Source: Treponema sp.
GTDB lineage: Bacteria > Spirochaetota > Spirochaetia > Treponematales > Treponemataceae
Reading direction: 5' to 3'
Assembly: GCA_024687165.1 (NCBI GenBank)
Contig: JAILEY010000085.1
Location: forward strand, 1 to 39,986
Length of the DNA: 39,986 bases
A program made the translations under genes and the position numbers. Under the pieces are notes generated by a model. That model was not told where the DNA came from, did no database searches, and saw nothing but the letters and a program-made list of their open reading frames with translations. Of this stretch, positions 1 to 39,986 are shown in pieces (position 1 is the stretch's first letter; every line of letters starts with the position of its first letter).

Positions 1-2
1 AT

Positions 3-185
3 TCAGAAAAAGATTCCAGGAAAAGCGTCCTGAATCAAACACATATAGTCGGTCACGGCAAACCTGAAAAAACAGATTTCCGGCACGAAGACATTTTTGG
101 AGAAAAGGACGCGAGTGACGCAGCGTCCGCCAAAAATGCCGAACGCCCCTGCGTGAAGGTGAACCGGTACCCGTGCCAGGCCTAA
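3..185 (+). CDS. Possible 3' end of a gene cut by the window edge (uncertain)
   Basis: One plus-strand frame stays open from the window edge to a TAA at 183-185 (61 codons), with a hydrophilic product ending in KVNRYPCQA. No family is recognised. The region is much richer in G and C than the genes that follow, and codons near the end favour G/C third positions, unlike its neighbours. The same DNA contains strong palindromes (92-138; also GGCACG at 82-87 with CGTGCC at 172-177), and a minus-strand frame is open over almost the same length. It may therefore be a GC-rich palindromic intergenic repeat rather than coding sequence. Confidence 0.25.
   Translation, partial: SEKDSRKSVLNQTHIVGHGKPEKTDFRHEDIFGEKDASDAASAKNAERPCVKVNRYPCQA
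92..138. repeat. Interrupted palindrome in GC-rich stretch
   Basis: CATTTTTGG (92-100) pairs with CCAAAAATG (130-138), and GGACGC (107-112) pairs with GCGTCC (123-128) around a 10-nt loop; a 6-nt and a 1-nt bulge separate the two stems. The sequence shows 15 base pairs in all. There is no T-run after it, so it is not an obvious terminator. From 186 to 325 there is nothing but a -10-like TATAAT (294-299) and the next gene's ribosome binding site. Confidence 0.5.
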
Positions 186-325
186 AGCAAAAATAAGATG
201 GTCATCATACGATGCCGATAGTTATATGGGCAGGTCTATCTTATATGATTAACGGAACGGTTGCGCATAAAACAGGAACATTTTAAGATATTGTATAATA
301 TCAGAAAAAATAATTTGGAGAAAAA

Positions 326-1210
326 ATGAATAATTTATTAAACAAAATACCTACGATTATTATTTCACTGATGATCTGGGGAATTGTAATTAAAAATTCA
401 AATGGAAGGGTTTCAAAAAGCCGCTACAGAAAAGTTGAAACGTCCATGCTGATAGGTCTTATTTCTTATTGTGCGCTTGTAGTATTTTTAAAGACTCATC
501 AAATTCAAATATTCGGATTTAATATTATTCACTCGATTGGATTAATAATTTTTTTCTTTAAATATTATCAACTGCAGGTTCTTCGTTTTCGTGATTTAAA
601 TTATTCACCCTGGTTCGCTTTAACTATTAATATTCCTGTTGTAAATCTATATTTCCTATGGATAAAATTTACAAAAGAAAGAAATCAGATGATAAACAGA
701 TTTGATGAATCAATTGACTGCTTAAAATTTCTAAAAAAGACTGATTTATATCCAAATCGATATTTAATAAACTTAAACGAAATGAATTTTTCTGTAAATG
801 AAATAAATTTTGAATACAGAGACTTCAACGGAAAAAATCAATATGAAGTTTCAAAAATGAGTCTAGAACAGGATAAAAAATTAGAAAGCTTTTTGAAAAA
901 TAATTTTGAAATAACTGAAAACGCACCATGCTATGCATCAAATTATAAAATTTCGTTTTTAGACAATGAGAAAAAAATGATAGATGCAATAAAAACAAAC
1001 TTTAATGCCGTAATTCAAAAAGAAGGATTTATTAAATTTGATAATATCGATGTTTTTATCAGAAAAAATTTCGGAGCCTACGAAATAATATACAGCAAAG
1101 AGTTTGTAAAAATGATTAAACAATATGAAGACATAATCATTATAAATGGCATGTGCAGTCAAACTCTGAATAAATCACAATTAAAAAATTTTTTGGAAGA
1201 AATTAAATAA
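326..1210 (+). CDS. Hypothetical multi-pass membrane protein
   Basis: 294 residues, no recognised family. The first ~115 residues contain about four hydrophobic segments (around residues 8-22, 40-56, 64-80 and 97-113), so the N-terminal part is probably embedded in the cytoplasmic membrane. The rest is a charged Lys/Asn/Glu-rich soluble domain. GGAG at 317-320 stands 5 nt before the ATG and supports the start. A TATAAT at 294-299 could be its -10 box, though no good -35 is visible. The gene is extremely AT-rich, more than the housekeeping genes further on, and opens a run of unfamiliar same-strand genes. Function unknown. Confidence 0.75.
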   Translation: MNNLLNKIPTIIISLMIWGIVIKNSNGRVSKSRYRKVETSMLIGLISYCALVVFLKTHQIQIFGFNIIHSIGLIIFFFKYYQLQVLRFRDLNYSPWFALTINIPVVNLYFLWIKFTKERNQMINRFDESIDCLKFLKKTDLYPNRYLINLNEMNFSVNEINFEYRDFNGKNQYEVSKMSLEQDKKLESFLKNNFEITENAPCYASNYKISFLDNEKKMIDAIKTNFNAVIQKEGFIKFDNIDVFIRKNFGAYEIIYSKEFVKMIKQYEDIIIINGMCSQTLNKSQLKNFLEEIK

Positions 1211-1298
1211 AAAAACAATCCAATACCCCGCTTGCAGATTCCTTCAAAATCCAATAGCATTTATTAAAGATAGTTTTATAAAAAAAGGAGTGAAAAAA

Positions 1299-1853
1299 AT
1301 GAAAACTATTAAAAAAATTTCGATTGCATTAATTGCACTGGCTGCTGTATGTTTTACAAGTTGTGCTTCAACTCAGTTTGAACAGACTGAATTTGAAAAA
1401 CAGACAGGTATTATGTTGATTGTTCCTATGAGAGTTTTTACATGGGTAAATGCTGATGGAGCAAAAACTTTTATGAAGGATTATTCAACTGGGAAAATTA
1501 CATTTGAATATTCAGAAGAAAATAATTTTATCGTAAAAGTAGAAAATGTTGACGGTGTATTAAAAACAACATGGGGAAAGCAGTTTACAGACATCGATGA
1601 AAATATTCGTTCTCTTATCAGTACTGCATTTATTGCTTCATGTTACTCAATGGACAGTGGTAAAGATGGGATTAATACAGCGTTCGATGTAATGTATCAG
1701 ATTTTTTCTGACAAAATATATGAACCACGAAAAGAATTGTTAAGCCCAACTTTTGAGCATTGTCTTGGAGCATATAAAAATGCTGCAGACTGGAATAATT
1801 ACAAGTTTAATTATTTTTCTACAAAGAATAATACTTTTACAGTAATAAAATAG
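1299..1853 (+). CDS. Predicted lipoprotein of unknown function
   Basis: 184 residues. The N-terminus is a classic bacterial lipoprotein signal: MKTIKK, a hydrophobic core, then FTSC followed by ASTQ, so Cys would be lipidated and the protein anchored in a membrane facing the periplasm or outside. No domain is recognised in the mature part. A GTG at 1290 would add three residues but lies inside the AAGGAG ribosome binding site (1285-1290); the ATG at 1299 is spaced 8 nt from it and is preferred. A strong terminator follows at 1885-1916, so this gene ends a transcript. Very AT-rich like its neighbours. Confidence 0.8.
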   Translation: MKTIKKISIALIALAAVCFTSCASTQFEQTEFEKQTGIMLIVPMRVFTWVNADGAKTFMKDYSTGKITFEYSEENNFIVKVENVDGVLKTTWGKQFTDIDENIRSLISTAFIASCYSMDSGKDGINTAFDVMYQIFSDKIYEPRKELLSPTFEHCLGAYKNAADWNNYKFNYFSTKNNTFTVIK

Positions 1854-1884
1854 GAAGAAAATTTTACAGATAAAACTGATTTTT

Positions 1885-1916
1885 AAAGCCGTGCAATTTA
1901 CTGTACGGCTTTTTTT
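1885..1916 (+). terminator. Rho-independent terminator after the lipoprotein gene
   Basis: AAAGCCGT (1885-1892) pairs with ACGGCTTT (1905-1912), extended inward by a G-T, C-G and A-T pair, and runs into a T-tract ending at 1916. It lies 31 nt after the lipoprotein stop. Confidence 0.85.
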
Positions 1917-1984
1917 AAGAAAAAATGCATTGCCAAAAACTACTTAGTGGAATTATTTTTCTTGAATTTAATTTCAAAGAGAAA

Positions 1985-2013
1985 TTCAAAATATAACTCA
2001 AAATCGTTATACT
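1985..2013 (+). promoter_or_regulatory. Promoter for the 2045-5222 gene run
   Basis: TTCAAA (1985-1990), a 17-nt spacer and TATACT (2008-2013) fit a sigma-70 promoter placed between the preceding terminator and the gene at 2045. The -35 box lies in an inverted repeat (TTGAATTT at 1962-1969 with AAATTCAA at 1982-1989; AATTTC at 1970-1975 with GAAATT at 1981-1986) that could be an operator. Confidence 0.5.
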
Positions 2014-2044
2014 GAAAACTAAAAATGTCTATAAGGAGAAAAAA

Positions 2045-2593
2045 ATGGAATTAAAATTTAAAACCACTTTTCAAGATAGTATTGATTCTGAAATCATCAG
2101 AAGAAGACTAAGCGGTATTGAAAAGAGAAGTAATCTTCGAAGAAGAATTCCTTATATAATTTTACTAATTTTAAGCAGTTGCATTTTTTTTCTATCAATA
2201 AAAGCTAAGATGCACGCTACTTCAACAACTGCAGGTATTATTTCTTTAATTTCCGTTATCAATATTATTTTTGCAAAACAGATTAATAATTACTATTTAA
2301 AAAAGAATGCCATAAGAAATATTAAAATTATCAACAAACAGTATAATTACAACTTCCTTGAACCAATCGACTGTAGTATAAAAATAGAAAATGAATTTGT
2401 AGAAACAGAAATATTAGGAACCATAACAAAATATCCAATAAACGAATATTTGAGAAGTTTTACAGAAGATAGATTCATTTTTTTTGAATTTACAATCGGA
2501 AGATATATTTATATTACTAAAGAAAATTTATCGCAGGATTTACTTGAAGAATTCTGCAAAACTCTTGAATCAAAACGAGAAAGAAAACAATGA
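2045..2593 (+). CDS. Hypothetical membrane protein with two transmembrane segments
   Basis: 182 residues, family not recognised. A short basic N-terminal cytoplasmic stretch (RRRLSG, KRSNLRRR) precedes two hydrophobic helices (about residues 36-55 and 60-78), then a charged ~100-residue domain with a Phe-rich strand-like stretch (DRFIFFEFTIGRYIYI). AGGAG at 2034-2038 sets the start. The stop overlaps the next start (ATGA at 2590-2593), so the two are translationally coupled and probably act together. The architecture, two helices plus a small soluble domain, resembles that of the downstream product, suggesting a membrane pair. Function unknown. Confidence 0.75.
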   Translation: MELKFKTTFQDSIDSEIIRRRLSGIEKRSNLRRRIPYIILLILSSCIFFLSIKAKMHATSTTAGIISLISVINIIFAKQINNYYLKKNAIRNIKIINKQYNYNFLEPIDCSIKIENEFVETEILGTITKYPINEYLRSFTEDRFIFFEFTIGRYIYITKENLSQDLLEEFCKTLESKRERKQ

Positions 2594-3048
2594 ACAAAAA
2601 AATAATTTTTCCGGTTGAAAGAATTACACATGGGTTTATATTGCTTGGGCTGCTTTCGCTGTCTTTTATGTATGTTTTTACAGGCATAAAATTTAATGAT
2701 AGAGTTTATATTTTGTTTATACCTGTTATCTTTGGTGTTCTCATTTCACTTTATTTGATTGCAACCTTTATTGTTTATGATTCTGAAAAAATGATTTTCT
2801 TCTCGCTTCTTAAAATAAAAGTTATAAAATTCGACGACATATCTCTAATCACACGAAGCTGGGAACGTGTCTTCTATAAAAAAACTGACGAATTGAAATA
2901 TTTCATTTATCATTTTGATGAAATAAAAGACAAGAAAATTAAAACAAGAATTTTTCTTCCAGAAGATTTTGAAACAGAAAAAATGAAAGATTTTCTTGAA
3001 GCCATAAAAAAAGAAAATTATAAATTTACTTTTGAAGTAAAGATTTAA
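2590..3048 (+). CDS. Hypothetical membrane protein, possibly PH-like
   Basis: 152 residues. Two hydrophobic helices (about 14-32 and 40-62) are followed by a ~85-residue soluble domain beginning YDSEKMIFF. A two-helix hairpin followed by a short beta-rich domain and a final helix is the general layout of bacterial PH-domain membrane proteins, so a PH-like fold is a weak inference from architecture only. The start overlaps the upstream stop by 4 nt (ATGA), and the stop is 20 nt before the next ATG. Strongly AT-rich. Function unknown. Confidence 0.7.
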   Translation: MNKKIIFPVERITHGFILLGLLSLSFMYVFTGIKFNDRVYILFIPVIFGVLISLYLIATFIVYDSEKMIFFSLLKIKVIKFDDISLITRSWERVFYKKTDELKYFIYHFDEIKDKKIKTRIFLPEDFETEKMKDFLEAIKKENYKFTFEVKI

Positions 3049-3068
3049 GGATATTAAAAAAGAACTTT

Positions 3069-3368
3069 ATGAAGAATAAAAAGAAGAAACAGAAAAAATC
3101 CATAGAATCAATTTTATCAATAACAGGATGGTCTATAATTTTACTGGGGTTGGCAAGTATTTTTATTGATGTCTATCTCATAAAAGTGCTTAGCAAACGT
3201 TTTATATCAATTTACCTTTTCATCTGGGGAACTGGATGGTTACTGCTTTTCCCTAAAGCATTAGATAATTATGAAAACAGTGAATATCCATCATCAGTTG
3301 ATTCAAAGCTTTTAATAATTTCACCTTCTTTAGGATTACTTTGCATTCTTGCAGCAATCTTCTTTTAA
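3069..3368 (+). CDS. Small hypothetical membrane protein
   Basis: 99 residues with a very basic N-terminus (MKNKKKKQKK) and about three hydrophobic segments (residues ~18-36, 43-62, 80-98). By the positive-inside rule the N-terminus is cytoplasmic. No family is recognised. The ribosome binding site is weak: AAGGA occurs only ~20 nt upstream, so the gene may be translated by coupling to the preceding gene, which ends 20 nt before. Part of the AT-rich run 326-5222. Confidence 0.6.
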   Translation: MKNKKKKQKKSIESILSITGWSIILLGLASIFIDVYLIKVLSKRFISIYLFIWGTGWLLLFPKALDNYENSEYPSSVDSKLLIISPSLGLLCILAAIFF

Positions 3369-3438
3369 CAAAAAATTTTCACTTCAGAGGTAATATGAAA
3401 AAACATATTTGATAAACTTGCACAATAAGGATTATGGT

Positions 3439-4371
3439 ATGAAAAAATTAATTTGTATTTTATTTACTTTTATTGTTTTGATTTCTTTTTCTTTTGCTGA
3501 CAAATCCCGCTTTTACGAAAACGACAAAGTAATCGACACGATGTACGTTGATTCAAAAGACGGATTAAAAGTCCGAGACAAGCCTTCACTCAATTCAAAC
3601 AGACTCTGTGGTCTGACACATCGTCATGGAGTAAAAGTTGTTGCAATCGGGAAAGAAGAAACAATTGATGGAATCACTGCACCATGGGTAGAAATTCTTT
3701 TGCCGCGCTACGAATGGAAAACCTTTGAAGCTGAATACGGCTGGGTCTTCGGCGGATACCTTTCAAAAAAACGAAAAGCATTTTCCATAAAAAACTGGGC
3801 GGGCAAAGACATGGTAAAATATATGGCAAGATTTCCCTGGGCAGAAAATATAAGTGGCCAGCGCAATATTTTATATTTTGAAGAAAACGGAGATTTCAAA
3901 ATGAGGATTGAAGAAGCAGCAGGTGGAGCAAGCGGATCTTGGACTCTTGATTTTAAGGAACTGCAGATAACTACAAATGCAGCAATTGAATATCCGGGCG
4001 ATGAAGATTATGCTCCAGAATATTATTCAACCGGTTATGATATTGAAAAAATCGATGAATATTATTTTTCTGCAAATGGAAAACTTTATATTCCATATTG
4101 CCAGTGGGGAATTATTTATAACGAAGATTACTACAAGAAATCAGGCAGCAACAGTTCAGAATTTAACGGCAAGATGAAAGATTTTGTATTTCTTTTTAAT
4201 TGTGCAGAAAGTGCATTCAATTCGATATACCGCAAACATACAAAATTAAAAGATCAATTCATCAAATACGGTATTTACAATTCCAAAGACAAAGATTATT
4301 TAGAATCATACCGTGAGTACTGGGATCCGATTATGGAAGAACACCAGAAAAAAGCAGAAAATCTAAAATAA
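3439..4371 (+). CDS. Secreted SH3-domain protein
   Basis: 310 residues from the chosen ATG. The N-terminus is a clear signal peptide (MKKL, a hydrophobic core, FSFA then DK), so the product is exported. Residues ~30-105 form a bacterial SH3 domain: the DGLKVRDKPS start, a central VKVVAIG strand and the closing GWVFGGYLS. Such domains bind cell-wall peptides or mediate protein contacts. The C-terminal ~200 residues are unrecognised. An in-frame TTG at 3409 would add ten residues ahead of the signal peptide and is rejected; AAGG at 3427-3430 stands before the ATG at 3439. The peptidoglycan-binding role is inference from the SH3 family. Confidence 0.75.
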   Translation: MKKLICILFTFIVLISFSFADKSRFYENDKVIDTMYVDSKDGLKVRDKPSLNSNRLCGLTHRHGVKVVAIGKEETIDGITAPWVEILLPRYEWKTFEAEYGWVFGGYLSKKRKAFSIKNWAGKDMVKYMARFPWAENISGQRNILYFEENGDFKMRIEEAAGGASGSWTLDFKELQITTNAAIEYPGDEDYAPEYYSTGYDIEKIDEYYFSANGKLYIPYCQWGIIYNEDYYKKSGSNSSEFNGKMKDFVFLFNCAESAFNSIYRKHTKLKDQFIKYGIYNSKDKDYLESYREYWDPIMEEHQKKAENLK

Positions 4372-4394
4372 AAAAAGTTTACAAGGAGAAATCA

Positions 4395-5222
4395 ATGTCT
4401 AAATTCAACAAAACAATTTTAATTATCTACAGTATAATTCTTGCATTCTTAATTGGATTTTTAATTTATAAAAATTACTTCACAACAAAATTTGATTACG
4501 TTTCAACTAAACGTCTCGTAACTGTAATTTTTGCATCTCTTATTGCAGTTATAAAACTTTCTACTAGAAGTACCGGTAATAGAAAAACATTAGGCTATTA
4601 TAAAAAATTTTATTCTGAAACTATAAAAGATTCATTTGCAGATAACAAAAAAAATCTCAAGATTTTATTGAAGGCCGCTCAGTATTATAATGAAGATAAA
4701 TTTTCTACAGCATTAGATTTGTTATCATCACTCCAGTCAGAATGCAGTACAAACAATGAAAGGTACGCCGTAAATATTTTTTCAGCATTGATTAATACGG
4801 ATACAGGCAACACAGAAGATGCAATTGAAATTTACGAGCGGATGATTCAAATGGGAATTGCTGATTCAGTTATTTTTTCAAACTTATTGAATCTTTACAA
4901 GGAAGAAGGAAATTCTCAAAAAGCTTATGAAACAGGGCTTCGTGCAATTCATGCTGATCCCAAAAATGTAATGGCTTACAACAATTTTGCATACTTTCTT
5001 TTTAACGACGGAAATTATGATGAAGCTGAAGAATATGCAAAAAAAGCTTTGGAAATAAAAAGCAATACAATTGAAGCAATAACTCTTCTTTATATTATTT
5101 ATACTCTTGAAAATAAAACTGAAGAAGCTGAATTATACGAAAGAAAATCGATTGCAAACGGGCGTTCAAAAAAAGTACTTAAAGAAATTATGGATTATTA
5201 TCTTGGTGAAGATGAAGATTAA
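4395..5222 (+). CDS. Membrane-anchored TPR protein
   Basis: 275 residues. Two hydrophobic segments (about 6-24 and 40-56) anchor the N-terminus; residues ~90-270 are tetratricopeptide-like helical repeats, seen in YAVNIFSALINTDTGNTEDAIEIYERM, broken here as YAVNIFSALI and TEDAIEIYERM, then AYETGLRAIHADP and AEEYAKKALEIK. TPR domains hold protein partners. AAGGAG at 4383-4388 supports the start, 23 nt after the SH3 gene, so it is likely in the same transcript. It is the last gene of the AT-rich run; a structured repeat lies 17 nt after the stop. Confidence 0.8.
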   Translation: MSKFNKTILIIYSIILAFLIGFLIYKNYFTTKFDYVSTKRLVTVIFASLIAVIKLSTRSTGNRKTLGYYKKFYSETIKDSFADNKKNLKILLKAAQYYNEDKFSTALDLLSSLQSECSTNNERYAVNIFSALINTDTGNTEDAIEIYERMIQMGIADSVIFSNLLNLYKEEGNSQKAYETGLRAIHADPKNVMAYNNFAYFLFNDGNYDEAEEYAKKALEIKSNTIEAITLLYIIYTLENKTEEAELYERKSIANGRSKKVLKEIMDYYLGEDED

Positions 5223-5239
5223 AATCAATTAAAATAAAA

Positions 5240-5390
5240 AAAATTGGCTTCCGGTCGTCTTGCGCGTAACAAAACTGATGCTGTCGCATCTACATGCTGT
5301 TTGTTGTAAAGAAACTATTTACTATGTCGCTTCGCGACACCAACAAACAGAATTTTTTCGTTCCGCTCAATACTCCCTCGCGCCAATTTT
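5240..5390. repeat. Structured intergenic repeat, copy 1
   Basis: 151-bp element bounded by AAAATTGGC (5240-5248) and GCCAATTTT (5382-5390). Inside, a left-arm stretch (GTCTTGCGCGTAAC, 5257-5270) is nearly complementary to a right-arm stretch around 5357-5374; GATGC..GCATC forms a small hairpin at 5277-5290; CTGTTTGTTG (5297-5306) pairs with CAACAAACAG (5341-5350); and a tip hairpin GTCGC-TTC-GCGAC lies at 5326-5338. It sits between converging genes (TPR and thrS). Two relatives occur at 22728 and 32006. No coding potential and no clear target-site duplication. Confidence 0.85.
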
Positions 5391-5408
5391 ATCATTTCTA
5401 AAATAATT

Positions 5409-5514
5409 CAATCTAATTAAACGACGTTGTAATGATTTCTGAATCTTTTTTTATAATTTTACATTCAACCTAATTAGATTCCATTAAAGTGTGTATTGAT
5501 TTTATCAAGAACAC
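5409..5514 (-). repeat. Degenerate echoes of the thrS 3' end
   Basis: Between the structured repeat and thrS (5391-5555) there is no gene. Two stretches resemble the last codons of thrS, which end at 5556. Around 5474-5512 the minus strand reads VLDKINTHFNGI and a stop, against [12 protein letters not shown] and a stop in thrS; 28 of 39 nt match over the final 13 codons. Around 5424-5445 CGTTGTAATGATTTCTGAAT closely matches thrS 5565-5582. Both echoes are preceded by TTCAA(T/C)CTAATTA. They look like tandem partial duplications. Confidence 0.7.
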
Positions 5515-5555
5515 ACATTCGTAGCAGGTGCGTGCGAATGTGCCTCTTTTTATGA

Positions 5556-7313
5556 TCAGATTCCGTTGTAATGGTTTCTAATCTTATCAAGAACATATTC
5601 TTTGAATTCTTCAAGAGCAAATGTTCTCTGTGGAATTTTTGAACTGAAGCGGAAACGACAGCAAACTGTATTTTCTGCCTTTTCTTTTTCACCAACAACA
5701 AGAATATATGGTGTGCGGTGTTCAGTAGAAATATCCTTAATCTTTGCCTTCATGTTGTCATCTCCAAGGTAAGCATTAACTTTAATTCCTGCTGCTTTAA
5801 GTTCATCACAAACCTTCTGTGCATAATCATTAAAATCCTGACTAACCGGAACAACTGCAACCTGTTCAAAACAAAGCCATGTAGGGAATACACCAGCATA
5901 ATTTTCAATAAGAATACCCATAAAGCGTTCAAGTGAACCAAGAACTGCACGGTGAAGCATAACTGGATGATGCTTCTGGTTATCTGCGCCGATATACTGA
6001 GCATTCAATCTTTCAGCAGACGGGAGCTGATAATCAAGCTGGATTGTACCACACTGCCACTGACGACCAAGTGCATCAATCAAAGTGAACTCAAGCTTTG
6101 GACCGTAGAAGGCACCCTCACCTTCCTGAATTTCATAATCCATTCCGCTTGCTTTACATGCTGCTGCAAGTTTTGCTTCTGCCTGCTGCCATGTTTCAAT
6201 TGTACCAACATGATCTTCCGGCATTGTTGAAAGCTTAACAAGAAGATTTTTATCAAATCCGAAATCCTTGTAAACATCTATTAAGAGCTTACAGAATTTT
6301 GTAACTTCACTTTCAATCTGTTCTTCTGTACAAATGATATGCGCATCATCCTGGACGAAGCCACGAACACGCATAATTCCGTGAAGAGTTCCGCTTGGTT
6401 CATTGCGAACACAGTGACCAAATTCTGCAATACGCATTGGAAGATCTTTGTATGAACGAGGACGGCTGTTAAAAATTTCAAGATGTCCCGGACAGTTCAT
6501 AGGCTTGATTGCAAACTGCTTCTTTTCAGATTCAGTTGTAAACATATTTTTCTGGTAGTGACTCCAGTGTCCTGATTTTTCCCAGAGAACTTTCGGCATA
6601 ACTGCAGGAGTATTAACTTCAAGATATCCGTCTTTAACAATTTTTTCGCGCATGTAATCCTGAAGTGTTACGTACATTGACCATCCGTTTGGATGCCAGA
6701 AAATCTGACCCGGATCCTCAGGTTCAAGATGGAAAAGATCAAGTGCTGCACCGAGCTTTCTGTGGTCACGTTTTTCTGCTTCTTCAAGCATTGTAAGATA
6801 ATCTTTAAGATCATTTGGCTTGTAGAAACAAACTGCATAAATACGTGTAAGCATCTGGCGGTTAACATCACCTCTCCAGTATGCACCTGCAACGCTCATC
6901 AATTTAAAAGCCTGACCGTTGATTTCTTTCGTATTTGCAACATGTGGTCCGCGACAAAGATCGATATAATCATCCTGCTGATAAGTTGTAATTGTTGCGC
7001 CGTCCTCAAGATCATTAATCAATTCAACCTTGTATGGTTCATCTGCAAAAATTTTAAGTGCTTCTTCCTTGCTTACTTCCTTGCGGATAAAATCAAAATT
7101 TCCTGCAAGAATTTTTCGCATTTCTTTTTCTATTGCGGTGAAATCTTCAGTGGTAACCTTCTTATCTGCCGGGAATTCAAAATCATAATAGAAACCATTT
7201 TCGATTGCTGGTCCAATTGCGATTTTAGTTCCTGGAAAAATTCTCTTTACAGCCTGAGCCATAACGTGTGCACAAGAGTGTCGTACTGTCTGAAGTTTTT
7301 CATCAATTGCCAT
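5556..7313 (-). CDS. thrS: Threonyl-tRNA synthetase, lacking the TGS domain
   Basis: 585 residues. Charges tRNA-Thr with threonine in the cytoplasm. It starts directly with the second additional (editing-type) domain, shown by HSCAHVM near residue 13, then [12 protein letters not shown]. The class II catalytic core follows, with motif 2 in [12 protein letters not shown] and motif 3 in LGSLERF, and the C-terminal anticodon-binding domain begins near [10 protein letters not shown]. The usual N-terminal TGS domain (~60 residues) is absent, consistent with a length below the usual ~640. The ATG at 7313 is preferred over the in-frame GTG at 7322, which lies inside the AAAGGTG ribosome binding site. 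Degenerate copies of its 3' end follow the stop. Confidence 0.95.
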
Positions 7314-7363
7314 AATTTTCACCTTTTAAAAAAATATACAGATAATCTACCCCTTTTTTTAAG

Positions 7364-7393
7364 TTGTATCAATAAGATATATTATGGTAGAAT
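7364..7393 (+). promoter_or_regulatory. Promoter predicting a leaderless mRNA (gene at 7400)
   Basis: TTGTAT (7364-7369), an 18-nt spacer and TAGAAT (7388-7393) lie just before the ATG at 7400, leaving only 6 nt after the -10 box. Transcription would start at or next to the ATG. No Shine-Dalgarno sequence is visible. Confidence 0.5.
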
Positions 7394-7399
7394 TATTTC

Positions 7400-8662
7400 A
7401 TGAAAATCAGCTTTAAATCTAAAAAAACAAAGATTACTGCCATTGCAGCGGGAATTACAGCACTTATTCTGACGTTAACAATCACTCTCTGCACAATCAA
7501 AAAAAATACTGCCAAAGTTGCTTTTTACGGAATTTCTGAAAAACAGATTCAGCTTCTTAAAGATAAATTAAACGAAAATACTTTTAAAAATAAAAAAATC
7601 CCATATTCTTTTACAGTTCTTAATTCTTCAAAAGACCTTGCGTCCCAAACAAAGGGATTTGATATGGTCATCACACCGATGGGAGCTGCGTCTAAAGAAT
7701 TTGTTTCACTTGTGCCTTCAAAAAATGCTTCAGAAATTTTTCTTGAGCCTTCAGTTATGGGAAAAACATCAATTTCAGTTGCAAATAAAGCCGGGAAATC
7801 TGCTGATGGAAAAATTACTCAGCTTCCATTTTATTTTGACGGATATGAAGCATTACTGAATTTAAAATCAACAGAAAAAACAAAGACAAAAAAAATCGAT
7901 TCGTGGAGAGACTTTGAGTCCTTTGCAAAAAAATCAAAAGATGACTGTCCTTCTCCAATTCTTTTTGCAGGCGGTGATTCAGATATTCTTCTTGGAACTC
8001 TTTCATGCTTAACAGAATCTTTTGCCGGCAGAGAAAAGCTTGAAAATTTTTCAAAGATGCTCGCAGGTTTTAAAGGCGACTACAATGAACTGATTAATGA
8101 AGAATACAATGACAGCACAAGCGCATTATATGAAGCACTTCACAGACTTGTTTCATGGAAGCAAGAAAAGCTTATGATAAATGAAACGATGAGACTTAAA
8201 GAAGCAGACATTCTTTCCTTCATGAAGCATCAGAATACAGCAATAGTGATTATAAATCTTTCACAGCACAGAAAAATTCCTGCAGACACAATTCAGCGAT
8301 TTAAAACGATTCCTGAATTTTCAAAAGAAACTCAACTCTATTTTCCAGGCAACCTTGAGATTACAAAAAGAGCCGTTGTTTCATCCGCATACTGCTTTAT
8401 TCCACTTTCAGATTCAAAATACGTAAAGCCGACTGCAGCTTATCTTGTGGACACTGCAGTTCAGGAAGACATTGCAAGAAAAACTGGACTTGCTCCTTCA
8501 CTTTCAGGCTGCAGAACTCCTGATATTCAGTCTGATGACCTAAGATACTGGATTGCGGCAAGTAGTGGTTCCGTTGCTCCTCTTGGAGACGCTGCTTTTA
8601 TCAGCGCAGAAAAGAAAGATCAGTTTGCGGAATGCATCAGAAACTTTATTCTTGCGAAATAA
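7400..8662 (+). CDS. Exported solute-binding-like protein
   Basis: 420 residues. A basic start and one hydrophobic helix (about residues 11-32, ending LTLTITLC) indicate a signal peptide or membrane anchor; the Cys could be a relaxed spirochaetal lipobox, but the residue before it is Leu, so lipidation is uncertain. The rest resembles extracellular solute-binding proteins of ABC importers: an early beta-strand VAFYGIS, then ITQLPFYFDGYEALLNL in the position where sugar-binding proteins have a P-F-x-x-D-G-x motif. No permease genes are adjacent, so the ligand is unknown. Divergent from thrS; its last 17 nt overlap the converging histidine kinase gene. Confidence 0.65.
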   Translation: MKISFKSKKTKITAIAAGITALILTLTITLCTIKKNTAKVAFYGISEKQIQLLKDKLNENTFKNKKIPYSFTVLNSSKDLASQTKGFDMVITPMGAASKEFVSLVPSKNASEIFLEPSVMGKTSISVANKAGKSADGKITQLPFYFDGYEALLNLKSTEKTKTKKIDSWRDFESFAKKSKDDCPSPILFAGGDSDILLGTLSCLTESFAGREKLENFSKMLAGFKGDYNELINEEYNDSTSALYEALHRLVSWKQEKLMINETMRLKEADILSFMKHQNTAIVIINLSQHRKIPADTIQRFKTIPEFSKETQLYFPGNLEITKRAVVSSAYCFIPLSDSKYVKPTAAYLVDTAVQEDIARKTGLAPSLSGCRTPDIQSDDLRYWIAASSGSVAPLGDAAFISAEKKDQFAECIRNFILAK

Positions 8663-10829
8663 TTAAACCTGATTCTTTCATCTTTGTAATACAGTTTTTA
8701 TAATGATCCATCATGGCCTGGTGCTGTTTTTTTGCAGTATCCAGGTCACATTTTTTTACAAGAAGTTCCTGCTGGCGGAATTGTTCAGCAAGAGACGAAA
8801 GTCCTACAGTTCCGGTTGTTCCCTTTAAGCTGTGAAGAATCTGTCTGTATTTTTCCCATTCACATTCTTCAAAATAATCCTGAAGTTCAGCAAGATGGTT
8901 ATTCGAACTGTATTCACAGAGAATTGCAATACAAAGCTGTTCATCATCATCACTAAATCCGAGCGCCGTTTCATAATTAAACTCAGGAAGGAATTTTCTA
9001 AGCTTAAGAATTTTTTCTCCACACGGAAGCGACTCATCATTTTGAATGAATACTTTTCCTTCAGGCAGATACTGCAGGAACATTTTTTCAAGGCTTTGTC
9101 CGTCCAAAGGTTTTGAAATGTAATCGTTAAAGCCGGCCTTTATGTATTCATCACGAACGCCGCTTAATGCATTTGCAGTAAGCATGATAACCGGAGTGTC
9201 ATTATTCGGAGTGTCCATCTGATGAAGTCGGGTAAGAGTTTCTATTCCGTCCATCTCAGGCATCATGTGGTCCATGAAAATAATGTCATATTTTTTTTCA
9301 GCAGCTTTTTCAAGACATTTTGCACCGCTGTCCGCAAAATCAAATTTCATTTTTGTTTCTTTAAGAAGATTTTCAAAAACGATAAGATTCATTTCAACAT
9401 CATCAACAGCAAGAACTTCAACATCCGGAGCTTCAAATGACTGATGGTAAATCTTATATTCCTGTTTCTTCTTGCGGATAAAGCTTACGTCGCCTACAGG
9501 TGCATGATCCCACACAGTCTGAGTTACAATAAGCGTAAATTCTGATCCAACACCATATTCTGATTCAACTTTGATTGTTCCGCCCATAAGTTCGGCAAGC
9601 TGTTTTGAAATGCTCAACCCAAGACCAGTACCTTCAACATTGCGGTTTTTTGTAAGCTCAAGACGTTCAAATTTTTTAAAGATTTTATCCAGACCTTCAG
9701 CTTTAATTCCCATTCCGGTGTCTTTAACGCTGAAATAAAATTTGTAAATATCTTCATCAATTTTTGTTCCGCTGATTGAAAAATCAACACGACCTTTTTC
9801 CGTATACTTGACGGCGTTTGTAAGCATATTAACGATAATCTGTCTCATGCGTGTATTGTCTCCGCGAATTCCAGACGGAAGATTTTTTTCGCAGTAAATG
9901 CTTCCAACAAGACCCTTCTTTTCAAGTCGACCGGAAACAAGTCCATAACAGTCAGAAATAAGTTCAGAAAGCTTATATTCAACAGGAACAATTTCAAGCT
10001 TTCCGGATTCAATTTTTGAAATATCCAGAACATCGTTGATGATTGCAAGAAGTGCCCGGCTTGAATTTTGTGCAGCCTGCGCATACTCAAGAATTTTTTT
10101 ATCTTTTGATTCGCGGAGAATCATTTCATTCATACCGATAATTGCATTTGTCGGCGTTCGAATTTCGTGGCTCATGTTTGAAAGGAATTCACTCTTTGCC
10201 CGGTTTGCACTTTCCGCACTTTTTTCAGAAGCCTTCAGCTGTTCAAACTGATTTTTAACAATCCTGATTGCATTAAGATAAATTGCCTTTTGAATCCTGT
10301 TAATGGAACCAAGCATAATACCTATGATGGTCATAGACTGAATTACATCAACAAGATAATCAAGCTCCGAAGTTTTTGATACATATTCCGGATGGAGATA
10401 TGAAAAAACAAAAAGTCCTATTGAAGACAAAATCTGAAGCGAAAGAATTACAGCACAGGTTTTTCCTTCAACAAGAATAAACGTATAAATAAGACCTGCC
10501 GTATACCAGATAGGCATTCCACTATGGATTCCGCCGCCATTCAAAAACATAACCGGAAAAATGATAAAGGTAATTACACAGTCCAGAACAAGAGATGCAA
10601 GTTTAACTTTATTTTTCCAGTTTGCAATATAAAAACAAATTACAATGATTATTTCAGCAACCGCAATAGAAATATTCTGAAGAATCATTATTCCTGCAAC
10701 CATGGCAATAATCATGGAAACAAAAGCAGCTATAAATCCTGAAACGGCAAGAATGTTAAAGAAAACAACATTCATGTTTCGTTCAGAAGAGAAAATATAT
10801 TTTTTCAAATCATCAAGATTATACTTCAT
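8646..10829 (-). CDS. Membrane hybrid histidine kinase (HisKA-HATPase-REC-Hpt)
   Basis: 727 residues. About six hydrophobic helices fill residues 20-180. HisKA follows with the phospho-acceptor His221 in NMSHEIRTPTNAIIG (Thr replaces the usual Leu after Pro). The ATPase domain has an N-box (NMLTNAVKYT, ~334), DTGMGI and GTGLGLSI. A receiver domain carries VDD (~475) and Asp520 in FMDHMMPEMDG. A C-terminal Hpt domain carries His666 in HSLKGTTGTVG. It is thus a complete internal phosphorelay that must pass phosphate to another receiver. The gene starts immediately after the stop of the HD-GYP-REC gene (TAAATG), so that protein's receiver is the obvious partner (inference). Convergent 17-nt overlap with the upstream-strand gene. 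Confidence 0.93.
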   Translation of the reverse strand: MKYNLDDLKKYIFSSERNMNVVFFNILAVSGFIAAFVSMIIAMVAGIMILQNISIAVAEIIIVICFYIANWKNKVKLASLVLDCVITFIIFPVMFLNGGGIHSGMPIWYTAGLIYTFILVEGKTCAVILSLQILSSIGLFVFSYLHPEYVSKTSELDYLVDVIQSMTIIGIMLGSINRIQKAIYLNAIRIVKNQFEQLKASEKSAESANRAKSEFLSNMSHEIRTPTNAIIGMNEMILRESKDKKILEYAQAAQNSSRALLAIINDVLDISKIESGKLEIVPVEYKLSELISDCYGLVSGRLEKKGLVGSIYCEKNLPSGIRGDNTRMRQIIVNMLTNAVKYTEKGRVDFSISGTKIDEDIYKFYFSVKDTGMGIKAEGLDKIFKKFERLELTKNRNVEGTGLGLSISKQLAELMGGTIKVESEYGVGSEFTLIVTQTVWDHAPVGDVSFIRKKKQEYKIYHQSFEAPDVEVLAVDDVEMNLIVFENLLKETKMKFDFADSGAKCLEKAAEKKYDIIFMDHMMPEMDGIETLTRLHQMDTPNNDTPVIMLTANALSGVRDEYIKAGFNDYISKPLDGQSLEKMFLQYLPEGKVFIQNDESLPCGEKILKLRKFLPEFNYETALGFSDDDEQLCIAILCEYSSNNHLAELQDYFEECEWEKYRQILHSLKGTTGTVGLSSLAEQFRQQELLVKKCDLDTAKKQHQAMMDHYKNCITKMKESGLIISQE

Positions 10830-11918
10830 TTAGAATTTACCTCTCTGAAGGAAAACATTTCTGATGGCTTCATTAAGCTCCTGACTGAGAAATGGCTTGA
10901 TGAGATAATAATTTACACCACAGGCTCTGGCACGAACAATTGTATCCACATCCTTGTCTACAGTTACAAAGATTACAGGAACGTCTTTTATCTTTTTTAA
11001 TTTTGCAAAAGTTTCAAAACCGTTCATATCCGGCATTTCAATATCCAGCAGCACAAGATCGAAATTTTCATTTTCAAGATATTTAAGACCTTCAGTTCCA
11101 GATGAAGCAGTTTCTACAATATAATCCGGATTTTTTTTGAGCATGTAAGAAGTAACTTTAAGACAGATTGCATCATCATCGATTACAAGAATTTTTCTGA
11201 TCGGTGAATATTTTGGACGCATTTTAAAATCAACATCCTCTTCAATCATCTCCAGCATCACCGAAGCAATTTCAGGATCAAACTGTCTTCCTTTTTCCTG
11301 CAGGATTTTTTCTTTAATAAACTCCTGTGGAATATCTTTTCTGAATCTTCTATCAGATGACATGGCATCGTATGAATCAGCAACACAAATAATTCTTGCA
11401 TACTCAGGAATCTGCTCTCCCTTAAGGCCGATTGGATATCCTTCTCCATCATACCGCTCATGATGATATTTTACGGCATCTTCAATATTTTTATTTTCTG
11501 AAACTCCCTGAACGATGCTATACCCGATCATTGAGTGAAGTTTTATGCTGTCGAATTCACGCTCTGACAAATCACCATCGCTTTTTAAAATTTCATCCGG
11601 CACACGGATTTTTCCAATATCATGAAGAAGCGCTGCAAAATAAATTTCCTTCTGTTCCATCTCAGACTTTCCAAGACGGCGGGCAATTTCTTTTGCATAA
11701 TCTGCAACACGAGCAGAATGACCTTCATTATAAAAATCATTTGCATCAATTGCTGAAGTAAGGGCATGAATAATATTATCTTTCATTGCATCCAGTTTAA
11801 AATTTACATCGTTTGAAATTTTATTTTTCAATTTCAGCATTATAAAAAAAACTGAAATAACTGCAAAAAGAGAAATCAAAACTGAATACAATGCAAGAAT
11901 TCTATTCATAAAAAGCAC
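10830..11918 (-). CDS. Membrane-tethered HD-GYP phosphodiesterase with C-terminal receiver
   Basis: 362 residues. One N-terminal helix (about 6-28) is followed by an HD-GYP domain (HD at 99-100 in LLHDIGKI, GYP at 160-162 in ERYDGEGYP), the class that hydrolyses cyclic di-GMP. A receiver domain starts at ~242 (ILVIDDD) with acceptor Asp292 in LLDIEMPDMNG and Lys in LIKPF. The receiver at the C-terminus rather than the N-terminus is less usual. The GTG start at 11918 has AGGG 5 nt upstream; an ATG at 11909 is an alternative without a ribosome binding site. It lies 2 nt after the phosphatase stop and directly before the hybrid kinase. Confidence 0.92.
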   Translation of the reverse strand: MLFMNRILALYSVLISLFAVISVFFIMLKLKNKISNDVNFKLDAMKDNIIHALTSAIDANDFYNEGHSARVADYAKEIARRLGKSEMEQKEIYFAALLHDIGKIRVPDEILKSDGDLSEREFDSIKLHSMIGYSIVQGVSENKNIEDAVKYHHERYDGEGYPIGLKGEQIPEYARIICVADSYDAMSSDRRFRKDIPQEFIKEKILQEKGRQFDPEIASVMLEMIEEDVDFKMRPKYSPIRKILVIDDDAICLKVTSYMLKKNPDYIVETASSGTEGLKYLENENFDLVLLDIEMPDMNGFETFAKLKKIKDVPVIFVTVDKDVDTIVRARACGVNYYLIKPFLSQELNEAIRNVFLQRGKF

Positions 11919-11920
11919 TT

Positions 11921-12574
11921 TTACCCTAAAATAAACTTCTCCACATCGCGAGGTGTTTTAAGAACATAATCTGCACCACACTCTTCGAATTCTTTTCTGC
12001 TTCCAAATCCCCAGAGGATTCCAGCAGCTTTAAATCCCATTTGATGTGCTCCGTTAACATCAAAATGCCTGTCTCCAATCATAAGGCACTGATGTTTTTT
12101 TTCTTCATCAATTCCGTTATTTTCAAAAACAAAATTTATAACATCGATTTTGTTGACTCTGTTCTGTTCTTCAAGATCTGCGCCGCCTACAAAATCAAAA
12201 AGATGAAGCATGTTTTTTCTTTCAAGAATCTGTTTTGCATAAAGCTGAGGTTTGCTTGTTGCAACAAAAATCTTTTTTCCTGCGCATCTGAGTTTTTCAA
12301 TCAGTTCAACAACGCCGTCATAAACTCTTGCTTCAAACATTCCGTCTTTTTCGTAATATTCTCTGTATACATTTATGGCGTTTGTAATTTCTGACTTAGG
12401 CAGCTTAAAGGTATTTGCAAAGCTGTCTTTAAGCGGAGGCCCGATCATCGTGTTGTACACTGCTTTATCGATGTTGAGTTTGTAATGTTCCACGACATGA
12501 TCAAAAGAATGAAACACACCCTCAGAGGTATCCATCAATGTTCCGTCAAAATCAAACAAAATATACTGAAACAT
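11921..12574 (-). CDS. HAD-family phosphatase (phosphoglycolate phosphatase-like)
   Basis: 217 residues of HAD-superfamily subfamily I. Motif I DFDGTLMD (residues 8-15) holds the nucleophile and acid Asp; motif II is in IFVATSKP; the conserved Lys is in the cap-side stretch; motif IV is MIGDRHFDV. The helical cap inserted after motif I is typical of Gph/PgmB-like enzymes. The substrate cannot be read from sequence: 2-phosphoglycolate, a sugar phosphate or pyrophosphate are all possible. The gene is 10 nt after the aminopeptidase stop, in the same minus-strand operon. Confidence 0.88.
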   Translation of the reverse strand: MFQYILFDFDGTLMDTSEGVFHSFDHVVEHYKLNIDKAVYNTMIGPPLKDSFANTFKLPKSEITNAINVYREYYEKDGMFEARVYDGVVELIEKLRCAGKKIFVATSKPQLYAKQILERKNMLHLFDFVGGADLEEQNRVNKIDVINFVFENNGIDEEKKHQCLMIGDRHFDVNGAHQMGFKAAGILWGFGSRKEFEECGADYVLKTPRDVEKFILG

Positions 12575-12584
12575 TTTACCAGCC

Positions 12585-13934
12585 CTAAATCTTCAGGAAT
12601 GCTTTGTAAGCATTGTAAGCCTGCACAATATCATCACAGTTCGTAATTTCCCATGGTGCATGCATGCTCATTACTGCAACACCGGCATCAATCACCTGCA
12701 TTCCATATTTTGAAGCAAGGTACGCAATTGTTCCTCCGCCACCCTGATCTACTTTTCCAAGTTCAGCCATCTGGAATTTAACATCGGCTTTATCCATTGC
12801 ATTTCTTACAACGGCAACAAATTCTGCAGCTGTATCATTAGCCCCGGATTTTCCTCGTGAACCTGTATATTTCTGATAAACGATTCCGCCTCCAAGGAAA
12901 GAAGAATTGTCCCTATCAAAAAGACCTGCGTTCATAGGATCGTATGCTGAATTTACATCACTTGAAAGCATCGAGCTGTTTGCCATTGCACGCTTAACTT
13001 TAAGCTCAGAATATTCACCAAGGCGACTTACAATTTCTGAAACACAGTTTTCAAAAAAGTGAGAACCCATACCTGTTGCACCAACGCTTCCAATTTCTTC
13101 TTTATCAACACAAACGCAGCATCGTGTTTTCTTTAAATCTTTTCCGCTTTCATCAAGCATCGCACGGAAAGAAGTAAAAGCGCATGAGCGGTCATCCTGG
13201 CCGTAACCAAGAATCATAGATTTATCAAAACCAAGCCAGCGCGATTTTCCTGCAGGAACAACTTCAATTTCTGCAGACATAAAATCGTCTTCTTCAAAAT
13301 TATATTTTTCTTTCAGGATTTTAAGAATATTCTTTTTTGCAGTATCTTTTTCTTTTTCATCAGCTTTATCATTTTTATCTGAAGAAACTGTTTCACTGCC
13401 GACTATAAGATCAAGATTTTCCCCAGGAATAAATTCTTTTGCATTCTGTTCGTACTGCTTTTGTGCAAGATGCGGAAGAATATCAGAAATACAGAAAACA
13501 GAATCATCTTCTTTTTCACCGACTGAAATTTTAATTGTCGTTCCATCTTTAAGACATACAACTCCATGAAGAGCAAGAGGAATCGTTACCCACTGATATT
13601 TTTTTATTCCGCCGTAGTAATGCGTATTCAGATAAACTATAAAATCTTTTTCGTACAGAGGATTCTGTTTTACATCAAGACGTGGAGAATCAATATGAGC
13701 ACCAAGAATGTTCATTCCTTTTTCAATTGGTTCAGAACCGATTTCAAAAAGAGCAATTGCCTTATTCATTTTTACTGAATAAACTTTGTCGCCGGCCTTG
13801 AGCTTTTCAACAGACTCAATATTTTTGTAGCCGTTTTTTTCTGCCTCGCGAACAATGATTTCAACACATTCACGTTCAGTCTTTCCGTTGTCCAGAAAAA
13901 CTCTATATTCATTTAAAAGTTCATTATTTTCCAT
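12585..13934 (-). CDS. M18-family zinc aminopeptidase
   Basis: 449 residues from the chosen ATG. Matches peptidase family M18 (aspartyl aminopeptidase/ApeA type): GAHIDSPRLD contains the metal-binding H-x-D, YGGIKKYQW is the family's conserved stretch, GYGQDDR supplies the bridging Asp, and DKEEIGSVGATG carries the catalytic Glu pair; MSMHAPWE near the C-terminus holds the last His ligand. It removes N-terminal residues from peptides in the cytoplasm. An ATG at 13958 would add eight residues, but a promoter with its -10 box at 13942-13947 lies inside that extension, so 13934 is preferred. First gene of a four-gene operon. Confidence 0.9.
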   Translation of the reverse strand: MENNELLNEYRVFLDNGKTERECVEIIVREAEKNGYKNIESVEKLKAGDKVYSVKMNKAIALFEIGSEPIEKGMNILGAHIDSPRLDVKQNPLYEKDFIVYLNTHYYGGIKKYQWVTIPLALHGVVCLKDGTTIKISVGEKEDDSVFCISDILPHLAQKQYEQNAKEFIPGENLDLIVGSETVSSDKNDKADEKEKDTAKKNILKILKEKYNFEEDDFMSAEIEVVPAGKSRWLGFDKSMILGYGQDDRSCAFTSFRAMLDESGKDLKKTRCCVCVDKEEIGSVGATGMGSHFFENCVSEIVSRLGEYSELKVKRAMANSSMLSSDVNSAYDPMNAGLFDRDNSSFLGGGIVYQKYTGSRGKSGANDTAAEFVAVVRNAMDKADVKFQMAELGKVDQGGGGTIAYLASKYGMQVIDAGVAVMSMHAPWEITNCDDIVQAYNAYKAFLKI

Positions 13935-13941
13935 ATTATAT

Positions 13942-13970
13942 ATTTTATATAGATTCATTCAAAAATTCAA
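13942..13970 (-). promoter_or_regulatory. Promoter predicting a leaderless mRNA (M18 operon)
   Basis: On the minus strand TTGAAT (13970-13965), a 17-nt spacer and TAAAAT (13947-13942) leave 7 nt before the ATG at 13934. No ribosome binding site is visible, fitting a leaderless transcript. Confidence 0.55.
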
Positions 13971-14016
13971 AGTATTCTTCATATTAAAGTAGATAATCTG
14001 TTTTTTTTAGTTTAAG

Positions 14017-15957
14017 ATGTTAAGCATGATTCAGAAGAAAAAACGTATTGCACTTTTTATCGATTATGTAGAATCAGAATATGCCCAGCGTCTCATAGAA
14101 GGAGCGGGTGATTATCTTTCAAAAAACGACGGTGAACTGATTGTTTTTACTGCAGGAACACTAAACACGCCTGCTTCAGATCATAATTATCAGCGTCTTG
14201 CCGTTGCCTCGTTAATTACTCCGCAGAATATTGACGGAATTATTTTTATCACCGGACCACAGATTTTAAATGTTTCCTACGATTATCTTGAATCATATCT
14301 GAAATCTTTTGCACCGATTCCTGTTGTTTCAGTCGGATGTAAACTTGGGGATTTTCCATACGTTTCTTCAGACTGCAGGGAAAGCATGACGGAGCTGATT
14401 GAGCATCTTATCATCAAACACAATAGAAAAAACATTGCACTGCTGACCGGGAACGTAAACTCAAGGGACATTATTGAACGAACACAAATATACAAAGAGG
14501 TTCTTGAAAAACACAATCTTTCATGGAAAAACAAAATAATTAACTGCGAAGAGCTTGTATACGGCCCTGCAATCAATCATCTTGAAAAATATTTTGAAAA
14601 AAACACAAAAATCAAATTTGATGCAATAATCTGTTTGAACGATGAAATTGCAACTGCCTGTATTCATTTTTTCTCACAGAAAGGAATTAAAATCCCGGAG
14701 AAAGTACTTATTACAGGCTTTGACGACGAAACAAGAGATTCAATCATTTATCCGGCGCTTACTTCAATTAATCAGAATATTTTTAATCAGGGATATGAAG
14801 CGGCAAAAATCATTCTTGAAACAATTAACGGAACAAAAAAGCATACACACAAAATTATAAAATCCCATGTTGCATACAGACAATCGTGCGGATGCCTCCC
14901 GGAAAATTACAAAATCGGCACATACATGGATTCAAACGGCAAAATCCATAATTCCAAACTGAAGGATATCGGTACTTTTGAAACTTCCAGATGGTTCAAC
15001 AACAGAAACAGCTTCGTTGCAATCAGCCACATGTATTCAAACCTTCAGTTAAACAAAACCCTCCCTCAATTTTCTAAAATTGCCAATGATTATCTTAAAG
15101 GCTTTGGATTAAAAAGAGCCTGTGTAATTCTTTTTGAAACGCCAAAGGAAACTGATAAATTTGAATATTTTATAATGCCCAAAAATGCATATGTTTACTG
15201 TGCCTTTGATACAGAACGAAATGTTGAAACATACTGCAAAAAAAGAAAAATTTCTTTAAATCCGAATGAACAGCTTATGCCGAAAGAGCTGAATGAAAGA
15301 CTTCACATGGCTCACACCGTAACTCTTTTCAGCGGCTCAAAAATCTTCGGCTACATTCTCTACGAACCTGGTATTTTCGATTCAGCAGTTTATGAAATTG
15401 CTTTTAAAATGCTTTCTGCAGCAATTATCAATTCTTACAACCTGACTCTAGCAAAAGAAGAAGCAATAACCGCAAAATTGATTTCTGTAACGGATGAGCT
15501 TACAGGACTTATGAACCGACGCGGACTTCTGCAGTTTGGAAAAGAAGAAATTGAAAAATGCGTAAAAGCTAAAAAAGACGGCCTCATTCTCTTTGGTGAT
15601 ATTGACGGCCTCAAAAAAATCAACGATACCTTCGGCCATGATGCAGGTGACAGAGCGATAAAAGCAGAGGCTGAACTTCTAAAAAGCGTTTTCTGCCACA
15701 AAGAAATTGTCGGTCGTCTTGGAGGAGATGAATTTGCAGTAATTGCCCCAAAAATGACACAGGCAAAATATAAATCAGTGCGTCAGGAACTGGATAAACT
15801 GTGTGACTTCTACAACAATACCTCAAAAGAATGTTTTACTCTTTCCATAAGTATCGGTTGTGCCGAATTTAATGCAAAAAATAGCGACATAAACAACATT
15901 CTCTCGCACGCAGACGAAGAGCTTTACAAGGAAAAACAGAAAAAGCATTCAAAATAA
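14017..15957 (+). CDS. Diguanylate cyclase with LacI-type ligand-binding sensor
   Basis: 646 residues. Residues ~10-285 match the type I periplasmic-binding-protein fold as found in LacI-family repressors: KRIALFIDYV, a GIIFITGP strand, DAIICLNDEIA, then ITGFDDETRDSIIYPALTSI. There is neither a helix-turn-helix nor a signal peptide, so it should sense a small molecule inside the cell. A middle linker (~300-480) precedes a GGDEF domain: DELTGLMNRRG and GGDEF at 569-573, an intact active site for making cyclic di-GMP. The RxxD inhibitory site is absent. ATG 14026 is an alternative start; neither has a clear ribosome binding site. Divergent from the M18 operon. Confidence 0.9.
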   Translation: MLSMIQKKKRIALFIDYVESEYAQRLIEGAGDYLSKNDGELIVFTAGTLNTPASDHNYQRLAVASLITPQNIDGIIFITGPQILNVSYDYLESYLKSFAPIPVVSVGCKLGDFPYVSSDCRESMTELIEHLIIKHNRKNIALLTGNVNSRDIIERTQIYKEVLEKHNLSWKNKIINCEELVYGPAINHLEKYFEKNTKIKFDAIICLNDEIATACIHFFSQKGIKIPEKVLITGFDDETRDSIIYPALTSINQNIFNQGYEAAKIILETINGTKKHTHKIIKSHVAYRQSCGCLPENYKIGTYMDSNGKIHNSKLKDIGTFETSRWFNNRNSFVAISHMYSNLQLNKTLPQFSKIANDYLKGFGLKRACVILFETPKETDKFEYFIMPKNAYVYCAFDTERNVETYCKKRKISLNPNEQLMPKELNERLHMAHTVTLFSGSKIFGYILYEPGIFDSAVYEIAFKMLSAAIINSYNLTLAKEEAITAKLISVTDELTGLMNRRGLLQFGKEEIEKCVKAKKDGLILFGDIDGLKKINDTFGHDAGDRAIKAEAELLKSVFCHKEIVGRLGGDEFAVIAPKMTQAKYKSVRQELDKLCDFYNNTSKECFTLSISIGCAEFNAKNSDINNILSHADEELYKEKQKKHSK

Positions 15958-15991
15958 ATTTCAGCAGAAAGTTTCCCGCTTAGTTTTTTCT

Positions 15992-16020
15992 TTGATTTTT
16001 TGCAATTTTTTCTATATTAT
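15992..16020 (+). promoter_or_regulatory. Promoter predicting a leaderless mRNA (ptsI)
   Basis: TTGATT (15992-15997), a 17-nt spacer and TATTAT (16015-16020) leave 6 nt before the ATG at 16027. No Shine-Dalgarno sequence is visible. Confidence 0.6.
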
Positions 16021-16026
16021 AGAAGA

Positions 16027-17733
16027 ATGAATGTTATTTTGGGTATTTCTGCCGCCGGAAGAATCGGTATAGGCAAGGCTTTTATTCTGCCAGAACAAGA
16101 AGAAAGGAAAATTCCATGCCGCAAAATCAGCCAGGAAGAAATTTCGTCTGAATGGAATCGTTTTACGGAAGCAAGACAGGCTGTAATTGAAGAACTCAAC
16201 AGTCACCTTCAGGACCCTAACAATTCAAAGGAACAAAAGGATCTTCTTGAGACATACCTGCTTATGATTCAGGATCCGGTTTTTACAAAAGAGCTTCAGG
16301 ATTCATTTGAAAAGCAGAATTACAACATTGAGCACATTCTTTTTAAAAAAGTCCAGGACTACGCAGAAATGCTTAGGAACAGCAACAATGATTATCTTGC
16401 AGAACGTGCACAGGATATTGAAGATGTATATGATCAGGTTCTGAACTCTCTTTTAAATTACAACACATACGATATTGAACAGGTCCCGGATGGTGCAGTA
16501 ATTGTTGCCCGCTCAATGAAAACAAGTGATACAGTTATTCTTGGAAAAAGAAAGATTGCAGGTCTTGTACTTACAGAAGGCGGAAAAGCAAGCCATGTTG
16601 CTATTCTTGCAAAAAGCTATGGTATCCCTGCAATTGTTGGAATAGAGGATATAACTTCACTTGTTCAGCAGGATGATATAGTAATTGTCGACGGTAACAT
16701 CGGTGAAGTAATCATTCAGCCGGACACAGCAACAATCACAAGTACAAATACAAAAATTCTTGCAGAAGAAAAGCAGATTGAAGCCCTCAAGAAATTCAAG
16801 GACGTAAAAGCAAGAACTGAAGACGGTACTGAATTTGAAATCTATGCAAATATCGGAACTGTAGAAGAAGCTCAAGCTGCTCTTGAAAATGGTGCAGACG
16901 GAATCGGGCTTTTCAGAACAGAATTCCTTTTTATGAATGCCGTTAAAAATTTCAAGGGAAAGAAAGTTTCATTCACAGGTACACTCAGCGAAGAAGTACA
17001 GTTTCAGGCCTACAAACAGGTTCTTGAAACAATGCAGGGAAAGCCTGTTACAATCCGCACGCTTGATGCAGGTGGAGACAAGATGATAAATATTCAGGAA
17101 GTGCCAAATATGGCAGAGAGAAATCCGCTTATGGGTCTTCGAGCCATCCGCATGTCCCTCTTTTATCCTCAGGTTTTCAGAACGCAGCTGAGAGCTTTGT
17201 ATAGGGCAAGTGTTTACGGTGATTTGAAAATTCTTCTTCCGCTCATTACTGATGTTTCGCAGGTTGATACAGCACTCAAAATCATCAAGGGTGTTCAGTT
17301 CCAGTTAAGAGATGAAGGCATTCCTTTTAATCCGGATGTGCCTGTCGGTGTAATGATTGAAACTGCAGCCGCTGCCATAACTGCGGACTGTATTGCTCAG
17401 CATGCAAAATTCTTTTCAATCGGTACAAACGATTTAACTCAGTACATTCTTGGAGTTGACCGTGAAAATCAGGCTGTTACACCTTTGTACAACGAATTCT
17501 CGCTTGCAGTTCTCCGCATGATCCGTTCAACAATTTTCAATGCAAACATGGCAAATATTCCGCTTTCAGTTTGTGGTGAAATGGCAGGAAATAAAGAAAG
17601 TGCAATTATTCTTGCCGGAATGGGCGTCCGCAAACTGAGTATGGCTCCTTCACAGATTCCGCTGATCAAAGAAACTCTTTCACACTTCTCGATTACGGAA
17701 CTTGAAAATCTTTCAAAGCGCTCAGTATTCTAA
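16027..17733 (+). CDS. ptsI: PTS enzyme I (phosphoenolpyruvate-protein phosphotransferase)
   Basis: 568 residues, the normal length. Transfers phosphate from phosphoenolpyruvate to HPr at the head of the sugar phosphotransferase system, in the cytoplasm. Acceptor His190 lies in GGKASHVAIL; the PEP-binding barrel shows GLFRTEFLF, TLDAGGDK, NPLMGLRAIR, MIETAAA and GTNDLTQY; the proton donor Cys516 is in SVCGEMAG. A TTG at 16000 would add nine residues but overlaps the -10 region, so ATG 16027 is used. No ptsH or EII gene is in the window. In treponemes incomplete PTS sets are common and often regulatory; whether that is so here cannot be judged. First gene of an operon with der. Confidence 0.96.
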   Translation: MNVILGISAAGRIGIGKAFILPEQEERKIPCRKISQEEISSEWNRFTEARQAVIEELNSHLQDPNNSKEQKDLLETYLLMIQDPVFTKELQDSFEKQNYNIEHILFKKVQDYAEMLRNSNNDYLAERAQDIEDVYDQVLNSLLNYNTYDIEQVPDGAVIVARSMKTSDTVILGKRKIAGLVLTEGGKASHVAILAKSYGIPAIVGIEDITSLVQQDDIVIVDGNIGEVIIQPDTATITSTNTKILAEEKQIEALKKFKDVKARTEDGTEFEIYANIGTVEEAQAALENGADGIGLFRTEFLFMNAVKNFKGKKVSFTGTLSEEVQFQAYKQVLETMQGKPVTIRTLDAGGDKMINIQEVPNMAERNPLMGLRAIRMSLFYPQVFRTQLRALYRASVYGDLKILLPLITDVSQVDTALKIIKGVQFQLRDEGIPFNPDVPVGVMIETAAAAITADCIAQHAKFFSIGTNDLTQYILGVDRENQAVTPLYNEFSLAVLRMIRSTIFNANMANIPLSVCGEMAGNKESAIILAGMGVRKLSMAPSQIPLIKETLSHFSITELENLSKRSVF

Positions 17734-17754
17734 AATTTAATTTCAGGATTAAAG

Positions 17755-19299
17755 ATGAAAAAAACAAAAAAAGCAAAACCAGATTTTTCTAAACCAAAGC
17801 CTGTCAAAGAAACTGTTGAAGTTCCATTTGAAGAAAAAGCTGAAATTGAAGAAGAAACAAAGGCTGATGAAATAAAAAGCAAAAGAAGCAGCAGAACTCA
17901 AAAATTTTTCCCGGACAAGGAATATACAAATCTTCCGCTGATTGTAATTGCTGGTCGTCCAAACGTTGGAAAATCAACTTTGTTCAATGCACTTACTCAC
18001 ACAAAGCGTGCAATCACAGATCCTACTCCAGGCGTTACCCGTGATCCTGTTGAAGGCACCTGCTTTTTAAATGATCTTCCTGTTACGCTCATGGATACAG
18101 GCGGATACAAGCTGACTCGTGATGTAAAAAGCCGCGAAAGTGAAATGGATGATCTTGTTATTGAAAAGACAATCCAGATGCTTGAAAAGGCAGACAGAAT
18201 TCTTTTACTCCTTGACGCAACTGAAATCAACAGTGAAGATGAAGAACTCATTCTGCACCTTAGAAAATATGCTGAAAAAATGATTGTCGCAGTAAACAAA
18301 ACTGAAGGCGGAAAAAATACTCATCTTGCATACAACTACATGCAGTACGGATTTAAAGACATTCTTTTAATTTCCGCAAGCCACGGTGACAATCTTCCTG
18401 AACTCAAAAACAAACTTACTGACGGACTTGATTTTTCAAAGGTTGTTGAAGCAAAAGAAGAAGTAAAACCTATCCGCATTGCAATTCTTGGAAAACCAAA
18501 TACCGGAAAATCAACGCTGAGCAATGCACTTACACATTCTGAAAGTTCAATTGTAAGTGACTACGCAGGAACTACAAGAGATGTTGTTGAAGGAAGCTTT
18601 ACTTTCGACGGACACAATATTCAAATTCTTGATACTGCCGGAATCAGACGAAAATCTAAAGTAAAAGAAAACGTTGAATATTATTCTGTTAACCGCGCAA
18701 TCAAAACTCTTGATGAATGTGATGTTGTTTTCATTATGATTGATGCCGTTGAAGGACTTGCTGAGCAGGATAAAAAAATCACTTCACTTGCATTTGAAAG
18801 AGGACGTGGTGTAATTTTTGTTCTTAATAAATGGGATCTAATGGAAGACCAAAGTAACAAAGCAATCCGTGCAACAAAAGACTGGATTCAGACAATGTTC
18901 GGTCAGATGAATTGGGCTCCAATCGTTACAATCAGCGCAAAAAATCATGACGGAATCCGTGGGCTGATGATGACAACGCTGCAGATTTATGAACAGCTTA
19001 CTCGTAAAATTGACACAGCTTCCCTAAATATGGCACTTAAAGACTGGCTCTTTAAATATCCGCCTCCAGCAACAAAAGCAATTCACTTTAAAATCCGCTA
19101 CATGACTCAGACAAGCGTAAATCCGGTGAACTTTTTAATTTTTGCAACACGCCCTGATAATGTTCCGCTGACATATGTTTCATATTTGAAAAACAGAATC
19201 CGCGAAGATTTAGGCTTTGATCAGATCCCGGTTCAGATTGAAATGAAAGCAAGCCGAACTGACTGGAAGCAGAGAGAAGAAAACAAAAAACAGAAATAA
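17755..19299 (+). CDS. der: Ribosome-assembly GTPase Der (EngA)
   Basis: 514 residues. Two tandem Era-like GTPase domains: the first P-loop GRPNVGKST at ~67 with DTGG and NKTE, the second GKPNTGKST at ~246 with DTAGIRRKSK and NKWD, then a KH-like C-terminal domain (FKIRYMTQ). Der is needed for maturation of the large ribosomal subunit. The first ~55 residues are a charged Lys/Glu-rich extension not found in the compact enzymes, which makes it longer than the usual ~440-490. AGGA upstream supports the start, 21 nt after ptsI. Its stop shares a base with the next start (TAATG). Confidence 0.96.
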   Translation: MKKTKKAKPDFSKPKPVKETVEVPFEEKAEIEEETKADEIKSKRSSRTQKFFPDKEYTNLPLIVIAGRPNVGKSTLFNALTHTKRAITDPTPGVTRDPVEGTCFLNDLPVTLMDTGGYKLTRDVKSRESEMDDLVIEKTIQMLEKADRILLLLDATEINSEDEELILHLRKYAEKMIVAVNKTEGGKNTHLAYNYMQYGFKDILLISASHGDNLPELKNKLTDGLDFSKVVEAKEEVKPIRIAILGKPNTGKSTLSNALTHSESSIVSDYAGTTRDVVEGSFTFDGHNIQILDTAGIRRKSKVKENVEYYSVNRAIKTLDECDVVFIMIDAVEGLAEQDKKITSLAFERGRGVIFVLNKWDLMEDQSNKAIRATKDWIQTMFGQMNWAPIVTISAKNHDGIRGLMMTTLQIYEQLTRKIDTASLNMALKDWLFKYPPPATKAIHFKIRYMTQTSVNPVNFLIFATRPDNVPLTYVSYLKNRIREDLGFDQIPVQIEMKASRTDWKQREENKKQK

Positions 19300-19616
19300 T
19301 GTACAGCATCGGACAAGTTGAAAAAATTACAGGTGTAAAAGCTCATATTCTGCGTTACTGGGAAGAACAGATTCCTTCTTTTAAGCCAAAAAAAGATCTT
19401 GGAGGAAGGCGGGAATATTCTGCGCGGGACGTTGAAATCGTGATGCGACTGAAATATTTAATTTACGAAAAAAAATTTACACTTGATGGGGCGAGAAAAC
19501 AGATTGTACAAGATGCATGCAGTGAAAAAATGTCAAGCGATACTGTAATGGCAATCCGTGAAGCAAAAGCTCAGCTTACAGATTTATTCTTCGCACTTAC
19601 AGAGAGAAAAAAATGA
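19299..19616 (+). CDS. Small MerR-type DNA-binding protein
   Basis: 105 residues. The N-terminal ~70 residues are a MerR winged helix: YSIGQVEKITGV, HILRYWEEQIP, then GRREYSARDVEIVMRLKYL. A short helical tail replaces the usual long dimerisation helix plus effector domain, so no ligand domain is evident. It overlaps der by one base and the next gene by four (ATGA at 19613-19616), so it is made together with two ribosome-related proteins. The target is unknown; autoregulation of this operon is a guess. Confidence 0.85.
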   Translation: MYSIGQVEKITGVKAHILRYWEEQIPSFKPKKDLGGRREYSARDVEIVMRLKYLIYEKKFTLDGARKQIVQDACSEKMSSDTVMAIREAKAQLTDLFFALTERKK

Positions 19617-20875
19617 TTCAAAACAAAAAGCCAAAATCAGAAGGCAGAAAAGATACTCACGAAAAAAAAACTGTTAAGACTGAACTGAAAATTTCAGAGC
19701 GAACTTCTCTTTTTAATCCCGCACTTATTCCTGAAGACGCAAAAAAAATCATTCACGAATTTGAAGAAGTTGTTTCATCAACTCATCCGCTCAATTCAAA
19801 ACAGCGTGCACTTTTAAGCGAACAGATCAGACAGTTAAGTCACAATCTAACTGATGAAAGAGGAAGCCGTCGTGTCGGTTACATGAATCAGACAACAGCA
19901 CTTTCCGCTTACGTTCATTATTTTTTGTGGTGGAATCTTGTGCGTCTTGTAAGATTGTTTTCAAACATGAGTGCAGAGTTTTTTAATCTTGATGACGGTT
20001 CTTTTTGTGTTGATTTGGGCTGCGGACCGCTTACTGTTGTTACTGCACTTTTTTTAGCACGTCCTGAACTTCGCGATAAAAAGCTGACCTGGTACTGCAT
20101 AGACATTTCACAGCAGGCAAGTGCTTTTGGTGAAGATATTTTTCTTTCGGTTTGTGCAAGATTAAAAGCCGGTCAATGGAAAATTATACGCGTAAAAGGT
20201 GAAGCAGGTACAAAAATAAAAGAAAAAGCTGACCTTGTTACAAGCGCAAATATTTTCAACGAGATGAATGATAAACCTGGAGTTCCGCCTGATTTTCTTG
20301 CAAAAAATTATACGGAAAAAATTTATTCCTACATCGATCCTAAAAATCCAAAAGCAAAAATTATTACAATCGAACCTGGAGATCCAAAATCAGCACGACT
20401 CGTAAGCTTGATGAGAGACTCTTACATTCGAAAAGGATATGTTCCAGCTGCTCCTTGCTGCCACTGCGAAAATTGCCCGATGAACGGACAGAATGCAAAA
20501 AAAGGCGGAAAATGGTGCAACTTCGCATTCAGCACAGAAGATGTTCCTTCTGCACTCAAACGTCTGAGTGAAAAAGCAGATCTTCCAAAAGACAGAGCGG
20601 TGTTGTGTTTTGTTGCTGTTGAAAAAAAAGAGACCGCTGCTAAGGAAACTAAAGAAACTGAAACATCTGAAGAAAAATTTTCTTTCAGAATTACAAGTGA
20701 TCCTCTAAAACTCCCGGGCCACAGAACAGGATATTACGCCTGCTCAAAAGAAGGATTGCTTCTTGTTGTTACAGATAAAAAAATCTTCTCCGGAGAATGT
20801 TTCACACTCGCATCAAAACCAAAAAAAATGCTCACAGACCAAAAGTCCGGAGCATTAATGTTTTCATTGGTTTAA
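19613..20875 (+). CDS. Rsm22/METTL17-like methyltransferase-fold protein
   Basis: 420 residues. A Rossmann methyltransferase core has the SAM loop VDLGCGP (133-139). It is followed by IEPGDPKSAR and a cysteine cluster at 282-302 (PCCHCENCP, then WCNF), which is the signature of the Rsm22 family. In mitochondria Rsm22/METTL17 assists small-subunit assembly and the cysteines hold an iron-sulfur cluster; transfer of that role is inference. The first ~50 residues are charged and the last ~65 residues (after a Lys/Glu/Thr linker) form an extra domain with PGHRTGYYAC. Translationally coupled to the MerR-like gene. 20876-20930 holds only a weak hairpin (20887-20900). Confidence 0.82.
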   Translation: MIQNKKPKSEGRKDTHEKKTVKTELKISERTSLFNPALIPEDAKKIIHEFEEVVSSTHPLNSKQRALLSEQIRQLSHNLTDERGSRRVGYMNQTTALSAYVHYFLWWNLVRLVRLFSNMSAEFFNLDDGSFCVDLGCGPLTVVTALFLARPELRDKKLTWYCIDISQQASAFGEDIFLSVCARLKAGQWKIIRVKGEAGTKIKEKADLVTSANIFNEMNDKPGVPPDFLAKNYTEKIYSYIDPKNPKAKIITIEPGDPKSARLVSLMRDSYIRKGYVPAAPCCHCENCPMNGQNAKKGGKWCNFAFSTEDVPSALKRLSEKADLPKDRAVLCFVAVEKKETAAKETKETETSEEKFSFRITSDPLKLPGHRTGYYACSKEGLLLVVTDKKIFSGECFTLASKPKKMLTDQKSGALMFSLV

Positions 20876-20930
20876 TAAAACGTCAAGCGATGATAATCGC
20901 GGTTTCGAAGACTCGTTTTCAGCCGGAAGT

Positions 20931-22664
20931 TTACTGTATAAATTCCAGTGCACTGTCCGCCGCAATCTTTCCATAAACGCAGATGTCTGCAACGGCATTT
21001 CCACCAAGTCTGTTTCCTCCATGGATACCGCCCGTTACTTCACCGGCAGCATAAAGTCCAGGAACAGGTCTTCCGTTTACATCAAGAACTTCTGCTTTTT
21101 TGTTGATTACAATTCCACCCATCGTGTGATGAATAGCAGGTGCAACTTCAACTGCAAAATACGGACCTTCACTCAAAGCCCTAGGCATTTCGCTTCCATT
21201 TCTTCCAAAATCACCATCATTTCCTGAAGCAACAAATCCATTATAACGCTTTATTGTCTCAGCAAGAGCCTCCGCAGGAATTCCAAGTTTTTTTGCAAGT
21301 TCTTCTGGAGTTTCTCCTTCTGTAAGAAGTCCCTGCTTTACGTAGCCTTCTATTGCCTTTAAAGATTTTCTAACGCTTGTATCAAAAACAAGATATGCAG
21401 TTCCACCAGTCTGTGAAAGAACAGCTGCACTCATCACATCGCGGGTTGCCATTTCACTTCCGAAACGCTTGCCTTCACGGTTAATCATAATTGCACCATT
21501 TCCGCGAACTGCCTCAGTAATCATCATGCCGTTTGAAGGGACAACAGTCGGATGTGTCTGAATCTGATCCATCTGTGTAAGACCGGCGTTGAATTTTTCA
21601 ATCCATGCAAAAGCATCTCCGGTTGCACCCTTATGATTTGTAGTTCCAAAGCCCTTAAGATCACTCTTGTATTTTACAACCATATCAGGATTTGCACCAA
21701 AACCACCTGTTGCAATAATTACAGCTTTTGCAGAAATCATATATTTCTTTCCATTTTTTTCTACGATTACACCAGCTGCTTTTCCATCTTTTTTTATAAT
21801 ATCAACAACCTTTGAATTTTTTCTAAGGTCAACTCCGGCATTCACTGCAGCTTTTTCAAGAACAGGAACCATATGTGCTCCAACTGCAGCACCTCCCTGT
21901 GGACGATGAGTGCGTGAATTTGTTGAACCTGCCATCTTACCAACATCAGACAAATCAACACCAACGGAAATAAGCCAGTCAACAGTTTCAGGAGCTTCTT
22001 CTACCATATTTCGCACAAGCTCCGGATTATTAAGATTGTAACCGCCCTTCATTGTGTCCTTGTAAAACTGATCCTTACTGTCTGCAATTCCAAGCTTTTT
22101 CTGAACTGAAGTTTCAGCCGCATTTAATCCGCCTGTTGCAGAAATAGTATTTCCACCGGCAGTTCCCTGTTTTTCAAGAAGAATTACTTTTGCTCCACCT
22201 TGAGACGCTTTTATAGAAGCAGAAAGCCCGGCACCTCCCGCACCGATAACAACAATGTCGCAGGAAGTATCTTTAACATCTTCCGCAAAATTATTTTTTC
22301 CTGATGCACAATCAAGAGCATTTCTCACAGCTTCAAAAGTTGCCTTTGAAGAAATTGTAGCGCCACTTACAGCATCAAAAGAATTCATCGAGCCTTTAGA
22401 AACAGCCTGATCAAGAACATTTCGAATTGCTGGTTTTGCAAAATCTGTTTCTTTTTCACTGATTATATCAGCAGCAACAATTTTCTGATCTTTAAGTGTG
22501 ATTGAAATTTGAATCGGTCCGTTTCTACCGTTACAGCTTCCGTTCCAGACACCGTCCGCATATGAAAGAGCTTTATCAGACTTTGAATTGATTACAAATA
22601 GAGCGATAAGAGACGCAACGGCAAAAGCAGAAAGCGCACAAATAAATCGATTTTTTCCTTTCAT
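20931..22664 (-). CDS. Exported flavinylated fumarate-reductase-type flavoprotein
   Basis: 577 residues. An N-terminal hydrophobic segment (about 6-25) directs export. Residues ~35-120 are an FMN-binding domain with SGAT at 100-103, where Thr normally receives FMN from the transferase ApbE. The FAD domain begins IVVIGAGGAG (~137-146) and ends GLYAAGEVTGG. Conserved active-site features of flavocytochrome c fumarate reductases are present: THPTV, ITEAVRGNG, HHTMGG and GGNRLGGNA. It should reduce fumarate or a similar enoate outside the cytoplasm; the exact acceptor is open. AGGAGG at 22670-22675 is an ideal ribosome binding site. No apbE or electron-donor gene is nearby. Confidence 0.9.
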   Translation of the reverse strand: MKGKNRFICALSAFAVASLIALFVINSKSDKALSYADGVWNGSCNGRNGPIQISITLKDQKIVAADIISEKETDFAKPAIRNVLDQAVSKGSMNSFDAVSGATISSKATFEAVRNALDCASGKNNFAEDVKDTSCDIVVIGAGGAGLSASIKASQGGAKVILLEKQGTAGGNTISATGGLNAAETSVQKKLGIADSKDQFYKDTMKGGYNLNNPELVRNMVEEAPETVDWLISVGVDLSDVGKMAGSTNSRTHRPQGGAAVGAHMVPVLEKAAVNAGVDLRKNSKVVDIIKKDGKAAGVIVEKNGKKYMISAKAVIIATGGFGANPDMVVKYKSDLKGFGTTNHKGATGDAFAWIEKFNAGLTQMDQIQTHPTVVPSNGMMITEAVRGNGAIMINREGKRFGSEMATRDVMSAAVLSQTGGTAYLVFDTSVRKSLKAIEGYVKQGLLTEGETPEELAKKLGIPAEALAETIKRYNGFVASGNDGDFGRNGSEMPRALSEGPYFAVEVAPAIHHTMGGIVINKKAEVLDVNGRPVPGLYAAGEVTGGIHGGNRLGGNAVADICVYGKIAADSALEFIQ

Positions 22665-22727
22665 TAAATCCTCCTAAATTTAATTTCATGAAATAGTTTT
22701 AATTTTGAGTTTCAATAAAATAGAATT

Positions 22728-22872
22728 AAAACTGGCTTCCGGTCGTCATGAGTAGAACGAAACCGCGCTATATTGCGCTACATACTGTTTGTTGCAAAGT
22801 AACTATTTATTCTGTTGCTTCGCAACAAACAGTATGTTTTCGCCCCACTCAATACTTCCTCGCGCCAATTTT
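22728..22872. repeat. Structured intergenic repeat, copy 2
   Basis: 145-bp relative of the element at 5240, bounded by AAAACTGGC (22728-22736) and GCCAATTTT (22864-22872). CATACTGTTTGTTGC (22781-22795) is perfectly complementary to GCAACAAACAGTATG (22822-22836); GTCATGAGTAGAACGAAA (22744-22761) pairs with the stretch at 22838-22856; a GCGC..GCGC mini-hairpin is at 22765-22778; the tip hairpin is GTTGC-TTC-GCAAC. It lies between the acyl-CoA synthetase terminator and the start of the flavoprotein gene, so here it is in an upstream region. The rest of 22665-22993 holds the ribosome binding site and the terminator. Confidence 0.85.
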
Positions 22873-22953
22873 ATCCGATTTAAAAAAATCATAATTAAGA
22901 TAAAATACATGGATTTATCATAATATCTTAATTATAAAATCAATTTAAAAAAT

Positions 22954-22984
22954 AAAAAACCGCCAGATTGATTTCTGACGGTTT
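22954..22984 (-). terminator. Rho-independent terminator after the acyl-CoA synthetase gene
   Basis: On the minus strand AAACCGTCAG (22984-22975) pairs with CTGGCGGTTT (22966-22957), one wobble pair, and runs into a T-tract. It lies 10 nt after the synthetase stop. Confidence 0.85.
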
Positions 22985-22993
22985 AAACTCAAC

Positions 22994-24943
22994 TTATTTT
23001 TCTTCTTCTTTATAAAGTTCTGCAAGAAGTGCTTTGTGAACTTCCGCAACCTTGTATCTCATCATTTCCTGTTTTGCACTCAATTCAACGCCAACTTCAA
23101 ACGACTTTGTAAATATACCGATTTTGTTGATTCGCTCGTATGACTTAAACCCATTTCGTGGACAAATCATTTCAAACACTTCTTTTTCAAGGAGCTTTTT
23201 AATCGCTTCAACTTTTGTAAGCTCTTCATAAGAATTGTAGATTATATTATTTTCTTTTGCATAAGTTTCAATCGAATCCTGATCCGGAAGAACCAGTGCA
23301 ACAAGATACTTCTGATCCTTACCTTTATCATCTGTTCCAAATACTACAGAAGTAGAAATATATCTTGATTCATTAATCTTAGCTTCAATCGGAAGCGGCT
23401 CAATATTTTCTCCACCCTGAAGAACGATTGTATCCTTCTTGCGACCCCTCAGCTGGATTTCATTATTTACAGTGAGAATTGCAATATCTCCTGTATCAAA
23501 CCAGCCGTCAACAGTCATAACTTTTTCAGTAAGATCCGGTCTTTTGTAATATCCCTGCATTACACAACCGCCCTTAATCTGAAGGCTTCCCTTTTTACAG
23601 GTTCCAAGAATGATTCCGTCATCATCAACAACTCTGGCCTGCATTCCACGTAAAGCAGTACCAACATTACCAAAAATCGGATCGCAGATTGGACGAACAC
23701 ATACAATCGGAGAAGTTTCTGTTAAACCGTAACCCTCAACAATTTTGATTCCAACTGCCCAGAAAAACTCATCAACATTTTCAGGGAATGCACCGCCACC
23801 AGAAATTCCCGCGCGGAAATTTTTTCCTACCATCGCACGAATCTTTCTGAAAACAAGAAGGCTTCCAAGCAGCTTAAGCGGATACATCAAAAGCCATGGC
23901 CACACAAGAACCGGCCACCAGAAGCCAAGATAATCATTACCAAATCTAGCAGTTTTTCTGCGGAGTTTTCTGTCTATTCTGCACCAGATAAGAGCAACAT
24001 TTGTAAAGAAACTGAACATCAGCAGAGGAATTCCACCGGCCTTTCTCATTTTGCGCCAGATTCCGTCATAAACTGCAGTCCATACGCGCGGAACAGCAGG
24101 AAGAAGAACAGGATTAAGTTTCTGAAGGTCCTGAAGAAGAACAGCTCCGACCGGCTTACTGTAACAAAGTGTTGCACCCTGTGAAAGAATAACGTATTCA
24201 ACCGCACGCTGGAATGCATGCCATACAGGAAGAACAAGAACTGCTCTTTCACCAGGATTAAGGAAAATGCGTTCAACAACTTCATCAAGCTGACACATGA
24301 TATTTCCGTGAGTAAGCATTACGCCCTTTGGAGTTCCAGTTGTGCCTGAAGTAAAAATGATTGTACAAAGGTCGTCCTTCTTTCCTTTTTCAAGTTCCTG
24401 TTCAACAGCATCCGGATGCAGCTTACGCCATTCATGACCTTTAGCAACAAGCTCATCAAATTTATAAGAATTAACTTTCTGTTCTGAAAGAACGCTTTTT
24501 GTTTCTTCAGTAATATCATCAAAATAAATTACTGATTCAAGAGTTGGAATATTCTTTTTGATTCTTGAGATTTTTTTTGCCTGAGCTTCATTTTCTACAA
24601 CACAAATCTGACATTCAGAAAATGAAAGAATATAAGACAAATCTGCTTCAGTAGCATCACATCCGCGTGGAGTATCAACGGCACCAACAGCAAGAAGACC
24701 GATATCACATTCTTCCCATTCCTTGCGGTTTTCTGAGATAAGGGCAATTCTTTCTCCGCGCTGCACCCCAAGTTCAAGAAGAGCACCTGAAAAATCCAGG
24801 GCAGACTGATAAAGCTCATGATAATTACGTTCAGCAATTCCACCATCCGGAGTCTTGTAAAGCTGGGCACTTGTTTCAGGCCAATATGAAGCGACTTTCT
24901 TTAAAAGCTTAGGAAGTGTCTCTTCGTGGTTAGCAACAGGCAT
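22994..24943 (-). CDS. Long-chain acyl-CoA synthetase (AMP-forming)
   Basis: 649 residues of the ANL adenylating superfamily. The P-loop is TSGTTGTPKG (~198-207); later motifs are EGYGLTETSP, the hinge-side GWFDTGDIA and LRGRKKDTIV. It activates fatty acids with ATP and CoA. An aromatic, hydrophobic stretch (about 335-365, FWWPVLVWPWLL) could insert in the membrane, as in long-chain acyl-CoA synthetases of the FAA/LC-FACS type. AAAGGAG stands before the ATG. A terminator follows. Substrate length cannot be read. An acyl-ACP thioesterase is encoded 10 kb away, which could supply free fatty acids. Confidence 0.92.
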   Translation of the reverse strand: MPVANHEETLPKLLKKVASYWPETSAQLYKTPDGGIAERNYHELYQSALDFSGALLELGVQRGERIALISENRKEWEECDIGLLAVGAVDTPRGCDATEADLSYILSFSECQICVVENEAQAKKISRIKKNIPTLESVIYFDDITEETKSVLSEQKVNSYKFDELVAKGHEWRKLHPDAVEQELEKGKKDDLCTIIFTSGTTGTPKGVMLTHGNIMCQLDEVVERIFLNPGERAVLVLPVWHAFQRAVEYVILSQGATLCYSKPVGAVLLQDLQKLNPVLLPAVPRVWTAVYDGIWRKMRKAGGIPLLMFSFFTNVALIWCRIDRKLRRKTARFGNDYLGFWWPVLVWPWLLMYPLKLLGSLLVFRKIRAMVGKNFRAGISGGGAFPENVDEFFWAVGIKIVEGYGLTETSPIVCVRPICDPIFGNVGTALRGMQARVVDDDGIILGTCKKGSLQIKGGCVMQGYYKRPDLTEKVMTVDGWFDTGDIAILTVNNEIQLRGRKKDTIVLQGGENIEPLPIEAKINESRYISTSVVFGTDDKGKDQKYLVALVLPDQDSIETYAKENNIIYNSYEELTKVEAIKKLLEKEVFEMICPRNGFKSYERINKIGIFTKSFEVGVELSAKQEMMRYKVAEVHKALLAELYKEEEK

Positions 24944-25251
24944 TTTTCTTCTCTCCTTTTTGTCCTTTAAATGACATATTCGTTTAGCTTGTACAGTTTA
25001 TAGATAAATAATATGGAATTCAACGAAAATATCTGAATTTAAGGGCAAATTTTAAAGAAAATGTCAGTATTTTACAATTTTTAGTCGTAATTTTTATATT
25101 ACAAAAAAATATCGGCTAACAGAAAAGACAAAAGAAATAGGCTCTCAGTATAAAAGGTACCCCTTCAAATCAAAAAATTAACAAATAAATCTTTCACCAG
25201 ACAAAGAATAAACTCATGACAGAAAAATAAAAATGAGATAAACTGACTCTT
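24944..25251. other. 308-bp divergent intergenic region
   Basis: AT-rich sequence between the acyl-CoA synthetase and the HExxH protein gene. It contains the ribosome binding site of the former, the promoter of the latter (25216-25244), and otherwise no repeat, hairpin or reading frame that can be supported. Confidence 0.5.
25216..25244 (+). promoter_or_regulatory. Promoter predicting a leaderless mRNA (gene at 25252)
   Basis: ATGACA (25216-25221), a 17-nt spacer and TAAACT (25239-25244) leave 7 nt before the ATG at 25252. No ribosome binding site is visible. The -10 match is modest (4 of 6). Confidence 0.4.
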
Positions 25252-26061
25252 ATGGATAATGATTCAATTAAAAATCTTCTCCTGGATATTCAGGAATCAG
25301 AACTGGAATTCTCTGTTACAATGACAGGAAAAGAAAGTACACGCGTAAACGGTCTTTATAAGCCTGACACAAGAGAAATCCTTCTTCACAATAAAAATTT
25401 TAAAACTGACAACGAATTGATTTATACTGCAATTCACGAATATACACATCACCTCATAAATGAAGAACAGATTCAGGCAACCGGTGGCAAACTTCCGCCA
25501 AGTCAGTCAAAAAGCCACACAAATTACTTCTGGGCAAAATTTCATTCGCTTCTGGCAGTTGCAGAAGAAAAAGGCTACTACAAGCTGGATCTTTCACTTT
25601 CACCAGAACTTGATGAGCTTACAAAACAGATTCGTGAAAAATACATAGAGCCTAACGGAAAGCTGATGATGGAGCTTGGAAAGGAATTGATAAAGGCTCA
25701 GGCTTTATGTGAAAGTGCAAATATCCGCTATGAAGATTACATCGACAGAATTCTCCAGCTTCCAAGAACAACTGTAAAATCAGTAAAAAAAGTAGGTATG
25801 TTACCGGCTGAAGATGCAGCACTCGGTTTTGAAAATATGAAGATTGTTGCCGGCTGTAAAAAAGTTGATGATAAAGCAAAAGCTGTTGAAGCAATTAAAA
25901 GCGGAAAAAGCCCGGACAGTGTTATCGCCATGATGAAGAAAAAAGCAAAAGAAATAGATCCAAAAGAAAGACTGGAAAAAGAACGCGATCGTCTTCAGAA
26001 AACGATTAACGAACTTACACACAGACTTGAATTCGTGGAGGAAAGCCTTGCAAACTTCTAG
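25252..26061 (+). CDS. Putative HExxH metalloprotease-like protein
   Basis: 269 residues, family not recognised. Residues 62-66 read HEYTH, a zinc-protease HExxH motif, in the context YTAIHEYTHHL; a His-rich stretch SHTNYFWAKFH about 30 residues later could give the third ligand. There is no signal peptide, so it is probably cytoplasmic. The C-terminal ~40 residues are a charged coiled coil (ERLEKERDRLQK). The next gene starts within its last codons, 14 nt before its end, which implies coupled translation. Proteolytic activity is inferred only from the motif. Confidence 0.7.
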   Translation: MDNDSIKNLLLDIQESELEFSVTMTGKESTRVNGLYKPDTREILLHNKNFKTDNELIYTAIHEYTHHLINEEQIQATGGKLPPSQSKSHTNYFWAKFHSLLAVAEEKGYYKLDLSLSPELDELTKQIREKYIEPNGKLMMELGKELIKAQALCESANIRYEDYIDRILQLPRTTVKSVKKVGMLPAEDAALGFENMKIVAGCKKVDDKAKAVEAIKSGKSPDSVIAMMKKKAKEIDPKERLEKERDRLQKTINELTHRLEFVEESLANF

Positions 26062-26902
26062 AATTAAAAATACTGCAGCATTAATTTTTGCCGCAATCGG
26101 ATTTTCAACATTCGCACAGGACAGTTATTTTCCGTCAATAAAATCACCGGAAATGCCTGTAATTTCTTCTCCAACTATCGGAAGCGGATTTTACTTTCCG
26201 TCTAAAACAACACGACCTGCATTTTCTGAAAAACCTGCAGGACAGAAAAAGAAAACCCAGACTGCTTCAACAGAAACAAAAAAATCAGCTGATGAAAACC
26301 AGATCAAAAAAGAACTTATGACTTCTCTGACAGCTGGAGATTTATCTACATTAGACAGCCTCGGTCTCATTAAAAATCTGGGAACTGCAAACGGACTTGG
26401 AAATCTTTACTCTTCTAAAACTACAGATGAAACAAAAGAAATTCTCAACAACGTTCTCAAGCAGCTGGAAGAGATTAAGACAAACACAAATCCACCTGTA
26501 CAGACTTCAAGAAGCGCAATTGCAGCTGAGGATTCTTCAAGTAAAATCTTAAGATTCAACGTAAACAACTACGATGTTCTAAGAACCTGCGCAAAAATCT
26601 ATATCTCAGATGTTCAGCGTGACGGAACTTTCCTTGTAACCGGAGACAGACGATACACTCTTGAAGGCAAATACAGAACAGAAACCTTCCACATGCTTTT
26701 TAAAACCTCTCAGGATGCAGGCGGAACAAATTACACAACAGCAACAAGCGTAACTCAGGATTACCTCAACGAATATTCAATTCTTTACCAGCTTGCACAA
26801 AGAAGCAATTTGAATGCGGTACGAACAGGAAATCTTGTTACAATGCGAAGTACAGATGATAATCTTAAACTTGAACTCCTGATTGACCTTGGCTCAAAAT
26901 AA
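26048..26902 (+). CDS. Secreted protein of unknown function
   Basis: 284 residues from a TTG start. GGAGG at 26037-26041 lies 6 nt before the TTG at 26048, giving a good signal peptide (MQTSRIKN, hydrophobic core, FSTFA then QDS). An in-frame TTG at 26027 lies upstream of the ribosome binding site and is rejected. The mature part starts with a Pro/Ser/Thr-rich region and has a folded-looking C-terminal half (ILRFNVNNYDVLRTCAKIYI, ending LKLELLIDLGSK). No family recognised. Overlaps the HExxH gene and is 6 nt before rsmG. Confidence 0.75.
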   Translation: MQTSRIKNTAALIFAAIGFSTFAQDSYFPSIKSPEMPVISSPTIGSGFYFPSKTTRPAFSEKPAGQKKKTQTASTETKKSADENQIKKELMTSLTAGDLSTLDSLGLIKNLGTANGLGNLYSSKTTDETKEILNNVLKQLEEIKTNTNPPVQTSRSAIAAEDSSSKILRFNVNNYDVLRTCAKIYISDVQRDGTFLVTGDRRYTLEGKYRTETFHMLFKTSQDAGGTNYTTATSVTQDYLNEYSILYQLAQRSNLNAVRTGNLVTMRSTDDNLKLELLIDLGSK

Positions 26903-26908
26903 ATAACG

Positions 26909-27559
26909 ATGAACGCAAAATTAGAAGACGGACTTAAAAAACTTAACATAGAACTTTCAAAAGCTCAGATTAACCAGCTTGAATTATATGCAGAAAGTGT
27001 TCTTGAATTTAACAAGACTTACAATCTGATGAAAGCTGATTCTGCGGATGAGCTTTTTGTAAATCATGTACTGGATAGCCTTGCCGCAGTTCCTTCCCTT
27101 TCTAAAATACTTGAAGCAAAAGATAGAGCGTGGGAAATAGGAGATATTGGCTCAGGCGGTGGATGCCCCGGAATTCCTTTAGCCGTTGCATTCCCGCAGC
27201 ATAATTTTACGCTTGTTGAAAGAATGGAAAAAAGATGTGCTTTTCTCCAGAGTGCAGTAAAAAAGCTTGATTTAAAAAACGTTAAAATCAACTGCATTCA
27301 GGCAAATTTTGTAGAAAAAGAATCCTTCGATCTTGAAGTATTCCGTGCATTCCATCCATTCGACAAAAAAATTACAAAGCTTCTCCTTGATATGCTGAAA
27401 AAAGACGGAATTCTTGCTGCATTCAAAGCCCGTGAAGAAAAAATTACAGCTGAAATGGAAGAAATAAAATTTATGGTCCCTGAGTTTAAAAAAATTAAGC
27501 TCACAGTCCCATTTCTGGAAGACCATGAGCGTAATCTTGTAATCATAGAAAAAAAATAA
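26909..27559 (+). CDS. rsmG: 16S rRNA (guanine-527-N7) methyltransferase RsmG
   Basis: 216 residues, usual for the family. Methylates G527 of 16S rRNA with SAM. The family signature is GDIGSGGGCPGIPLAVAF (residues ~75-92), normally with Phe where Cys stands here; VNHVLDSLA precedes it, and FRAFHPFDK matches the usual SRA region. It lies 6 nt after the secreted-protein gene and converges on the TPR gene with only 8 nt between stops. RsmG genes often sit near the replication origin with mnmG; that context is absent here. Confidence 0.93.
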   Translation: MNAKLEDGLKKLNIELSKAQINQLELYAESVLEFNKTYNLMKADSADELFVNHVLDSLAAVPSLSKILEAKDRAWEIGDIGSGGGCPGIPLAVAFPQHNFTLVERMEKRCAFLQSAVKKLDLKNVKINCIQANFVEKESFDLEVFRAFHPFDKKITKLLLDMLKKDGILAAFKAREEKITAEMEEIKFMVPEFKKIKLTVPFLEDHERNLVIIEKK

Positions 27560-27567
27560 AACAAAAG

Positions 27568-28908
27568 TTAAAGCGTAACCTGCTTAAGAGTTTTTACAAG
27601 GCCTGTCTTTTCAATAAGATCGATTGGACGGCCTTCTATATATTTGTGACCTTCCTGTGTAAATGTTCCGGCAGAAAAACAGAATCCACGTGCAGCTTTT
27701 ACATCCTGCATGTGAGAATGGAATTCACGAACATAAACTTCACCAGTTGTACCAGTCGTTCTGAAAAATCTGAATAAAGCAACGTCTTCCCACTTGGCAG
27801 ATGAAATTTCTGCAAGAATATCCGTATACAAAACTTCAGTCTCAATATTCTGAAAACGAATCTGAGAATTTCTGTAGAGCGTCGTGATAATTTTTCTACA
27901 CAAATTTACAAAATCGCCTGTTCCAGAAGAAACGTAAACATTCAAGTTGCTGTTCTGACTCAATTCCTGATATCTTCCAATCAAAGCATTTACATCTTTG
28001 TAATTATCGTTTGTGCTTCTGATTGATTTAAGAACCATGAGGCCCTTTTGAATCTGTGCTTTTTCAAGATAACAGCGTGCAAGATTGTACTGAATATCCA
28101 TCTTCAGATTCTGCTCAATTTCTGCATGCTTAAGTGCAATCTCAAAATCCTGAATTGCAGCATCCACATTGTTGATTTTTTTATGATAAAGACCGGCCTG
28201 AAGACATGAACGAGGACCGTAAACAGGGTCTGCTCGAAGATGCATAAAAACTTTCAAAGCTTTTTCTGCATGACCTTCCTGTGCCATCGCATCCGACATA
28301 AAGAACAAAGCTTCTTTGTTATGCGGATCTTCATCAAGAACTTTTCTAAAGCTTGCGAGAGATTCCTTAAACTTTTTTGCATTATAAAGACTCTTTGCAA
28401 GGTACATATTGATTCCAGGTGCTTCCGGATTAATCAAAACTGCTTTTTTGAAAAGAGGAACTGCCTTGTCAAAAATATTAGATTTAAAAAGTGCAATACC
28501 AAAATTATAGCAGACTTCAAAATCAACAGAGTTAAGCTTATAGGCACTTGTAAAAAACTGAATTGCCTGCGGATATTTTTCAAGCTTCATGCAGCAGATA
28601 CCGGCACGAAGAAATGCTTTTACAATATCTACATGACCGTCTTTTACGCCGAGTTTTGAAAGCTTGTCATATATAGGAAATGCCTTGTCCCAGAGATTAC
28701 TTGAAAAATAAGTATCCCCTACAACTTCAAGAGCAGACGCATCGTTTGGATCCCTTGCAAGCTTTTTCTGTGCTTCTTTAAGGGCAGCGGATCGTGCTTT
28801 TCCTGCGTTCTGCGGATTTACTTTTTTTGGCTTTTTACTGCCACCCATGAAAAGAGTCATGAGGGCAAATAAAGAAGCCATAACGACAAATGCTATCAAA
28901 ATAGACAT
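27568..28908 (-). CDS. Membrane-anchored TPR protein with Mrr-like C-terminal domain
   Basis: 446 residues. One N-terminal helix (3-21) and a basic stretch (GGSKKPKKV) tether it to the membrane, facing the cytoplasm. Residues ~45-330 are TPR repeats (for example AIQFFTSAYKLN, AVPLFKKAVLINPEA, SLASFRKVLDEDPHN). The last ~100 residues resemble the Mrr-type restriction-endonuclease fold: EVYVREF, then GFCFSAGTFTQEGHKY and RPIDLIEKTGL, the usual end of such domains. The catalytic Q/E-x-K expected in the VYVREF strand is not evident, so it is probably not a nuclease. AAGGAAGAG supports the start, 18 nt after the aminotransferase. Confidence 0.78.
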   Translation of the reverse strand: MSILIAFVVMASLFALMTLFMGGSKKPKKVNPQNAGKARSAALKEAQKKLARDPNDASALEVVGDTYFSSNLWDKAFPIYDKLSKLGVKDGHVDIVKAFLRAGICCMKLEKYPQAIQFFTSAYKLNSVDFEVCYNFGIALFKSNIFDKAVPLFKKAVLINPEAPGINMYLAKSLYNAKKFKESLASFRKVLDEDPHNKEALFFMSDAMAQEGHAEKALKVFMHLRADPVYGPRSCLQAGLYHKKINNVDAAIQDFEIALKHAEIEQNLKMDIQYNLARCYLEKAQIQKGLMVLKSIRSTNDNYKDVNALIGRYQELSQNSNLNVYVSSGTGDFVNLCRKIITTLYRNSQIRFQNIETEVLYTDILAEISSAKWEDVALFRFFRTTGTTGEVYVREFHSHMQDVKAARGFCFSAGTFTQEGHKYIEGRPIDLIEKTGLVKTLKQVTL

Positions 28909-28926
28909 AACTAAACTCTTCCTTAA

Positions 28927-30096
28927 TTATTTCTTCAAGGATTCTACAAATTCTGCAATGCGCTCAAGGGCAATCTTAATTTTATCTACAGCCGTTGCAT
29001 AACAGCAGCGGATATGTCCTTCTCCACCTTTACCAAACACGCTTCCAGGAACAACAGCGACATTGTATTTCTGGAAAAGCTGAGTTGCGAATTCTTCACT
29101 TGTAAGCCCAGTGCTTGAAATATCCGGGAACATGTAGAATGCGCCGGTTGGTTCAGGAACAGGAAGTCCCATTTCCTGGAAAGAGCGGTACATAAGGTTG
29201 CGTCGCTCCTGATAACTGATACGCATTTTTTCAACTTCTTCCCATGCGTTTCTCAAACCCTCTGCTGCTGCGTACTGACTGAAAATTGGTGCACAAATTG
29301 TGTTATATCCGTGGAGCTTTACAATCTGAACAAGAAGATCAGAAGGAGCTGCAATATAACCGATGCGCCATCCAGTCATAGCAAAAGATTTTGAAAATCC
29401 GTTTAGAATGATTGTATAATCTTTCATTCCCGGGAAAGAGCCGATTGAAACATGTTCGCTGCCGTCATAAGCAAGTTCACAGTAAATTTCATCGCTTATA
29501 ACCCAGATTTTATGCTTTTTACAAACTTCTGCAATTTTTGCAAGTTCTTCGCGCGGAATCATTGTTCCTGTAGGATTATTCGGAGAACAAATCATCAAAG
29601 CTTTTGTTTTTGAAGTACATGCAGCTTCAATCTGTTCTGCAGAAGGATAATATCCGTTAACGCTTGAATCAATTGTAACAACTTTAGCTTTTGTAAGCTC
29701 AGCAAGCGGTGTGTAGTTTACATAACAAGGCTGACTGACAATAATTTCATCTTCCGGATTAAGAATTGCACGCAAAACTGCATCAACACCTTCAGAAGCA
29801 CCTACAGTAATAAGAATTTCCTTTTCAGGATTATAATCCATATTGTAACGCTTCATGTATTTTGCAATTTCTTCACGAAGTTCAATCAATCCCCAGTTTG
29901 AAGTATATGAAGTATGACCTTTTTCAAGATGATAAAATGCTTCTTCCCTCATGCACCATGGTGTAGGAAAATCAGGTTCTCCAACACTGAGCGAAATTAC
30001 ATCATCATGCCCGATAAGCATCTCAAAAAATTTACGGATTCCACTTGGAGGAATATCCATCACGCTTTTACTGAATCTATCTTCTCTTGTATTCAT
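28927..30096 (-). CDS. Class I aminotransferase, AlaT-like
   Basis: 389 residues. A PLP-dependent fold type I transaminase: SPNNPTGT (~171-178), SDEIY (201-205), PLP lysine K236 in NGFSKSFAMTGWRIGY and a C-terminal Arg in HIRCCYA. It moves amino groups between an amino acid and 2-oxoglutarate in the cytoplasm. The Lrp-type regulator directly upstream in the same operon recalls the alaR-alaT pair of Bacillus subtilis, so alanine transaminase is the favoured guess; aspartate or aromatic substrates remain possible. AAGGA overlaps the upstream stop region. Confidence 0.9.
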   Translation of the reverse strand: MNTREDRFSKSVMDIPPSGIRKFFEMLIGHDDVISLSVGEPDFPTPWCMREEAFYHLEKGHTSYTSNWGLIELREEIAKYMKRYNMDYNPEKEILITVGASEGVDAVLRAILNPEDEIIVSQPCYVNYTPLAELTKAKVVTIDSSVNGYYPSAEQIEAACTSKTKALMICSPNNPTGTMIPREELAKIAEVCKKHKIWVISDEIYCELAYDGSEHVSIGSFPGMKDYTIILNGFSKSFAMTGWRIGYIAAPSDLLVQIVKLHGYNTICAPIFSQYAAAEGLRNAWEEVEKMRISYQERRNLMYRSFQEMGLPVPEPTGAFYMFPDISSTGLTSEEFATQLFQKYNVAVVPGSVFGKGGEGHIRCCYATAVDKIKIALERIAEFVESLKK

Positions 30097-30109
30097 TTTT
30101 ATTTATTCC

Positions 30110-30607
30110 TTATGATGAGAATGCTTCACGACTGTCTCTGTCATCATCAACATAAACAATGTCATTCTCTTTGTATGTCTTTAAGATAAAATGTGTACGT
30201 GTTCCGTGTACGCCCTGCAAAGTTGAAAGCTTACGCGCCACAAAATTCGCCACTTCCTGCAGGCTGTTACCTTCAAGAATAACCTTAAGATCATACCCGT
30301 CAGCACTCATAAGATACAATGATTTTACCTGAGGAAATCTGTATATTCTGTCTGCGATTCCGTCAAAACCATGTTCTCGTTCCGGCTGAACCTGAATATC
30401 AACCTCAGCACGAACCTTATTTTTCGCTTCTTCGTCTTTTTCCGGATTAATAATTGTCGCGTACTTCATGATTACGCCATCTTTTTCAAGGCCAGCGATG
30501 ATTTCTTTTACTTCATCCTCTGTCTTTTTAGTCATGGCTGAAATATCTTTAATTGAAATACGTGCGTTATCCCGCAAAAGATTAAGAATTTCTTCTGAGA
30601 TTGTCAT
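30110..30607 (-). CDS. Lrp/AsnC-family transcriptional regulator
   Basis: 165 residues. The N-terminal ~60 residues are the AsnC winged helix (ILNLLRDNARISIKDISAM, GVIMKYATIINPE); the rest is the RAM effector domain (VKSLYLMSADGYDLKVILEG), which binds amino acids and forms octamers. GAGG before the ATG at 30607 fixes the start; an in-frame extension to 30643 is not supported. It lies 13 nt before the aminotransferase gene and presumably controls it in response to an amino acid (inference). Confidence 0.9.
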   Translation of the reverse strand: MTISEEILNLLRDNARISIKDISAMTKKTEDEVKEIIAGLEKDGVIMKYATIINPEKDEEAKNKVRAEVDIQVQPEREHGFDGIADRIYRFPQVKSLYLMSADGYDLKVILEGNSLQEVANFVARKLSTLQGVHGTRTHFILKTYKENDIVYVDDDRDSREAFSS

Positions 30608-30786
30608 TTTTTTCCTCACAATTTTATTGTAAATTTTCGGCAAATTTACGCTGTTACTTAAGTATATAGAAAATAAGTAAGAAATTCAAAAGGCGGTTTA
30701 CTGCAATTTGCTTTGAATCAGGCAAAAACAAGAATTCCGCAGATACATGTTATATACTAGTTGTATATTGTTTTCACTGATCAAAG

Positions 30787-31998
30787 ATGGAGATTGTGCT
30801 TTTGAATATAAAAATTTTTGAAGATGACGAACATACACTTTTTATTACTCGAATCATTTCTGCCGGATTAATGAGTCTTGGAATCGTAATGACCGTGTTG
30901 TGCTTTCTTGAGCATAATATTGTATTTACAGTGATTTCTTCAACATATGGTCTAATGTCTTTTATAAGTTATCTGGCAATAAAAAACTTTCATAATCTGA
31001 CAGTCTTCCTTATTTCAGGTGTTATTCTGATTTATGGACTTCTTATAAGTTTTATATTAACCGGTGGAACAGAAGGCTTCGGGATTCTTTGGGTCGTTCT
31101 TTATCCTCTGCTTTTTCTTTATCTGCTTGCCTTTATTCCCTACACATTCATCTGTCTGAGCTGCACTTTTATTATAATGATTACGATGTGGACTCCGCTT
31201 AGAAATCACATTTATAATTTCAAGCCGTCATTTATGACACGATTTCCGCTGCTTATTTTATGTGAAGTTATATTTGCAATTGCAATTAAAAATATAATTG
31301 CAAAAACTGAAAGAAAGCGAAAGGAAGCTATAAAAGAACTGATTAACCTCAAGGAAGGTCTTGAAAAAACTGTAAGACAAAGAACTGCAGAAGTTCAGGA
31401 AGAACAAAAAAAATCCAGCAACCTTATGATTGAACTTGCAACTTCTCTTGCGGCAACAATCGATGCAAAAGATAAATACACAAGCGGACACTCAAAACGC
31501 GTTGCCGAATATTCAAAAATGATTGCAGAAAAAATGGGTAAGAATAAAAGTTACCTGGAAAATATTTACCTTGCTGCATTACTTCACGATATCGGTAAAA
31601 TCGGAATTCCAGATGAAATTATAAACAAAAAAAGCAAACTCACTAAAGAAGAATACGAAATCATCAAACAGCATCCTGTTATAGGCTACGAAATTCTTCA
31701 AAATATTAAAACTGTTCCTGAAATTGTAATCGGCGTCAGATGGCACCACGAGAGATATGACGGGAAAGGATATCCAGACGGCTTGTACGGACGAGACATT
31801 CCTGAATACGCCCAGATAATCAGTGTTGCAGATGCTTATGACGCAATGACTTCAAACAGAAGCTATCGCCCGCTTATGACACAGGACGCAGCCCGCAGTC
31901 AGATTGAAGAAGGTATCGGAAGCCAATTCTCAAAGATTCCCGCAGAATGTATGCTTTCAATTATTGACGCGGACAAAGATTTTAAACTCCATGAATAA
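30787..31998 (+). CDS. Multi-pass membrane HD-GYP phosphodiesterase
   Basis: 403 residues. Five or six hydrophobic helices fill residues ~18-172, a coiled-coil linker follows (~172-210, KEGLEKTVRQRTAEVQEEQ), and then a full HD-GYP domain with HD at 267-268 (LLHDIGKIGIPDE), HH in RWHHERYDGKGYP and GYP at 328-330. Expected to degrade cyclic di-GMP in response to a membrane signal. The second such enzyme in the window, but without a receiver. ATG 30787 has no ribosome binding site; TTG 30802 with GGAG nine nt upstream is an alternative. A structured repeat begins 7 nt after the stop. Confidence 0.9.
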   Translation: MEIVLLNIKIFEDDEHTLFITRIISAGLMSLGIVMTVLCFLEHNIVFTVISSTYGLMSFISYLAIKNFHNLTVFLISGVILIYGLLISFILTGGTEGFGILWVVLYPLLFLYLLAFIPYTFICLSCTFIIMITMWTPLRNHIYNFKPSFMTRFPLLILCEVIFAIAIKNIIAKTERKRKEAIKELINLKEGLEKTVRQRTAEVQEEQKKSSNLMIELATSLAATIDAKDKYTSGHSKRVAEYSKMIAEKMGKNKSYLENIYLAALLHDIGKIGIPDEIINKKSKLTKEEYEIIKQHPVIGYEILQNIKTVPEIVIGVRWHHERYDGKGYPDGLYGRDIPEYAQIISVADAYDAMTSNRSYRPLMTQDAARSQIEEGIGSQFSKIPAECMLSIIDADKDFKLHE

Positions 31999-32005
31999 TT
32001 TTAAT

Positions 32006-32159
32006 AAAATTGGCTTCCAGTCACGTTGAACAGTCCAAAAACGATGCTGTACAGCATCTATATACTGTTTGTTGCAAAGTAACTATTAATAATGTCGCTT
32101 TCGCGACTACAACAAACAGAATATTTTCGTCCTGCTCAACATTCCTTCGCGCCAATTTT
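32006..32159. repeat. Structured intergenic repeat, copy 3
   Basis: 154-bp relative of the elements at 5240 and 22728, bounded by AAAATTGGC (32006-32014) and GCCAATTTT (32151-32159). GTTGAACAGTCCAAAA (32025-32040) pairs with TTTTCGTCCTGCTCAAC (32124-32140); GATGCTG-TA-CAGCATC is a perfect hairpin (32043-32058); CTGTTTGTTG (32065-32074) pairs with CAACAAACAG (32110-32119); the tip hairpin is GTCGC-TTTC-GCGAC. It separates the converging HD-GYP and clpB genes. Confidence 0.85.
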
Positions 32160-32191
32160 ATTAAATCTATAACAAATTTTCAGAACTTATA

Positions 32192-34774
32192 TTATTCAAA
32201 GACAAGCTCGCCGTTTTTTACATCAGCTGTAATTCTGCTGTCTTCACTGAATTTTCCTTCAAGCAAAAGACGCGAAAGTGCATTTTCCACGTAATTCTGT
32301 ACGGCTCTTTTTACAGGTCGTGCACCAAAAGCCGGATCGTAGCCCTTTTCGCAGATAAAATCCAACGCTGCTGGTGTAAAATCCAGCGTAATACGCTTAT
32401 GCTCAAGTCGCTGTTTTACACGTTCAAGCTGAAGAGTAACAATGCCGGAAATATTTTCTTTTCCAAGCTTATTAAACATTACCGTCTCATCAATTCGGTT
32501 AAGGAATTCAGGGCGGAATGTCTGCTTTAAAAGAGTATCGATTTTATCTTTTACAGAATCAGCATTTCCTGCAGCCTCAAGAATTAAATCACTTCCAAGA
32601 TTGCTTGTCATGATGATGATTGTATTTTTAAAATCTACAACACGTCCCTGACCATCAGTAAGCCTTCCGTCATCAAGAACCTGAAGAAGAACATTAAATA
32701 CATCCGGGTGAGCTTTTTCAATTTCATCAAGAAGAACAACGCTGTATGGTTTTCTTCTGACTGCTTCAGTAAGCTGACCGCCTTCATCATAACCAACATA
32801 TCCTGGAGGAGCTCCAATTAAACGAGTGACACTGAACTTTTCCATGTACTCGCTCATATCAATTCGTGTCATCGACTTTTCATCATTGAACAAAAAGTCT
32901 GCAAGAGTTTTTGCAAGCTCTGTTTTTCCTACACCAGTCGGACCGATAAAGAGGAAGCTTCCCAAAGGTTTATTCGGATCACTCAAGCCGGCGCGGTTTC
33001 TTCGGATTGCATCACTTACAACACGAACTGCTTCATCCTGACCGACAACTCTCCTGTGCAGATGATCTTCCAGCTGAAGATATTTCTGCTTTTCACTGCT
33101 CATCATTTTTGCAACAGGAATTCCTGTCCAGCTTGAAACTACACGTGCAATATCTTCTTCCGTAACTTCCCGACGCAAAAGTGACTGACGTTCATTTCCC
33201 TCTGATTCAGCTTTTTCCTTAAGTTCATTTTCTGCAGCAATTTTCTTTTCAAGTTCTGGAATGATTGAATATTTAAGCTCAGCAGCTTTTTCAAGATTTC
33301 CTTCACGCGTAAAATTCTCAAGATCAAATTTTGCTTTTTCAAGTTCCTCTTTAGTTTTTCGGCTTCCTTCAATAACAGTTTTTTCATTCTGCCACTGAAG
33401 CTTCATCGCATCTCGTTCACTGCTGATTTCCGCAAGCTCTTTTTCAAGCTTTTCCAGTCGTTCCAGACTTGCTTTATCTTCCTCTTTTTTAAGTGACTGA
33501 CGCTCGATTTCAAGCTGCATAATTTTTCGCTCAAGCTTATCAAGTTCAACAGGCTGACTTTCAATTTCCATTTTGAGACGGCTTGCTGCTTCATCAACAA
33601 GATCAATTGCTTTATCCGGCAAAAATCGGTTTGTAATATAACGATTTGAAAGAACTACTGCTTCAACAAGTGCTTCATCATTAATTTTTACACCGTGATG
33701 AATTTCATACCTGTCACGAAGTCCACGGAGAATTGCAATTGTATCTTCTACACTCGGCTCAACGCAAAGAACCTGCTGAAATCTTCGCTCAAGGGCTGCA
33801 TCTTTTTCAATGTACTTTCTGTATTCATTTAAAGTTGTTGCACCGATAACATGCATATTTCCACGGGCAAGTGCAGGCTTTAAAAGATTTCCTGCATCCA
33901 TGCTTCCTTCACTTGCACCTGCACCAACAATTGTATGAAGCTCATCAATGAAAAGAATTATTCGGCCTTCACTTTCCGTAACTTCTTTTATTACACCTTT
34001 AAGACGCTCTTCAAATTCACCGCGGAATTTTGCACCGGCAACAAGAGAGCCCATATCGAGAGAAAGAAGCCTTTTGTTTTTTAAACTTTCAGGAACATCT
34101 CCACCGGCAATTCGTCTTGCAAGTCCTTCTACAACAGCAGTCTTTCCGACACCAGGCTCACCAATCAAAACAGGATTATTTTTTGTTCGACGGCTGAGGA
34201 CCTGCATTACACGACGGATTTCTTCATCACGCCCGATTACAGGATCAATTTTATCAAGACGAGCTCGCGCCGTAAGATCAATACAGTATTTTTCAAGAGC
34301 CTGCATCTGGCTTTCTGGATCATTTGTGTCGATTGTAGAATTTCCGCGGACTGCTTTTAATGATTCAAGAATTGCTTTTCTTTCAGCACCCATAGATTTT
34401 AAAAGCTCACCGGTTGAATCATCCTGCGCACTCATCGCAAGAAACAAATGTTCACACGAAAGAAATTTATCTTTAAGAGATGCCATTTCATCTTCAGCTT
34501 TCGCAAGAACTTTTTGTGCTGACTGTGAAAGTGAAAGTTGAGAAGCACCATGTACAACAGGATATTTTGAAAGAAGTTCTTCAACTCGTGAAATAAGAAG
34601 AGGAATCTGAACACCAATTCGTTCAACAAGCGGAGGAATTATTCCGTCTTTCTGATTTAAAAATGCATAAAGAAGATGCTCTGTTCCGATCTCACTGTGA
34701 TCTTTTTTCTGTGCAAGAGTATTAGCGTCTTGAAAAGCTTCCTGCAGCTTGATTGTCATCTGATCAAAATTCAT
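32192..34774 (-). CDS. clpB: ATP-dependent disaggregase ClpB
   Basis: 860 residues, the normal length. With the DnaK system it pulls apart heat-aggregated proteins in the cytoplasm. It has the N-terminal substrate domain ([14 protein letters not shown]), a first AAA+ ring domain ([16 protein letters not shown]), the long coiled-coil middle domain (about 400-520, rich in Lys/Glu/Leu) that marks ClpB rather than ClpA/C, and a second AAA+ domain ([26 protein letters not shown]). AGAGG before the ATG lies inside a hairpin (34776-34805). 69 nt separate it from hisB upstream. No CIRCE element is present. Confidence 0.97.
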
Positions 34775-34775
34775 T

Positions 34776-34805
34776 TTTAGTACCTCTTACTATAGAGATA
34801 CTAAA
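34776..34805 (-). promoter_or_regulatory. Hairpin covering the clpB ribosome binding site
   Basis: On the minus strand TTTAGTATCTCT (34805-34794), a 6-nt loop ATAGTA, and AGAGGTACTAAA (34787-34776). In RNA all 12 positions pair (one G-U), and the paired right arm holds the AGAGG ribosome binding site, one nt from the ATG at 34774. It could be an RNA thermometer or, as DNA, a repressor operator. Confidence 0.65.
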
Positions 34806-34843
34806 TCTTTATTCTGAATGCAAATTTTGATCAGCTGAAAAAA

Positions 34844-35461
34844 TTAAATGCAGCCTTTAGTGCTTGGAATTTCTCCGTTTCTTCTCGGATCGATTTCTAC
34901 TGCCGCACGGATTGCACGAGCCGCTGCCTTGAAAAGACCTTCCATTTTGTGATGATCACTTCTTCCGCGGATTGTGTCTAAATGAAGATTACATCTTGCG
35001 CCGTTTACAAAGCCCTGCCAGAAATCTTCAAAACAATCAGTCTGAAACGATGCCTGCTTACCGTCTGCGTTCACTGACACAAGAGGAATTCCAGTAAGCT
35101 GAGCATTACATACACAGTAAGGACGACCGCCGAAATCAACAGCAGCCTGAAGAAGACTTTCATCCATCGGATAAGTAAAACATCCGCTTCTAAAAATCCC
35201 CGCACAGTCACCAAGAGCTTTTGCAAAAACTGTTCCAAGGGCAATACCTGTGTCTTCAATCAGATGATGCTGATCAACTTCAAGATCACCTTTTAATTCG
35301 CCGTCAAGATCAAACATTCCGTGCTTGCAGAATGAATTGAGCATATGTTCAAAAAATCCAACAGGATTCTTTACTGTACATTTTCCAGTTCCATCAAGAT
35401 TTAAAGTAAGTTTAATCTGTGTTTCTTTTGTGTTTCTTTCAATAGTTGCTGTTCGTGCCAT
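34844..35461 (-). CDS. hisB: Imidazoleglycerol-phosphate dehydratase
   Basis: 205 residues, the standard monofunctional enzyme. Removes water from imidazoleglycerol phosphate in histidine synthesis. Metal-binding His/Glu clusters are intact: FFEHMLNSF, VDQHHLIEDTGIALG, DESL, and RGRSDHHKMEGLFKA; it ends in the common PSTKGC(I). No other his gene lies in the window, so the pathway is dispersed or encoded elsewhere. The promoter at 35468-35496 predicts a leaderless mRNA. Confidence 0.96.
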   Translation of the reverse strand: MARTATIERNTKETQIKLTLNLDGTGKCTVKNPVGFFEHMLNSFCKHGMFDLDGELKGDLEVDQHHLIEDTGIALGTVFAKALGDCAGIFRSGCFTYPMDESLLQAAVDFGGRPYCVCNAQLTGIPLVSVNADGKQASFQTDCFEDFWQGFVNGARCNLHLDTIRGRSDHHKMEGLFKAAARAIRAAVEIDPRRNGEIPSTKGCI

Positions 35462-35467
35462 GTTTAA

Positions 35468-35496
35468 AAAATATCATTTTTATTTGACGGTGTAAA
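35468..35496 (-). promoter_or_regulatory. Promoter predicting a leaderless mRNA (hisB)
   Basis: On the minus strand TTTACA (35496-35491), a 17-nt spacer and TATTTT (35473-35468) leave 6 nt before the ATG at 35461. No ribosome binding site is visible. Confidence 0.5.
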
Positions 35497-35513
35497 TAAA
35501 TAATTTCAACAGG

Positions 35514-35542
35514 TTGTATCAGAAGTTATAGTTCTATATAAT
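35514..35542 (+). promoter_or_regulatory. Promoter of the acyl-ACP thioesterase gene
   Basis: TTGTAT (35514-35519), a 17-nt spacer and a perfect TATAAT (35537-35542). GAGG at 35550-35553 then precedes the ATG at 35561, so this transcript has a short leader with a ribosome binding site. Confidence 0.7.
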
Positions 35543-35560
35543 TTTTTTTGAGGAAGTACT

Positions 35561-36313
35561 ATGGAATACAAACAATATCACGAAACAGATAAAAAAATTT
35601 TTCATTCAGAAGAACAGATATATTTCAGTCAGGCAAATATGCACGGATTCTGGAGTCTTCATGAACTTTTGCGCGTTACATCAGATATCGCAGTTGAAGA
35701 TTACAGACAGCAGGGAATGTCCCGAGAATTTTTAAAAGAAAAAGGATTTGGAATTCTTGTTTCGCGCCTTTCTTTCAGATTTCACAAAATGCCTGTAGAA
35801 AATCAGAAGCTTGAAATTGTAACCTGGGAAGAAAAAGCAGAAGCTCTTCAGCTTGTAAGAAAATATAATATCTTTGATGAAAACAAAAATCTTTTGATAA
35901 GTGCAAAAGCTTACTGGATGGTTGTTGACATCAACGCACGCCGTCTTCTTCCGACTGCAAAATTTACTTTAAGACCTCCAATTGAATTTACTACAGAAAC
36001 AGATTGCCTTAATCCGGGGAAAATTTCTGCAGCAGAAGATATGAAACTTTGGGATAAAAGAAAAATTAAATTTTCAGATATCGATACAAACGGCCACACA
36101 ACAAATTCTAGATACGGTGCTTTTATTGAAGATGCTCTTCCAGAAGAATACAGAAGCAAAGTCCCTACAGATTTTAAAATCAACTATTCAAAGGAGGCAA
36201 TGCTTGGAAATGAACTTTCAGTTTATGGAAAAGTCGTTGACGATGGTAAAAAGCTTGTTGTAATAGGCAAAACAGAAGAAGGCAATTCATTCGAAGCAGA
36301 ATTGTTTTATTAA
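35561..36313 (+). CDS. Acyl-ACP thioesterase (FatA/FatB type)
   Basis: 250 residues forming two hotdog domains in tandem, as in bacterial and plant acyl-ACP thioesterases. Helix-side motifs include MHGFWSLHELLRVTSDIA in the first domain, broken as MHGFWSLHEL and LLRVTSDIA, and DIDTNGHTTNSRYGAFIEDALP in the second, with the catalytic D-x-N-x-H arrangement (TNGHTTNSRY). It releases free fatty acids from acyl carrier protein in the cytoplasm. Chain-length preference is unreadable. It lies 41 nt before the LysR gene, which has its own promoter. Confidence 0.88.
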   Translation: MEYKQYHETDKKIFHSEEQIYFSQANMHGFWSLHELLRVTSDIAVEDYRQQGMSREFLKEKGFGILVSRLSFRFHKMPVENQKLEIVTWEEKAEALQLVRKYNIFDENKNLLISAKAYWMVVDINARRLLPTAKFTLRPPIEFTTETDCLNPGKISAAEDMKLWDKRKIKFSDIDTNGHTTNSRYGAFIEDALPEEYRSKVPTDFKINYSKEAMLGNELSVYGKVVDDGKKLVVIGKTEEGNSFEAELFY

Positions 36314-36318
36314 TCAAA

Positions 36319-36347
36319 TTGATTATTTTTAAATTTTAAAATATTCT
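36319..36347 (+). promoter_or_regulatory. Promoter predicting a leaderless mRNA (LysR gene)
   Basis: TTGATT (36319-36324), a 17-nt spacer and TATTCT (36342-36347) leave 7 nt before the ATG at 36355. No ribosome binding site is visible; the stretch before the ATG is all T. Confidence 0.55.
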
Positions 36348-36354
36348 TTTTTTT

Positions 36355-37287
36355 ATGACACTACAGCAGCTTAAATATATAATCGGTATTTCTGAAATCG
36401 GATCTTTTAATAAGGCGGCAGAACAACTTTATGTTTCTCAGCCATCACTTACTGCAGCAATCAAAGACGTTGAAAATGAATTCAACATCATGCTGTTTAA
36501 CAGATCAAGCAAAGGAATCACTCTGACTACAGAAGGAAAAGAGTTCATTCAATATGCAAGACAGATTTATGCGCAGTACGATAACCTTCTTGACAGATTC
36601 GATACTTCAAAAAAACACAAAAAAAAGTTTGCTGTAAGCTGCCAGCACTATTCATTCTGCGTAAAAGCCTTTATCAATCTTGTTAAAAAACTGAATAAAA
36701 AAGAAGGCGGAATGGAAGAATATGAACTTGCAATCAACGAAACAAGAACACTTACAATCATAGAAGATGTTTCAACGATGCGCAGTGAAATCGGGATTCT
36801 CAATCTTTCTGATTTTAACCGATCTGCACTCAAAAAAGTTTTTAAAGCTAATGATTTAAAATTTGAACCTCTTGTTTCCTGCAAAGCATTTGTTTATCTG
36901 TGGAAAAAACATCCGCTCGCAAAATGTGAAAGCCTGACTTTTAAAAATCTCAAAGACTATCCTTGTCTTATGTTCGACCAGAATGCTTCAAGTTCATTTT
37001 ATTATGCTGAAGAAATTCTAGCAGAAAAAGATTATTCAAAAATCATCCGCACTACTGACCGAGCAACAAACCTTAATCTCATGAAAGGTCTGAATGCATA
37101 CTGTCTCTGTTCGGGAATTATAAGCAATGAGCTTAACGGCAACGACTTTATTGCAATCCCATTCATCGACAAAGAAAATACTACTGCATGTCAGGAAATC
37201 GGATACATCACAAAAAACAATGTACTGCTTTCTTCTGCAGGTGAAGCCTACCTTGAAGAGCTTAAAAAGTATCTTCAGCAGGATTAA
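36355..37287 (+). CDS. LysR-family transcriptional regulator, probably of metY-cysK
   Basis: 310 residues. The N-terminal ~60 residues are the LysR winged helix (QQLKYIIGISEIGSFNKAAEQLYVSQPSLTAAI, seen in pieces QQLKYIIGI, GSFNKAAEQL and SQPSLTAAI); the rest is the periplasmic-binding-type effector domain (FEPLVSCKAFVYLWKKHPLA). It lies directly upstream of, and in the same direction as, metY-cysK, whose promoter contains T-N11-A palindromes typical of LysR boxes. Control of sulfur amino acid synthesis is therefore inferred; O-acetylserine-type effectors are common in such regulators but cannot be shown here. Confidence 0.9.
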   Translation: MTLQQLKYIIGISEIGSFNKAAEQLYVSQPSLTAAIKDVENEFNIMLFNRSSKGITLTTEGKEFIQYARQIYAQYDNLLDRFDTSKKHKKKFAVSCQHYSFCVKAFINLVKKLNKKEGGMEEYELAINETRTLTIIEDVSTMRSEIGILNLSDFNRSALKKVFKANDLKFEPLVSCKAFVYLWKKHPLAKCESLTFKNLKDYPCLMFDQNASSSFYYAEEILAEKDYSKIIRTTDRATNLNLMKGLNAYCLCSGIISNELNGNDFIAIPFIDKENTTACQEIGYITKNNVLLSSAGEAYLEELKKYLQQD

Positions 37288-37293
37288 AAGTAT

Positions 37294-37308
37294 ATAGGTA
37301 AAAACTAT
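37294..37308 (+). promoter_or_regulatory. LysR-type operator candidate
   Basis: ATAGGTAAAAACTAT is a 4-bp palindrome (ATAG, 7 nt, CTAT) with the T-N11-A spacing of LysR boxes. An overlapping inverted repeat is AGGTAA (37296-37301) with TTACCT (37308-37313). A second, weaker box is ATAGTATTTTTCAAT (37325-37339), running into the -35 region of metY. Confidence 0.5.
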
Positions 37309-37331
37309 TACCTTTAATAATAATATAGTAT

Positions 37332-37360
37332 TTTTCAATATAAAAATTCTTTGCTATATT
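37332..37360 (+). promoter_or_regulatory. Promoter of metY-cysK
   Basis: TTTTCA (37332-37337), a 17-nt spacer and TATATT (37355-37360) preceded by TGC, which makes an extended -10. The weak -35 overlapped by a possible LysR box suits an activated promoter. The leader is too short for a SAM riboswitch; GCGAGG precedes the ATG. Confidence 0.6.
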
Positions 37361-37401
37361 TTAACCATCAACAGATCAAATTATCAAAGCGAGGTTAAAT
37401 T

Positions 37402-38685
37402 ATGGCAAATTACAAATTCGAAACTCTTCAACTTCATGTCGGTCAGGAAACTCCTGATCCAGCAACAGACAGCAGAGCAGTTCCTATCTATCAGACAACA
37501 AGCTACGTTTTCCGCAATTCACAGCATGCCGCAGACAGATTTGGACTTGCTGATGCAGGTAACATCTACGGGCGTCTTACAAACTCAACTCAGGATGTTT
37601 TTGAAAAAAGAATTGCAGCACTTGAAGGTGGAGTTGCAGCACTTGCTACAGCTTCAGGAGCAGCTGCAATCACTTACACAATTCAGGCACTTGCTCAGGC
37701 GGGTGATCACATCGTTGCACAGAAAACAATCTACGGTGGAAGCTACAATCTTCTTGCGCACACACTTTCACAGTTCAACGTAGAAACAACTTTTGTTGAT
37801 GCACACAATCTTTCAGAAGTAGAAGGTGCAATCAGAAAAAACACAAAAGCAATTTATCTTGAAACACTTGGAAATCCAAACAGCGATATTCCAGACGTAG
37901 AAAAAATTGCTGAAATTGCACACAAGCATGGCATTCCACTTGTAATAGACAACACTTTTGGAACTCCGTATTTGTTCCGTCCGATTGAACACGGAGCTGA
38001 TATTGTTGTTCACAGTGCAACAAAATTCATCGGTGGACACGGAACAACTTTAGGCGGAGTTATCGTTGACAGCGGAAAATTCGACTGGAAAAAATCAGGC
38101 AAATACAAGCCGATTGCAGCTCCTAACCCAAGCTACCACGGCGTAAACTTTGCAGAAGTTGTTGGCCCAGCTGCTTTTGTAACTTATATCCGCGCAATCC
38201 TTTTACGCGATACAGGTGCAACAATCAGTCCATTCAATGCTTTCCTTCTTTTACAGGGAACTGAAACTCTTTCTCTTAGAATTGAGCGTCATGTTGAAAA
38301 CACAAAGAAGGTTGTTGAATTCCTCAGCAAGCATCCTCTGGTAGAAAAAGTAAATCACCCGAGTCTGAAAGATCATCCGGATCACGCCTTGTATGAGAAA
38401 TATTTTAAGAACGGTGGAGGAAGCATCTTTACATTCAACATCAAAGGTGGAAAAGAAGAAGCATGGAAGTTCATCGACAACCTGAAGATTTTCAGCCTTC
38501 TTGCAAATGTAGCTGATGTAAAGAGTCTTGTAATTCATCCTGCAAGCACAACTCACAGCCAGCTTTCAGAAGAAGAGCTTAAGGATCAGGGAATTGCTCA
38601 GAACACAATCAGATTGAGTATTGGTACAGAGCACATTGATGATATCATCGCAGATCTTGAAAATGGATTTGCAGCAATCAAATAA
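37402..38685 (+). CDS. metY: O-acetylhomoserine sulfhydrylase
   Basis: 427 residues, typical of O-acetylhomoserine sulfhydrylases and longer than cystathionine synthases (~380-400). A Cys/Met-metabolism PLP enzyme: YQTTSYVF, YGRLTNSTQDVFEKR, ETLGNPN, DNTFGTPY and PLP lysine K208 in HSATKFIGGHGTT. It makes homocysteine from O-acetylhomoserine and sulfide in the cytoplasm. The extra ~40 residues after the lysine (DWKKSGKYKPIAAPNPSYHG, here only named in part as YKPIAAPNPSYHG) are the MetY hallmark. 30 nt before cysK; one transcript ending at 39700. Confidence 0.94.
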   Translation: MANYKFETLQLHVGQETPDPATDSRAVPIYQTTSYVFRNSQHAADRFGLADAGNIYGRLTNSTQDVFEKRIAALEGGVAALATASGAAAITYTIQALAQAGDHIVAQKTIYGGSYNLLAHTLSQFNVETTFVDAHNLSEVEGAIRKNTKAIYLETLGNPNSDIPDVEKIAEIAHKHGIPLVIDNTFGTPYLFRPIEHGADIVVHSATKFIGGHGTTLGGVIVDSGKFDWKKSGKYKPIAAPNPSYHGVNFAEVVGPAAFVTYIRAILLRDTGATISPFNAFLLLQGTETLSLRIERHVENTKKVVEFLSKHPLVEKVNHPSLKDHPDHALYEKYFKNGGGSIFTFNIKGGKEEAWKFIDNLKIFSLLANVADVKSLVIHPASTTHSQLSEEELKDQGIAQNTIRLSIGTEHIDDIIADLENGFAAIK

Positions 38686-38715
38686 AACATTCAGAAGTTT
38701 ACAAGGAGAAATATT

Positions 38716-39645
38716 ATGTCAAAGATTTATAACAGCGCAACAGAACTTATCGGAAACACACCAATTCTGAAACTTAACAAATATGCAGAAAATTCAAACG
38801 CAACAATTCTTGCTAAGCTTGAACTTTTTAATCCTGCGGGAAGCGTAAAAGACAGAATCGCATACAAGATGATTATTGATGCAGAAAAGTCAGGACTTCT
38901 TAAACCGGGTGCAACAATCATCGAACCGACATCAGGAAACACTGGAATCGGTCTTGCTTCAGTTGCAGCAAGCAGAGGCTACAAGGCAATCCTTACTTTG
39001 CCGGACACAATGAGCGTTGAAAGAAGAAATCTTCTTAAAGCATATGGTGCAGAACTTGTGCTCACAGAAGGTGCAAAAGGAATGAAAGGAGCAATTGCAA
39101 AAGCAGATGAATTAAACAACGAAATCCCTGGAAGCATTATCCTCGGTCAGTTTGTAAATCCTTCAAATCCTGCTGCACACTTTGAAACAACAGGTCCTGA
39201 AATCTGGGAACAGACAGACGGAAAAGTAGATATTTTTGTTGCCGGTGTTGGAACTGGCGGAACTGTAACAGGTGTTGGAAAATATCTTAAGTCAAAAAAT
39301 CCGAATGTAAAAATCGTTGCTGTTGAACCTGCAGGTTCTCCGGTTCTTACAAAGGGAGTCGCTGGTCCACACAAGATTCAGGGAATCGGAGCTGGCTTTG
39401 TACCTGAAACACTTGATACAAAAATCTACGATGAAGTTCTTGCGATTGAAAACGAAGATGCATTTGAAGAAGGAAGAAACTTTGCCCTTAAAGAAGGTGT
39501 TCTTGTTGGAATCTCGAGCGGTGCTGCTTTGAAAGCTGCAAAAATTCTTGCAGAAAGACCTGAGAACAAAGGAAAAACAATTGTTGCTCTTCTTCCGGAC
39601 AACGGAGATAGATATTTAAGTACTGCTCTATTTAACAAAGAGTAA
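38716..39645 (+). CDS. cysK: Cysteine synthase A (O-acetylserine sulfhydrylase)
   Basis: 309 residues. Fold type II PLP enzyme making cysteine from O-acetylserine and sulfide in the cytoplasm. PLP lysine K45 lies in NPAGSVKDRIA; the substrate loop is EPTSGNTGIGLA; the phosphate-binding loop is GVGTGGTVTG; the C-terminal region has GIGAGFVPE and GISSGAA. AAGGAG before the ATG supports the start. Second gene after metY, and the last before a strong terminator. No cysE is visible in the window. Confidence 0.95.
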   Translation: MSKIYNSATELIGNTPILKLNKYAENSNATILAKLELFNPAGSVKDRIAYKMIIDAEKSGLLKPGATIIEPTSGNTGIGLASVAASRGYKAILTLPDTMSVERRNLLKAYGAELVLTEGAKGMKGAIAKADELNNEIPGSIILGQFVNPSNPAAHFETTGPEIWEQTDGKVDIFVAGVGTGGTVTGVGKYLKSKNPNVKIVAVEPAGSPVLTKGVAGPHKIQGIGAGFVPETLDTKIYDEVLAIENEDAFEEGRNFALKEGVLVGISSGAALKAAKILAERPENKGKTIVALLPDNGDRYLSTALFNKE

Positions 39646-39665
39646 TATGAAATAATTTGCCTTCT

Positions 39666-39700
39666 CCCCTGGTGTGCTGTCAGTATACCAGGGGTTTTTT
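39666..39700 (+). terminator. Rho-independent terminator after cysK
   Basis: CCCCTGGT (39666-39673) pairs with ACCAGGGG (39687-39694), followed by six T (39695-39700). It starts 20 nt after the cysK stop. Confidence 0.93.
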
Positions 39701-39986
39701 CTGCATACAGTAATAGCTGTCTAAAACAGCCCCGATGATCCTGCATTAGTTATACAAATCCCTATTTGTGGGAACAGCCGATTGCGTTTTCTGACGTGAT
39801 GAAAACGCTATAGATGGTGGGAGATTAATTATCCCAATTTTCATCAACTTTATTATTCTCTGAAACCAGACTCAACTTTATGATGTAAAGAATTTTATAG
39901 ATTTCTATTAATACAACATAAACACACGTCAATATTAAATTTAAATTTATGCCTTCAAAATTCTTTATTGTATAGCCTGTAGAAAA
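39701..39986. other. Hairpin-rich intergenic region at the window end
   Basis: No gene is visible. Four hairpins lie within 130 nt: GCTGT/ACAGC (39716-39730), TCCC/GGGA (39759-39773) in competition with ACAAAT/ATTTGT (39754-39769), GCGTTTTC/GAAAACGC (39784-39808, 8 bp, 9-nt loop) and TGGGA/TCCCA (39818-39836). AACAGCC occurs twice (39725, 39773). It could be a small structured RNA or the leader of a gene beyond the window. 39840-39986 is plain AT-rich sequence. Confidence 0.45.

Follow-up and report, generated by a model that had tools for sequence, protein, structure and literature searches.

A hairpin core of ~150 nt that recurs three times in the window (the whole stretch of 39,986 nt analyzed, which is the entire contig C73 of a Treponema genome of 2.38 Mb, 97% complete) belongs to a genus-specific element of gut and rumen treponemes that is real and mobile and is under a pairing constraint. 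The reading that we favor, and consider probable if far from certain, is that of a non-autonomous mobile element whose fold is kept by selection as a two-sided structure, and which is perhaps retained by the host; our results suggest that the folded shape is itself useful to element or host. Searches of the literature, including that on Treponema repeats, yielded no description of the element, which is best filed with MITEs and intergenic palindromes and is unusual among them in that the interior, not the ends, is conserved. Below, G000 denotes the genome of the window and other G numbers the other genomes compared; the comparisons drew on sequence stretches around the copies.

Structurally, the core forms one long branched hairpin, running from the base stem P1 through a two-pair step, the variable stem P2, the side hairpin P3 and stem P4 to the tip hairpin P5, and the position of P3 makes the unit asymmetric. 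The three copies, with the shared ends, conserved core and nested stems given in the preliminary description, lie where they had been placed and align end to end (Table 1). As single-stranded DNA, copies 1, 2 and 3 each fold better than every one of 200 dinucleotide shuffles (z of −4.8, −7.3 and −5.7, respectively). The long arms had been said to match their own right arms: they do pair, but imperfectly, at about 9 of 11 positions in copy 1. Similarly, the boundaries proposed for the element mark its conserved core, and the complete unit in G000 has outer inverted repeats ~30 bp further out. Copies 1 and 3 bear out the placement of two copies between converging genes, with copy 2 in a tandem gap; the genes around the three copies are ordinary (TPR protein, thrS, flavoprotein, AMP-binding enzyme, HD-domain protein and clpB), and the window holds no transposase, as had been noted. 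The terminal repeats, target duplications and orthologous copies described below lay beyond the view of that first reading.

Table 1 Features of the three element copies in the window.
Feature	Position	Strand	Description
Copy 1, hairpin core	5240..5390	+	151 nt; TPR-protein gene end (5222) on one side, threonyl-tRNA synthetase gene end (5556) on the other
Copy 1, left arm of base stem P1	5240..5248	+	partner arm 5382-5390
Copy 1, left arm of variable stem P2	5253..5270	+	partner arm 5360-5377; sequence locus-specific in congeners
Copy 1, side hairpin P3	5277..5290	+	GATGC/GCATC; left side only
Copy 1, left arm of stem P4, CTGTTTGTTG	5297..5306	+	partner arm 5341-5350
Copy 1, unpaired stretch with conserved motif AAAGNAACTATT	5307..5325	+	
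Copy 1, tip hairpin P5	5326..5338	+	GTCGC/GCGAC
Copy 2, core	22728..22872	+	145 nt; tandem gap upstream of flavoprotein gene 20931-22664(-)
Copy 2, left outer terminal repeat, decayed	22696..22727	+	GTTTTAATTTTGAGTTTC...
Copy 2, right outer terminal repeat, decayed	22873..22901	+	...AAAAATCATAATTAAGAT
Copy 2, 6-bp target duplication, left member	22690..22695	.	GAAATA; 5/6 match
Copy 2, 6-bp target duplication, right member	22902..22907	.	AAAATA
Copy 3, core	32006..32159	+	154 nt; HD-domain gene end (31998) on one side, clpB-like gene end (32192) on the other

Beyond the window, a BLAST search with copy 1 scored 40 places in G000 at 79–100% identity, and a search with a covariance model, a tool that the preliminary description had proposed, here built from 24 copies, recovered ~58 near-full-length copies in G000, along with copies in congeners; the number in G000 is far beyond chance. 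Several internally deleted G000 copies (45–89 nt) were also found, as were still shorter forms made of the outer arms and a few core bases, whose junctions at short direct repeats such as CGCG fit the expectation for hairpin deletion. Across the genus, the element was present in 36 of 69 genomes tested (32/59, then 4/10 further ones), at 1 to >110 copies per carrier genome (>110, partly identical, in G010), and it was not found in 114 other genera of the phylum. Named matches in a separate collection were to Treponema species, including T. bryantii, and to uncultured Spirochaetaceae or Spirochaetales, mostly from ruminant sources. A second dispersed repeat, GGCGGGAAGAAAAGCAGAACGGCTGTG(A/G)AGCGCTTGCAAGG, adjoins several G000 copies (L010, L023 and L027), and L089 and L094 have other repeats nested inside.

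The preliminary claim that the stems covary between copies is strongly supported, both against a phylogenetic null and by pair counts. In a sequence-only alignment of 157 copies drawn from many species, tested against an R-scape-like null of columns simulated along the inferred tree, 27 column pairs covaried at E < 0.05, all 27 falling in one nested fold and none conflicting with it; G000 copies taken alone gave the same picture. In 43 sequences across the genus, 93% of cells were paired (many copies were gathered with a structure-aware model, favoring well-paired ones), compensated changes occurred in 42 of 48 pairs, and 427 cells had changed on both sides versus 118 in shuffles; the covariation score of 0.55 fell to at most 0.11 when partners were slid. 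The unpaired motifs CTCCC(A/G)GTC, AAAACCG (before P3), AAAGNAACTATT and CTCC(T/C)TCGCG are also kept genus-wide.

When copies were compared pairwise, one-side changes in stem pairs stayed at 0.05–0.07 per pair throughout, whereas both-side changes were zero in the closest bin (four comparisons only) and then 0.02, 0.06, 0.11, 0.18, and 0.28 at unpaired divergences of 0.06, 0.10, 0.15, 0.18, and 0.23, rising roughly as the square of divergence. This growth is two-step compensation, which alone does not separate selection from mutation plus template-switch copying. Under the latter mechanism, which has been proposed for hairpin stems (PMC8794818), template switching between arms in replication copies one arm onto the other, such that a decaying MITE would look covarying through mutation rather than selection. 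It predicts exactly the strand-symmetric, wobble-free stems that we see, and the deletions of small hairpins, bounded by short direct repeats, are a sign that replication does run into trouble at these palindromes. However, arm copying would erase both the one-sided P3 hairpin and the unpaired motifs, which are conserved genus-wide, and the survival of these asymmetric parts argues for a contribution from selection as well; the flat single changes and rising double changes speak against double changes arising in one step, though not against mutation followed by copying. On balance we regard template switching as a rather unlikely source of the pattern. Given the conserved middle, the genus-wide compensated fold and the persistence at orthologous loci, whether hairpin covariation comes from selection or from template-switch mutation can now be asked on real sequences.

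A transcribed RNA tolerates G-U pairs on its own strand and does not tolerate A-C. Counted by helix, with P3 of G000 left out because its two hairpin lengths misalign, G-T and A-C numbered 14 versus 21 in G000 and 37 versus 45 elsewhere (51 versus 66 in total, p 0.20), a result that the structure-aware model cannot create since it penalizes A-C more than G-T. An apparent G-T excess in G000, obtained from the sequence-only alignment, was rejected as an artifact of misaligned P3 hairpins of differing length. The stems are almost strictly Watson-Crick, with G-T and A-C equally rare and G-T at 0.9% of standard pairs, compared with 13 of 217 pairs in tRNAs encoded at those loci of the genomes concerned. 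As G-T is no commoner than A-C, the pairing constraint would be strand-symmetric, as expected of folded DNA, of transcripts from both strands, or of one arm being repaired from the other, and the element seems not to be a structured RNA of the usual sort. A riboregulator or ribozyme transcribed from one strand would be in keeping with the deep covariation, the conserved unpaired motifs and the start codon that adjoins some copies, but we find it improbable because G-T does not exceed A-C on either strand, the element occurs in both orientations beside genes, and Rfam returned no match at gathering or permissive thresholds. The structured RNA family considered initially is thus not supported in the ordinary sense, and strong covariation need not imply a structured RNA; here the wobble test points elsewhere.

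Whole units in G000 end in the terminal inverted repeat GYCCTAAMTTCGAG... and carry a duplication whose length is exactly 6 bp: the match was exact in 6 of 21 cases and flank identity reached 0.667 versus 0.489 in shuffled flanks (sd 0.036), whereas lengths of 5 and 7 bp gave no signal. Units in G010 measure 212–213 bp, also bear terminal inverted repeats, with ends CAGGGCAAACGCATTATAA, and are flanked by a duplication of exactly 10 bp (5 of 16 exact; 0.556 versus 0.303, sd 0.043); both lengths were assessed by permutation. Terminal inverted repeats are not evident in most copies of G004, G024 and G052, and the core-only copies of these genomes gave no target-duplication signal. Unrelated ends and two duplication lengths on one core point to at least two transposases having carried it, and terminal inverted repeats with fixed-length duplications indicate a DDE-type transposase as the enzyme that inserted the units. 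Together with empty orthologous sites, the fixed-length duplications uphold the earlier suggestion of a mobile MITE-like unit; the element is non-coding and reaches high copy number. Two single G010 copies (L128 and L156) have mixed ends, TTCC type on the left and AAAC type on the right, so the two end variants may recombine or be equally usable. In the G034 copies L145, L151, L154 and L157, the outermost arms differ between copies yet still pair with each other on either side of a common (A)TTATAA-like motif, an arrangement also seen in G010, G042 and G056.

Searches for DDE_Tnp_1 (PF01609) found none in G000, G010 or G004, and no ISAs1-type transposase gene was found in G000 or G010; as the searches detected no transposase of the expected kind in these two genomes, we infer the mobilizing enzymes. 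ISAs1-family elements normally make duplications of 8–10 bp, and the remnants of ISAs1-type transposases in G006 and G047 are accompanied by ends like CAGGGTCTCCGCATTTAAA, which resemble the unit ends of G010 and G047; unlike that family, the Treponema element is non-coding, and the G000 ends and duplication differ. No insertion sequence with G000-type ends was found, the similar-ended remnants of G006 and G047 concerning the G010 type. Alternatively, an HUH (Y1/RAYT) transposase could recognize the element as folded single-stranded DNA, as in REPINs, which are likewise mobile hairpins with compensatory changes on both stem sides (PMC3116915). We consider this very improbable: no more than 12 of 59 genomes gave a Y1_Tnp match, and none of these was the copy-rich G004, G024, G034, G043, G050 or G052, a distribution that does not fit a Y1/RAYT mobilizer, and the fixed-length target duplications point to DDE enzymes. 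The Treponema element also differs from REPINs and REP-RAYT systems in being longer and branched, in having target duplications and in that most carriers are without RAYT, and the REP-like unit proposed earlier is therefore not supported in the RAYT sense, most rich carriers having no Y1 transposase. Similarly, attC sites of integrons conserve fold more than sequence, as this element does, yet its copies are dispersed, in mixed orientation, between ordinary genes and form no array, such that we find an integron-type site scarcely credible; a likeness of GTTGAGC/GCTCAAC to attC core sites was rejected as the order is reversed in these dispersed, variously oriented copies.

Evolutionarily, copies persist at orthologous loci after insertion and are still paired despite stem replacement. 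Many copies occupy orthologous intergenic sites in G004, G024 and G052; most have no recognizable outer repeats, and orthologous cores are 80–99% identical and a P2 sequence particular to each locus. The clearest case is L117 (G004) against L212 (G052), where the flanks align and P2 is almost wholly different, each P2 being paired throughout in the predicted fold. Other loci record gain or loss of the element: the unit is absent from G024 at the L218 site of G004, and the element present in G004 at the L222 site has as its counterpart in G024 a plain bidirectional terminator (AAACGACAGTC...GACTGTCGTTTTT).

The placement of copies hints at a two-sided role at 3′ ends, although the numbers are small. 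With genes taken as simple ORF picks and few control gaps, 41 of 107 gaps with the element were convergent versus 18 of 108 gaps without it at the same loci (p 0.0004), and other terminator-like hairpins occurred in 2 of 30 length-matched convergent gaps with the element versus 4 of 9 without (p 0.018). In most species, as in bidirectional intrinsic terminators, an A-run, stem and T-run are present on both strands; unlike such terminators, the element is much longer and mobile, has conserved unpaired motifs, and has lost the terminal T-run in G010. At a groEL-like locus (the L216 site), it stands in front of a separate, additional terminator, and this together with the T-run loss in G010 means that termination cannot be the whole story. 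The case for the bidirectional terminator raised in the preliminary description is suggestive only, and we hypothesize such a role; if the two-sided terminator reading is true, the genus has spread a mobile 3′-end structure over its chromosome. In tandem gaps (G000 and G004/G024/G052), the side bearing the P3 hairpin may be oriented preferentially in one direction: of 39 cases, 26 had both neighbor genes on the minus strand of the element (26 versus 13, p 0.053), with orthologous copies counted twice.

Returning to the selected, non-autonomous mobile element that we favor, its fold and mobility are established by the data: whole units have the terminal inverted repeats and fixed-length duplications left by a DDE-type transposase, one core is carried by two unrelated end and duplication types (6 bp in G000, 10 bp in G010), and inserted copies stay at orthologous loci in congeners, where their stems change yet remain paired. 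Since the stems retain Watson-Crick pairs but not wobble, selection would maintain the fold as a two-sided structure, either as folded DNA or as transcripts of both strands. With less confidence, the host may retain many copies because the hairpin ends or protects the transcripts that reach it from the genes on both sides, with the conserved unpaired motifs as putative contacts for a protein. It is also quite possible, although we hold this tentatively, that selection acts on the core as a two-sided hairpin module (DNA, or both transcripts) which depends on no single transposase. Such a module would have traveled with two or more unrelated sets of transposon ends and then been retained by host genomes at fixed intergenic sites, each locus evolving its own stem under the pairing constraint.

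Among known systems, bacterial MITEs such as QMITE of Coxiella (reviewed in PMC10969869) are similarly short, non-coding and intergenic, with terminal inverted repeats, target duplications, high copy number and deleted derivatives. MITEs normally conserve their terminal repeats and vary inside, and the usual view of those in bacteria is of a neutral middle flanked by decaying ends, whereas in Treponema conservation lies in the middle, with a fold kept genus-wide while ends and duplication lengths differ by species. Compared by properties, the ERIC elements of enterobacteria are also imperfect palindromes (~130 bp), intergenic, in transcribed regions and at orthologous places (see also PMC10969869), and the Treponema element differs from them in its branched fold, tree-tested covariation and clear target duplications.

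Within single chromosomes, the copies of G043 were unevenly spread. Its contig C1 (loci L170-L175) is a complete chromosome of 2,738,066 bp starting with dnaA-dnaN-recF, on which 20 of 28 copies lie ≤55 kb from dnaA (binomial p ~3e-22) and all 28 within 455 kb. The copies listed for the two-contig genome G213 were without clustering of this kind.
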